Notes under the pieces: model-generated | The model's input: only the letters and a program-made list of their open reading frames with translations | What the model was told of the DNA's origin: nothing | Database searches by the model: none | Assembly (NCBI RefSeq): GCF_001544355.1 | Contig: NZ_BCQI01000022.1 | Span: forward strand, 1-44,778 | Length of the DNA stretch: 44,778 nucleotides | Direction: 5' to 3' | DNA from: Alicyclobacillus acidiphilus NBRC 100859 | Lineage (GTDB): Bacteria > Bacillota > Bacilli > Alicyclobacillales > Alicyclobacillaceae | Part shown: piece by piece, positions 1-44,778 of the stretch | How positions within the stretch are numbered: position 1 is the stretch's first letter | How the letters are laid out: each line of letters begins with the position of its first letter | Made by a program: the position numbers and the translations under genes

Positions 1-394
1 AGATATATGAATCTGAAAGCTTATATCCTGATGCCATCGTATTGGGGAGCATTGGCCGGAATGGAACATGATATCCAAAATAGACAGGCTGACGTACCTG
101 CCCGGACGTCGACGGTTTTGAGGCATTCGTTGATAATCCCTTCGTCGAGTGTTGTGTTCCCAAGCGACCGTATCCGAAAAAAGCTGCAACAAATAGTGCG
201 ATTCCAGCCGCGCTCGTGAAAACCATTCCGGATACCCGCTTCAAGGAAGGTCTGGTCCATTCTGTGGACCCCATGGCTTGCTCCGCGCGAATCAATTCCG
301 TCAGCATCTTGCTTTTGGACTCGGGGTTCATCGGAAAATCGGGCAGTCGTTTTAAGTGTTGAGCCAATTCGTTGTCACGTGTTTGCCAACTCAT
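1..394 (-). CDS. anti-sigma-factor-like single-pass membrane protein (partial, runs off left edge)
   Basis: The frame opens with ATG at 394 and stays open for 131 codons to the window edge, so the C-terminus is missing. The start lies 20 nt inside the 3' end of the upstream ECF sigma gene, the usual translational coupling of sigma and anti-sigma. The first ~50 residues are soluble and charged, followed by one hydrophobic helix at about residues 53-75 (core GIALFVAAFFGYG), then a Ser/Thr/Pro-rich stretch. That fits a membrane anti-sigma factor with a cytoplasmic sigma-binding end. No Zn-binding HxxxCxxC motif of the ZAS class is visible, so the call rests on context and topology. Its sigma partner looks broken, which raises the question of whether this gene still has a job. 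Confidence 0.6.
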   Translation of the reverse strand, partial: MSWQTRDNELAQHLKRLPDFPMNPESKSKMLTELIRAEQAMGSTEWTRPSLKRVSGMVFTSAAGIALFVAAFFGYGRLGTQHSTKGLSTNASKPSTSGQVRQPVYFGYHVPFRPMLPNTMASGYKLSDSYI

Positions 395-767
395 GCTGCA
401 ACACACCTCCCATTTGAGTGCTTAGCAATTTGCGAATCAGTTTTAAAGCACGGTGGTACGTCACATTCACCCGAACAGCAGTCCAGCCCAAGGCATCGGC
501 TGTATCTTTCACCGACATATCCATAAGCGCTCGGAAAACGATGACTTCTCGATAGCTCTGCTTCATGTGCCTGCTGGTTAATAGATAAAGCAACTGCTCG
601 TAAAACTCGTTCAATTCCACTGCCTCTTGAAGTGACAACTGCGAATCGGGTATGCGTGCCCAAAAGGAGTGGTCGACGGATTGTTCACGACGGGTCTTTC
701 GCTGATGGTCAATTGCGACGGATCGGGCGATGGAAATCAGCCACGTTTTCGGATTCGCGTCACCTCC
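375..767 (-). pseudogene. ECF-type RNA polymerase sigma factor, N-terminus missing
   Basis: The readable part begins just after an in-frame TGA at 770-768 with GGDANPKTWLISIARSVAID, a typical end of ECF region 2 (2.3/2.4, WL..IAR..AID..RK). It continues through a linker into a full region 4 helix-turn-helix (YREVIVFRALMDMSVKDTADALGW...VRVNVTYHRALKLIRKLL), ending at 375. An ECF factor normally has another 50-60 residues of regions 2.1-2.2 upstream. None of the three minus-strand frames beyond 780 encodes them; that DNA is a structured non-coding block instead. The gene looks beheaded by an insertion or deletion near 768-780. A short region-4-only product from an internal start such as TTG at 638 is possible. 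Followed by the coupled anti-sigma-like gene. Confidence 0.65.
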
Positions 768-780
768 TCACTCCTCCATG

Positions 781-1089
781 ATTGTTTACTCCGAGCGTTG
801 TGCAGAGCGATAAAGCCTTGTGGGGCCATGGGCTGAAGGTATCAAAGGCTTCACCCGCCCGTAGAGGGGTGAGATCGCGCGCGTTTGGGAGCAAGGCTTC
901 AGTAGATTTGCTTGCTCTAGGTGATGTTCCTCTTTCAACTCTCCCAAACGGGTCATCTGCAAAATGCTCACTCTATTAGACGAGTGAAGCCGCGATTAGC
1001 TTACAACGCACCATCAGAAGGAACATGATGACTCGTGAAAAGGGAGCCTGTTATCTCTGGAGCGTCTTTGTTACCGGAATGGAATCCGA
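781..1089. other. non-coding gap with nested inverted repeats
   Basis: There is no convincing gene here. The segment carries a 6-bp stem TCACCC (851-856)/GGGTGA (867-872). It also has a perfect 10-bp stem CGTTTGGGAG (882-891)/CTCCCAAACG (941-950) that encloses a 7-bp stem GAGCAAG (889-895)/CTTGCTC (911-917). The clustering of hairpins directly against the broken end of the sigma gene suggests the remnant or end of a mobile element or a structured RNA. No transposase could be recognised and no family can be named. Confidence 0.4.
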
Positions 1090-1632
1090 CTAGTCTTCGG
1101 GATTGATGATGGCGAAATGCAAATGGTCTTCCCACTGTCCGTTGATGAACACATTTTTCTTGGATAGGCCTTCTTTTTCGAATCCGCATTTTTCGAGGAC
1201 ACGGAGGGAAGCCAGATTGTGCGGCATGACGCCTGCCTCAATACGATGCAACTTGAGAATGTGGAACGCGTAATCAATGACAAGCTGAACCGCTTCTGTC
1301 GCGTATCCGCGTCCATTGTGATGCTGGTCCAAGGAGTATCCGAGCCAGCACGATTGCAGGGGACCTCGTACGACTTCCGTCAATGAAACGATTCCAATCA
1401 GTTCATCCGATTCGCTCAGAAATACGCCAAAAAAATAGCCCTCGTCTCTTTCTTTGCTGGCGAGGCCAGACCGAATCGACTGGAGTTGATAATCCATGGT
1501 GTAAAAGTCTGCGGTACGCGTTGTCAAATACGATTCAAAGAAAGAGCGGTTTCTCAAGTTTAGGTCCAATTTTGCGGCAGCATCTCGTTCTTCTAAAAAT
1601 CGTAGGTAAATTCGGTTTCCCATCAATTTCAT
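1090..1632 (-). CDS. GNAT-family N-acetyltransferase, RimJ/RimL type
   Basis: The 180-residue protein has the whole GNAT fold of the RimJ/RimL (Acetyltransf_3) group: N-terminal strand NRIYLRFLEERD, mid-domain GIVSLTEVVRGPLQSCWLGY, the acetyl-CoA pyrophosphate loop in HHNGRGYATEAV (about residues 104-115), and the C-terminal LHRIEAGVMPHNLASLRVLEKCGF. Family members transfer acetyl from acetyl-CoA to the N-terminus of ribosomal proteins or to small amines; the substrate cannot be read from sequence. The start ATG at 1632 has GGAGG about 7 nt upstream; an alternative ATG lies three codons in. It stands alone between non-coding DNA and a decayed gene, with no operon partner. Confidence 0.9.
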   Translation of the reverse strand: MKLMGNRIYLRFLEERDAAAKLDLNLRNRSFFESYLTTRTADFYTMDYQLQSIRSGLASKERDEGYFFGVFLSESDELIGIVSLTEVVRGPLQSCWLGYSLDQHHNGRGYATEAVQLVIDYAFHILKLHRIEAGVMPHNLASLRVLEKCGFEKEGLSKKNVFINGQWEDHLHFAIINPED

Positions 1633-1689
1633 TTCGCGGCCTCCATTCGATCATCCGTTTGACGGTTCGCGATGGATCCGTCTGGCGCC

Positions 1690-2152
1690 TTAGACCCAAT
1701 CCATTCGCAAACCGTCGAGGAGGAGCGGCCCGGTGAAGGCGCCAGGGCTCGTGTGATGCTTACCCGATATCTGTGACGCCGCTTCGATCGCGACGGAGAA
1801 CCTCACCACGTTCCGATTCGGTGTGGTGAAAATAACAATCGAGAAATCGTGCCGGCCATGAACCAACGTGATCGGTAGCTGTGTGAAGGGCAACCAGTTG
1901 CAGTCCTTGGGTTGCCGGAACGGCGCCGCTTGCTCGAAGGGCGAGGAGACGGGTTTGATCGTCATCGGCCCACTCAATGACGAACGGCAACATCGCTTGC
2001 CCGTGCGTCAGTTCGTGACCGTCGAGATCGCCACCCGGCACAGTGTGGATTCCAAGCTCGCGTTCGAATCGGAGCCTCGTTTCCTGGGGATTGTCGACCA
2101 CGCGCACGACGTGATCGAGCGCGAAACCGTCCAGTGCTGCGACGAAACCCAT
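1690..2152 (-). pseudogene. glyoxalase-like (VOC superfamily) protein, internally deleted and frameshifted
   Basis: The first ~43 residues from ATG 2152 (MGFVAALDGFALDHVVRVVD, then an ERELGIHTVPGG segment) match the start of Glyoxalase_3-type VOC proteins. The frame then jumps straight to LPFVIEWADDDQTR, a segment that in full-length relatives lies roughly 100 residues further on. So the middle of the domain appears deleted in frame. After about residue 75 the sequence stops resembling the family. A neighbouring frame (to 1690) carries HDFSIVIFTTPNRNVVRFSV, which resembles the usual C-terminal strands, pointing to a frameshift too. It is probably non-functional. Placement next to the broken sigma gene makes this a zone of gene decay. 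Confidence 0.5.
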
Positions 2153-2218
2153 GTCGTCAACCTCCGAAACTGCATGTTCATCCCTGTGCGTAGGTCGATC
2201 ACTGCGTCGAGATCGAAC

Positions 2219-2758
2219 TCATCCATGCGAATACGAGTTGCGAAGTGCGTGCTGCCGCTCCGCTGCGAACTTTCTGCGCACGGAGAAGAAGAAGATGGCC
2301 ATCCAGAGTTGAATCAACACGAGCATCAAATCGATGGTGATGCCTTCGTCGAACGGGTCGCTCGGGTTGAGGAACAATGAACCGCCCTGCCACAGAAAGA
2401 AATTGAGCGCCATGAACGCGGAAATGATGCTTGTCCAGATGCCGACCAGGGCGAGGACTGAGTTCATTCGATCGCGAATGAGCGCAACGGCCAGCGCCAC
2501 GAAGCCGATGCCTGTACAGATCTCGCCGATCTCCACCAACACGGCAAACAGGTGTGCCTGCGGAACGACGACGGATTTCAAGAAGTGATCGTAAAAATGA
2601 TACTGCAACCCAGATAAGGACGATACCAGTTGATTTCGCAACTGTTGAACGAATATACCGCTGAATACTTTGTCGAATCCCGAAATCAGCCACTCATACG
2701 CCAAAAGCAGTAGAATGCCAGGCGTCAAAACGCGTTTGTACAACGTGGTCTCATTCAA
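2219..2758 (-). CDS. DoxX-like multi-pass membrane protein
   Basis: The 179-residue protein has four predicted membrane helices: VLTPGILLLLAYEWLISGF near the N-terminus, AHLFAVLVEIGEICTGIGFV, LALVGIWTSIISAFMALNFF and IDLMLVLIQLWMAIFFF. The early WLISGFDKVFSG motif and an acidic residue in helix 2 are typical of DoxX/DoxD-like proteins. That superfamily includes subunits of thiosulfate:quinone oxidoreductase and many members of unknown function. The start ATG at 2758 has a GGAGGTGGG site a few bases upstream. An imperfect inverted repeat at 2806-2836 lies in its promoter region. It is a single gene, with the broken VOC gene 66 bp downstream on the same strand. Confidence 0.65.
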   Translation of the reverse strand: MNETTLYKRVLTPGILLLLAYEWLISGFDKVFSGIFVQQLRNQLVSSLSGLQYHFYDHFLKSVVVPQAHLFAVLVEIGEICTGIGFVALAVALIRDRMNSVLALVGIWTSIISAFMALNFFLWQGGSLFLNPSDPFDEGITIDLMLVLIQLWMAIFFFSVRRKFAAERQHALRNSYSHG

Positions 2759-2805
2759 CGCGACCCACCTCCGAATCCTACTCTACAGGGTTTCTTCATA
2801 CGAAG

Positions 2806-2836
2806 CTGTAACAAAATGAAGAAGCTTTTGTCACAG
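2806..2836. promoter_or_regulatory. inverted repeat, possible operator upstream of the DoxX-like gene
   Basis: CTGTAACAAAA (2806-2816) and TTTTGTCACAG (2826-2836) are reverse complements with one mismatch, separated by 9 bp. The element sits about 50-80 bp upstream of the start at 2758, where a promoter is expected, so a repressor or activator site is a reasonable inference. There is no T-run, so it is not a terminator. Confidence 0.35.
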
Positions 2837-2905
2837 TTTTGTGAATGGCGCGATTCGATTGTGCACATATGGATAGCGATCGAGTGAATGGGTGGCAAGG
2901 GGGCC

Positions 2906-2945
2906 GTGTGGGCGTGTGGGCGTGTGGGCGTGTGGGCGTGTGGGC
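2906..2945. repeat. 8-bp tandem repeat, five copies of GTGTGGGC
   Basis: Five exact head-to-tail copies of GTGTGGGC run from 2906 to 2945. They are followed within 2 bp by GGCAAATAAGCGTCC, the first core of the palindromic repeat array. A different tandem repeat at the right end of the window abuts the same core. Confidence 0.95.
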
Positions 2946-3196
2946 GCGGCAAATAAGCGTCCGTGGGACGCTTATTTGTGTCGGTTCGTGTGATTTCAGC
3001 GGAATAGGCGGCCATGTGCCGTTTATTCGGGCGTGATTGGGCCAGATCCGACTGATTCCCGGCAAATAAGCGGCTGTGGGCCGTCTATTTGAGTCGGTTC
3101 GTGTGATTTCAGTGGAATAAGCGGCCGTGGGCTGCTTATTCTGCCGATCTCGCTCGATCTCGGCTTCGATTCCGCTTATTCTGCCGATCTCGCTCA
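2946..3196. repeat. palindromic repeat block, copy 1
   Basis: The block has four hairpins in a row. At 2950-2978 is a perfect 13-bp stem CAAATAAGCGTCC with a GTG loop. At about 3002-3028 is GAATAGGCGGC/GCCGTTTATTC. At about 3063-3092 is CAAATAAGCGGC/GGCCGTCTATTTG. At about 3115-3141 is GAATAAGCGGCC/GGCTGCTTATTC. A half-site (CCGCTTATTC, near 3172) follows. Spacing between hairpin starts is 51, 62 and 52 bp. The linkers are conserved too (GTCGGTTCGTGTGATTTCAG occurs after the first and third hairpins). Short minus-strand frames crossing it switch frame and simply translate the repeat, so it is treated as non-coding. Confidence 0.9.
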
Positions 3197-3313
3197 TGCT
3201 CTGCCTCAATCCGGCTCACTCGGTCGCGATCGGCTTCCATCCGAGTTAGCTGCGGTGAAAAAGCGATTGCGGGCCGCAGGTTCAGGCGTGCCCGGGCGAG
3301 ATTCCGACTGATT

Positions 3314-3590
3314 CGCGGCAAATAAGCGTCCGTGGGACGCTTATTTGTGTCGGTTCGTGTGATTTCAGCGGAATAAGCGGCCATGGGCCGTTTATTCGGG
3401 CGTGATTGGGCCAGATCCGACTGATTCCCGGCAAATAAGCGGCTGTGGGCCGTCTATTTGAGTCGGTTCGTGTGATTTCAGTGGAATAAGCGGCTCTGGG
3501 CTGCTTATTCTGCCGATCTCGCCCGATCTCGCTCGATCTCGCTCGACCTCGGCTTCGATTCCGCTTATTCTGCCGATCTCGGCCATGCTG
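3314..3590. repeat. palindromic repeat block, copy 2 (direct repeat at +369 bp)
   Basis: This is a near-identical second copy of the 2946-3196 block, offset by 369 bp. It has the same four hairpins with the same 51/62/52-bp spacing, starting at 3319, 3370, 3432 and 3484. It carries a few substitutions and an expansion of a GATCTCGCTC-type motif near 3520-3550, before the terminal half-site (CCGCTTATTC near 3560). The 117 bp between the two copies hold a degenerate hairpin (around 3255-3280) and more CGATCTCG-like motifs. Members of bacterial intergenic repeat families behave this way; the family is not one I can name. Confidence 0.9.
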
Positions 3591-3626
3591 ATCCGATGCG
3601 CAACTGTGAAACTTGCGTTATGTATC

Positions 3627-3670
3627 TCCGAACACTCCCGCGGTCACTAGCCATTCTAGGAGTGTTCGGA
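3627..3670. terminator. 12-bp perfect inverted repeat, terminator- or operator-like
   Basis: TCCGAACACTCC (3627-3638) and GGAGTGTTCGGA (3659-3670) form a perfect 12-bp stem around a 20-nt loop. No U-run follows on either strand, so factor-independent termination is not assured. It separates the repeat blocks from the promoter of the 3905 operon and may insulate or regulate it. Confidence 0.4.
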
Positions 3671-3769
3671 ATGAGTAAGCGTTAGCGGCTGAATGTGATT
3701 TGTTCTTTCGTCTCGTACGATATCACGATGGACGGAGCAAGTCGCTAGTAAATGACTGGATGAATCGCC

Positions 3770-3812
3770 AAGTTTGCCGGAAGTTTGCCGGGCTTGTCAG
3801 AACGATTACAAT
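3770..3812 (+). promoter_or_regulatory. sigma-A-like promoter of the exported-protein/ABC operon, with a tandem 11-mer
   Basis: TTGCCG (3785-3790), 16 bp, then TACAAT (3807-3812) gives a reasonable housekeeping promoter about 95 bp upstream of the ATG at 3905. The -35 box lies within the second of two exact tandem copies of AAGTTTGCCGG (3770-3780 and 3781-3791), which could be a direct-repeat operator. Confidence 0.45.
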
Positions 3813-3904
3813 GGAGACGATATGATTGCTCTGAGAGAAGCTTCCAGTCCGGGATCGTCCGGGAGTGTAAGGTCGGGAGCTGGGCGTGCAGAAGGGACGA
3901 TTGT

Positions 3905-5932
3905 ATGACGTACGGGCGCCGAAGGTTTGAATCGCGCAAATCCGCTTTCCGGCGATCGCGGCAGAGACATCGGCAAAGACATATGGTACGCCCCTGGCAA
4001 GCGGCGCTGGCCTTCTTGATCTTCGTGCTCACCTCGTTGCTGAGTGGGGTTACCGGGATCGCGACAGTTCAAGCGGCGACCAAGCCGATCATCTGGATGG
4101 GCGCGACAGTGGGGTATGGCGGTTATTACAAATCAGAGGACTGGGTGCCTGTAACCCTGTTGATACATCACGTTGGGAACGATACGTCTGGGAATCTGGT
4201 CGTCGAAGTGAATCAGCGCTTCGCCAATGGCCGGCGCGCCAATGGCAAACTGGAGTGGTCGGTGACGCTGCCGAAGAACGGCTGGACGACTCGTCAAATT
4301 TCGCTGCCGGGGAGCGTCTTGAACCAAGGCGCGTCGGTGGTGTTGACGGCCGGAGGCAAGACGATTGATACGGTTTCCCTGGAGGGCAATGCGGTGTCGC
4401 GGGTTTCCTTGGTTGCCGTGATCACGTCGAGTCCGCAGGACACGCAGTTTTTGGCGGGATCGAGCAACAACGCGACGCCGGTCTTGCCTGTCGCCGTCAC
4501 GCCGTCGTCGATTCCGGATTCGGTGGATCTCTTGTCCGGACTGTCGGCCGTCGTCGCTTCCGTTCCTACGCTGGATTCCCTGACTGTCGCGCAGCAAAAG
4601 GCTTTGCACACATGGGTGGAACTCGGCGGCCTGCTTGTCGTTGCGGGAACGGGCGAGCAACTGGCAGGATGGCCGACGCTGCCCCTGTCGGAAGGCGCTG
4701 AACGTTGGGTCAGCGCCCAACCTCTGGCGGATTTCGCGCAAGAGTCGTCGGCTGCGGGGCAAATCGCGGCTAGCGTCGGCGGGATTTCGGCCAACGCGAC
4801 GCTGTGGGCGGGATCGAACGCGACACCTCTGCTGGCGAGTGACACGATTGGCCGCGGACAATTGTGGCAGACCGCGTTCTCGCCGATGGATCCGTCGCTG
4901 CTTGGCTGGAACGGCGACGCGCAAATGTGGACAACCATCTTCAAGCACGGCGACAGCAGCGGCAATTCGGGCATTCCAGAGATGTTTACGACAGTCGGGG
5001 CATTGTCCCTGACTTCGGTGGGGGACGCATTGGCGCCGTTGCGCGTGCCGTCCTTGTCTCTCTTTGGTATCGTGTTTGCAGCGTACATCTTGATTGCCGG
5101 TCCCGTCGTGTTCCTTGTTTTGCGACGGTGGCGAAAGCAAACCTGGGCATGGGCCTTGTTGCCGTTGTTGAGCGGCGTGACGAGCGTGGGTATATACCTG
5201 TTTGGCGGTTCGGAACGTCCCAACGGTTTGTTGGTCAATGGTGTGGGCGTGATGGATTTGACGGGAAACGGCAGCGCGGTGTCGTATGCGGCGGAGGCAG
5301 TGATGTCGCCTGCGAGCGGAGAGCTTCGCTTTGAGCTCCCGGCGAACAATCTGGTGATGCCGATGTCGGTGGATGATCAACCGTTGACCGACACCATCGT
5401 TCACGTTGGCAGTCTCGTGACGACGACCTTCAAGAATATCCCGCGCTGGCATGCGCGATACCTGTTTACCATCGGAGAGGAAAACGATGTCGGAGCGCTG
5501 CACGCGAATTTGTCGGAAGCGTACGGAGTGCTGTTTGGCACGGTCGTCAACCAGACGAAGTACACCCTCGACGACGCGGCGGTCATATGGAATGGACGTA
5601 TCGTACATCTCGGCACGTTGAAGCCGGGACAGCGGAAGTCGATTGTACCGACCGCGGAAACGCAAACGTCCGCCTGGATTTCCGACTATGGCACATATAA
5701 CCGCGCGTTGACGCACGGTATCGGGAGATCGCTCGGGGCCTACCTTTCGCTGCTTCCGACGAGCGTGGGAGGGAACGGGCAAGAGGCGCCGCAGGCGATG
5801 CTGATTGCGACGACGGAAAAGCACACGCCTCAGCTTCCCGTTCCGGAGGGCAGGCAGCCTCTCGCCTCGGACAAGACACTTGTGCTCGTTCGGCAATTGT
5901 TCGATGTCACGACCTTGGCAGGCGGTGATTGA
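3905..5932 (+). CDS. membrane-anchored extracytoplasmic protein with glutamine-amidotransferase-like fold, ABC operon
   Basis: The ATG at 3905 is chosen for an AGAAGGGA site 8 nt upstream; ATG 3983 is an alternative. The 675-residue product has a very Arg-rich N-terminus, then a signal/anchor helix (about residues 30-55, LAFLIFVLTSLLSGV) ending ATVQAA. A large extracytoplasmic part rich in beta strands follows. Residues ~190-260 (ALHTWVELGGLLVVAGTG) resemble the amidotransferase-like Rossmann segment found in membrane proteins beside ABC exporters; no catalytic Cys triad is visible. Two membrane helices occur at about 383-435 (LFGIVFAAYILIAGPVVFLV, LLPLLSGVTSVGIYLFG), then a second outer beta domain. 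The stop lies 1 bp before the ABC ATPase start, so the three genes form one operon. Function is unknown; an accessory subunit of the transporter is inferred. Confidence 0.6.
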   Translation: MTYGRRRFESRKSAFRRSRQRHRQRHMVRPWQAALAFLIFVLTSLLSGVTGIATVQAATKPIIWMGATVGYGGYYKSEDWVPVTLLIHHVGNDTSGNLVVEVNQRFANGRRANGKLEWSVTLPKNGWTTRQISLPGSVLNQGASVVLTAGGKTIDTVSLEGNAVSRVSLVAVITSSPQDTQFLAGSSNNATPVLPVAVTPSSIPDSVDLLSGLSAVVASVPTLDSLTVAQQKALHTWVELGGLLVVAGTGEQLAGWPTLPLSEGAERWVSAQPLADFAQESSAAGQIAASVGGISANATLWAGSNATPLLASDTIGRGQLWQTAFSPMDPSLLGWNGDAQMWTTIFKHGDSSGNSGIPEMFTTVGALSLTSVGDALAPLRVPSLSLFGIVFAAYILIAGPVVFLVLRRWRKQTWAWALLPLLSGVTSVGIYLFGGSERPNGLLVNGVGVMDLTGNGSAVSYAAEAVMSPASGELRFELPANNLVMPMSVDDQPLTDTIVHVGSLVTTTFKNIPRWHARYLFTIGEENDVGALHANLSEAYGVLFGTVVNQTKYTLDDAAVIWNGRIVHLGTLKPGQRKSIVPTAETQTSAWISDYGTYNRALTHGIGRSLGAYLSLLPTSVGGNGQEAPQAMLIATTEKHTPQLPVPEGRQPLASDKTLVLVRQLFDVTTLAGGD

Positions 5933-5933
5933 G

Positions 5934-6866
5934 ATGATTCTGACGCAGAATCTCTGCAAGAAGTACGGCAGAATGGTCGCCATCAACGAGATGAACCTGT
6001 CGATTTCAACCGGGACGGTGTTTGGGCTTGTCGGCGAGAATGGCGCGGGCAAGACGACCGCGCTGTCCATGCTGTCGACCTTGTCCATGCCCACCTCCGG
6101 GTATGCCTATATCAACGGCTATGAAGTGAGCCGCGATCCGAGATCGGTCCGCCAATCCATCGGTTACATGCCTGATTCCTTCGGTGTGTATGACGAACTG
6201 ACGGTGATGGAGTACTTGCGGTTCTTCGCGGACTGCTATCGCGTCGACAGGCGCATCGTGAAGCGGCGTGCGGAAGAGTTGCTCGAGCGGGTCAACCTGA
6301 CCGAGAAGCGGCATACGTACGTCAACGCCTTGTCGCGGGGCATGCAGCAGCGTCTGGAAATCGCAAGGTGCCTCATGCACGATCCCGCTGTTCTGATTCT
6401 CGATGAGCCTGCGTCCGGCCTGGATCCGAAAAGCCGCCTCGAGATGCGCGGCGTGCTGCAGAATTTGCGGGACATGGGCAAGACCATTCTCATCAGTTCG
6501 CACATCCTCAACGAGTTGGCTGAGGTTGCGGATGAGGTCGGGATCTTGCGAAAGGGATCGCTCGTCGTGATCGCTGCCATTCAGGTCATGTTGCAGCACT
6601 CGAGCGCGTACCGGACCATCTGGATTCAGGGCTTCGCTCCGCACGGCGTGATGAAGAGGCTGCTCAGCCAGGATCAACACGTGCTGGAAGTTTGCGAGCA
6701 GCCGGACGGCTGGGAAGTGCTGTACGCAGGCACGCTCGCGCAACAGGCGGAACTGCTCCAGCGGCTCGTCCAGGGGGGCGTGGTCGTGTCTCAATTTCGC
6801 GAACAGCCGACGGATATCGAGCAGCTCTTTCTCCGGCTGTCAGCCGTCCAGGAGGGAACATGGTGA
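5934..6866 (+). CDS. ABC transporter ATP-binding protein (CcmA/NatA-like)
   Basis: The 310-residue nucleotide-binding subunit is complete. It has Walker A GENGAGKTT at residues 34-42, Q-loop region SIGYMPDSFGVYDELTV, signature LSRGMQQR near 133, Walker B VLILDEPASGLDP near 153 and switch His in ISSH. The C-terminal ~90 residues are the extra domain common in ABC-2 ATPases of the CcmA family. The start ATG at 5934 has AGGCGGTGA just upstream, inside the end of the preceding gene. It overlaps the permease start, implying tight coupling. It should energise the ABC-2 permease encoded next. The substrate is unknown. Confidence 0.9.
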   Translation: MILTQNLCKKYGRMVAINEMNLSISTGTVFGLVGENGAGKTTALSMLSTLSMPTSGYAYINGYEVSRDPRSVRQSIGYMPDSFGVYDELTVMEYLRFFADCYRVDRRIVKRRAEELLERVNLTEKRHTYVNALSRGMQQRLEIARCLMHDPAVLILDEPASGLDPKSRLEMRGVLQNLRDMGKTILISSHILNELAEVADEVGILRKGSLVVIAAIQVMLQHSSAYRTIWIQGFAPHGVMKRLLSQDQHVLEVCEQPDGWEVLYAGTLAQQAELLQRLVQGGVVVSQFREQPTDIEQLFLRLSAVQEGTW

Positions 6867-7705
6867 TGCGGATCAACCCACTGTTGGCCAAGGAATTTCA
6901 TCAAAGAATGCGCACGGCTCGGGCCCCCATCGTGATCACGGTCTATCTGCTCGGCATGGTCGTCCTGACGTTCTTCATGTTGTATGAAAACGTGCAAGGT
7001 CAGCTCTATCTGGTGCAACCGTCGAAGAGCCAGCAGGTCTTCGTGCTGTTGAGCCTGCTGCAGATGACGGTCGTCGCGTTTCTGACGCCGGCGTTTTCCG
7101 CTGGCAGCGTCAGCGGAGAACGGGAGCGAAGGACTTTGACGGTTCTGTTGACCACGCCATTGTCCCCGTTTGGCGTGTTGCTCGGCAAAGTGTTGTCGTC
7201 GAGCGCCCTGCTAGTCCTGTTGGTCGTCGTCACACTGCCGGTGTACAGTCTCGTCTTCCTGTTCGGCGGCGCCGTGCCGCAGGAGGTCCTGGCGGTCCTT
7301 GGATTTCAACTGCTCACCATCGTCGTGATCGCGACGATTTGTGTCTTGTTTTCCACCATTGCGCTTCGATCCACCTGGAGCACCGTGTTTTCCTACGGCA
7401 CGGTCGGCATGATGATGGTGGTATTCGGCGCCTTGGGCTACGGCCTCAAGACGCTGTATCAGCAAAATCCGATCGAATTGTTCACGTTGCATTGGTCGCA
7501 GTTCTTTTATGCCCTCAATCCATTGTATGTCGAGGCGGCCCTGCAAGGCGCCGTATCCGCCAAACCTGCCATTTGGCTCACCTTCACCGAGTTTTACGCT
7601 GTGGTGATTCTGATCCTGCTCATTCCCAGCCTGTGGAGGCTACGGCCGCAGTGGTTCGCGCGGCTGTCGGTTCGTCCGTCGGGATCGGAAAAACAGTATC
7701 AGTGA
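6860..7705 (+). CDS. ABC-2 type transporter permease
   Basis: The ~281-residue integral membrane protein has about six helices. An N-terminal amphipathic LLAKEFHQRMR precedes the first helix (PIVITVYLLGMVVLTFFML). The SAGSVSGERERRTLTVLLTT segment is the conserved cytoplasmic motif of ABC-2 permeases. Helices follow in LLVLLVVVTLPVYSLVFLF, LGFQLLTIVVIATICVLFS, VGMMMVVFGALGYGL and the C-terminal YAVVILILLIPSLW. AGGAGG at 6850-6855 fits starts at GTG 6863 or ATG 6866 as well as ATG 6860; the true start is uncertain within two codons. It overlaps the ATPase gene. Together with the large exported protein it forms a three-part export or envelope-maintenance complex (inference). Confidence 0.85.
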   Translation: MVMRINPLLAKEFHQRMRTARAPIVITVYLLGMVVLTFFMLYENVQGQLYLVQPSKSQQVFVLLSLLQMTVVAFLTPAFSAGSVSGERERRTLTVLLTTPLSPFGVLLGKVLSSSALLVLLVVVTLPVYSLVFLFGGAVPQEVLAVLGFQLLTIVVIATICVLFSTIALRSTWSTVFSYGTVGMMMVVFGALGYGLKTLYQQNPIELFTLHWSQFFYALNPLYVEAALQGAVSAKPAIWLTFTEFYAVVILILLIPSLWRLRPQWFARLSVRPSGSEKQYQ

Positions 7706-7739
7706 TTGCATAATCCTCGGACGAGACACGTACACGTGT

Positions 7740-8864
7740 ATGGACGTGCCTTGTTTGGGGGTGAGCGCAATTCTTGTCGTCCAGATCCTATTTTCACTGG
7801 CGATGGTCTTGTTTGGAGCGGAGTTGTTCACGAACGCCGTCGAATGGCTCGGAAACAAGTTCGGCCTTGGCCAAGGCGCCGTCGGCAGCGTGCTTGCAGC
7901 GATTGGAACGGCCCTGCCAGAGACGGCAGTACCTGTGACCGCCATCTTGGTTGGCGGCGGCAACGAAGCGCAACAGGTCGGCATTGGCGGGATCCTTGGA
8001 GCGCCCTTTTTGCTCGCCACGTTGGGCGCGTTCGTGATTGCTGTCGCGACGCTCACGTTTCGCTGGGGGCACTCGCTGTACCAGTTGCACATCCCAAGGC
8101 GCGCGTATAACCGCGACACCATCTTCTTCCTGATTGCCTACACCCTCTCGATGGTTCCCGCCTTTTTTCATTCGCAAACGATTCACCACACGGTTGCGGT
8201 TGGCCTTGTCCTCCTGTACGTCGTGTTTGTCGTTCTCACGCTTCGCGACAAGTCGGATCTGAGCAACGACGGCAGCCTGAAGCCGCTCTATATTCAGCCG
8301 TCTTCGAACGAGCCCACGTTGACGCTGGTGATGATCCAATTGTCGATCTCGCTTGCGCTGATCGTTGGCGGCGCTCATTTCCTGACAAGCGGTGTCGAGA
8401 GTATCGCCCGTCACGTGGGATTGCCGACATTTGTCCTGTCCGCGCTCATCATCCCGCTTGCGACGGAACTTCCCGAGACGCTCAATTCGGTGGTTTGGAT
8501 CCGGCAGGGCAAAGACAGCTTGGCGATTGGCAATGTCACAGGGGCCATGGTTTTTCAGAGCACGCTCGTCCCTGCGCTGGGCATCTGGATGACGCCTTGG
8601 AACCTGACTGGCGTCGCGCTGTTTACAGCAGGACTCACGCTCGCGGCGGCGCTTTTCACCTTTGTCGTGTACCGTATTCGCCGCATTCTCGAACCGTGGG
8701 CATTGTTCATCGCCTCCACGCTGTACTTCGTACTGCCTATGCAGACACTCGCCGCACGCTATCATCAGCCGCAAGTCTACTGGATTTTCGGCTCTGTCAT
8801 TGGCTTGATCCTCCTGCTGGCGGCTTTCACGATTCGACGTACCCGCGCGACTCGTCTTCGCTGA
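7740..8864 (+). CDS. Ca2+/cation antiporter, CaCA (YrbG-like) family
   Basis: The 374-residue multi-pass protein has the two inverted alpha-repeats that define sodium/calcium exchangers. The first is SVLAAIGTALPETAVPVTAI (about residues 50-70) and the second PLATELPETLNSVVWI (about 240-255). The paired (A/G)(T)xLPE acidic motifs line the ion site. About ten membrane helices are apparent, with a hydrophilic linker near residues 170-190. The product would exchange Ca2+ or a related cation against Na+ or H+ at the plasma membrane. The start at ATG 7740 has no good ribosome site; an in-frame GTG at 7761 is possible. It lies 34 bp after the ABC operon and may be read with it. No terminator is evident between them. 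Confidence 0.85.
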   Translation: MDVPCLGVSAILVVQILFSLAMVLFGAELFTNAVEWLGNKFGLGQGAVGSVLAAIGTALPETAVPVTAILVGGGNEAQQVGIGGILGAPFLLATLGAFVIAVATLTFRWGHSLYQLHIPRRAYNRDTIFFLIAYTLSMVPAFFHSQTIHHTVAVGLVLLYVVFVVLTLRDKSDLSNDGSLKPLYIQPSSNEPTLTLVMIQLSISLALIVGGAHFLTSGVESIARHVGLPTFVLSALIIPLATELPETLNSVVWIRQGKDSLAIGNVTGAMVFQSTLVPALGIWMTPWNLTGVALFTAGLTLAAALFTFVVYRIRRILEPWALFIASTLYFVLPMQTLAARYHQPQVYWIFGSVIGLILLLAAFTIRRTRATRLR

Positions 8865-8894
8865 TTCATGTCGCCATGGCAGATGTGGTATAAT
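8865..8894 (+). promoter_or_regulatory. trxA promoter
   Basis: A perfect -10 TATAAT lies at 8889-8894, with a weak -35 (TTCATG, 8865-8870) at 18 bp. Transcription would start about 25 bp before the thioredoxin gene. Confidence 0.55.
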
Positions 8895-8923
8895 ACGGTC
8901 GACATGACGTACAAGAGGAGTGT

Positions 8924-9250
8924 ATGCCCGTGGCAACACATAAGGTAACAGACAGCGACTTTCAGTCGTTTATCCAATCCGATAAACCCGTACTCGTCGA
9001 CTTCTGGGCCACATGGTGCGGTCCTTGCAAAATGATGGCGCCTGTGCTGGAAGAGGTATCGGAAGAGTTTGCGGACAAACTGGTGGTCGGCAAAATCGAT
9101 GTGGACGAAAACCCGCAGATTGCAGGTCAGTTCGGTATCATGAGTATTCCCACGCTGCTCGTGTTCAAGAACGGCGAGGTCGTCAACCAATTGATTGGCT
9201 ACAAGCCGAAAGACGATTTGGTTGCGCAGTTGAGCGACGTCCTCAGCTAA
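8924..9250 (+). CDS. trxA: thioredoxin
   Basis: The 108-residue protein is a classical thioredoxin. The redox site WCGPC is at residues 31-35, preceded by VLVDFWAT. The buried Asp/Lys region reads VVGKIDVDENPQIA, and the cis-Pro loop is in GIMSIPTLLVFKNGE. It reduces disulfides in cytoplasmic proteins using thioredoxin reductase. GAGGAG is only 3 nt from ATG 8924 but 9 nt from GTG 8930. The GTG start (M-A-T-H-K) also resembles other thioredoxin N-termini, so two fewer residues is quite possible. It has its own promoter and a strong palindromic terminator, so it is probably monocistronic. Confidence 0.97.
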   Translation: MPVATHKVTDSDFQSFIQSDKPVLVDFWATWCGPCKMMAPVLEEVSEEFADKLVVGKIDVDENPQIAGQFGIMSIPTLLVFKNGEVVNQLIGYKPKDDLVAQLSDVLS

Positions 9251-9286
9251 CGGACGTTCGGAAGAAGGCAACGAAGTTTTCATCGA

Positions 9287-9332
9287 CAAGGGGCTACTCC
9301 TGTCATCCGCGGATGACAGGAGTAGCCCCTTG
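9287..9332. terminator. 46-bp perfect palindrome, bidirectional terminator between trxA and hemL
   Basis: Positions 9287-9332 read identically on both strands: arms of 22 bp begin CAAGGGGCTACTCC and meet at a central GC. It lies between the convergent trxA and hemL genes and would form a very stable hairpin in either transcript. U-rich tracts next to it are weak on both sides (GTGGTTGTTTG on the plus side). Confidence 0.75.
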
Positions 9333-9357
9333 TGGTTGTTTGCGGGGGAAGGCGGCG

Positions 9358-10659
9358 TCAGCGGCCGATCCGTTCGAAGACGCGTTGCACCGCGGCGATG
9401 GTTTGATCGATATCCTCGTCGGTATGTACGGCGGAGACGAACCACGCTTCGTACTTCGATGGCGCAATCAGAATGCCTTCGTCGGCGAGGGCGTGGAAGA
9501 AGCGTCCGAACATCTCGCTGTCTGTCGCCATCGCGTCGTCGTAATTGCGGACGATCACGTCGCCAAAGTAGACCGTGAACGCGCCGCCGACGCGATTGAT
9601 GGTGATGGCGACGCCGTGTTGTTTCGCGGCTTCGTCGATAGCTGCGGCCAAGCGCGTCGCTCTGCGCTCCATGTCGCTGTACACAGCCGGATCGCGCAGC
9701 ACGTCGAGGCATGCCATGCCGGTGTGCATCGACAGCGGATTGCCCGCCATCGTGCCGGCTTGGTACGCAGGGCCAAGCGGCGCAACCTGTTCCATGATGT
9801 CCCGTCTGCCGCCGTAGGCTCCAATCGGCAGACCGCCGCCGATGATCTTGCCGAGGGCGTACAGGTCGGGATGGACGTCGTACAGTTGTGCGGCGCTGCC
9901 ATAGTGGAAACGAAACGCGGTAATGACTTCGTCGAAAATGCAGAGCGCCCCGCTTTGGTGGGCGAGATCGATCACGCGGGACAAATAGTCGTCCGTTTCC
10001 GGCGCGACAATGCCGAAATTGCCGACGATCGGCTCGACCAGCACGGCCGCGACATCGTCTTTGTGTAGGTCCAAAGCGATCTTGAGCGCGTCGAGATCGT
10101 TGAATGGAACGGTCACGATCTCGCTCGCCACAGCGCGCGTGACACCTGCGCTGTCAGGGACGCCGATGGACGACGGCCCAGAGCCTGCGGCGACCAGCAT
10201 GGCGTCCGAGTGACCGTGGTAACAGCCGGCGAACTTGACGATTTTCGATCTTCCTGTGTAAGCGCGCGCGACGCGAATGGTCGTCATCACCGCCTCTGTG
10301 CCGGAATTGACGAACCGGACGCGTTCGAGATCAGGAATGGCAATTCGCAGTTTTTCCGCGAACTCGACTTCGGAAGGGGTGGGTGTACCGTACAGGACGC
10401 CGCGCGCCGCCGCTTTCTCGATGGCCTGGGTGATGGCCGGATGGGCATGGCCAAGGATGGACGGGCCATAGGCAGCCAGGTAATCGATGTACTCATTGCC
10501 GTCAACGTCGACCATCTTCGATCCTCGGCCATACGCCATGACAATCGGCGTGCCGCCGCCGACGGATTTGTACGATCTCGACGGGCTGTTCACACCGCCG
10601 AGGATCACTTCCTGAGCCCGCGCGAACCATTGTTCGGACTGCGCTCGGTTGGTTGCCAT
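9358..10659 (-). CDS. hemL: glutamate-1-semialdehyde 2,1-aminomutase
   Basis: The 433-residue PLP enzyme converts glutamate-1-semialdehyde to 5-aminolevulinate, the last step of the C5 route to tetrapyrroles. Visible hallmarks are [13 protein letters not shown] near the N-terminus, [10 protein letters not shown], the [14 protein letters not shown] segment that binds cofactor phosphate, [11 protein letters not shown] with the PLP-ring Asp, and the Schiff-base lysine in [17 protein letters not shown] (about residue 271). A GGAG site precedes ATG 10659. The gene is alone here, not in a hemAXCDBL cluster. In several Bacilli a second, stand-alone hemL paralogue (gsaB) exists outside the hem operon; this could be that copy. 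Confidence 0.93.
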
Positions 10660-10958
10660 AACGTGAGCATCTCCTTCTTTTCACAATGACCTTCACTATT
10701 CTTCCACCTTGCCTGCCCCGGGTCAACAGGTCCGATCTCGGCGCATGTCGCCGACGTGTCCCGGCAAGAATACAGTGGAAGCAGGAAGGGAGCTCGGCCT
10801 GATGCGAGTAACACAGAACAGCATTCAGCGGTCGCAGGGGTTTCTCGCATGTCCTTTCGGGGACAGCAGGCGGGAAGGCGCACTGCACGGAGAACAGACG
10901 ATGTGCGAATGGCAAAACGTCCGGGGCACGCCTCGCGTCCCTGCCGCGTCGTTGCACG
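10660..10958. other. intergenic gap between divergent hemL and hisS leader
   Basis: I see no gene, repeat or RNA here. It should contain the hemL promoter on the minus strand (a TTGACC lies around 10725-10730), but no convincing -10 partner was found. Short frames exist but have no ribosome sites or family resemblance. Confidence 0.4.
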
Positions 10959-10988
10959 TTGACATTCATGTCCGCCGTTCCGTATAAT
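10959..10988 (+). promoter_or_regulatory. hisS-aspS promoter
   Basis: TTGACA (10959-10964) and TATAAT (10983-10988) are both perfect consensus boxes, with an 18-bp spacer. It drives the T-box leader that starts about 30 bp downstream. Confidence 0.85.
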
Positions 10989-11019
10989 TTTCCCCAAATA
11001 CAAACGCATATCGTCAAGA

Positions 11020-11269
11020 TTTGTGATGAAGCAGAGTACATGCGGTTCGGGTTGTTCCAGAGAGATTGCGCCGTGGCTGCAAGCGCGTCCAACCTTCGTG
11101 TGGAAAGACGGCTTCGGAAATCGGCAGCTGTTCGACGTTTGGGCGGTTGCTGCGTGGGTGCGCGTTACGCCAAGAGTGGAACATGATTGTTCAATGCAGG
11201 GTGGCACCGCGGAAGCGCTCTTTCGTCCCTGTCGGTAGATGAACCGACATCGACGAAAGGGCGTTTTTT
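11020..11269 (+). promoter_or_regulatory. T-box leader of hisS-aspS, apparent Asp (GAC) specifier
   Basis: The conserved T-box AGGGTGGCACCGCGG is at 11198-11212. The terminator is CGCTCTTTCGTC (11216-11227) pairing with GACGAAAGGGCG (11252-11263), followed by six T. Stem I begins with GAAGC (11028-11032), then the AGTA motif (11035-11038). Its 3' partner GCTTC is at 11111-11115. Immediately before it, in the specifier-loop position, reads GAC-G (11107-11110). By the same spacing as the alaS leader (codon, one base, helix), the specifier is GAC, an aspartate codon. Uncharged tRNA would stabilise the antiterminator and let transcription enter hisS. No His codon occupies that position. Confidence 0.85.
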
Positions 11270-11375
11270 CATCCGTCGCAAGGCTGCTGCCCCGTTTGAC
11301 CAGTTGTGCCTGCGGGATGAACGTGCCAGGTGTGATCCCGCACCCGTTCGCGACGATATCTAAGGAGGGACTGCC

Positions 11376-12635
11376 ATGGAAATGCAACGGCCGCGCGGTA
11401 CAGCAGATTTGCTTCCCGGTCAGGTGGAGGATTGGCAACGACTTGAAGCGATTGTGACGAAGATCCTGAGCGCAGCCAACTATCAGGAAATTCGGACGCC
11501 GATTTTCGAGCACACCGAGTTGTTTGAACGAGGTGTGGGCGACACGACCGATATCGTGTCCAAGGAGATGTACACGTTTGAAGACCGCGGCCAGCGCAGC
11601 GTGACGCTGCGGCCGGAAGGAACGGCTGGCGTCGTTCGCGCGTATGTCGAAAACAAATTATATGGGACAGGGACCGTCTCCAAGTTGTTCTACTACGGTC
11701 CCATGTTCCGCTACGAAAAGCCTCAGAAAGGGCGGTTCCGGCAGTTCCACCAGTACGGTGCCGAAGTCCTTGGTTCAGAAAAGCCGGCCATCGACGCGGA
11801 GGTCATTTCCTTGAGCCTGCGCATTCTGGTCGGGATTGGTTTAAAGAATCTGACGGTCGAGTTGAATTCGGTCGGCTGCTCCGTTTGCAGGCCGGTGCAC
11901 CGCGCTTTGATGGTCGAACGCCTGACGCCGCACAAAGATGAGCTGTGCCAGGACTGTCAGAATCGGCTGGAGAAAAATCCGCTGCGGTTGTTCGACTGCA
12001 AGAACGACCGCTGTCAAGCGATTCTTCGCGATGCGGACGTACCCTATATCGTCGATGTCCTCTGCGACGACTGCCGAACCCACTTCGACGCGGTGCAGCG
12101 CTATCTGAAAGTGATGGACGTGCCGTTTCGTCTCGAAAAAGGGCTCGTGCGCGGGCTCGACTATTACACCCGAACCGCCTGGGAAATCACTTCGCCAGGG
12201 TTCACGACCATCGCTGCCGGCGGCCGCTACAACGGGCTCGTCGAGGAAATTGGCGGACCGCCGACGCCGGGCATCGGTTTCGCCGGCGGGATCGAGCGGG
12301 CGCTGTGGGTGCTCGGTGAGCAAGGCGGAACGCTGCGCAGCAGCGAACGCCTCGACGCGTTTGTCGCAGTGGCGGACGAGGGCGGCGAAGGCACCGCGAT
12401 GGTGGTGCTGGAGACGCTCAGGGGGCGCGGCATCCGGGCGGATCGGGATTATCAGGGCAGATCGCTCAAGTCGCAGTTTAAGTTGGCGGATCGACTGCAA
12501 GCGCGCTACGTCGTCGTGATTGGGGAATCTGAACTCCAGTCCGGCAAAGCGACTGTGAAGAATTTGGACGACGGCGAGCAGCGTGAAATTCCGTTCCCGC
12601 AATTGGCCGATGAAATCGAGCAGGGGATTCGGTAG
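11376..12635 (+). CDS. hisS: histidyl-tRNA synthetase
   Basis: The 419-residue class IIa synthetase charges tRNA-His. Seen are the N-terminal PRGTADLLP, motif 1 region YQEIRTPIFEHTELFERGVG, motif 2 in FYYGPMFRYEKPQKGRFRQF, the histidine-binding GLVRGLDYYTRTAWEI (about residue 258 on), AAGGRYNGLV, and motif 3 GIGFAGGIERALW (about residue 299). An anticodon-binding domain follows. CxxC pairs at about residues 190-230 (CQDCQ, CDDC) suggest a small zinc-like insertion, as in some Firmicute HisRS. Ribosome site TAAGGAGGG is 8 nt before ATG 11376. It is the first gene of the T-box operon; aspS follows 24 bp later. Confidence 0.97.
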   Translation: MEMQRPRGTADLLPGQVEDWQRLEAIVTKILSAANYQEIRTPIFEHTELFERGVGDTTDIVSKEMYTFEDRGQRSVTLRPEGTAGVVRAYVENKLYGTGTVSKLFYYGPMFRYEKPQKGRFRQFHQYGAEVLGSEKPAIDAEVISLSLRILVGIGLKNLTVELNSVGCSVCRPVHRALMVERLTPHKDELCQDCQNRLEKNPLRLFDCKNDRCQAILRDADVPYIVDVLCDDCRTHFDAVQRYLKVMDVPFRLEKGLVRGLDYYTRTAWEITSPGFTTIAAGGRYNGLVEEIGGPPTPGIGFAGGIERALWVLGEQGGTLRSSERLDAFVAVADEGGEGTAMVVLETLRGRGIRADRDYQGRSLKSQFKLADRLQARYVVVIGESELQSGKATVKNLDDGEQREIPFPQLADEIEQGIR

Positions 12636-12659
12636 GTAATACCTAGGAGGAGCGATAAC

Positions 12660-14459
12660 GTGATATCGGAGGAGAAATTGCCCAAAAAACTGATGCGATC
12701 CCATCGCGTCAAAGACACCCTGCAAGTGGAGATGGGTGAGCAGGTCGTTCTGTCGGGGTGGGTGCATCGTCGGCGCGACTTCGGCAGTGTCGTGTTTGTG
12801 GATCTGCGGGATCGGTCCGGCTTCGTCCAGCTCGTGTTCGATCCGAGCCGCGGCACGTCCGAGGCGGCGATGGAAGCGGCGGACAAGCTGCGCAGCGAGT
12901 ACGTCATTGTCGCGCGGGGGCGCGTTGAAGCGCGCGATGCCGACACCATCAATCCGAAAATTGAGACGGGCGAGATCGAAGTCGTCGTGGACGAAGTCGT
13001 GATCGAGAACACGGCGAAAAACCCGCCGTTTTACATCCAGGACGGGGTTGAGGTCGACGAGACCGTGCGTCTGAAATATCGCTATCTGGATCTGCGCCGG
13101 CCCGAGATGCAGAAGATGCTGATGATGCGCCATCAGATCATTCGCGCGTTCCGATCGTATCTGGACGATCACGATTTCATCGAGATGGAAACACCCATCC
13201 TGACGAAGAGCACGCCGGAAGGCGCGCGCGACTATCTGGTGCCAAGCCGCCTGCAGCCGGGCGAGTTTTACGCCTTGCCGCAGTCGCCGCAGATCTTCAA
13301 GCAACTTCTGATGGTGTCGGGGATGGAGCGGTACTATCAGATTGCCCGCTGTTTCCGCGACGAGGATTTGCGTGCGGACAGGCAGCCCGAGTTCACGCAG
13401 CTCGACATCGAGACCTCGTTCCTGTCGCAGGAAGCCTTGCAGGAGATGATGGAGGAGATGGTCGCCAAGGTGCTTCGCGACGTCGTCGGCGTTGAGATTC
13501 CGCGGCCGTTTCAGCGCGTGCCGTACCACGAGGCCATGGACAAGTACGGATCTGATAAGCCGGATTTGCGTTTCGACATGGCCTTCGTCGATCTCGCCCC
13601 TGTCCTCGAAGGCACCGATTTTCGCGTCTTCGCCGACGTCCTTGCGTCCGGCGGCGTGATTAAGGCCTTGGTCGTGCCGGGCTGCGCCCACTTCAGTCGC
13701 AAGCAGACGGACGATCTCGTCGCGTTTGTCAAAACCTACGGCCTCGGCGGCCTGGCGTATTTCGCGCTGACGGACGACGGCATCAAATCGTCCATCAGCA
13801 AGTTCTTCTCCGAAGAACAGTTCCAAGCGATGGCCCATCACGCTGGCGCAAAGAAGGGCGATCTCGTGCTGATCGGCGCGGGGGATCGAAAAAAGGTTCT
13901 GCCGGCCCTTGGGGCGCTGCGGACCAAATTCGGATCCGAGCTGGGTCTTGCCGATCCCAACGCGTACAAGTTCCTTTGGGTGACAGACTTCCCGCTGCTC
14001 TCCTACGACGAGGAGGAAAAGCGGTTCGTCGCGGAACACCATCCTTTTACGATGCCGCGCGAGGACGATCTCCCGTACCTCGCCACGGACCCGGGACGCG
14101 TTCGGGCGCAGGCCTACGACATGGTGATGAACGGCTATGAAATCGGCGGCGGTTCGATGCGAATCTATCGCCGCGACGTGCAGGAGATGATGTTTGCGGC
14201 GCTTGGATTTACGCCGGAAGAGGCGTATGACAAGTTTGGCTTTTTGCTCGATGCGTTCGAATACGGTACGCCGCCGCACGGTGGCATCGCGTTTGGGCTG
14301 GATCGAATCATCATGCTGCTCGCAGGCGGGAAGTCGCTGCGCGACGTGATCGCGTTCCCGAAAACGGCCAGCGGCACGGACTTGATGATGGACGCACCGA
14401 GTGAAGTGGCGGAAGCGCAACTGAAGACGCTGCACCTGAGCGTTCGCCGCAAGAGCTGA
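12660..14459 (+). CDS. aspS: aspartyl-tRNA synthetase
   Basis: The 599-residue bacterial-type AspRS has an N-terminal OB anticodon domain (VVLSGWVHRRRDFGSVVFVD), motif 1 region RYLDLRRPEMQ, motif 2 CFRDEDLRADRQPEFTQLDI (about residues 231-250), the bacterial GAD insertion (about 290-415) and motif 3 GIAFGLDRIIMLL (about 542). It may be discriminating (Asp) or non-discriminating (Asp/Asn); that cannot be decided here. GTG at 12660 is preceded by AGGAGG 9 nt upstream; ATG 12690 is a weaker option. It is co-transcribed with hisS and ends at a good terminator. Confidence 0.97.
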   Translation: MISEEKLPKKLMRSHRVKDTLQVEMGEQVVLSGWVHRRRDFGSVVFVDLRDRSGFVQLVFDPSRGTSEAAMEAADKLRSEYVIVARGRVEARDADTINPKIETGEIEVVVDEVVIENTAKNPPFYIQDGVEVDETVRLKYRYLDLRRPEMQKMLMMRHQIIRAFRSYLDDHDFIEMETPILTKSTPEGARDYLVPSRLQPGEFYALPQSPQIFKQLLMVSGMERYYQIARCFRDEDLRADRQPEFTQLDIETSFLSQEALQEMMEEMVAKVLRDVVGVEIPRPFQRVPYHEAMDKYGSDKPDLRFDMAFVDLAPVLEGTDFRVFADVLASGGVIKALVVPGCAHFSRKQTDDLVAFVKTYGLGGLAYFALTDDGIKSSISKFFSEEQFQAMAHHAGAKKGDLVLIGAGDRKKVLPALGALRTKFGSELGLADPNAYKFLWVTDFPLLSYDEEEKRFVAEHHPFTMPREDDLPYLATDPGRVRAQAYDMVMNGYEIGGGSMRIYRRDVQEMMFAALGFTPEEAYDKFGFLLDAFEYGTPPHGGIAFGLDRIIMLLAGGKSLRDVIAFPKTASGTDLMMDAPSEVAEAQLKTLHLSVRRKS

Positions 14460-14504
14460 TGGACCAACGTCTCTAAGCGGCCGTCGTTGGATACACCGAT
14501 ACAA

Positions 14505-14564
14505 GGAAAGGGCGACAAGCCTCGTGTGCAGTTCTCTGGCATGGGCTGTTGTCCTTTCTTTTTT
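14505..14564 (+). terminator. rho-independent terminator after aspS
   Basis: GGAAAGGGCGACAAGCC (14505-14521) pairs with GGCTGTTGTCCTTTC (14544-14558) over about 15 bp with one bulge and two G-U pairs, followed by TTTTTT. It ends the hisS-aspS transcript. Confidence 0.75.
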
Positions 14565-14587
14565 GGGCGATATTTTGCACATTGGTG

Positions 14588-14593
14588 TATAAT
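14588..14593 (+). promoter_or_regulatory. -10 box of rarA promoter
   Basis: A perfect TATAAT directly preceded by TG lies about 60 bp before rarA. No good -35 was found at the right distance (TTGGGC at 14563-14568 is 19 bp away). Confidence 0.4.
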
Positions 14594-14652
14594 GGGGGAA
14601 AGTCGAGTGAAGGACTAGGAATTCTCTGTTTTTCCCAAGAGGGGCGTTTTCG

Positions 14653-15933
14653 ATGGACTTGTTTTCGATGGCTTCTCAACACGAACGTTTGGACGCTGCG
14701 CCGCTTGCCTATCGGATGCGTCCGAAGACGTTGGACGAGGTCGTCGGGCAATCGAAGATTGTCGGACCTAACGGGCTGTTGCGGAAGATGATTGAAAAGG
14801 ATAGGCTGCAATCGATCATTTTGTACGGGCCGCCAGGAACGGGCAAGACGACGTTGGCGGAAGTGATTGCCAACCAGACGAAAGCCCGCTTCGAGAAATT
14901 GAACGCGGTCACAGCCGGTGTCGCGGATATTCGCCGGACGGTGGAACAAGCGACGGAAGAGCGAAACATGTACGGCCGAAGGACGGTGCTGTTTCTCGAT
15001 GAGATTCACCGCTTCAACAAGAGCCAGCAGGACGCCTTGCTGCCTCATGTCGAGGCCGGGCTGTTCGTCTTGATTGGGGCGACGACCGAAAATCCGTATT
15101 TTGAAGTCAATTCGGCGTTGGTGTCGAGATCGCACATCTTTCGCCTAGAACCGCTTTCCGTGGACGACATCAGGCTACTGTTGCAACGGACCATCCACGA
15201 TGAGGAAAACGGGCTTGGGCGAATGCACCTGCAGTTGCATTCGGACGCGGAAGAGCTCATCTGCCGCCAGAGCGGCGGCGACGCCCGCAGAGCCCTAAAC
15301 GTTCTCGAACTCGCGGCGCTGCAAGCTCCGCTCGATGCGAACGGTCAGAGCGTGATTGGCCTCGCGGAAGTGGAAGAGGCGTTGCAGTCGACTGGTGGCG
15401 TTCGCTACGACAAGTCGGGCGACGAACACTATGACACGATTTCGGCGTTCATCAAATCGATTCGCGGTTCCGATCCCGACGCGGCCGTGTTGTGGTTGGC
15501 CAAAATGCTCGCGGGCGGCGAGGACCCTGCCTTTATCGCGCGCAGACTGATGATTTCTGCCGCGGAGGATATCGGCAACGCGGATCCGCACGCCTTGCCG
15601 CTGGCCGTGGCAGGTTGGCAGGCAACGATGGCAATTGGCATGCCAGAGGCGCGTATCCTGCTGGGCCAAGTGACAACCTACCTCGCAACGGCCCCGAAAT
15701 CGAACGCGGCCTACAAGGCTGTCAACGAGGCGATGGACGACATCAAGTCCGGCGTTTCGGTGATTGTCCCGCCGCACTTGCGAGGAACCGGTTATCGCGG
15801 CGCGGAGAAGTTGGGGCACGGCATCGGCTACAAATACCCACATGATTATCCTGGCCATTACGTGGAGCAAAACTATTGGCCTGTTGGCATGGAACCGAAG
15901 AAGTATTATCGCGAAGGAGATGGGGAGCGGTGA
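14653..15933 (+). CDS. rarA: replication-associated recombination protein A (AAA+ ATPase, MgsA/RarA)
   Basis: The 426-residue clamp-loader-like AAA+ ATPase acts at stalled replication forks with SSB. Features are LAYRMRPKTLDEVVGQSKIV, Walker A GPPGTGKTT (residues 59-67), Walker B LFLDEIHRFNKSQQDALLPH (from about 113), sensor 1 GATTEN, sensor 2 GGDARRALN, and the C-terminal tetramerisation domain (AEDIGNADPHALPLAVA, YKAVNEAMDDI, PPHLRGTGY). AGAGGGG precedes ATG 14653. The stop overlaps the GTG of cymR, as in the yrvN-cymR-yrvO order of B. subtilis. Confidence 0.95.
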   Translation: MDLFSMASQHERLDAAPLAYRMRPKTLDEVVGQSKIVGPNGLLRKMIEKDRLQSIILYGPPGTGKTTLAEVIANQTKARFEKLNAVTAGVADIRRTVEQATEERNMYGRRTVLFLDEIHRFNKSQQDALLPHVEAGLFVLIGATTENPYFEVNSALVSRSHIFRLEPLSVDDIRLLLQRTIHDEENGLGRMHLQLHSDAEELICRQSGGDARRALNVLELAALQAPLDANGQSVIGLAEVEEALQSTGGVRYDKSGDEHYDTISAFIKSIRGSDPDAAVLWLAKMLAGGEDPAFIARRLMISAAEDIGNADPHALPLAVAGWQATMAIGMPEARILLGQVTTYLATAPKSNAAYKAVNEAMDDIKSGVSVIVPPHLRGTGYRGAEKLGHGIGYKYPHDYPGHYVEQNYWPVGMEPKKYYREGDGER

Positions 15934-16340
15934 AGATATCGACAAAGGGGCGTTACGGACTCATGCTGTTGGTCGACTTGGCGCAGCAAGGCACCGAAAC
16001 GCCGATTTCACTCAAATCTGTGGCGGAGCGCCAGAATTTGTCGGAGCACTATCTGGAGCAACTCATCGCTCCGCTTCGCAATGGTGGATTCGTCCGTTCC
16101 ATCCGCGGCGCTTATGGCGGGTATGTGCTCGCGCGCAGTGCACAGGACATCGTGATCAAAGACGTCATCTTTACGCTGGAGGGCCCTATCACAATCGTCG
16201 ACGACGATCTCGACGACGGGCTGGATTTTCTGTGGACCCGGCTGCGCGACGCCATCACCGACGTGCTCTCGGCGATCACGCTGCAAGATTTGGTCGATCT
16301 TCGCGGCAAGCAAGACAACGGGTACATGTTCTATATCTGA
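15930..16340 (+). CDS. cymR: Rrf2-family transcriptional regulator, CymR-like
   Basis: The 136-residue winged-helix regulator begins MKISTKGRYGLMLLVDLAQ. The recognition region reads SVAERQNLSEHYLEQLIAPLR and the wing VRSIRGAYGGYVLAR, both typical of Rrf2 proteins. The three clustered cysteines that bind an Fe-S cluster in IscR are absent (the protein has no Cys), as in CymR, which senses O-acetylserine through a complex with CysK and represses cysteine uptake and synthesis genes. GTG 15930 has GAAGGAGATGGGG upstream and overlaps the rarA stop. It is followed 22 bp later by a cysteine desulfurase, the same partnership as in B. subtilis. Confidence 0.88.
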   Translation: MKISTKGRYGLMLLVDLAQQGTETPISLKSVAERQNLSEHYLEQLIAPLRNGGFVRSIRGAYGGYVLARSAQDIVIKDVIFTLEGPITIVDDDLDDGLDFLWTRLRDAITDVLSAITLQDLVDLRGKQDNGYMFYI

Positions 16341-16362
16341 TTGGACGGAGGGAATGGGACGC

Positions 16363-17514
16363 ATGGGCGTGGTGTACTTAGACAATGCCGCAACGACGCC
16401 GCTGTCTGAGACGGTGCGGACTGCGATGCGCCCGTTTTTCGAAGACCAGTTTGGCAATCCGTCGAGCACGCATGAGGTCGGGAGAAAGGCCAGGCAAGCC
16501 GTGGAACGCGCCCGCAGAACCGTCGCGCAATGGCTGGAGGCGGATCCGCACGATCTCGTCTGGACGAGCGGGGGCACGGAGGCGGATGCCGCGGCGCTGA
16601 CCGGCGCGTTTTTGGCTCGCCGCGCGACGCGCCCGCATATCGTCGCGAGTCCTGTCGAACATCACGCAGTCTTGCATACGCTGTCGTTTCTCCAATCGCT
16701 TGGGGCAGAGGTCACGTTTCTTCCCGTCGATTCGGACGGCAGGGTGCATGTGGAAGACGTCGTTGCGGCGATCCGGCCCACGACGTCCGTCGTGACCGTC
16801 ATGGCTGTCAACAACGAACTGGGGACCGTACAGCCAGTCGACGCGATCGCGAAGGCTGTGAAAGAGGTTGATCCAGCCATCGTGGTGCACAGCGACATGG
16901 TGCAAGCATTGCCCACGCAACGTATCTCGCTGGACGGGAGCGAAATCGATCTGGCGTCCTTTTCAGCCCACAAGATCCATGGGCCCAAAGGGATTGGCGT
17001 GCTCTACATCCGGAAGCACACCCCGTGGGTGCCGTATCTCTACGGCGGCAATCAGGAGGCGAAGCGCCGCGGCGGAACGGAAAACGTCGCAGGCGCCATT
17101 GGATTTGCCGCGGCGGTCGAAGAATTGGGGAAAGCGTTCGATCGCGATGTCGAGCACATCCGGACACTCCGGGATCGACTCTGGGAAGGCCTGCGCGTTG
17201 TCCCAGGCTGTCATCGGCTGAGCCCAGACGACGCTGCGCCGACCATTCTCAACGTGGCGTTTACCGGTGTACGCAACGACATGCTGCTGATGCGTCTGGA
17301 TTTGGCTGGCATCGAAGCTTCGGCCGGCTCCGCCTGCACGGCCGGGAGCCTGGAACCGAGCCACGTGATTCAAGCAGCCAAGGGCGACGCCTACATCCGC
17401 GAAGCCGTCCGCTTCAGCTTTGGCGTTCAGAACACGTTGGAAGAGATCGATCACGCCGCAGGCATCATTGAGACCCAAGTTCGCGAGATTCGCGAACGTT
17501 TCACAACTTCATGA
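16363..17514 (+). CDS. cysteine desulfurase (IscS/NifS family, YrvO-like)
   Basis: The ~383-residue PLP enzyme moves sulfur from cysteine to an active-site Cys persulfide for tRNA thiolation or Fe-S assembly. Seen are VYLDNAATTPLSETV, SGGTEADAAAL, the conserved His in SPVEHHAVLHTL, the PLP lysine in FSAHKIHGPKGIGVLYIRK (residue ~204), the GGNQEAKRRGGTEN motif and the catalytic loop SAGSACTAGS with Cys ~325. GGAGGG ends only 1 nt before ATG 16354 but 10 nt before ATG 16363, so the later start is preferred. The usual neighbour mnmA (tRNA 2-thiouridylase) is not next; a zinc-ribbon gene takes that place. Confidence 0.93.
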   Translation: MGVVYLDNAATTPLSETVRTAMRPFFEDQFGNPSSTHEVGRKARQAVERARRTVAQWLEADPHDLVWTSGGTEADAAALTGAFLARRATRPHIVASPVEHHAVLHTLSFLQSLGAEVTFLPVDSDGRVHVEDVVAAIRPTTSVVTVMAVNNELGTVQPVDAIAKAVKEVDPAIVVHSDMVQALPTQRISLDGSEIDLASFSAHKIHGPKGIGVLYIRKHTPWVPYLYGGNQEAKRRGGTENVAGAIGFAAAVEELGKAFDRDVEHIRTLRDRLWEGLRVVPGCHRLSPDDAAPTILNVAFTGVRNDMLLMRLDLAGIEASAGSACTAGSLEPSHVIQAAKGDAYIREAVRFSFGVQNTLEEIDHAAGIIETQVREIRERFTTS

Positions 17515-17583
17515 CATTTTGTAAGCCGCTTTTTATTGTATATCCAGTTTCTGCATTGCAAAAGCGAAAACCAAGGGGTACGA

Positions 17584-17612
17584 TTGACAAAGAATCTCGT
17601 TTGACATATATT
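17584..17612 (+). promoter_or_regulatory. promoter of the zinc-ribbon micro-gene
   Basis: TTGACA (17584-17589), 17 bp, TATATT (17607-17612). This is strong housekeeping consensus with a predicted leader of about 150 nt before the ATG at 17773. A 9-bp inverted pair, CTCGTTTGA (17596-17604) and TCAAACGAG (17711-17719), spans promoter and leader. Confidence 0.7.
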
Positions 17613-17772
17613 TCGGAACTGGAAATTTCGCTGAAGTCGAAGCAGGCGAGGGTTTCCTGTCAGCAGGGTTTGAAAGTGTCAGAAACGGGAACGCTAGTTT
17701 GGAATACATCTCAAACGAGAGTAAGGCGCTGGAAAGGCGCTTTCTATTTGTCGTCGAAGGGAGGCCCGGCCG

Positions 17773-17964
17773 ATGAGGTGTCCAAGTTGTACGAGTAGAG
17801 ATATTGGGAAGATTGGCGCAAATCAATATTATTGCTGGAGTTGCTATGCGGAATTTAATGTGTCAGGCGAGCAAGTTCGCGTTTACGAAGTGGCAGAAGA
17901 CGGTTCGCTCGTCGTGATCGATCACCACCATCCGAACGAACTGGAGTTTGGAACGGGCGCTTAA
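17773..17964 (+). CDS. small zinc-ribbon protein of unknown function
   Basis: The 63-residue protein carries a textbook zinc ribbon: CPSC at residues 3-6 and CWSC at 21-24 with a 14-residue knuckle (YYCWSCYAEF). An acidic C-terminal tail with a HHH stretch follows. GGGAGG lies 7-8 nt before the ATG. It has its own strong promoter and long leader, and a terminator follows at 18018. I do not recognise a named family. Such mini-ribbons bind nucleic acid or act as subunits of RNA-modifying or transcription complexes. Its place beside the cysteine desulfurase could point to sulfur or tRNA metabolism, but that is speculation. Confidence 0.75.
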   Translation: MRCPSCTSRDIGKIGANQYYCWSCYAEFNVSGEQVRVYEVAEDGSLVVIDHHHPNELEFGTGA

Positions 17965-18017
17965 TCGGTCCTCTCGAAGGTCTTCATGCAAGTACCAGGA
18001 TGCGGCAAGTATAGACG

Positions 18018-18064
18018 GGGCTGTACCGAAGGCGGTGGAAACTGCTGGAGGACAGCTCTTTTTT
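18018..18064 (+). terminator. rho-independent terminator after the zinc-ribbon gene
   Basis: The outer stem is GGGCTGT (18018-18024)/ACAGCTC (18052-18058) and the inner stem GCGGT/ACTGC, followed by six T (18059-18064). Confidence 0.6.
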
Positions 18065-18092
18065 GTTTCGCCGTGAAGGCGCAAGCCCCGGC

Positions 18093-18470
18093 TTACGAGC
18101 CTTTCGGAAAACCGTAGAGTCCGATGGCCGACAAGGCGAATCCGCCGACGCACGACAGGACGACATATGCGACGGCCCGCATTTCTTCCCGCGCTCGTAT
18201 GAGACTGACCGCTTCGTAGGAGAAGGTCGAGAAGGTCGTGTAAGCCCCGCACACCCCGACGCCAAGTACCAGGAACGGCACGTTGTGCCACTGCGGAAGC
18301 AAGCGGTGGAGATCCCGTGTAAACCATCCCAATAGAAACGATCCGCTCCAATTGATGAAGAGTGTGGCCCATGGAAACGTCGAGTCCGTTCGGCGGTTGA
18401 TGGATTTGGTCACTTGATAGCGCAAGACGGCACCGACGATGCCACCGATGCCAACCCACAGATAGGTCAC
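18093..18470 (-). CDS. crcB: fluoride channel subunit CrcB/Fluc, second of a pair
   Basis: The 125-residue four-helix protein exports F- by passive conduction. It has the GGIVGAVLRYQVTK start (conserved G-x-x-x-R-Y), NWSGSFLLGW with the pore Asn, and the family hallmark GAYTTFSTFSYE with the central TFSTF. The GTG start at 18470 overlaps the stop of the upstream crcB (GTGA), with GGAGG 7 nt upstream. Two adjacent, diverged copies usually form an antiparallel heterodimer in Bacilli. The assignment follows from sequence; heterodimerisation is inferred. Confidence 0.93.
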   Translation of the reverse strand: MTYLWVGIGGIVGAVLRYQVTKSINRRTDSTFPWATLFINWSGSFLLGWFTRDLHRLLPQWHNVPFLVLGVGVCGAYTTFSTFSYEAVSLIRAREEMRAVAYVVLSCVGGFALSAIGLYGFPKGS

Positions 18471-18868
18471 CCGATGTTCCTCCCTGCTGTCGAACGCCTT
18501 CCAAACCAGCCGTCGGCGAAACGGTAGCCGGCATAGGAAAATGCTAAACCGCCAAGTACCGACAATGTGATGTACAAAAGCGCCAATCCTACCTGCCCGT
18601 TCTGATACAGTTTCCAGGCATCCACCGTGAATGTCGAGAACGTCGTGAATGCACCGGTCAACCCAGTTCCCAGTGCGAGCCGCACGTTCGGGTGAATCGG
18701 AAGTCGTTCCGTCGTCATCGTGTTGAGCCAGCCGAGAAACAGACAGCCAGCCCAATTGATAAGAAGCGTGGCGATGTTCAATCCGTTGATGGCGCCGATC
18801 CATTCGCTGACGGCGTAGCGGAGGATTGCGCCAAAAAAACCGCCGATCGCCACCGCAAGGTATGGCAT
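18467..18868 (-). CDS. crcB: fluoride channel subunit CrcB/Fluc, first of a pair
   Basis: The 133-residue CrcB protein has GGFFGAILRYAVSEWIG, INWAGCLFLGWL (pore Asn), the GLTGAFTTFSTFTVDAW signature and a last helix LYITLSVLGGLAFSYAGYRF. It starts at ATG 18868 with AAGGAGG upstream and overlaps the second crcB by 4 nt. No crcB-motif fluoride riboswitch could be seen in the ~150 bp upstream. A TATACT -10-like box is present on the minus strand near 18913-18918. Expression may therefore not be fluoride-controlled through RNA. Confidence 0.93.
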   Translation of the reverse strand: MPYLAVAIGGFFGAILRYAVSEWIGAINGLNIATLLINWAGCLFLGWLNTMTTERLPIHPNVRLALGTGLTGAFTTFSTFTVDAWKLYQNGQVGLALLYITLSVLGGLAFSYAGYRFADGWFGRRSTAGRNIG

Positions 18869-19062
18869 ATGGGTAACCTCCTTGGGCTTGTCCGTTCGAG
18901 CCGCTTGACTCGAGTATACAAAAATTTCGGCGGGATTTCAGAAATGTTCGCCGATATAGCAAATGATGGAACAAGAAACTGCATATACTGAGAAGGCCTT
19001 GTCCGGATCTTGCCATGAGACGTGGGGCGTCTTCCGAACCTAGGGGAGCGACAAGGAGGTGC

Positions 19063-20133
19063 TTGGCCGCCGTGCCAACCAGCCGCTATTTTCGGATTGC
19101 TTTGTCCGTTGCCGCAACACTCTTGTGTCTGTATCTGTTTGGCCTGCTGCGGGGACTGTTCATGGACGTGTGGAGTGTCGTTCGAACGGTGTTCTATCCG
19201 TTTCTCGCGGCGCTCATTATCAGTTATATTCTGCAGCCTGTGGTTGAATTGCTGCATCGTCGCCGGATGCCGCGCGTCGCCGCCATCTTCTGCATCTATA
19301 TGACGTTTGCCATCCTGGTTGTGGTCGCCGCATTGAACGCCGTTCCGGTGATCACGCGCCAAGTGACGCAGCTGGCGAATAATTTGCCCGCCATCACGGC
19401 GCAGATCAGCCATTGGATGGACATGATGAACAGCCAAAAGCAATACCTCCCGAATACCGTTCGAGTTGGCTTGGAGAACGCGCTGGCGCAGGTTGAACAT
19501 CGTTTCGAAACGGCGCCTACGGGTGTGTTCTCGTTCATCTCGAGCACCATCAACGCCGTGTTCCTTGCGTTCATGGTCCCATTTTTGGTCTTCTATATCC
19601 TGAAAGACGCCCGAACGATCGGCAGCGCCATCGTTCGGGTCGTTCCGCAGAAATACAAGCATCGGACCAGGGCGCTGCTCATCGGGATCGATCAAACGTT
19701 AGGCTCCTATATTCGCGGTCAGTTTTTGGTCATGCTGGCCATTGGCGTTCTCGCTTTCATCGGCTATCTGATTATCGGCATGCCCTATGCGCTTCTATTG
19801 GCGCTGTTTCTCGCGATCACCGACATCATCCCATACATTGGACCGATCATCGGCATCGCGCCGGCCGTTCTGATTGCGTTGACGGTGAGTCCGGCGCTGC
19901 TCATCAAGGTGGTCATTGTCAACATCATCGTCCAGCAGTGTGAAGGCAACTTGCTGTCGCCGCAGATCATGGGGCGAACGCTGAAACTGCATCCGATGGC
20001 GATCGTCGCGGCGCTGCTGATTGGCGGCGAACTGGCGGGCCTTGTCGGTCTGATCTTGGCCGTGCCCGTGCTCGCGGTCCTCAAAGTCGTGTGGATGCAA
20101 CTGACCGATGAACGACGATCCGCCCGCCGCTGA
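19063..20133 (+). CDS. AI-2E family (UPF0118) permease, YrrI-like
   Basis: The ~356-residue membrane protein has the AI-2E transporter layout. Two N-terminal helices (FRIALSVAATLLCLYLFGLL; FYPFLAALIISYILQPVVEL) contain the conserved ISYIL-P. A third helix, a long cytoplasmic or amphipathic segment, and then LAFMVPFLVFYILKDAR follow. The C-terminal bundle holds the family motif AITDIIPYIGPIIG. Some homologues export autoinducer-2 or act as Na+/H+ exchangers; most are uncharacterised. AAGGAGGT is 3 nt before TTG 19063 and 12 nt before GTG 19072; either could be the start. The position just upstream of alaS matches yrrI in B. subtilis. Confidence 0.85.
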   Translation: MAAVPTSRYFRIALSVAATLLCLYLFGLLRGLFMDVWSVVRTVFYPFLAALIISYILQPVVELLHRRRMPRVAAIFCIYMTFAILVVVAALNAVPVITRQVTQLANNLPAITAQISHWMDMMNSQKQYLPNTVRVGLENALAQVEHRFETAPTGVFSFISSTINAVFLAFMVPFLVFYILKDARTIGSAIVRVVPQKYKHRTRALLIGIDQTLGSYIRGQFLVMLAIGVLAFIGYLIIGMPYALLLALFLAITDIIPYIGPIIGIAPAVLIALTVSPALLIKVVIVNIIVQQCEGNLLSPQIMGRTLKLHPMAIVAALLIGGELAGLVGLILAVPVLAVLKVVWMQLTDERRSARR

Positions 20134-20167
20134 ACACCTCGCCGATTTTGTCAGGGCTTCGCAACAT

Positions 20168-20195
20168 TTGACAGTTTTATGCGACAACGTATAGA
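20168..20195 (+). promoter_or_regulatory. alaS promoter
   Basis: TTGACA (20168-20173), 16 bp, TATAGA (20190-20195), directly upstream of the alaS T-box leader. Confidence 0.65.
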
Positions 20196-20203
20196 ATCAC
20201 ATT

Positions 20204-20435
20204 CGATGAAAGCGATGCGGAAGACGAGTATGCCTCACCCCCTTCGTTCAGAGAGGGCGTCACTTGGTGCAAGACGCCTCGAAGGCAAGGCAGAAGCTAC
20301 TTCCAAGCGCGTGATGAACTCACGCCGGGCTGCGCCCGTTACAGCGAAGAGGGACAGCGTGTCCAAACGCGCTGTAACCAGGGTGGTACCGCGGGTGGCT
20401 AATGCCCGTCCCTGACAAGGGGACGGGCATTTTTT
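20204..20435 (+). promoter_or_regulatory. T-box leader of alaS, Ala (GCU) specifier
   Basis: Stem I begins GGAAG (20219-20223), then the AGTA motif. The 3' side reads GAA-GCT-A directly before CTTCC (20300-20304), putting GCT (20296-20298) in the specifier position, an alanine codon. The T-box AGGGTGGTACCGCGG starts at 20380. The terminator is AATGCCCGTCCC (20401-20412) with GGGACGGGCATT (20420-20431) and a T run to 20435. Uncharged tRNA-Ala should promote readthrough into alaS. Confidence 0.92.
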
Positions 20436-20499
20436 GATCGGTTCGTTCTTTTCGTTCACAGAATCGTACACAGAACTTGTCCAATGAGGAGAATCAGGC

Positions 20500-23139
20500 A
20501 TGAAATCACTTACAGGCCAACAAATTCGCCGTGCGTACAAGGAGTTTTTTGCGGCGCGTGGACATAGTGTGTTTCCCAGTGCGAGCCTGGTGCCGCACGA
20601 CGATCCGACCCTGCTGTGGATCAATGCGGGCATGGCGCCTTTGAAGCCGTATTTCGACGGGCGCGAGATCCCGGAAAACCCGCGCATCGTCGATGCCCAA
20701 AAGTGTATTCGCACGAACGACATCGAAGAAGTCGGGCATACCGCGCGCCATCAAACATTCTTTGAGATGTTGGGCAACTTCTCGTTTGGAGACTACTTCA
20801 AACGTGAAGCCATCACCTGGGCATGGGAGTTTCTCACCGGCGTGCTGGAGATGGAGCCGGAGAAGATTTCCGTCACCATCCACGTCGACGACGAGGAAGC
20901 GTTCGATATCTGGCACCGCGAGGTGGGCCTGCCCAAAGAGCGAATCTACCGCGGAACCGACGACAATTTCTGGGAAATCGGTGAGGGACCGTGCGGGCCT
21001 TGCTCCGAAATTTTTTACGATCGCGGTGAAGCCTTTGGCTGCGGTTCCGACACCTGTCAACCTGGCTGCGATTGCGATCGCTTCCTGGAAATTTGGAACC
21101 TGGTGTTCACGCAGTACAACAAGAACGCCGACGGAGAGTACACGCCGCTGCCGAAGAAGAACATCGACACGGGGTCGGGGCTGGAACGTCTGGCATCGCT
21201 TTTGCAGAACGTTCCGAACAACTTCGAGACGGACCTGTTCAAGCCCATCATCGACAAGACGGGTGAGATTGCCGGCCGGAAGTACGGGGTTTCGGCAGAG
21301 GACGATATTCACTTCAAAATTGTCGCGGACCACTTGCGGACGGTTGCGTTCGCCATCGGCGACGGCGTCCTGCCTGGGAACGAAGGCCGAAGCTACATCA
21401 TTCGGCGCTTGCTTCGCCGGGCGGTGCGCAGTGGACGCCGCCTTGGCATCGAAAATCCGTTCATGTACCGACTCGTCGAAGTCGTGGACCAAATCATGGG
21501 CGACGACTATCCCGAAATTCGCGAGAAGCGGAGCCTCATCGAGCGCGTGGTCAAGACGGAAGAAGAGCGTTTCCACGAGACGTTGAGCGAGGGCGAGGCG
21601 TTGCTGGCGCAGTCGATGAAGGCCCTGAAGGCGGCGGGAACGACGGTCATCTCTGGCGGCGACGCGTTCAAGCTGTACGACACGTATGGTTTTCCCATCG
21701 ATCTCACCGTCGAGATCGCCCACGAGTCCGGTTTCGAGGTGGATCGCGACGGGTTCGAAGCGGAATTGGAAGCGCAGCGGACGCGCGCGCGGCAGGCGCG
21801 GCAAGCGAACGAGGGAATGAGCAGCCAACGCGGCGCGCTGGAAACGCTCACGACCCCGTCCACGTTTGTCGGCTATGGCGAACTTACGGTCGACGCTCAA
21901 ATTGTCGCGATTGTGCAGGATGGCGAGCTGGTGGACGGCGTCGGCGTGGGTCACGAGGCGCAGATTATTCTCGACACGACGCCGTTTTATGCGGAGAGCG
22001 GCGGCCAGGTGGCGGACAAGGGCGAGATCGTCAGCCCCAACGGCCGGGCTGAGGTCGTCGATGTCCGCAAGGCGCCGCATGGACAGCATGTGATGACGAT
22101 TCAGGTGACCGACGGATCGCTGCATACGGGCGAAGAAGTGCGCGCGCACGTCGACGCGGAGAAGCGCAAGGACACGGTGAAGAATCACACGGCCACGCAC
22201 TTGCTGCACAAGGCCTTGCGTCAAGTCCTCGGCACGCATGTCGCTCAGGCGGGCTCGTTGGTGGAGCCGGATCGGCTGCGTTTTGACTTCTCTCACTTCG
22301 GCCCGATGACCGAAGACGAGATCGAGCGCGTGGAAGCGCTCGTCAACGAAGACATTTGGAAGGACAGCCACGTGGTCATTCGCGAGATGGATATCGACGA
22401 CGCCAAGGCCTTGGGCGCGATGGCCTTGTTTGGCGAAAAGTACGGCAAGCGAGTCCGGGTCGTCCAAGCGGGTGACAGCATCGAATTGTGCGGCGGCTGC
22501 CACGTGGAACGGACGGGTTTGATTGGCCAGTTCCGAATTGTATCGGAGACGGGCATTGGTAGTGGAACGCGCCGCATCGAAGCGGTGACCGGTCGGCACG
22601 CGTACGAACTTGGCCGCGTCCGCGAAGGCCAACTGCGCCAGATTGGCGACTTGGTGAAAGCGGGACCGGCCAATGTCGTCGACAAGGTGGCGAGAATGCT
22701 CGCCGACATGAGGGTGTTGGAGCGCGAGTTGGAGTCAGCGAAAGCGCGTTTGAACCACGGGCGTGTCGACGAACTGCTCGGCCGGATCGAACATCTGCAC
22801 GGCATTCCGGTCGTCCGAGCCGCGCTGTCGGACATCGATATGGACGGATTGCGGCAATTGGCGGATGAATTGAGAAATCGGTTGACGACTTACATGCTCG
22901 TGCTGGGTTCCGTGCACAATGAGAAAGTCCAATTTGTGGCTGCGATTTCGAAAGATTTACAGGCGAAGGGATTCCACGCCGGCAACATCGTCAAAGAAGT
23001 GGCTCAAATCGCCGGCGGTGGCGGCGGCGGGCGCCCAGACATGGCGCAGGCAGGCGCGCGCGATCCCGGCAAATTGACAGCGGCAATTGAAAAAGTTGAT
23101 GAAATTGTCGCGTCCATCGCAGGAAATGTGCAGGCGTGA
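20500..23139 (+). CDS. alaS: alanyl-tRNA synthetase
   Basis: The 879-residue full-length AlaRS has a class II catalytic core with motif 1 near RGHSVFPSASLVP, motif 2 CIRTNDIEEVGHTARHQTFF and motif 3 GSGLERLASLL. The editing domain has the zinc ligands HTATHLLH (His 563/567) and CGGCH (Cys 664/His 668), which clear Ser- and Gly-tRNA-Ala. The C-terminal DHHA1 domain has its Gly-rich GGGGGGRPDMAQAG. GAGGAGAAT precedes ATG 20500. It is the first gene of a probable operon with ireB, ruvX and mltG. The zinc motif and length are normal for the family. Confidence 0.98.
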   Translation: MKSLTGQQIRRAYKEFFAARGHSVFPSASLVPHDDPTLLWINAGMAPLKPYFDGREIPENPRIVDAQKCIRTNDIEEVGHTARHQTFFEMLGNFSFGDYFKREAITWAWEFLTGVLEMEPEKISVTIHVDDEEAFDIWHREVGLPKERIYRGTDDNFWEIGEGPCGPCSEIFYDRGEAFGCGSDTCQPGCDCDRFLEIWNLVFTQYNKNADGEYTPLPKKNIDTGSGLERLASLLQNVPNNFETDLFKPIIDKTGEIAGRKYGVSAEDDIHFKIVADHLRTVAFAIGDGVLPGNEGRSYIIRRLLRRAVRSGRRLGIENPFMYRLVEVVDQIMGDDYPEIREKRSLIERVVKTEEERFHETLSEGEALLAQSMKALKAAGTTVISGGDAFKLYDTYGFPIDLTVEIAHESGFEVDRDGFEAELEAQRTRARQARQANEGMSSQRGALETLTTPSTFVGYGELTVDAQIVAIVQDGELVDGVGVGHEAQIILDTTPFYAESGGQVADKGEIVSPNGRAEVVDVRKAPHGQHVMTIQVTDGSLHTGEEVRAHVDAEKRKDTVKNHTATHLLHKALRQVLGTHVAQAGSLVEPDRLRFDFSHFGPMTEDEIERVEALVNEDIWKDSHVVIREMDIDDAKALGAMALFGEKYGKRVRVVQAGDSIELCGGCHVERTGLIGQFRIVSETGIGSGTRRIEAVTGRHAYELGRVREGQLRQIGDLVKAGPANVVDKVARMLADMRVLERELESAKARLNHGRVDELLGRIEHLHGIPVVRAALSDIDMDGLRQLADELRNRLTTYMLVLGSVHNEKVQFVAAISKDLQAKGFHAGNIVKEVAQIAGGGGGGRPDMAQAGARDPGKLTAAIEKVDEIVASIAGNVQA

Positions 23140-23197
23140 GCAGAACTAAGGGACGAGCAATACTGGCGTCGCGAGACGCACGAGCGAGGTGCGGGCT

Positions 23198-23476
23198 TTG
23201 ACAAATCAGGATTTTGATAGCACGATGCGTTTTGAAACGAAATCGGAGAATGCCGAAGCGCGCCACGCGTTCCAAGTGGCCTATCGCGCCTTGAAGGAGA
23301 AGGGCTACAATCCCATTTATCAGATTGCGGGCTATCTCATTTCTGGTGATCCTGCCTATATTACCAGCCATTTGGAGGCGCGCAACACGATTCGTCGAAT
23401 CGAGCGCGACGACTTGATCGAGGAGCTTGTGCGGGCGTATGCCGCACTTCACGGCGATGCGAACATTATCGGTTGA
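23198..23476 (+). CDS. IreB family regulatory phosphoprotein (UPF0297, YrzL)
   Basis: The 92-residue protein matches the DUF965/IreB family: FDSTMRFET near the start, [20 protein letters not shown] and [20 protein letters not shown]. IreB of Enterococcus faecalis is phosphorylated by the Ser/Thr kinase IreK and controls cephalosporin resistance. TTG 23198 is chosen because it aligns with the N-terminus of homologues and has GAGGTG 6 nt upstream; ATG 23225 would remove conserved residues. It lies 58 bp after alaS and overlaps ruvX by 20 nt, the conserved alaS-yrzL-yrrK order. Confidence 0.9.
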
Positions 23477-23870
23477 TTACGGTGAACGGCGTATCGGATT
23501 AGCCCTGTCGGATCCGACAGGGCTTGTTGCGTCGGCGTTAAAAGTCATCTCGCGGAACGACGACGCGCAGGTGATCGACGAAATCGCGCAAGTTGTCCGC
23601 GAGTACGAGGTGGAACACATCGTCGTCGGTTTGCCGATCACCATGAAGGGCGAGGCCGGAAGTAAGGCGCAAATCGTTCAAGCGTTCGCGGATACGCTTG
23701 AGAAGAACGTGTCAGTTCCGGTCGAACTGTTCGACGAGCGGCTGACGACGGTGAGCGCCCAGCGCGTGCTGATTGAGGCCGACGTAAGTCGCAAGCGGCG
23801 GAGGACCGTCGTCGACGCGGTGGCCGCGACCATCTTGTTACAGCACTATCTGGACGCGCAGCGACGTTAG
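23457..23870 (+). CDS. ruvX: RuvX/YqgF, RNase H-fold nuclease
   Basis: The 137-residue protein has the YqgF signature. The first acidic strand is [36 protein letters not shown] is in the middle, [13 protein letters not shown] carries the second acidic site, and the C-terminal Asp is in [15 protein letters not shown]. Homologues process the 5' end of 16S rRNA and have been linked to Holliday junction resolution. ATG 23457 overlaps the 3' end of the IreB gene. In B. subtilis a DUF1292 gene (yrzB) follows; here mltG follows directly after 11 bp. Confidence 0.93.
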
Positions 23871-23881
23871 AAGGTGACACG

Positions 23882-24964
23882 ATGAATTTCAAGCACTGGA
23901 CACGCGGCCTCCGGAGACCGCTTGTCTATGTTGGCATCGGTATCCTGGCTGTTCTCGCAATCTTGTTGGCAGGTTGGGGCTGGTATCGCCAAGCGTTGAC
24001 GCCAGTCTCGGTCGGCGGCCGGGTTACTCATGTTACCATCGCCAGCGGCGATTCCGTTCGCACGGTGGCGGATCGACTCGCGAAAGATCGTATGATTCGC
24101 AGTGAAACGGCATTTTTGCTGTATTACAGGCTCCATCGCGCACAATTGCCGATTCTCGCAGGCACATATGCGCTCAGTCCCAGTATGAGCGTTCAGCAGA
24201 TCATGCAGAAGATCTCAAGCGGAGAAGTTGTGCAGACCGCTATTGCGGTGACCATTCCTGAAGGTTTCGATCTCGAGGACATCGCCGCGAAGTTGCAGCA
24301 GGCGGGAATTTGCCCTGCGCAAGCGTTCATCTCGGCAACCCAGCAGGACACATTCAAGCAGCCGTTCCTCAAACAGTTGGTTGGCCGCAAGCAGGTTCGC
24401 TATCGCCTGGAGGGGTTCTTGTTCCCGGATACCTACGACTTTACGCGCGGTGAAAAACCGGCGGAGGTCATCAACGAAATGCTCGACGACTTTGCGGCTC
24501 GGGTGTTGACACCTGCCAACGTGAAGGCGATGAAAGCGGACGGGCTGACTTTGAATCAGGCGATCACGGAGGCTTCGTTGGTGGAAAACGAAGCCAAGGT
24601 CGACAGTGAGCGGCCGCTCATCGCCAGCGTGATCGACAACCGCCTGAAGGCGCATATGAAGCTGCAGATTGACGCGACCGTGGATTACGCCATCGGGCAC
24701 CACTTGACGGTGGTGACGGACGCCGACATCCTGGATGCCAAAGGGCCGTACAACACGTATCTGTTCGCCGGCCTGCCGCCGGGGCCCATCGGCAATCCTG
24801 GGCTGAAGAGCATCGAGGCGGTCCTGCATCCTGCGAAGACGCAGTATCTGTACTATGTCGCAAAAGGCGATGGCAGCGGCACAGATTACTTTGCGAGAAC
24901 GTATGCACAGCAGCTTCACAATGAAATGCTGCGCGAGGAAAACCTCAAAAAGCAACACTCGTGA
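23882..24964 (+). CDS. mltG: endolytic murein transglycosylase MltG (YceG-like)
   Basis: The 360-residue protein has one N-terminal membrane helix (LVYVGIGILAVLAILLAGWG), a LysM-like subdomain (VTIASGDSVRTVADRLAKDR ... LAGTYALSPSMSVQQI) and the YceG catalytic domain. The catalytic Glu lies in TEASLVENEAKVD (residue ~235). Other markers are GFLFPDTYDF and the C-terminal GLPPGPIGNPGLKSIEA. The enzyme cleaves nascent peptidoglycan strands at the membrane and sets glycan length. ATG 23882 follows AAGGTGACACG 11 bp after ruvX. It is the last gene of the alaS block; a 141-bp gap with no visible gene follows. Confidence 0.95.
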   Translation: MNFKHWTRGLRRPLVYVGIGILAVLAILLAGWGWYRQALTPVSVGGRVTHVTIASGDSVRTVADRLAKDRMIRSETAFLLYYRLHRAQLPILAGTYALSPSMSVQQIMQKISSGEVVQTAIAVTIPEGFDLEDIAAKLQQAGICPAQAFISATQQDTFKQPFLKQLVGRKQVRYRLEGFLFPDTYDFTRGEKPAEVINEMLDDFAARVLTPANVKAMKADGLTLNQAITEASLVENEAKVDSERPLIASVIDNRLKAHMKLQIDATVDYAIGHHLTVVTDADILDAKGPYNTYLFAGLPPGPIGNPGLKSIEAVLHPAKTQYLYYVAKGDGSGTDYFARTYAQQLHNEMLREENLKKQHS

Positions 24965-25105
24965 CGGGATACATATCGATTCTCGAATTGGAAACCGTAT
25001 CAGTATGGGGAATGGATTGGCAACTGCGACTGGCAACTGCGACGCGTTCGCCTCGACGCTTTCCTTGACGATGATGCGCAGACGTCCGTTTCGGGGGTCG
25101 AAACC

Positions 25106-26548
25106 ATGCGAGAATCGATACTTTCGACTGAGCGATCACGCCGATTGCTCGTCGTTCACACAATCTGGTTGACCATGTTGGCCGCACTGTTGGTGCGGCT
25201 TTTTTGGCTTGCCTTATCCCCGGCGGGCGTCGTCGATCACGGTGCGCGCGCGGGAGGCGGCAGGTGGCGAATCGACGAAGAGCATTTTCGGACGGCGATG
25301 ATCGATGACGGGCGAGGCGTGGTTCGCTTCCGCGACGGCACACCGTGGTCAGTGCGTCGAACAGGTCGCGAGCTCGCGCCGGAACTGCTGGGTACCATCG
25401 GAAAACCTGACGTTTGGCCGAGTCGGCAGCGCGTGGTGGCGGAGCAAGGGCGCGGCGGAGTGGAGGAAGCCTACGATGATCTCCTTCGCGGAACGCGGCC
25501 AGGGCTCACTGGACGGTTGGAGATGCCGGACGGGATGCCGCAGGCGGCTGGGGCGCCGGGGAAGACGTTCGAGATTGCGTCGGTGCCGGGCGATGATCTC
25601 GTCACCTCCATCGATGCGCGTCTGCAGAGCAAAGCCGAGCAATTGTTGCTGGAGGCGGGCGTCCACCACGGCAGTATCGTGGACTTGGCCGCAAAGTCGC
25701 ATGAGATTTTGGCGATGGCGTCGGCGGATCACCGTGATCGCAGCGACGCGTTGACAGCAGTGGCGCCTGGCTCGGTCTATAAGCTCATCACGGCTGCGGC
25801 CGCCATCGACAGCCACACCGTGACGACCGGGACGCACTTCGTGTGCGATGGGGTGGTGCATATTCCGCATGTATCCATGCGGTGTTGGCGAGCGCACGGG
25901 CCTTTGGACATTGTGCAAGCCATCGCGCAATCGTGCGACAGCACATTTGCACGAATTGGAGTAGAGATGGGGCGCGTCCCGTTCGAGCGCATGTCAGAGC
26001 GTTTCGGCCTTGGCCGGACTGGCCTCGATTCATTGGCCCATAGGACTGTGCACGCCGATGTCGCCGTCGTGTTCCGGACCGCGGGTGAAGATGCGGGACT
26101 CTTGGCCAACACCGCGATCGGTCAGGAAGATGTCCGCGTTACGCCGCTGCAAGGGGCCTTATTGGCGTCGGTAATCGCGGAAGACGGGGTATACCGACCA
26201 GCTCGTTTGGCGATTGGCGTCTCGCGCGGCGGTTCCACGCACAAGTTCGCACAGGCGAAGGCCTCGCGAGCTTGCAGCGGCTTTGCTGCGAGCGTGATCG
26301 GAACGGGGATGTGGCAAGCCGTTCACGACCCGCGAGGGACACTTTACGCGCTTCATGAATTTCCAGTCGCGGCCAAGAGCGGCACGGCAGAACTGCCTGA
26401 CGGCCGGGTCAACGCTTGGCTGGTTGGGTATCGGCTGCGAGACGGCAAGCCGACGGACGAATTTGCCATTTCTGTCGTCGACGAAGTCAGTTGGCAAGCT
26501 CACCGGGATCTGATCCAACTGGCAAAGGGTTGGCTCGGTGCGCTATGA
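25106..26548 (+). CDS. class B penicillin-binding protein, short (PbpI/YrrR-like)
   Basis: The 480-residue protein has an N-terminal anchor helix (HTIWLTMLAALLVRLFWLAL) and then only about 150 residues of pedestal before the transpeptidase domain. Catalytic motifs are all present: SVYK (Ser 223, Lys 226), SCD (276-278, in place of SxN; SxD also occurs in PBP2) and KSGTA (Lys 424). The enzyme should crosslink peptidoglycan. Class B enzymes are usually 580-750 residues; here the N-terminal module is reduced and no PASTA domains follow. In B. subtilis pbpI (yrrR) lies in the same region downstream of yrrL/mltG. The ribosome site before ATG 25106 is weak. It overlaps the next gene by 11 nt. Confidence 0.88.
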   Translation: MRESILSTERSRRLLVVHTIWLTMLAALLVRLFWLALSPAGVVDHGARAGGGRWRIDEEHFRTAMIDDGRGVVRFRDGTPWSVRRTGRELAPELLGTIGKPDVWPSRQRVVAEQGRGGVEEAYDDLLRGTRPGLTGRLEMPDGMPQAAGAPGKTFEIASVPGDDLVTSIDARLQSKAEQLLLEAGVHHGSIVDLAAKSHEILAMASADHRDRSDALTAVAPGSVYKLITAAAAIDSHTVTTGTHFVCDGVVHIPHVSMRCWRAHGPLDIVQAIAQSCDSTFARIGVEMGRVPFERMSERFGLGRTGLDSLAHRTVHADVAVVFRTAGEDAGLLANTAIGQEDVRVTPLQGALLASVIAEDGVYRPARLAIGVSRGGSTHKFAQAKASRACSGFAASVIGTGMWQAVHDPRGTLYALHEFPVAAKSGTAELPDGRVNAWLVGYRLRDGKPTDEFAISVVDEVSWQAHRDLIQLAKGWLGAL

Positions 26549-27572
26549 TGTGCGCATGGAGACTCGACAAGGCAAACGACACTGGTATTCGCGCGCAGCA
26601 GTTGGCATACAACAAATTTGGTCGTCGACGGAGACTGGATCGTGGATACGCCGCTGGCTTGGCGTCATCGTGATGCTGGTTGTCTATCTGCGGCTTGTTC
26701 ACGGCCCTGCCGTGGTGCAGGCGTTGTACTATGTATTGCTTGTTGGACAATCTGTCTTGATCTTGCTTGGCCGGCTCATTGACGGTCGCAAACTTGCGAA
26801 GTATGTCACAATTGTCGCGTTGGCGGTTTGCCTTGCGATGATTTTATTGGGCGCGGAGCCTGCCGCCAATGCGACGGACTTGCTTTGGCCTCTGGTATTT
26901 TGGCTTCTGACGGTAATGGAGGCCGTGGACCTCCAAATTTCCGTTCTATTTGGAATCGTCGGTCTCATTGTCGTTCTGATGAGCCATCTGTCGCCCATCG
27001 TGGAAGCCGTTGTCGGCGCGGGATTGGCCGCGCTGTACTTTGCCATGCGCTCCGCTCGCTTGCGGCGCATCGAAGAGGCTGATCTGTTCCGCATGCACGA
27101 GGAGTTGGAGAAGGAAACCCTCACACGCCTGGCGTATCTCGCGCTCGAAGCGAGAAACGATGGTCCCATGCGGGAGCCCATCACCTCAGAGCTCGCCGCG
27201 GAGGCCCTGAAGACGGTCATTGACCAGTTTGCCGACGATTCGCCGATGGAAGTGGTGGTGGAATGGCAGGCTGACTGCAGCGGCTGGCCGCTTCCCATCC
27301 TGGCCACGATGTATCGCGTGGTGCAGGAGGCGTTCTCGAACGCGCTCCGCCACGCGGACGCGACGCACATCCACATCGAATTCCGAGAGCACAACGCTCA
27401 CGCCGTGATGGAGTTTCGCGACGATGGGCGGATCACCAGTGTCGACGCCGTCAAAGAAGGATTTGGGCTGCGATCCATCCGGCAGCTCGCCCTGTTGAAA
27501 TCGGGCCGCGTCGAGCTGTTCATCGCCGATCTCCATGGCCTCGGTATCCGTCTCACGCTTCCCCTTCACTGA
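26538..27572 (+). CDS. membrane histidine-kinase-like protein with degenerate phosphoacceptor region
   Basis: The 344-residue protein has about five or six membrane helices in the first ~175 residues. It ends in an HATPase_c domain of the NarX/DesK class: N-box VVQEAFSNALRHADATHI, D-box EFRDDGRI and G-box EGFGLRSI. The HisKA_3 helix that should carry ERxRIAxxLHD is not recognisable. The linker reads FRMHEELEKETLTRLAYLAL, and only ~75 residues separate its His from the N-box, about half the usual span. It may be a kinase with an atypical acceptor or an ATPase that no longer autophosphorylates. There is no response regulator nearby. The start is uncertain (GTG 26538, GTG 26550 or ATG 26556). 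Confidence 0.7.
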   Translation: MRYDVRMETRQGKRHWYSRAAVGIQQIWSSTETGSWIRRWLGVIVMLVVYLRLVHGPAVVQALYYVLLVGQSVLILLGRLIDGRKLAKYVTIVALAVCLAMILLGAEPAANATDLLWPLVFWLLTVMEAVDLQISVLFGIVGLIVVLMSHLSPIVEAVVGAGLAALYFAMRSARLRRIEEADLFRMHEELEKETLTRLAYLALEARNDGPMREPITSELAAEALKTVIDQFADDSPMEVVVEWQADCSGWPLPILATMYRVVQEAFSNALRHADATHIHIEFREHNAHAVMEFRDDGRITSVDAVKEGFGLRSIRQLALLKSGRVELFIADLHGLGIRLTLPLH

Positions 27573-27683
27573 CACCTCTGGATGGTCGCCGCCTGCGTCC
27601 CATAGGTCCTTCGAACAGATTTGGTGTCCTATGCGCATAGAGATAGCAGCGTCACCAAGAATCGTCGACGGAGGTGAGCGAAT

Positions 27684-28415
27684 CTGTCTGGGATTCTGAC
27701 GCTGCTTGCGCTTGTATTGAAAGACGTTTCGGTGTTCGTCTCTTATGTCCGAAACGGCGCGTTTCCAAAACCACTGTCGGCCGAGGAAGAGCGCGCTGCT
27801 CTGGAACGTTACGCAGAGGGAGATATGACCGCGCGAAATCAACTCATTGAGCACAATCTCCGCCTCGTCGCACATTTGGCCAAGAAGTATGAATCGTCAG
27901 GCGAGGATCCGGAGGATCTCATCTCGATTGGCACGATAGGCCTGATCAAGGCCGTGGAAAGCTACCGCCAAGGCAAGGGTACCAAGCTGGCCACGTACGC
28001 CGCTCGCTGTATCGAAAACGAAATTCTGATGCATTTGCGCAGTTCGAAGAAACATCGGCGCGACGCGTTTCTATCGGATCCCATCGGCACCGACAAGGAC
28101 GGCAACGAAATGACGCTTTCGGATCTGTTGGGTTCCGATCCCGACGACGTGATCGACACAGTCGACTTTGCGTGGGAGAAGAGAAAGATGTACGAAAGTC
28201 TGCCGGCGCTTGGAGAGCGGGAACGCGAAGTGCTGTGCAAGCGGTTTGGGCTTCCCAACGGAGAGGAACGGACGCAGCGCGAAATCGCCAAGGAATTGGG
28301 CATCTCCAGAAGCTATGTGTCTCGGATTGAGCACCGCGCCTTGGTGAAATTGTACGAAACGATGCACGGCGGCGCGGTGCACGGCGGGTCGGAAACGCCT
28401 TCGCAACTGTCGTAG
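27684..28415 (+). CDS. sigK: RNA polymerase sporulation sigma factor sigma-K (pro-form)
   Basis: The protein matches sigma-K throughout: [16 protein letters not shown], core-binding region 2 ([40 protein letters not shown]), [10 protein letters not shown], and region 4 with [20 protein letters not shown]. Starting at CTG 27684 gives 243 residues with a hydrophobic pro-sequence ([18 protein letters not shown]) that aligns with the SpoIVFB-cleaved leader of B. subtilis pro-sigma-K. GGAGGTGA (27670-27677) sits 6 nt before that CTG. The only standard start in range, TTG 27717, has no ribosome site and would remove much of the pro-sequence. It directs late mother-cell transcription (coat, cortex, germination genes). 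The gene is continuous, with no skin-type insertion. Confidence 0.93.
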
Positions 28416-28431
28416 CCTGCCACAACGTCAA

Positions 28432-28474
28432 GAGGTTGATGGACGATGCCGATCCCGGCCCAGCCATCAACCTC
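28432..28474. terminator. inverted repeat between convergent sigK and PilZ genes
   Basis: GAGGTTGATGG (28432-28442) and CCATCAACCTC (28464-28474) form a perfect 11-bp stem. It lies between convergent genes, so it is probably a bidirectional terminator; no long U-run follows on either side. Confidence 0.5.
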
Positions 28475-28552
28475 CTCACATTTACCTTGGTTCAGCTTCT
28501 ATCAGAATCTCACTTTCGCATCGTACTTTCGCGCGGCATCCAAATTGCTTGT

Positions 28553-28969
28553 TCACGCTTTTTGTCCGCGAGCGAGTTCTGCGCGTGCGAGCGAGGCGAT
28601 GATTTGTTCTCTTCGAGCTTCCTCAATTCCGATCCAACGAAGTCCGTACTCATACACATTTCCCGCGTCACAGCTCCCGCCTCTCCACATGATGCGGGCA
28701 TGTATCGGTTCGAATCCGAGAAAACCCAGACAGATGTTGAGCACGACGGTTTCAGGTAGTACAGGCATGGCCATTTTGCTGATGATTTTGCAACCGCCGC
28801 CGGATATGTCGATGAGCCGACACGCGCGCCAGGATGTCCCGATGTCGTCGTCCAGTTTGTAGAATTGGATGCGCGTCGGTCTTACCACTGAGAATCGGTG
28901 GTATCGGCGTCGATTGGTACTGGTCGCGTTTGCAGGGGTTAGGACTGCAGCCATGTCCGTTCTCTCCAT
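28553..28969 (-). CDS. PilZ domain protein (cyclic-di-GMP binding)
   Basis: The 138-residue single-domain PilZ protein has the RxxxR-type motif in NRRRYHRFSVVRPTRI (residues ~19-34) and the D-x-S-x-x-G motif as LIDISGGGCKI (Asp 54), the two c-di-GMP contacts. The beta barrel continues with ARIMWRGGS and YEYGLRWIGIEE. It should act as a stand-alone second-messenger receptor, for example in motility or matrix control; the partner is unknown. ATG 28954 has GGAGAG 7 nt upstream and may be the true start, five codons later. It is convergent with sigK and divergent from yqeG. Confidence 0.85.
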   Translation of the reverse strand: MERTDMAAVLTPANATSTNRRRYHRFSVVRPTRIQFYKLDDDIGTSWRACRLIDISGGGCKIISKMAMPVLPETVVLNICLGFLGFEPIHARIMWRGGSCDAGNVYEYGLRWIGIEEARREQIIASLARAELARGQKA

Positions 28970-29171
28970 TCCACTCCAGATGTCTGTTTGAGTACTCGCC
29001 TATCGTAGGGCATCCTGTGTGTCAGATGTTGTCGAACGATGGCTCCGCCTCAAAATTCCAGAAGACCGAACCAGGACGGAGTTTTGCTCTCGACTATGCA
29101 ATCGTGAGGTTGCTATGCTATCATTTTTTACCGTCATTAGAACGTCAATCTGAGGAGTCTAACGAAACTCG

Positions 29172-29732
29172 GTGAGCGGATTGGGTCGATTTCTGCAATT
29201 CATGCCAAATGAATATGTGAATTCCATTTACGATATTGATCTGGAGCGGCTTTGGCGGATGGGCAAACGCCTGATCCTGACCGATCTCGACAACACGCTG
29301 GTGCCCTGGAACCATCCATGGGTTCCGAAGTCGTTGGAGGATTGGCTCAAGCGCGCCCGGGATCGGGGATTTGAAGTGTGCATCATCTCCAACAACCGGA
29401 GCCAGCGCGTTCACGATTTCTCCCGGGTGTCTGGCCTGTTTGCCATCGGGGCGGCCCGCAAGCCAAGGTCTCGAGGTTTTCGGCAAGCGCTCGAACGCTT
29501 CCAGATGGATGCCGATGCGGCCGTGATGATTGGCGATCAGCTGTTCACGGACATCCACGGCGCGAATCGGTTGGGCCTGTACAGCATTCTTGTGCTGCCG
29601 ATGCATACCAAGGAGTGGTGGGGCACGAAGATCCTGCGGATTTTTGAAGCTGTAGCATTGGCGATGCTCCGCGTGCGCGGACTGAAACGGCCACACCGAC
29701 AACAACAAGGGGGTGGCGGTTTTGGCAGATGA
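29172..29732 (+). CDS. YqeG family HAD-type phosphatase
   Basis: The 186-residue HAD-superfamily protein has motif I LILTDLDNTLVPW, motif II CIISNNRSQRV, the lysine in AARKPRSRGF and motif III VMIGDQLFTDIHGAN. It is IIIA-type phosphatase-like, similar to B. subtilis YqeG and phosphatidylglycerophosphate phosphatases such as Gep4/YqeG. The exact substrate is unproven. The GTG start at 29172 lacks a well-spaced ribosome site (GAGGAG is ~14 nt away); TTG 29181 would match the length of homologues better. It heads the yqeG-yqeH-aroE-nadD-yqeK-rsfS-yqeM operon. Confidence 0.9.
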   Translation: MSGLGRFLQFMPNEYVNSIYDIDLERLWRMGKRLILTDLDNTLVPWNHPWVPKSLEDWLKRARDRGFEVCIISNNRSQRVHDFSRVSGLFAIGAARKPRSRGFRQALERFQMDADAAVMIGDQLFTDIHGANRLGLYSILVLPMHTKEWWGTKILRIFEAVALAMLRVRGLKRPHRQQQGGGGFGR

Positions 29733-30918
29733 GCGAGTCTGCAGAGGATGTGGCGCGGCCTTGCAAACAACCGACGAGGCCAAGCCAGGGTTCGTACCCG
29801 CAAGCGCCATGGAGAAGGAGAACATACTTTGCCGCCGCTGCTTCCGCATTCGGCATTACGGTGAGTTTATGCCGGTTGCCGTCACGGAAGCGGATTATCA
29901 GGCGCAAGTCGCCCGTATCTTTGACCAGCCCGGTTTGGTTCTCTACGTGATCGACGTGTTCGATCTCGCTGGCAGCCTCGTGCCCAACCTGGCCCGATTC
30001 GTCCTCAGCAGCGATGTGGTCGTCGTGGTCAACAAGGTCGACTTGCTGCCGGAAGGCGTGTCCTACGAGGGCCTTGGCGACTGGATTCGATCTCGCGTGG
30101 AGAAGACCCGCGTGCCTGTTGACGATGTCCTGTTCGTCAGCGCGGCGAGAGGACACGGAATGGACGAGTTGCTGCAACTCGTGTTTGATCGGGTCGACTC
30201 GCCAGTCTACGTGGTAGGTATGGCGAACACCGGGAAGTCGACGCTGCTCAACGGGATCGCGGCCCGCGCCGACAGGACGCTCGCCGAGCCGTACACCGTG
30301 TCGCGGCAACCGGGGACGACGCTCGCGTTGTCCGAACTGATCCTGGACGGCCCGCGCGGGCCGGTTCATGTGTTTGACACGCCTGGATTGATGTATGAAG
30401 CGCGCGTCGTCGAGAAACTTTGCTCGGATTGTTTGACGACGGTGATTCCAAGAAATCGATTGCGGCCGAAGGTCTATCAGTTGAACCCTGAACAGACGCT
30501 TTTTTTGGCGGGTATCGCGAGACTGGATTTCGTTCGCGGCGACAGACAGCCTGTGGTGCTGTATGTCAGCAACGAGCTGCCCATCCATCGGACGAAGCTG
30601 TCGCGCGCAGACGATATATGGGAAAGGCACCGGGACGATTTGCTGCAGGTTCCTTGCGAGAAATGTCGGCCGACGTTTGAACGTTGGCGCCAATATCGGT
30701 TGAAGCGCCTTCGGCGAGATGAGAAAGCGGCCCCCGGCAGCATCGCGGTATCAGGTAGAGGTTCCGACATCGTGATCCCGGGATTGGGCTGGATTACACT
30801 CTCCGGGGCCGCGTTTGAAGGCGTGCTATCCATCCCTGACTGGCTGCACGCGGTGGCCCGGCCGCGGCTGATTGGCGACATTTCACGGCGAGTTGGGCAA
30901 GGCGGTGACGTCCTGTGA
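29722..30918 (+). CDS. yqeH: ribosome biogenesis GTPase YqeH (circularly permuted)
   Basis: The ~398-residue circularly permuted GTPase is needed for 30S assembly. Motif order is shuffled as expected: G4 NKVD (~residue 104) and G5 SAARG come first, then G1 GMANTGKST (~166), G2 TT and G3 DTPG. The N-terminal zinc finger is CRGCG ... CRRC, and a C-terminal domain contains CEKC. TTG 29722 is preferred because GGGGGTGG lies 5 nt upstream and the product then begins MADERVCRGCG like homologues; GTG 29713 is the alternative. It overlaps the end of yqeG and the start of aroE. Confidence 0.95.
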   Translation: MADERVCRGCGAALQTTDEAKPGFVPASAMEKENILCRRCFRIRHYGEFMPVAVTEADYQAQVARIFDQPGLVLYVIDVFDLAGSLVPNLARFVLSSDVVVVVNKVDLLPEGVSYEGLGDWIRSRVEKTRVPVDDVLFVSAARGHGMDELLQLVFDRVDSPVYVVGMANTGKSTLLNGIAARADRTLAEPYTVSRQPGTTLALSELILDGPRGPVHVFDTPGLMYEARVVEKLCSDCLTTVIPRNRLRPKVYQLNPEQTLFLAGIARLDFVRGDRQPVVLYVSNELPIHRTKLSRADDIWERHRDDLLQVPCEKCRPTFERWRQYRLKRLRRDEKAAPGSIAVSGRGSDIVIPGLGWITLSGAAFEGVLSIPDWLHAVARPRLIGDISRRVGQGGDVL

Positions 30919-31757
30919 ATCTCTTTGGACTCATCGGCGATCCGGTTGGACATTCGATCTCGCCCGCGATGATGAACGCGGCGTTTCGCGCGCAAGGTGA
31001 ACCTGCGGTGTATTTGCCGTTTCGCGTCGACGCGGGCGAGGTCGAGATCGCGCTAGGTGGATTGCGAGCGATTGGCGCGAAGGGTGTCAATGTGACGATT
31101 CCCCACAAAATCGCCGCGTTCAATTGGGTGGGTTCGCGGACGCGCGAAGCGGTCGCGGCCAACGCTGTGAATACGATCCGCTTTGATCAGCACGGATCCG
31201 TCGGGCACAACACGGATGTGAGCGGATGGTGGCGATCAATTGCCGACGCAGTGCCGGAAGGGCCTGTGGATGTCGCCATTCTCGGGGCAGGGGGCTCGGT
31301 TCAAGCCATTCTGACAGCACTGAGCATGCATCGTCCAGAGGCAGTCGTCGAGGTGATTGCCAGAAATGCGGAGGCGGTTTCGCGCCTTCAGGCGCATTTC
31401 GCCGACAGTCTGAACATTCGGCACGCGGCATGGGAGAAGCGCGCGGACGCGGTGGCCAAAGCGTGGGTCGTCGTTCAATGCACGCCCATTGGAATGTGGC
31501 CGCGAGTGGACGAAGCGGCGATTGACGACGCAGGCGTCTTCCAGCCCGGGCAAGTCGTGCAGGATATCGTGTACCGGCCGCTCGAGACCCGATTTCTGGC
31601 GTGCGCGCGAAGCGGCGGCGCGAGGGTGATCGACGGTGCGACGATGTTGATTGGCCAAGGCGTGGACGCCTACGAATGGTGGTTGGGCCGCGAGGCGCCG
31701 GCCGATGTCATGGCATCGACGGTCTATGAGGCGTTGCGAAAGGAACAGGCGTTATGA
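30915..31757 (+). CDS. aroE: shikimate dehydrogenase (NADP+)
   Basis: The 280-residue enzyme reduces 3-dehydroshikimate to shikimate in aromatic amino acid synthesis. It has FGLIGDPVGHSISPAMMNAA (substrate Ser residues), VNVTIPHK with catalytic Lys, ANAVNTI, HNTDVSGW with catalytic Asp, the dinucleotide loop ILGAGGSVQAIL and VVQCTPIGMWP. The C-terminal Gln appears in MLIGQGVDAYEWW. The GTG start at 30915 overlaps the yqeH stop. The gene nadD follows with an ATGA overlap. The small RNA-binding gene yqeI that lies between aroD and nadD in B. subtilis is absent. Confidence 0.96.
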   Translation: MNLFGLIGDPVGHSISPAMMNAAFRAQGEPAVYLPFRVDAGEVEIALGGLRAIGAKGVNVTIPHKIAAFNWVGSRTREAVAANAVNTIRFDQHGSVGHNTDVSGWWRSIADAVPEGPVDVAILGAGGSVQAILTALSMHRPEAVVEVIARNAEAVSRLQAHFADSLNIRHAAWEKRADAVAKAWVVVQCTPIGMWPRVDEAAIDDAGVFQPGQVVQDIVYRPLETRFLACARSGGARVIDGATMLIGQGVDAYEWWLGREAPADVMASTVYEALRKEQAL

Positions 31758-32431
31758 ACGGGGAAGATCACGTGTGGTATACTTATGGCCAAGATCGTGG
31801 ATCGGCGATGACGGAACCACCACCGACGGATGCTCAGACGGTTTTGCTGTACGGCGGCACGTTCGATCCGCCTCATGTAGGCCATCTGACGATGGCCCAG
31901 GTTGCGCTTGAACAGACAGGCGTCGACGAAGTATGGTTCTTGCCTGCGCCCAGCCCGCCGCACAAGCTGGATGTGTCGGATGACACGTTTGAGTGGCGGC
32001 TCCGCATGGTGGGAGCCTTGATCTCCGATTGCAAGGGATTGCGGGCCATGCCGCTCGAAGCATTTTTGAAACGACCGTCTTACACCATCGATACGGTTCG
32101 GGCGGTGCAGACTTGGTATCCGCAGGTGAAGTTTTCGTTCCTCCTTGGCACGGACGCCCTCGCGGGGTTACCGCAATGGCACGGGGCCGAGGAACTGAGT
32201 CAACGCATCGATTTCGTTGTCGCGGTCCGTGAGGGTTTTCCGCGCACGGACACGATTGAGCAAGTGATGAGGGAGCTCCCGTCCATCCGGATCCGCGGGA
32301 TTGAAATGCCTCTGCTTGACATCTCGTCGACTTGGCTGCGCCAGCGTCTGGAGACGGGGCGAAGCGTGTGTCATTTGATTCCGCCGCAAGTACTTGACGT
32401 TTGGCACGTTGGTCCAAAGGGAATGGAGTGA
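31754..32431 (+). CDS. nadD: nicotinate-nucleotide adenylyltransferase
   Basis: The 225-residue nucleotidyltransferase makes deamido-NAD from NaMN and ATP. The family motif GGTFDPPHVGH lies at residues 34-44 and the C-terminal DISSTWLRQRL binds ATP phosphates; FSFLLGTDALAGLPQW is also typical. ATG 31754 overlaps the aroE stop, with AAAGGA about 9 nt upstream. The product then has ~20 more N-terminal residues than most NadD proteins, so ATG 31808 is a real alternative. It is coupled to yqeK downstream. Confidence 0.95.
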   Translation: MNGEDHVWYTYGQDRGSAMTEPPPTDAQTVLLYGGTFDPPHVGHLTMAQVALEQTGVDEVWFLPAPSPPHKLDVSDDTFEWRLRMVGALISDCKGLRAMPLEAFLKRPSYTIDTVRAVQTWYPQVKFSFLLGTDALAGLPQWHGAEELSQRIDFVVAVREGFPRTDTIEQVMRELPSIRIRGIEMPLLDISSTWLRQRLETGRSVCHLIPPQVLDVWHVGPKGME

Positions 32432-32440
32432 AGCGTTGCG

Positions 32441-33022
32441 ATGCCTGAACAAAGTGTGGACGATGCTCTGGTTCGCGAGTTAAAGCGAACGCTCTCTGTC
32501 CAACGGTTTCAACACGTTGAAGGTGTCGTCGCATCGGCTGAGCAGTTGGCGCAAAAGTACGGCGTTTCCGTTCGCAAGGCAAGGACTGCGGCATGGCTGC
32601 ACGATCTCGCTCGCGAGTGGCCTCGCGAACAATTGCTGTCCACCGTCCGAACATTCCCGCTTCCAGACGGTTTCGAAGACGTCCCAGCTCTGTTGCATGG
32701 GCCCATTGCGGCGCATATTGGCAAGACCCAGTTTGGCATATTAGAAGAGGATATCCTCGACGCGGTTCGGTATCACACGACAGGGCGGCCGAACATGACG
32801 CCTTTAGATCTGGTCTTATTCGTAGCGGACGCAATTGAACCTGGCCGAACCTACGGTGGTGTGGAAGAAATACGAGAAGCTTCACAGCGAAGTCTGGAGG
32901 AAGCGGCTCGGATCAGTATAGACGGAACATTGCGGTTCATGTTGGACGCCAAGCGGCCTATCGTGCGGTTGACTGTGGAGGCGCGCAACAGCCTGTTAGG
33001 CGCGGAACTGCGAGAAGCCTGA
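32441..33022 (+). CDS. yqeK: HD-domain hydrolase YqeK (Ap4A hydrolase family)
   Basis: The 193-residue HD-superfamily protein has RFQHVEGVVASA with the first His, AAWLHDLARE with the HD pair, LLHGPIAAH, LDAVRYHTTG and FVADAIEPGR with the last Asp. All metal ligands of the YqeK family are present. YqeK proteins hydrolyse diadenosine tetraphosphate symmetrically to ADP and act in stress physiology. It begins 9 bp after nadD and keeps the conserved nadD-yqeK-rsfS order. Confidence 0.94.
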   Translation: MPEQSVDDALVRELKRTLSVQRFQHVEGVVASAEQLAQKYGVSVRKARTAAWLHDLAREWPREQLLSTVRTFPLPDGFEDVPALLHGPIAAHIGKTQFGILEEDILDAVRYHTTGRPNMTPLDLVLFVADAIEPGRTYGGVEEIREASQRSLEEAARISIDGTLRFMLDAKRPIVRLTVEARNSLLGAELREA

Positions 33023-33095
33023 CATTGCGATGAGGCCGCTTTGCAGCGATGGATGTCGCTGATCGGCGGCCTACATGGGTTTAGGAGGCATGCGC

Positions 33096-33458
33096 ATGGA
33101 GATAGAGCGAATCGAACAAATTGCCCGCAAGGCCGCGGCTGCGGCGCAGGATAAGAAAGCGACGGACGTCGTGGTGCTGAATGTTCAAGCGTTGACGCCG
33201 ATGGCGGATTTTTTTGTGATTTGTTCGGCGACATCCAGACCTCAAGTGGAGGCTGTGACGAGAGCTGTTCGCGACGATTTGGAAAGCGTTGGCGTGTCGT
33301 GCAGAGGCGTCGAAGGGATGGAAGAGGCCCGCTGGGTATTGCTCGATTTCGGGGACGTCGTCGTTCACGTGTTCCGGCCTGAAGAACGCGAGTTTTACCA
33401 TATCGAGCGGCTTTGGGGTGACGCTGAGATCGTCACACTTGGTGAAACGAGCGTCTGA
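33096..33458 (+). CDS. rsfS: ribosome silencing factor RsfS (YqeL)
   Basis: The 120-residue protein starts MEIERIEQIARKAAAAAQDK, then DVVVLNVQALTPMADFFVIC, the family's central signature, and ends with LDFGDVVVHVFRPEEREFYH followed by IERLWGDAE. RsfS binds uL14 on the large subunit and blocks subunit joining under starvation. ATG 33096 has AGGAGG 7 nt upstream and gives the usual family length, so the earlier in-frame ATG (33075) is not used. yqeM starts 1 bp after the stop. Confidence 0.95.
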   Translation: MEIERIEQIARKAAAAAQDKKATDVVVLNVQALTPMADFFVICSATSRPQVEAVTRAVRDDLESVGVSCRGVEGMEEARWVLLDFGDVVVHVFRPEEREFYHIERLWGDAEIVTLGETSV

Positions 33459-33459
33459 T

Positions 33460-34185
33460 ATGGGCATCTACGATTCGTTCGCGGAGCTTTACGATCTCGT
33501 CATGTCGGACGCCCCGTACGACGCATGGAAAACGTGGCTGGCGGAGCACCTCGACCTGTCAGGCATGGACGTGGTCGATCTCGGCTGCGGCACAGGTGTG
33601 TTAACCGTGTGGCTCGCTCAGGCGGCCCGCACCTGCACTGGGGTGGACGCGTCCGAACAAATGCTGGTTCGAGCCCAAGCCAGGGCCTTCGACGCGCGGG
33701 TGAAAGTCACCTGGATGCTGCAGGACATTTCCCGTTTCCGGATGTCCAATCCGGTCGACTTGGCCTTTGCAACGTGCGATGTGTTCAATTATCTGACTGC
33801 GCCGGAGGCGCTTGAGCAGTCGTTTCGGGCGGTTATCGCGAGTCTCAAGCCGGGCGGACGGCTGGCGTTCGACGTCATTGGTCCGTCGCGTGTGCGGATG
33901 CTGCAGGATGGATACTGGCATATCATCGATGACGAGTTTGTGATTTTACACGAAACCGACGTTGAAGCACGCTTGATCACGCACGACGTTACCGGTTTTA
34001 TTCAAGATCCAAGCGGTCTGTATCGCCGGATCGAGGAGTGTCACCAGCAGAGATACTATTCGACTTCGGAACTCCATGGGCTTTTGGCCAAATGTGGTTT
34101 TGGCGATGTCCAGTTCGTTGGGGATTTTGGTCAATCGGCGGTCGACGAGGCGGACCGCCTCGTATGCATAGCCAGAAAAACCTGA
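33460..34185 (+). CDS. class I SAM-dependent methyltransferase, YqeM-like
   Basis: The 241-residue Rossmann methyltransferase has SAM motif I VVDLGCGTGVLTVWLA (residues ~39-54), acidic GVDASEQML, motif IV region DLAFATCDVFNYL and post-motif LKPGGRLAFDVI. It corresponds to B. subtilis YqeM in sequence and place, directly after rsfS. Its substrate is unknown; some relatives methylate small molecules or tRNA. ATG 33460 lies right at the rsfS stop. It is the last gene of the operon and meets mntR tail to tail. Confidence 0.9.
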   Translation: MGIYDSFAELYDLVMSDAPYDAWKTWLAEHLDLSGMDVVDLGCGTGVLTVWLAQAARTCTGVDASEQMLVRAQARAFDARVKVTWMLQDISRFRMSNPVDLAFATCDVFNYLTAPEALEQSFRAVIASLKPGGRLAFDVIGPSRVRMLQDGYWHIIDDEFVILHETDVEARLITHDVTGFIQDPSGLYRRIEECHQQRYYSTSELHGLLAKCGFGDVQFVGDFGQSAVDEADRLVCIARKT

Positions 34186-34209
34186 GATTCAGCAGTTCCT
34201 GCGCTTGGG

Positions 34210-34632
34210 TCAACTCTCCGAAGTGCGGCTTTGAAACGCCAGAAATGCTTCCAGCGCGCTCGGGTTGTCTTGGAAAAAGACGACGAGCGCCTGCAGCGAT
34301 TCCAGCGTCTTCGGACTCACGTGATGTTCGATGCCTTCGACATCCTTCTGCAAGGTCTCTTCCGCGACGCCCAACATCCGCAGAAACTCTGCCAACATGG
34401 CGTGCCGCTCCTTCATCAGGCGCCCCATGCGCTGACCTCTCGCAGTAAGCATAATGCCTCTGTATTTTTCGTAACTCACGTATTTGTTCTCGTCCAATTT
34501 CTGCAGCATCTTGGTGACGGAACTTGGCTGCACGGCCAAGGAACTCGCGATATCGGAAACACGAGCATAACCCTTCTCGTTCATCAATTCATAGATTTTT
34601 TCCAAATAATCTTCCATGCTGGGTGTAAGCAA
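34210..34632 (-). CDS. mntR: manganese transport regulator MntR (DtxR family)
   Basis: The 140-residue DtxR/MntR protein aligns almost without gaps to B. subtilis MntR. Metal ligands fall at the same numbers: Asp 8, Glu 11, His 77, Glu 99, Glu 102, His 103 (PSMEDYLEKIY; KERH; DVEGIEHH). The helix-turn-helix reads VSDIASSLAVQPSSVTKMLQ. With Mn2+ bound it represses Mn uptake genes. The start is TTG at 34632, supported by ATGGAGGT about 6 nt upstream and by the conserved LTPSMEDY start. It is divergent from comEA and convergent with yqeM. No mntH or mntABCD target lies in the window. Confidence 0.96.
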   Translation of the reverse strand: MLTPSMEDYLEKIYELMNEKGYARVSDIASSLAVQPSSVTKMLQKLDENKYVSYEKYRGIMLTARGQRMGRLMKERHAMLAEFLRMLGVAEETLQKDVEGIEHHVSPKTLESLQALVVFFQDNPSALEAFLAFQSRTSES

Positions 34633-34846
34633 GTGAATACCTCCATCGTCGAATCAATCTCAGTTTACACGACCTGCAAGGCACTCGACAAATGAATTTT
34701 TGTGAGATTCCTCCAGTTGCCCCATGCTGGTTCGGATTCCGTCTGATACAACATTGTATGAATGTTTGCCGCCAGGGAACAGGCTCAGCAGCGGTCGATC
34801 GCGAAGTTTTGACGTATTCCAAAAAGCGTATACGGAGGCGATCCAC

Positions 34847-35641
34847 ATGCGTGAGCATCTCTGGTTGGTGCAGGACGGTGAGGCGGCAGACCCGCCGGGC
34901 AAACGGCGTTGGTATCTGCGGGTGCTGAATCGTTGGGGGCGGATATGCGGCATCCTGGTGATCGCTGGCGCGGCCGCAGCAATTGGCATCGTTCAGAATC
35001 ACGGAGGTCAGTCGCCAAGCGGCCAGCCAGCAGGTGGGCAGTCACCTGCTTCGCCCACGTCTGTCGCTGCGAGCAACAACGTGTCAGGGAGCGGCGACAC
35101 GAACGGTTCTACCTCCGAGATCGAGGTGGACGTCCACGGAGACGTCCGACATCCTGGCGTGGTGACGCTGGCCCAAGGCGACAGGGTGGCGGATGCCATT
35201 CGTGCGGCAGGCGGCTTCGTCCACGCGCAGGACGCTGCTGTCGTCAACCAGGCGAGCGTGTTGTGGGATGGGCAGGAAGTGGATGTCCCGTCGCCTGTCG
35301 CATCCGGTGGCGAACAGGTGTCGAACGCCCAGAATGCGGTGACAAACAGCTCGACGGCAGATCCGGCCACGGACGACTTGCCCACGGCTGACTCAGAGCG
35401 GATCGACATCAACACAGCCGATTTGGCGACGCTGGAGACGTTGCCCGGGGTAGGTCCGAAACGAGCCAATGCCATTCTCAGCTACCGTCAAACGAATGGG
35501 CCATTCTCCTCGCTGGAACAACTGGGCAACATCCGCGGAATTGGGCCGAAGACGCTCGCAAAATGGAGCAACCTGCTCATCTTCAGCGACTCGCCGGCGC
35601 CAACGACAACGGGTACTGGCATCGGATCTGGGCGCCAGTGA
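34847..35641 (+). CDS. comEA: competence protein ComEA (DNA receptor)
   Basis: The 264-residue protein has a membrane anchor (ICGILVIAGAAAAIGIV, ~residues 32-48), a Gly/Ser/Gln-rich flexible linker, an SLBB domain (VDVHGDVRHPGVVTLAQGDR, ~94-150), a second linker and a C-terminal double helix-hairpin-helix. The latter reads IDINTADLATLETLPGVGPK and then IRGIGPKTLAKW. It binds incoming double-stranded DNA at the cell surface for transformation. ATG 34847 has GGAGG 7-8 nt upstream. Its stop overlaps the GTG of comEC. The comEB (dCMP deaminase) gene usually found between them in Bacillus is absent. Confidence 0.95.
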   Translation: MREHLWLVQDGEAADPPGKRRWYLRVLNRWGRICGILVIAGAAAAIGIVQNHGGQSPSGQPAGGQSPASPTSVAASNNVSGSGDTNGSTSEIEVDVHGDVRHPGVVTLAQGDRVADAIRAAGGFVHAQDAAVVNQASVLWDGQEVDVPSPVASGGEQVSNAQNAVTNSSTADPATDDLPTADSERIDINTADLATLETLPGVGPKRANAILSYRQTNGPFSSLEQLGNIRGIGPKTLAKWSNLLIFSDSPAPTTTGTGIGSGRQ

Positions 35642-37242
35642 ACCGTTCGACTCGGGTATGTCTCGGTGCAGCGCTGTTTGTCGGCGCCGAAGAGTATGCG
35701 TATCGCATCGGCCCGGCTGTCGCGGTTGCGGCGATGTTCGTTCTCGCTGCGGCCAGCATCGCGATGATACGAATGCGGTGGACGGGCGTGCGGCGCGCGA
35801 TCACGCACTGGCTCGGGATCGTCCTCGTCGCGGTACTCGGAGGGGCGTATGGCGTGTGGTACCAGTGGTTTTGCCCTTCGCGGCCAGCGGTGACGCCTGG
35901 AGTCGAAACGACGATCGTCGGTCAACTGCAGAGCGTGAAACACAAAGCCTCGGAAGAGGAGTACGTGGTCCGCGTCACGCGGCAGGAATCGACGAGATGG
36001 AGATGCGCGTTTTACGCGCTTGTCCTGGCGCGATCGTCGAATGCAAGCCTGCTGGCGAGTGGGGAAACGGTCGAGGCTTCGGGCATATACATCCAGTCCA
36101 CTGAGACGTCGACAGCACTGGATCGATTGGCCCCCATCTGGCTGTTTGAAGGAACTGTGCAGGCGCAGAATCACCAGGGCATGGCGTCGAAGGTGGATGC
36201 GGTTCGGCAGGATATGCTCCGAACCGTCGCCCCTGCGAACGAAGCCAATGTCGATCTCGCCCTCTCCATGGTCATTGGCAGGTCACTCGGACTGCCGGCA
36301 TCGATTCAGCAGCTGTTTCTCGAAGGCGGCGTTACACACCTGTTGGTCGCGAGCGGTGCAAATGTGGCGTTGGTCGTACGCAGCGCGAGCATCTTGCTGC
36401 GGCCGATACGGAGGATTTCGTCGCCGCTCGCTCCCTGGATCGACTGTGCGGTACTCATGTCTCTTCTGTGGGGATTTGTGGTGTTGTGCGGCAGCACGAT
36501 ACCCATCGTCCGCGCCGCTCTGTTCACGTCATATCTCCTGGTTGGCCGAGCCGTTGGTCGATCCGTTGGCGGCCTGGTCGCCCTGACCGTGTCCAGTTTC
36601 TTTTTTGCCGTGACGCGCCCCATCGATTTGTTTGAGCCGAGTGGACTGTTGTCGCTGATCGCGACGTTCGCTGTGTTCGAGGCAAGTTCGCTGTCGCAGG
36701 GAAGCGACGAAACATGGCCGAGGAGGCGCGGTGCGCAGCAGCCCACTCACAGGAAGAGGTTGCGCAGGGTTCTGACGAAGGGCTTGGGCTTGGCGGCGAT
36801 CGCGGCTCGACGGACCAAGGAACTTTTTCTCCTCAGTTTGATTGTGGACGCGTACTTGCTGCCGATCACTTGGTGGATGTTTGGCCAAATCACACCCTTT
36901 GGGGCACTGTCGACCGCGTTCATGGAGCCTGTGGTGGCGTGTTTGATCCCGTTGACCATCGCTTGGGGTACGGCAGCCTGGCTGGCCGCCCTGCTTGGCA
37001 ACGGTTTGCTGCTGGATTTGGCGAAAGGTTTTGGGGAGATGACCGTGCGCGGCCTGGGGTGGTCGACCGACGGGCTTTCTGTCATCGCCGCGTCAAGCGA
37101 CAGTCTGATTGCTCTACCGAACTTGCCATTTTCTATGGCAGTCGGGATGTTTCTTGCGATGGCCGCATGGCGGAGAGTTCGTCTTCCCCATCATTTTCCC
37201 CATGTGATGCGCAGAGAGCGTGTCAAACGAGAAACGTTATGA
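35638..37242 (+). CDS. comEC: ComEC/Rec2 competence channel protein, lacking the C-terminal metallo-beta-lactamase domain
   Basis: The 534-residue protein has N-terminal helices, then an outside domain (ETTIVGQLQSVKHKASEEEY, DUF4131/OB-like). The competence domain follows with LSMVIGRSLGLPASIQQLFL, the hallmark THLLVASGANVALVV (~residue 230), FEPSGLLSLIATFAVF and several further helices. It ends at VKRETL 37242. B. subtilis ComEC is ~776 residues because a metallo-beta-lactamase-like domain with HxHxDH follows; none is encoded here or downstream before the NDH gene. GTG 35638 overlaps the comEA stop. The channel part should pass single-stranded DNA across the membrane; the missing part is the proposed nuclease. 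Confidence 0.88.
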   Translation: MNRSTRVCLGAALFVGAEEYAYRIGPAVAVAAMFVLAAASIAMIRMRWTGVRRAITHWLGIVLVAVLGGAYGVWYQWFCPSRPAVTPGVETTIVGQLQSVKHKASEEEYVVRVTRQESTRWRCAFYALVLARSSNASLLASGETVEASGIYIQSTETSTALDRLAPIWLFEGTVQAQNHQGMASKVDAVRQDMLRTVAPANEANVDLALSMVIGRSLGLPASIQQLFLEGGVTHLLVASGANVALVVRSASILLRPIRRISSPLAPWIDCAVLMSLLWGFVVLCGSTIPIVRAALFTSYLLVGRAVGRSVGGLVALTVSSFFFAVTRPIDLFEPSGLLSLIATFAVFEASSLSQGSDETWPRRRGAQQPTHRKRLRRVLTKGLGLAAIAARRTKELFLLSLIVDAYLLPITWWMFGQITPFGALSTAFMEPVVACLIPLTIAWGTAAWLAALLGNGLLLDLAKGFGEMTVRGLGWSTDGLSVIAASSDSLIALPNLPFSMAVGMFLAMAAWRRVRLPHHFPHVMRRERVKRETL

Positions 37243-37357
37243 TATGATTGGATATTGGAAGATGTCGGTCTCCGGCATGCCGGAGCGGACTGTGATAGGC
37301 TCAAAGAGCAACTGAGAGCAACTGAATCTAGGATATTCGGAAGTGGAGAGGACGAGC

Positions 37358-38539
37358 ATGAGCAAAATCGTTATTGTCGGCGCCGGCTACGCTGGTATGA
37401 TGGCTGCCGCTCATCTGGACAGAGAGGGCGTCCCGTTTACCATCGTAAACAACCACGATTACCACTATCTAACCATCCTGTTGCACGAAGCCGCAGGTGG
37501 ACGCGATGCGGGAGAAAACTACGCAATCCCCATCAAGGAAGTGCTCCGCAAGGATACCTCGGAACTGGTCGTTGCAGAAGTAACTGGAATCGACAAGTCG
37601 AGCCGCACGGTCAAGACGTCGACCGGAGATATTTCCTACGACTACTTGATCTACAGCCTCGGTTGGGTTTCAGAATACTTCGGCATCAAGGGCCTCGACG
37701 AACATAGCATGAGCATCACCAATCTGGATTCGGCAATTCAGATTCACGAACATATCAAAGGGCAATTTGAGGCGTACACGCGAGACGGGGACGAGAGACA
37801 TCTTCGTATCGCCCTTGGCGGCGCTGGTTTGACTGGTATCGAGTTGATGGGCGAATTGCTCGATTATCTTCCGAAGCTCTGCAAGTCGCTCAACATTCCG
37901 TTTGAAAAAGTGGATCTGCAGTGCATCGAAGCCATGCCGACCATCCTGCCGATGGTTGCGGAACACCTTCGCCCGTTTGTCGTCGAAACGATTACCAAAA
38001 AGGGCGGCAAGTTGCGGACCGGCACGAAGATCAACGAGGTTACCGCTGGCGTCGTCCATCTCGACGGCGGCGAGAAAGTGGAAGCAGGCACCATCATTTG
38101 GACAGGTGGTGTTCGCGCGAACCCGTTGCTGACCAACGCTGGATTTACGGTCGATCGCCGTGGACGCGCGAAAGTGAACGAGTTCATGCAATCGGTTGAC
38201 GACGAAGTCATTTTCATCGCTGGCGACAGTGCATGGGCAGAAAACGCGGAGGGTCGTCCGTATCCTCCAACCGCTCAGAACGCTGAGCAAATGGGCGTCT
38301 TGGCTGCGAAAAATATTCTGTTGCGCGAACGCCGCCGTCCGATGGAGCCGTTCAACCCGCGCGATTGGGGTACCTTGTGTTCATTGGGCCAGGAAGTCGG
38401 CGTCGGTTCGTTCATGGGTGTTCCCATCAAGGGTGTCATGGGTGCACTCGCCAAGGAAGGCAGCAAGGCGAAATACCTCTGGGAACTCGGTGGCGTTCGT
38501 TTGGCTGGCAACCGCGGCAAGAAAGTGATGAAGCTGTAA
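37358..38539 (+). CDS. type II NADH:quinone oxidoreductase (NDH-2)
   Basis: The 393-residue flavoprotein has the FAD-binding VIVGAGYAGMMAAAHL at the N-terminus, the NADH-binding ALGGAGLTGIELMGEL (~residue 155), the second FAD motif EVIFIAGDSAW, and the quinone-site motif PTAQNAEQMG (AQxAxQ-like). These identify a non-proton-pumping NADH dehydrogenase at the inner face of the membrane; sulfide:quinone reductase is less likely because its catalytic Cys pattern is absent. GGAGAGG precedes ATG 37358. It is a single gene with a terminator that overlaps the start of holA. It is not part of the usual comE-holA neighbourhood, so it was probably inserted there. Confidence 0.9.
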   Translation: MSKIVIVGAGYAGMMAAAHLDREGVPFTIVNNHDYHYLTILLHEAAGGRDAGENYAIPIKEVLRKDTSELVVAEVTGIDKSSRTVKTSTGDISYDYLIYSLGWVSEYFGIKGLDEHSMSITNLDSAIQIHEHIKGQFEAYTRDGDERHLRIALGGAGLTGIELMGELLDYLPKLCKSLNIPFEKVDLQCIEAMPTILPMVAEHLRPFVVETITKKGGKLRTGTKINEVTAGVVHLDGGEKVEAGTIIWTGGVRANPLLTNAGFTVDRRGRAKVNEFMQSVDDEVIFIAGDSAWAENAEGRPYPPTAQNAEQMGVLAAKNILLRERRRPMEPFNPRDWGTLCSLGQEVGVGSFMGVPIKGVMGALAKEGSKAKYLWELGGVRLAGNRGKKVMKL

Positions 38540-38599
38540 GAACGGGTCCGAAAAGATTTCCAACTGGACAGACTTTGTCTTGTTCGGATGTCGCATTCG

Positions 38600-38648
38600 A
38601 CGACGCTCCCCGAAGACCGTATACTGGTCATTGGGGGGCGTCGTTTTT
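38600..38648 (+). terminator. terminator of the NDH-2 gene whose 3' arm carries the holA ribosome site
   Basis: ACGACGCTCCCC (38600-38611) pairs with GGGGGGCGTCGT (38633-38644) with one G-U, an inner GACC/GGTC stem, then TTTTT (38644-38648). The GGGGGG in the 3' arm lies 8 nt before the TTG start of holA. A TATACT box (38620-38625) sits in the loop. Confidence 0.75.
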
Positions 38649-39660
38649 GGATTTTTTTCAGGCTTACGAACAGATTTCAGCAGCTTCGCTGGCTTCCGTC
38701 TACGTCCTGTACGGAACGGAGACTGGCTTGATGGATATGTTTGTCAATCGTCTGGTGGAACAATCGCCCGCGCAACGCGTGAGCCGTTACGACTATGAGG
38801 AAGACGGGGTCGAGCAGGCTCTGTTGGATCTTGATACGTTCTCGTTGTTCGCTGAACCGACCATTGTCTTGATTCGAAATTGCACTGCATTTTTGAGCCA
38901 GGGAAAAACATCGGGACAAGGGGATGAACTCCTTGCCTACCTGAGCAACCCGGCACCAGGGCGGACACTTGTGCTGACGGCTGCCGCGGATAAATTGGAC
39001 GAGCGTAAAAAAATCACCAAGGAAGCAAAGCGTCACATGCTGATCCAATGCCAGACGCCAAAGGGCAACATTGCCCGTAACTATTTGGCACGGGAAGCCA
39101 AACGGCAGCAAATCGCCATCGACGACGCTGCCGTCGAAACGCTCTGGCGAAAGTGTCAAACCATCACGCAGTGTCTCAGTGAATTGAAGAAGCTCTCCGT
39201 GTACGCTTTGGCGCGGACGATTTCAGCGGCAGATGTCGAGAAACTTGTCCCGCAGACCATCGAAGAGACGGTGTTCGACTGGGTGGATCACGTCGTGCAA
39301 GGCCATGTCGCCGCAGCCATCAACAGTTTGCAGTCGCTTGCGCGACAGGGCTATGACGCTTTGGCGCTGATCGCCATGCTCGTTCGGCAAATCCGCATGA
39401 TGTGCCTGGCCAAAGAGCTTTCCGCGCGCCGCGTGTCCCCAGAGGAGATGGCGAAGATCGGCAAAGTCCACCCGTTCGCGATGAAGGTGGCCATACGCCA
39501 GTCTGGCGCGTTTTCCGAGCGAGGTCTGGAGCGCTTGCTGCTGCTGGCTGCGGACTGTGAGTACGACATCAAACGCGGTCGCAGAGATGGGATTCATGCA
39601 CTCGAGTTGTTGATTCTGACAGCTTCGAAGGAAGCGGCTCGCAAGGAGTACGCGGGGTGA
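38647..39660 (+). CDS. holA: DNA polymerase III delta subunit (clamp loader)
   Basis: The 337-residue HolA/YqeN opens the beta clamp during loading. The order of segments is typical: SVYVLYGTETGLMDMFVNRL near the start, FSLFAEPTIVLIRNCTAFL, a LERxKKL-like KLDERKKITKEAKRH, NYLAREAKRQQIAID, and a C-terminal collar with QIRMMCLAKEL and IGKVHPFAMKVA. Delta subunits lack Walker motifs, as here. The start is TTG 38647 (LDFFQAYEQ), using GGGGGG in the terminator stem as ribosome site. In B. subtilis holA also follows comEC and precedes rpsT and gpr. Confidence 0.9.
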   Translation: MDFFQAYEQISAASLASVYVLYGTETGLMDMFVNRLVEQSPAQRVSRYDYEEDGVEQALLDLDTFSLFAEPTIVLIRNCTAFLSQGKTSGQGDELLAYLSNPAPGRTLVLTAAADKLDERKKITKEAKRHMLIQCQTPKGNIARNYLAREAKRQQIAIDDAAVETLWRKCQTITQCLSELKKLSVYALARTISAADVEKLVPQTIEETVFDWVDHVVQGHVAAAINSLQSLARQGYDALALIAMLVRQIRMMCLAKELSARRVSPEEMAKIGKVHPFAMKVAIRQSGAFSERGLERLLLLAADCEYDIKRGRRDGIHALELLILTASKEAARKEYAG

Positions 39661-39696
39661 CCCTCGGGCATTTTAAATGTCAGGGGGTGCGTTGGC

Positions 39697-40014
39697 GTGG
39701 TTCAATCGCAACGTGGAAGAACGGTGAAGACCATTGGCAGCGACGGCCAGATTCGGGTCGTTCCGTTCACAGCGCCGGAAGAAGCGCCGTCGGCTGCACA
39801 GTTGGTTGCTGAGAAACTTCATGTTTCATATGCGGCCGAAGGCGACAACGGCGAGATGACGTCCAAACAAGCCGGAGAAATAGGCGGGCACCTGGGAGGT
39901 CCCATGGTGGCCAAACTGGTGGCGTTGGCGAGAACGGAGATGGCCAAGTCGCACGTGGATGAACTGCTTGAACGGAAAAGAAAAAGCGACTCGTCCGAGT
40001 CGCCGATGTCCTAA
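39697..40014 (+). CDS. probable alpha/beta-type small acid-soluble spore protein
   Basis: The 105-residue basic protein has a C-terminal half that fits the SASP pattern: SAAQLVAEKLHVSYAAEGDN (helix 1, compare xxIAxELGV) and then EMTSKQAGEIGGHLGGPMVA (compare TARxNGxVGGEM) continuing KLVALARTEM. Such proteins coat and protect spore DNA and are digested at germination by GPR, whose gene lies 400 bp away. The N-terminal ~35 residues and the extra GGHLGG are not typical, and a canonical GPR cleavage site is not clear. GTG 39697 has GGGGGTGC upstream. It may instead be an uncharacterised spore protein of related fold. The rpsT terminator lies within its last codons. Confidence 0.6.
   Translation: MVQSQRGRTVKTIGSDGQIRVVPFTAPEEAPSAAQLVAEKLHVSYAAEGDNGEMTSKQAGEIGGHLGGPMVAKLVALARTEMAKSHVDELLERKRKSDSSESPMS
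39975..40003 (-). terminator. rpsT terminator inside the 3' end of the SASP-like gene
   Basis: On the minus strand GCGACTCG...CGAGTCGC (stem 39986-40003, 8 bp arms) is followed by TTTTTCTTTTCC. It terminates rpsT while encoding the last residues of the convergent gene on the other strand. Confidence 0.8.
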
Positions 40015-40028
40015 ACGTCGATATCGAT

Positions 40029-40301
40029 TTAGCCGTTGTTTGCCAACGCGTTGAAGCGTTTGGTCAGACGCGACTTCTTTCGAGCTGCCGCGTTCTTGTG
40101 AATCAATCCCTTGGTGACAGCCTTATCTAAAGCGCGAAGCGCATTTTGTAAGGTTTCCTTCGACAGTTCGACATCCTGAGCACTGTAGGAGGTTTCGAAC
40201 TTGCGAATGGTCGTGCGGAGTGCGGATTTCATGGACGTATTGCGCAACGCGTTACGTTCTGCAATCAGCACACGCTTTTTAGCGGATTTGATATTTGGCA
40301 T
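40029..40301 (-). CDS. rpsT: 30S ribosomal protein S20
   Basis: The 90-residue S20 starts MPNIKSAKKRVLIAERNALR. The NTSMKSALRTTIRKFE helix and GLIHKNAAARKKSRLTKR are typical of bacterial S20, which binds the 5' domain of 16S rRNA. GGGAGGTGA precedes the ATG at 40301. It is divergent from gpr and convergent with the SASP-like gene, in the conserved holA-rpsT-gpr neighbourhood. Confidence 0.98.
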   Translation of the reverse strand: MPNIKSAKKRVLIAERNALRNTSMKSALRTTIRKFETSYSAQDVELSKETLQNALRALDKAVTKGLIHKNAAARKKSRLTKRFNALANNG

Positions 40302-40353
40302 CTGTGGTTCACCTCCCAGGGCACCTAACCGTGATCCATTACAGACGAATGAG

Positions 40354-40382
40354 AGTGTAACACAGTCTGGACGTCGCCGCAA
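40354..40382 (-). promoter_or_regulatory. possible rpsT promoter
   Basis: On the minus strand TTGCGG (40382-40377), 17 bp, TACACT (40359-40354). The match is moderate; it lies about 55 bp upstream of rpsT. Confidence 0.4.
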
Positions 40383-40418
40383 CTGGAGAACGCTCGTTAT
40401 TCGATAAGGAGTGAGTCG

Positions 40419-41462
40419 ATGAAACTGCACGTGAATTGCTCGACCTGGCGTCGAGTTCCACTTCAGGAGAGACATCAGTCCCTGACGCGATACAGTCCGC
40501 GCACCGACCTGGCAATGGAAGCGCACGAGCTTGCAACCCGAAAGGGCCGCACCATGACAGGGGTGGACGAGACGCGCGAAGAGTTCGACGGAATCACCGT
40601 GACGCGCGTGAAAGTGCGAACCAAGGTCGCGGAACGCAAACTCGGGAAGCGTAAAGGCACCTACATTACACTCGATGTGCCGGGGCTTCGCCATCGAGAT
40701 ATCGATTTGCAGGAACGTGTCACAGAGATTTTCGCCAACGAACTCAAAGGCCTTCTGAATTTGCCTGCTGGCGCTTCCGTGCTCGTGATTGGGCTTGGCA
40801 ACGAGCACGTCACTGCCGACGCCCTCGGCCCCATGGTGGTCAACAAGTTGTTTGTCACCCGTCATTTGTTTCACTACATGCCGGAAGTCCTTGGGGGCGG
40901 CGACGGTTATCGTTCGATCGCGGCCATTGCACCCGGCGTGCTCGGATTGACTGGCATCGAGACCAGTGAAATTGTTCGAGGCATCGTCGAACGCGTCAAA
41001 CCCGACGCTGTGATTGCGGTCGACGCGTTGGCGTCGCGATCGCTGTCGCGGGTCAACGCCACCATTCAGTTGTCGGACACGGGCATTCAACCCGGCGCCG
41101 GCGTTGGCAACAACCGCAAGGCCTTGGACGCTGAAACGCTCGGCATCCCCGTCATCGCCGTCGGTGTCCCGACTGTCGTGGAAGCGGCGACGATTGCGGG
41201 GGACGCCATCGAACTGGTCCTGCATCAATTGCGCAAGCAAGTGCCTGGCAACGCGGCGACAGCGCTGTTTGATCAGCTGTCGTCAGCCGAAAAGTGGCAT
41301 CTGGTGCGGGAGGTCCTGGAACCTGTCGAGAACAATCTGGTGGTCACGCCCAAAGAGGTGGACGACTTCATGGACGATGTGGCGTACGTGGTCGCCAAAG
41401 GACTCAATGTGGCGCTTCATCCATCGATGACGATGGACGATGCCGATTTGGTCACGCATTGA
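40419..41462 (+). CDS. gpr: GPR endopeptidase (spore germination protease)
   Basis: The 347-residue GPR zymogen degrades alpha/beta SASPs early in germination. Family markers are RTDLAMEAHEL near the processed N-terminus, KGTYITLDVPGLRHRD, VLVIGLGNEHVTADALGPMV with the catalytic-region Asp, PGVLGLTGIETSEIV and DAVIAVDALASRSLSRVNAT with the second essential Asp. GGNxIG-like ADTGIQPGAGVGNNRK is replaced by SDTGIQPGAGVGNNRKAL. The N-terminal ~27 residues are the pro-sequence, longer than in B. subtilis. GGAGTGA precedes ATG 40419. Its end overlaps the end of convergent citA by 11 bp. Confidence 0.96.
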   Translation: MKLHVNCSTWRRVPLQERHQSLTRYSPRTDLAMEAHELATRKGRTMTGVDETREEFDGITVTRVKVRTKVAERKLGKRKGTYITLDVPGLRHRDIDLQERVTEIFANELKGLLNLPAGASVLVIGLGNEHVTADALGPMVVNKLFVTRHLFHYMPEVLGGGDGYRSIAAIAPGVLGLTGIETSEIVRGIVERVKPDAVIAVDALASRSLSRVNATIQLSDTGIQPGAGVGNNRKALDAETLGIPVIAVGVPTVVEAATIAGDAIELVLHQLRKQVPGNAATALFDQLSSAEKWHLVREVLEPVENNLVVTPKEVDDFMDDVAYVVAKGLNVALHPSMTMDDADLVTH

Positions 41463-42531
41463 CGTACACGGCCTTGGGGCGAATCAAGGTATCGCAGGCG
41501 GCCTGCTCCATGATGTGGGCCGTCCAGCCGACGACGCGGCTGCAACAAAACGTCGCCGTGTACAGCGACTTGGGGATCCCGAGCGATCGCAAGAGGCACG
41601 CGGCCCAAAACTCAACGTTTGGATACAGCGAACGGCCCGGCTTGTGTTGTTGCAGCGCAAGCTGGGCTGCTTGCTCGACGGAAAGGGCAAAGCGCACTTC
41701 GGGATCGTCCGGGCGCTCGGAGAGCAGCATGTGTTTCAAGGCAGCGGCGCGTGGATCGATCGTCCGGTAAACCCGGTGCCCAAAACCCATGATTCGCTTT
41801 CCTTGCGCGAGCTGCTGCTCCATCCATTCAGGTGCCGCGTCGGCGGTGCCAATGGCTTCAAACATGCCGATCACTTCCTTCGGCGCACCGCCGTGCAGTT
41901 CCCCGCTCATTGTCGCGATCGCGGAGACCAACGCCCTGTTCATCGTCGCACGTGTCGATGTTGTCACGCGAGCCGCAAACGTCGACGCGTTCAAACTGTG
42001 TTCCATGGTCAAGATGAAGTACGCATCCAAGGTTGTGACCTGGGACGCCGACGGTTTCACCCCATGCAATCCCCTGAGGAACGCGCTGCTGTAACCTTCC
42101 TCTGTCTCAGGCGGCCGATAGTCCTGGCCGTGTTGATTCCCAAAGTGACGCAAGACGAACGTTGCCAAGGCCGCACAGTGCATCGCCGCCTGTTCAACTT
42201 GGTTCGTCGTCGCGTTCGGCTCAGGCAGGCTGAGCAGTCCGACGGAGGCAGCGTCCGTGGCGTTGACTGTGGTCGGCAGCCTGTCGATCACGGGGAACAC
42301 CTCCGCAGCCCAACTCCGCCCCTTCGCAAAAGCCGCTCGCAGCCACTCGCTCTCCTCGGCGGTCGGCAACCGTCCCGTCCAAAGCAGATGCGCAGCTTCT
42401 TCGAATGAATGGCGCTCCACCAAATCACCGACGGCCCGACCGCGATACGTCAGCCGGCCATGTTCGCCATCCACGTCTGACAACGCTGTCTCTGCCGCGA
42501 TCACGTCGCGCAGCGAATGAACTTGAACCAT
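41452..42531 (-). CDS. citA: citrate synthase, CitA-like
   Basis: The ~359-residue type II citrate synthase condenses oxaloacetate with acetyl-CoA. Catalytic His motifs are present in MSGELHGGAPKEV and MGFGHRVYRTIDPRA. The third catalytic segment reads YPNVEFWAACLL, with Glu where the well-studied enzymes have Asp (PNVDFY). The C-terminal VGWTAHIMEQ and LIRPKAVY are normal. GAGGTG is 6 nt before ATG 42531; GTG 42540 and ATG 42537 are alternatives. It is divergent from a LysR regulator closely resembling CitR, the same pair as in B. subtilis. Some CitA-type enzymes also act as methylcitrate synthases. Confidence 0.93.
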   Translation of the reverse strand: MVQVHSLRDVIAAETALSDVDGEHGRLTYRGRAVGDLVERHSFEEAAHLLWTGRLPTAEESEWLRAAFAKGRSWAAEVFPVIDRLPTTVNATDAASVGLLSLPEPNATTNQVEQAAMHCAALATFVLRHFGNQHGQDYRPPETEEGYSSAFLRGLHGVKPSASQVTTLDAYFILTMEHSLNASTFAARVTTSTRATMNRALVSAIATMSGELHGGAPKEVIGMFEAIGTADAAPEWMEQQLAQGKRIMGFGHRVYRTIDPRAAALKHMLLSERPDDPEVRFALSVEQAAQLALQQHKPGRSLYPNVEFWAACLLRSLGIPKSLYTATFCCSRVVGWTAHIMEQAACDTLIRPKAVYVNA

Positions 42532-42551
42532 CTCCATCACCTCGTTCCAAG

Positions 42552-42593
42552 TGTAAATCGCAGAAATAGAAATGTATAATGATTAAAAATTAT
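42552..42593 (+). promoter_or_regulatory. citR promoter and LysR-type operator in the citA-citR gap
   Basis: TGTAAA (42552-42557), 17 bp, TATAAT (42575-42580) reads toward citR. The -10 is embedded in ATAAT (42576-42580)-N8-ATTAT (42589-42593), a dyad of the T-N11-A class bound by LysR regulators. This would allow autoregulation and control of divergent citA. Confidence 0.5.
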
Positions 42594-42627
42594 CTAACTG
42601 ATTATGAATCGTGATTGGATGAATCCT

Positions 42628-43512
42628 ATGGATATCGAGTGGATTGAAACGTTTTTGATTGCAGCCGAGGAAGGAAATTTTCATCGCGCCAGCGAGCGGT
42701 TGAATTTCGCGCAGCCAACTGTTTCGTTGCACATTCGCAAGTTGGAGGCGTACTGGGGCGTGCGGTTGTTCGATCGCGACGGCCGCGGCGTTCGCTTGAG
42801 CGCCGCTGGCGTCGAAGCTGTGCCGTTTGCCCAGCAAATTCTGAGCGCGCTCAAAGACAGCCAGTCTTCACTGGCCATGTGGCGTGAGCGCTATCGAGAT
42901 CGCCTGATCATCGCCGCCTCGCCCATCGTGGCGCACACATACCTGCCGCGCTGGATTCATCGATTGCATGCGCAATTGCCGCACATTCAGGCGGCTGTCC
43001 AGGTGGCCGAATCGGACGACGTGTGGGACAGGGTGATTTCCCGGCGCGCAGACATCGGATTTGCCCGGCGCGGCGGTCAGGCCGCCTCCATCCACACCGA
43101 GGTGCTGTACGAAGACCCGACGGTGTTCGTCGCTCCGGCCGACGCGTGGGACCACGACGGGCCGCTGATCACGATGGCCGACGTTCTGGAGCGATACACG
43201 CTTGTCACAGGCAATCACCCGTTGATCTGGCCTGACGTGTTGGCTCAGTTGCGTCGACGGTTTCCATGGTTTCGCACGATGGAAGTGAGTCGAACCGACA
43301 TTACGTTGCACTTCGTCGAGCAAGGCTTGGCGGCGTCGATCCTGCCGCTCAGCGTCGTCCGGAGTTCGTTGTCGCTGGGGAGAGTGGTGGAAATCGAGTC
43401 ATCGGGGCTGGTCCTTCCAATGACACATACCTACATGCTGTGGCACGAAGAAGCCCGCGAAGCGGCGTCCTCCTTTCGCGGGCTTGTGCGGACATACATG
43501 AGTGGGCGTTGA
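42628..43512 (+). CDS. citR: LysR-family transcriptional regulator, CitR-like
   Basis: The ~294-residue protein has an N-terminal winged helix (FLIAAEEGNFHRASERLNFA, QPTVSLHIRKLEAYWGVRLF) and a periplasmic-binding-like effector domain. Long stretches match B. subtilis CitR in order, including LVTGNHPLIWPDVLAQLRRR, FPWFRTMEVSRTDITLHFVE and QGLAASILPLSVVR. CitR represses the divergent citA. ATG 42628 (MDIEWIETF) is chosen because it aligns with CitR; ATG 42604 and 42619 lie upstream in frame. The effector is unknown. Confidence 0.92.
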   Translation: MDIEWIETFLIAAEEGNFHRASERLNFAQPTVSLHIRKLEAYWGVRLFDRDGRGVRLSAAGVEAVPFAQQILSALKDSQSSLAMWRERYRDRLIIAASPIVAHTYLPRWIHRLHAQLPHIQAAVQVAESDDVWDRVISRRADIGFARRGGQAASIHTEVLYEDPTVFVAPADAWDHDGPLITMADVLERYTLVTGNHPLIWPDVLAQLRRRFPWFRTMEVSRTDITLHFVEQGLAASILPLSVVRSSLSLGRVVEIESSGLVLPMTHTYMLWHEEAREAASSFRGLVRTYMSGR

Positions 43513-43533
43513 CGACCACGCCACATGTCGCAG

Positions 43534-44295
43534 CTAGATGGTGCTTGTATCTGTCAAACCACTCATGGCCAAGATGTTCTGCACGTATTGCTGCGTCTCG
43601 CTGTACGGCGGAACACCGCCGTACGATTTGACAGCGTTGGGGCCAGCGTTGTAGGCGGCCAGCGCGAGCGGCACGCTGCCGTCGAATTCCTTCAGCAGCT
43701 GCGACAGGTATTTGGCGCCGCCATTGATGTTTTGAGCCGGATCCAGCGGATTGTCGATCCCGAGCGATTCCGCCGTGCTCGGCATCAACTGCATCAACCC
43801 TATAGCGCCCGCGCTCGACACCGCGTCCGGTTCGAACCCCGATTCCTGCTGGATGACAGCGTTCAACAGCGAAGAAGGCAGGTTGTACTTCGACGCAGCG
43901 GACGCGACCAACGCCTCCACGCCATCGGGCGAGGCCGTCTCAAGGCCAGGCGAAGTTGCCGTCGCCGTGTCGGTCGCCGCTCCGGCTGTTCCAGAATAGT
44001 TCGGCAGCATCGATAACAGCGGCGCGATCGAAGAGAATGAGAGTGATTGCGCATCGCTGCCCAACAGGCTGGAAGACGACGATGACCCGTCCGTTCCGTC
44101 CATGCCGTCGGACCCATCGCCCCCTTGGCCGATGGAAGACGCAAGGGACACCGTGTCCTGGAGCATCATCTCATCGACAATCTCCGCAAGCAACTCGTCA
44201 AACGCTGTGTCGGAAGCGGTACCCTGCACACTCGAAGGGGCCGTTTGGATGGCGTTTGTCGATCCGACGCCGCCAATCCCCGTTGTGGTCGTCAT
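43534..44295 (-). CDS. lytic transglycosylase (SLT domain) without visible signal peptide
   Basis: The ~253-residue protein has a C-terminal SLT domain: SKYNLPSSLLNAVIQQESGF with the catalytic Glu, SSAGAIGLMQLMPSTAESLG, NPLDPAQNINGGAKYL and ALAAYNAGPNAVKSYGGVPP. It cleaves peptidoglycan glycan strands. The N-terminal ~130 residues are acidic and rich in Gly, Ser, Thr and Asp (DGSDGMDGTDGSSSSSS) and contain no hydrophobic signal, so export by a non-Sec route or as a flagellar-type cap enzyme is possible. B. subtilis CwlQ (YjbJ) is the nearest type I can name. ATG 44295 has GAGG upstream. It is convergent with citR, 21 bp away. Confidence 0.88.
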   Translation of the reverse strand: MTTTTGIGGVGSTNAIQTAPSSVQGTASDTAFDELLAEIVDEMMLQDTVSLASSIGQGGDGSDGMDGTDGSSSSSSLLGSDAQSLSFSSIAPLLSMLPNYSGTAGAATDTATATSPGLETASPDGVEALVASAASKYNLPSSLLNAVIQQESGFEPDAVSSAGAIGLMQLMPSTAESLGIDNPLDPAQNINGGAKYLSQLLKEFDGSVPLALAAYNAGPNAVKSYGGVPPYSETQQYVQNILAMSGLTDTSTI

Positions 44296-44692
44296 GGTCC
44301 AAAAACCTCGCGTTTCACAAATGTATTTCAAGAATGCGTTTCAAGAATGTAAACTGGCGAATTCGGCTCGCCGAAATCTCGGAAATCAATGTAGCGAAGT
44401 GGTTGGATGGACGTAATTCACCTAATTTCAAATTCGGCCTCCACTGACGACTTTCCTGCACTCGCATCGATCGAACGTGCGGAGAATCATACGAGTACAC
44501 GAAGGCGGGGACGGATAGAGGCAAAGGAGATAGAAGCTGGGTGGGATCGTAGTCGGGCGAGTCGTTCAGTCAATTCATTCGACCTTTTCATTTGGTTGAT
44601 GCAGGTTGATGCGCCTCTCTCTCGTGGCGGCGGATAGGGTGCGCGGCTGTCGAGGGTTTCCCGCAAAGTGACGCCAGGTGGTCGCGGGAGCC
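44296..44692. other. gap upstream of the transglycosylase, no gene recognised
   Basis: The gap contains a direct repeat TTTCAAGAATG at 44326-44336 and 44339-44349 (13-bp period) just upstream of the transglycosylase start, possibly a regulatory site. Around 44490-44550 the sequence becomes purine-rich. A 76-codon frame at 44407-44637 has no ribosome site and no recognisable content. Confidence 0.4.
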
Positions 44693-44762
44693 GGAGGCAG
44701 AGGAGGCAGAGGAGGCAGAGGAGGCAGAGGAGGCAGAGGAGGCAGAGGAGGCAGAGGAGGCA
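44693..44762. repeat. 9-bp tandem repeat, seven copies of GGAGGCAGA plus a partial
   Basis: Seven exact copies of GGAGGCAGA run from 44693 to 44755, then a partial GGAGGCA (44756-44762). The minus strand would read as Pro-Pro-Leu repeats, but no start or gene context supports coding. Confidence 0.95.
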
Positions 44763-44773
44763 AATAAGCGTCC
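44759..44773. repeat. third copy of the palindromic repeat core at the window edge
   Basis: GGCAAATAAGCGTCC is identical to the cores at 2948-2962 and 3317-3331 and directly follows a tandem repeat, as at 2948. After this the sequence reads CCAGA and the window ends, so the rest of the hairpin lies outside. Confidence 0.85.
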
Positions 44774-44778
44774 CCAGA

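Follow-up and report, generated by a model that had tools for sequence, protein, structure and literature searches.

Why do two tandem repeats that differ in both unit and period, and that stand 42 kb apart, run into one and the same 15-mer? The question is raised by a 44,778-nucleotide stretch of the Alicyclobacillus acidiphilus NBRC 100859 genome (hereafter the window), which covers the whole of contig NZ_BCQI01000022.1, here called C22. A preliminary description had pointed out the coincidence from the letters of the window, and we found both repeats to be present where it had placed them, as judged from the sequence and from the output of TRF. Five GTGTGGGC units at 2906-2945 are followed by GC and then by the 15-mer, GGCAAATAAGCGTCC, at 2948-2962. 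The array of GGAGGCAGA that starts at 44693 is followed by the same 15-mer at 44759-44773, and its final partial unit, GGAGGCA, overlaps the first four letters of the latter. TRF reported 100% matches for both arrays. A third exact copy of the 15-mer lies at 3317-3331 and carries no array on its left side. When up to three mismatches were allowed, nine matches to the 15-mer were found in the window, compared with a mean of 1.28 and a maximum of 6 in 100 shuffles.

The preliminary description regarded the 15-mer, together with the single palindrome around it, as the core next to which the repeats had formed. This part of the proposal had to be replaced. Exact copies of the 15-mer numbered 14 in the genome (none for the reversed control), and ten of them are inner arms of a larger intergenic element of ~195 bp, which consists of four 25-bp palindromes spaced by 51, 62 and 51 bp. 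We thus rejected the 15-mer as the unit in favour of the four-palindrome element. The other four copies, including the one at 44759 near the contig end, are outer arms, and two of these four bear a flush array. The expectation that further copies would also adjoin tandem repeats is therefore borne out at 2 of 14 copies if counted on the 15-mer, and at 95 of 221 if counted on the edges of the element. The window stops together with the contig, part-way through an element, and the bases beyond this point had been predicted to complete a hairpin. The sole other copy of AAATAAGCGTCCCCAGA among the 307 loci examined (L043) runs on into an imperfect arm, CCCCTAATTTGCC, not GGACGCTTATTT. The features of the window are given in Table 1.

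Table 1. Tandem arrays and element copies in the window
Feature	Position	Strand	Basis
Array of GTGTGGGC units (5.2 copies of period 8) next to element copy 1	2905..2946	+	TRF, sequence
Element copy 1, four palindromes, 195 bp	2949..3143	-	Covariance model, E 5.4e-40 (one of the 29 copies used to build the model)
25-bp palindromes of copy 1	about 2952-2976, 3003-3027, 3065-3089, 3116-3140	-	Spacing 51-62-51
Degenerate CCGATCTCG-type repeats bordering copy 1 on the right, among them a recurring piece of the outer palindrome arm, CTTATTCTGCCGATCTCG; outside the count of 95 arrays	3144..3194	+	Sequence; TRF 3134-3194
Element copy 2, sharing 97.9% core identity with copy 1, left side without array	3318..3512	-	Covariance model, TRF
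Array of CCGATCTCGC units (3.9 copies of period 10) adjoining copy 2 on the right	3513..3551	+	TRF
Array of GGAGGCAGA units (7.8 copies of period 9) leading into copy 3	44693..44762	+	TRF, sequence
Putative element copy 3, first 20 bases, then contig end	44759..44778	+	Inferred from the 15-mer; no model match

The genome to which the window belongs (G000) is a 3.86-Mb draft in 165 contigs and is 99.96% complete. An 11-mer, AATAAGCGNCC, occurs at 240 places in this genome, versus 6 for the reversed control, and forms the arms of 25-bp palindromes that come in fours. Twenty-nine copies of the element align over 198 columns, and a covariance model, with the matches on both strands merged, detected at least 118 distinct elements, which are distributed over 97 sites, with two neighbouring elements at 21 of them. 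The number of elements is a lower bound, as it is based on 150 scored matches out of 1075 candidates, and five of the 118 have a core outside the range of 194-197 bp, some being cut by contig ends. Among the first 100 of the 240 places of the 11-mer, 98 fall in the 118 elements as whole copies, and no split copy was found in these 100. Four strict palindromes are present in 79 elements, and the three spacings in these were 50-52, 61-63 and 51-52 bp, albeit the search model favours fixed spacing, so that expanded copies could be missed. None of the 118 elements overlaps a predicted coding ORF by more than 60 bp, according to a rough prediction in which the neighbouring genes are incomplete in 88 of the 118 cases. 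At least 32 of the 118, among the matches listed, were matched on both strands. The core is roughly its own reverse complement, and the ends of the element are thus inverted (i.e., terminal inverted repeats). Nineteen of the 330 contig ends in G000 have an element within 700 bp, where about nine are expected from a rough estimate, and the end of the window, lying inside a partial element, is one further contig end of this kind. The elements thus seem to contribute to assembly breaks.

Tandem arrays turned out to be common at the edges of this element. With TRF set to periods of 5-30 and scores of at least 40, we found that 95 of 221 edges (43%; 44 left and 51 right) bear an array whose end lies no more than 12 bp from the core. 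From this count, 15 of the 236 edges were excluded for having less than 120 bp of flank, and it includes the edges of local duplicates that are not fully independent. No gap separates the array from the core in 46 of the 95 cases, and the gap is at most 2 bp in 65. Same-side pieces lying 400-520 bp away from the core contained an array in 6 of 214 cases (Fisher's test, P = 4e-26), and dinucleotide-shuffled flanks did so in 3, 6, 6, 5 and 8 of 221 cases in five runs. Among 2000 random 120-bp pieces of the window, 45 held any array and 10 held one ending at the end of the piece. Raising the TRF score to 80 still left 60 of the 221 edges with an array. The periods range from 6 to 24, with 50 of the 95 at 8-11, and the consensus units differ from site to site, save that some of the 95 are rotations of one another in twins. 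Arrays occur on both sides of 18 elements, on the left only of 26, on the right only of 33 and on neither side of 41 (n = 118); left and right arrays occur independently. The original observation is the visible tip of a genome-wide pattern, and the edges of the element are places where tandem repeats arise.

The flanks of the element are also peculiar in composition. Their GC contents are 0.71 and 0.74, against about 0.55, and the GC skew in the nearest 40 bp amounts to +0.42 on the left and -0.31 on the right, disappearing by about 120-160 bp. Since G exceeds C on the left and C exceeds G on the right, the G-rich strand, when read 5' to 3', runs towards the element on both sides. Edges without a detected array are skewed as well, but less strongly (0.34 versus 0.47 in the first 20 bp). 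Two further sequences recur near the core. A left-side module, 19-309 bp from the core, consists of a hairpin, GTAACGGAC-AAAA-GTTCCGTTAC, followed by GGCGGCGCGATCGCGA (for example, at C55:2405, C33:25852 and C17:2804), and the array sits between the module and the core in several copies. Within 350 bp, a 30-base motif of this module was found in 21 of 118 left flanks with up to nine mismatches and in 17 with up to six, and in 0 of 118 right flanks with up to nine. The octamer GCGATCGC, which we take to be HIP1-like, clusters near the core, with 39 occurrences on the left and 23 on the right within 120 bp, versus a few per 40 bp farther out.

Copies of the element that are closely related to one another permit a comparison of array states. 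Among 13 local twin pairs compared (of 21 local pairs), five differ in the number of units within their shared edge DNA: the left arrays of the C9 twins differ by one 7-bp unit, those of C43 by two units of 21 bp and those of C38 by a 16-bp unit, while on the right the C12 twins differ by a single unit of 8 bp, to which the final CGC of the core belongs, and C52 has five copies of GGTCACCCC where its twin has one diverged copy. The two members of the C40 pair are 6 kb apart and have cores that are 95.9% identical; their homology ends, by eye, ~10-14 bp outside the core, and their right arrays are built of different but similar units, CTTCCCCGCCG versus CCTCCCCG. In the C102 copy, a stretch of 10 bp is duplicated at a distance of 3 bp from the core, and this duplication is absent from its sister copies C14 and C1. 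The left array of C4 has four copies of a 23-bp unit, which is mostly in single copy beside its sister C18 (86.6% identical), and the 7-bp repeats to the right of C70 correspond to a single stretch beside its sister C27 (83.7% identical). The dispersed sister pairs compared were 20 of the 50 with a core identity of at least 81.5%, and in most of these pairs the edges are unalignable or bear unrelated arrays; related units, or units in single copy in the sister, were seen in 3 of the 20 pairs (the C40 pair, C18/C4 and C27/C70).

The reading that we favour is that the core as a whole would form an obstacle to replication and that slippage would take place at its borders. The element would spread as the core plus some edge DNA, and replication would pause where it meets the core, whichever side it comes from. 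At the pause, the nascent strand would re-anneal out of register and duplicate the edge DNA in place, after the spread. The obstacle would be the whole core, either through a protein bound to its eight half-sites or through a multi-hairpin fold, and not a single outer hairpin. Slippage may in addition favour units with a G-rich nascent strand, which matches the skew described above; the G-rich polarity would be expected if slippage, as in repeat expansion generally, retains units with a nascent strand able to fold. To the whole of this account, that is, a dispersed non-coding element of 195 bp with its edge DNA duplicated in place by slippage at a whole-core obstacle to replication, we would give an even chance of being correct. 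Slippage beside a palindrome had already been considered in the preliminary description, and its general form gains from the wide occurrence of arrays at element edges and from the differing unit numbers in 5 of the 13 twin pairs compared; its single-hairpin form did not stand, for the reasons that follow.

If the outermost palindrome alone folded in the single-stranded template, it might stall the polymerase and make the flank slip. The close contact of most arrays with the core (65 of 95 within 2 bp) would be expected in this case, and slippage at the base of a hairpin is established in vitro according to passages on deletions in PMC4134008. Nevertheless, the presence of an array was unrelated to the energy of the outer hairpin (mean -8.04 versus -7.56 kcal/mol, P = 0.41), to its number of matched pairs (8.6 in both, P = 0.81) and to the energy of the whole core (P = 0.80), by which a simple dependence on hairpin stability was rejected. 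The inner linkers also border palindromes, yet they are unexpanded in the detected elements. The lack of any dependence on stability and the constant inner spacing indicate that slippage caused by one hairpin is, at the least, incomplete as an explanation: selection may keep the inner spacing constant, or else the border that matters is that of the whole core. We consider the action of the outermost palindrome alone to be improbable.

The arrays might instead be made by transposition itself, with a mobilising enzyme, rather than later replication, copying the end of the element repeatedly. Expansion was indeed observed at no place other than the two outer ends, and the C40 sisters share just about 10-14 bp of edge (by eye), as would suit this scenario; however, twins that stem from local duplication also differ in unit number, and no mobilising enzyme was identified. 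Matches to the Y1 transposase family (PF01797) numbered 0 in G000 and 0 in each of two other genomes, G012 and G019; G015 has four. The absence of a Y1 transposase from the genome speaks against a REP sequence mobilised by a RAYT/IS200 enzyme, a candidate that we rejected on this ground. Overall, an origin of the arrays in transposition has little probability.

Insertion of the element into ready-made G-rich or C-rich minisatellites, for which it would have a preference, could be read from the edges that are GC-rich and skewed even without a detected array, as well as from the unrelated edges of most of the 20 dispersed sister pairs compared. Each target would then need oppositely skewed flanks. 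Random pieces of the window are almost free of arrays (45 of 2000 with any, 10 of 2000 with one at the end), in a few sister elements the units are related or occur singly, and twin copies differ in unit number; the twin and sister comparisons led us to reject insertion into ready-made arrays as the main cause. The preliminary description had put forward insertion next to G-rich runs with subsequent amplification. The edges are indeed G-rich into the core on both sides, and the 3 of 20 sister pairs and the rarity of arrays in random pieces speak against ready-made arrays.

Sites in two relatives of the same genus, G012 (two contigs) and G006 (a draft), bear on ready-made minisatellites as well. 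The two genomes are ~92% identical around one G012 element, and missing from the G006 allele there are the element itself, 87 bp on its left side and 65 bp of C-rich DNA on the right; we set the junction in G006 by eye. The program used for alignment had assigned the short remainder of G006 to another position. The missing C-rich flank bears, though weakly, against insertion into ready-made repeats. In G012, this flank looks repetitive roughly by eye and was not called as an array by TRF, and the empty site thus shows that the flank, not an array, goes with the element. It is possible that the empty allele of G006 arose by deletion. A second site holds two elements in G012 and none in G006, and some C-rich DNA is present there without the element, as insertion into pre-existing C-rich sequence would have it. 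At four orthologous sites of 98.8-99.96% identity, we saw no change beside the element; no array was called there, and for this reason the four sites do not test array growth. A fifth shared site (97.7% identity) lies in a poorly assembled contig end of G006. No clear target duplication was seen in the two occupied/empty comparisons, which are short by-eye alignments with rearranged flanks of 87-92% identity. Overall, ready-made minisatellites are quite improbable as the source of the arrays. Besides, G012 and G006 are 99.8-99.96% identical in some regions (L271/L286, L321/L319 and L322/L318) and 91-94% in others (L310/L313 and L270/L309), as if segments had recently been exchanged. Finally, it is highly improbable that selection maintains the arrays for a function, for instance as a spacer, a terminator or a G-rich structure, in spite of their uniform polarity with G-rich strands into the core on both sides, as 126 of 221 edges have no detected array and the units are constrained neither in sequence nor in length (periods 6-24).

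The element belongs with the dispersed palindromic intergenic repeats, as a variant with four palindromes in a fixed arrangement. It shares with REP, BIME and REPIN sequences the character of a short, palindromic, non-coding intergenic repeat of high copy number and fixed spacing that is often locally duplicated. Unlike single or paired REPs, it has four palindromes at 51-62-51, and unlike RAYT-associated REPs, it resides in a genome without a Y1/RAYT gene and has tandem arrays at its edges. As a small, non-autonomous, dispersed element with inverted ends, it also resembles bacterial MITEs such as bcr1 of Bacillus cereus (compared by description), NEMIS and ERIC, but it differs from them in its internal four-palindrome geometry; the two occupied/empty comparisons gave no clear sign of a target duplication, nor was a partner transposase found. 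The arrays resemble minisatellites (VNTRs) in having head-to-tail units of 6-24 bp, perfect or near-perfect, the number of which differs between some twins within the genome; unlike ordinary minisatellites, dozens of different ones are anchored in one genome to the edges of one dispersed element. The small dispersed repeats of cyanobacteria described by Elhai et al. are reported to be tiny mobile sequences that sometimes lie beside tandem repeats, with a length of 20-odd bp as opposed to ~195 bp for the element.

Slippage at the borders of the whole core would also have a parallel in replication fork barriers (terB/Tus), in that a rearrangement is proposed at the border of a replication obstacle and the element is proposed to serve as a barrier. 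A deletion hot spot at terB was reportedly found by Bierne et al. in 1991. A fork barrier in yeast is reported to induce deletions and duplications (PMC12151478). Among the matches listed from the open-licence PMC literature, neither the titles nor the opening lines of abstracts contained a description of the element or of palindrome-anchored tandem arrays in Alicyclobacillaceae. New minisatellites are rarely caught at the moment of their origin, which makes their birth difficult to study. In the present case, a single genome offers some two hundred edges of one element, 43% of them with an array, and some twin and sister copies show before-and-after states. With edges that have and lack arrays, and with twins and sisters at hand, the birth of repeats, their polarity and their dependence on structure are directly testable.

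Regarding the structure of the core, the hairpins are conserved by compensatory change across three lineages. In an alignment of 19 sequences from these lineages (A2), 78.3% of the cells are paired, and the covariation of 0.200, versus 0.110 in shuffled data, was reached by 0 of 500 shuffles; pairs changed on both sides numbered 20 versus 17.6 in the shuffled data (87 of 500). Within G000, the pairing signal is weaker (88.8% versus 87.5%, 1 of 500 shuffles). RNAalifold, applied to 29 copies from G000, gave a partly different fold in which palindrome 2 pairs with palindrome 4, so that folds other than four local hairpins are also possible. Where G/A positions face T/C positions in 79 elements (orientation A), palindromes 1 and 2 contain 65 G.T against 7 A.C combinations, and palindromes 3 and 4 contain 2 and 4, respectively. 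The excess of G.T hints that one strand folds, or merely reflects old shared alleles. Above the gathering score, Rfam returned 0 matches in 12 element loci from G000 and other genomes and no match at the element in the window, and we rejected a structured RNA family of Rfam as the identity of the element. The only Rfam match in the window is a T-box leader (RF00230, 108 bits) at 20206-20416, upstream of the alanyl-tRNA synthetase gene at 20500-23139. The synthetase shares 82-83% identity with its counterparts in Alicyclobacillus sacchari and A. tengchongensis, in keeping with an Alicyclobacillus host.

The element is patchily distributed among relatives. A first model (R1) matches 5 of 41 genomes, G000 included. 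The 51-62-51 geometry is formed by different palindromes in G012 and G006, and it is kept over 195 gapless columns in G015, a member of another genus; BLAST of one G012 element against the genus returned only short pieces beyond the element itself. A mixed model (R2) gave matches in 17 of 59 genomes of the order (E up to 1e-4) and in 14 of 250 genomes sampled from the class (E up to 1e-6), nine of the 14 belonging to seven other families. We inspected 16 R2 loci, 15 of them outside the family of the window's species and one inside it, with a crude palindrome finder: two have a clear spacing (51, 61, 51 in L323 and 51, 62, 51 in L325), L324 is a 51-51-51 tandem, and the remaining loci are unclear or partial. 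Being defined by spacing more than by sequence, and patchy across lineages, the element provides a handle for tracing a mobilising or binding protein.

No enrichment of arrays could be shown at the edges of the elements sampled from relatives. They occurred at 2 of 34 edges versus 3 of 34 distant pieces in G012 (17 elements), at 5 of 30 versus 6 of 30 in G056 (15 elements) and at 0 of 20 versus 2 of 20 in G015 and G055 together (10 elements), with near and far criteria that differ, since a distant piece was counted if it held any array. Some single arrays in G056 are nonetheless striking, namely eight copies of GATTGAG, nine of GGGTGTCGA and ten of GCAGCGGGCGA. One might envisage, more broadly, a four-palindrome family in Bacilli in which geometry (51-62-51 bp), and not sequence, is conserved and which, as a nucleoprotein or multi-hairpin obstacle, blocks replication forks in both directions, generating minisatellites at both borders with the G-rich strand into the core; taken as a whole, such a scheme seems to us unlikely. 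Another palindrome, of the type GTGTCTTATTAAGACAC, recurs beside or within G012 elements (L277, L278, L283 and L284; by eye), and in G056, a genome of two contigs, one locus (L290) holds five elements in a row at intervals of about 390-415 bp.
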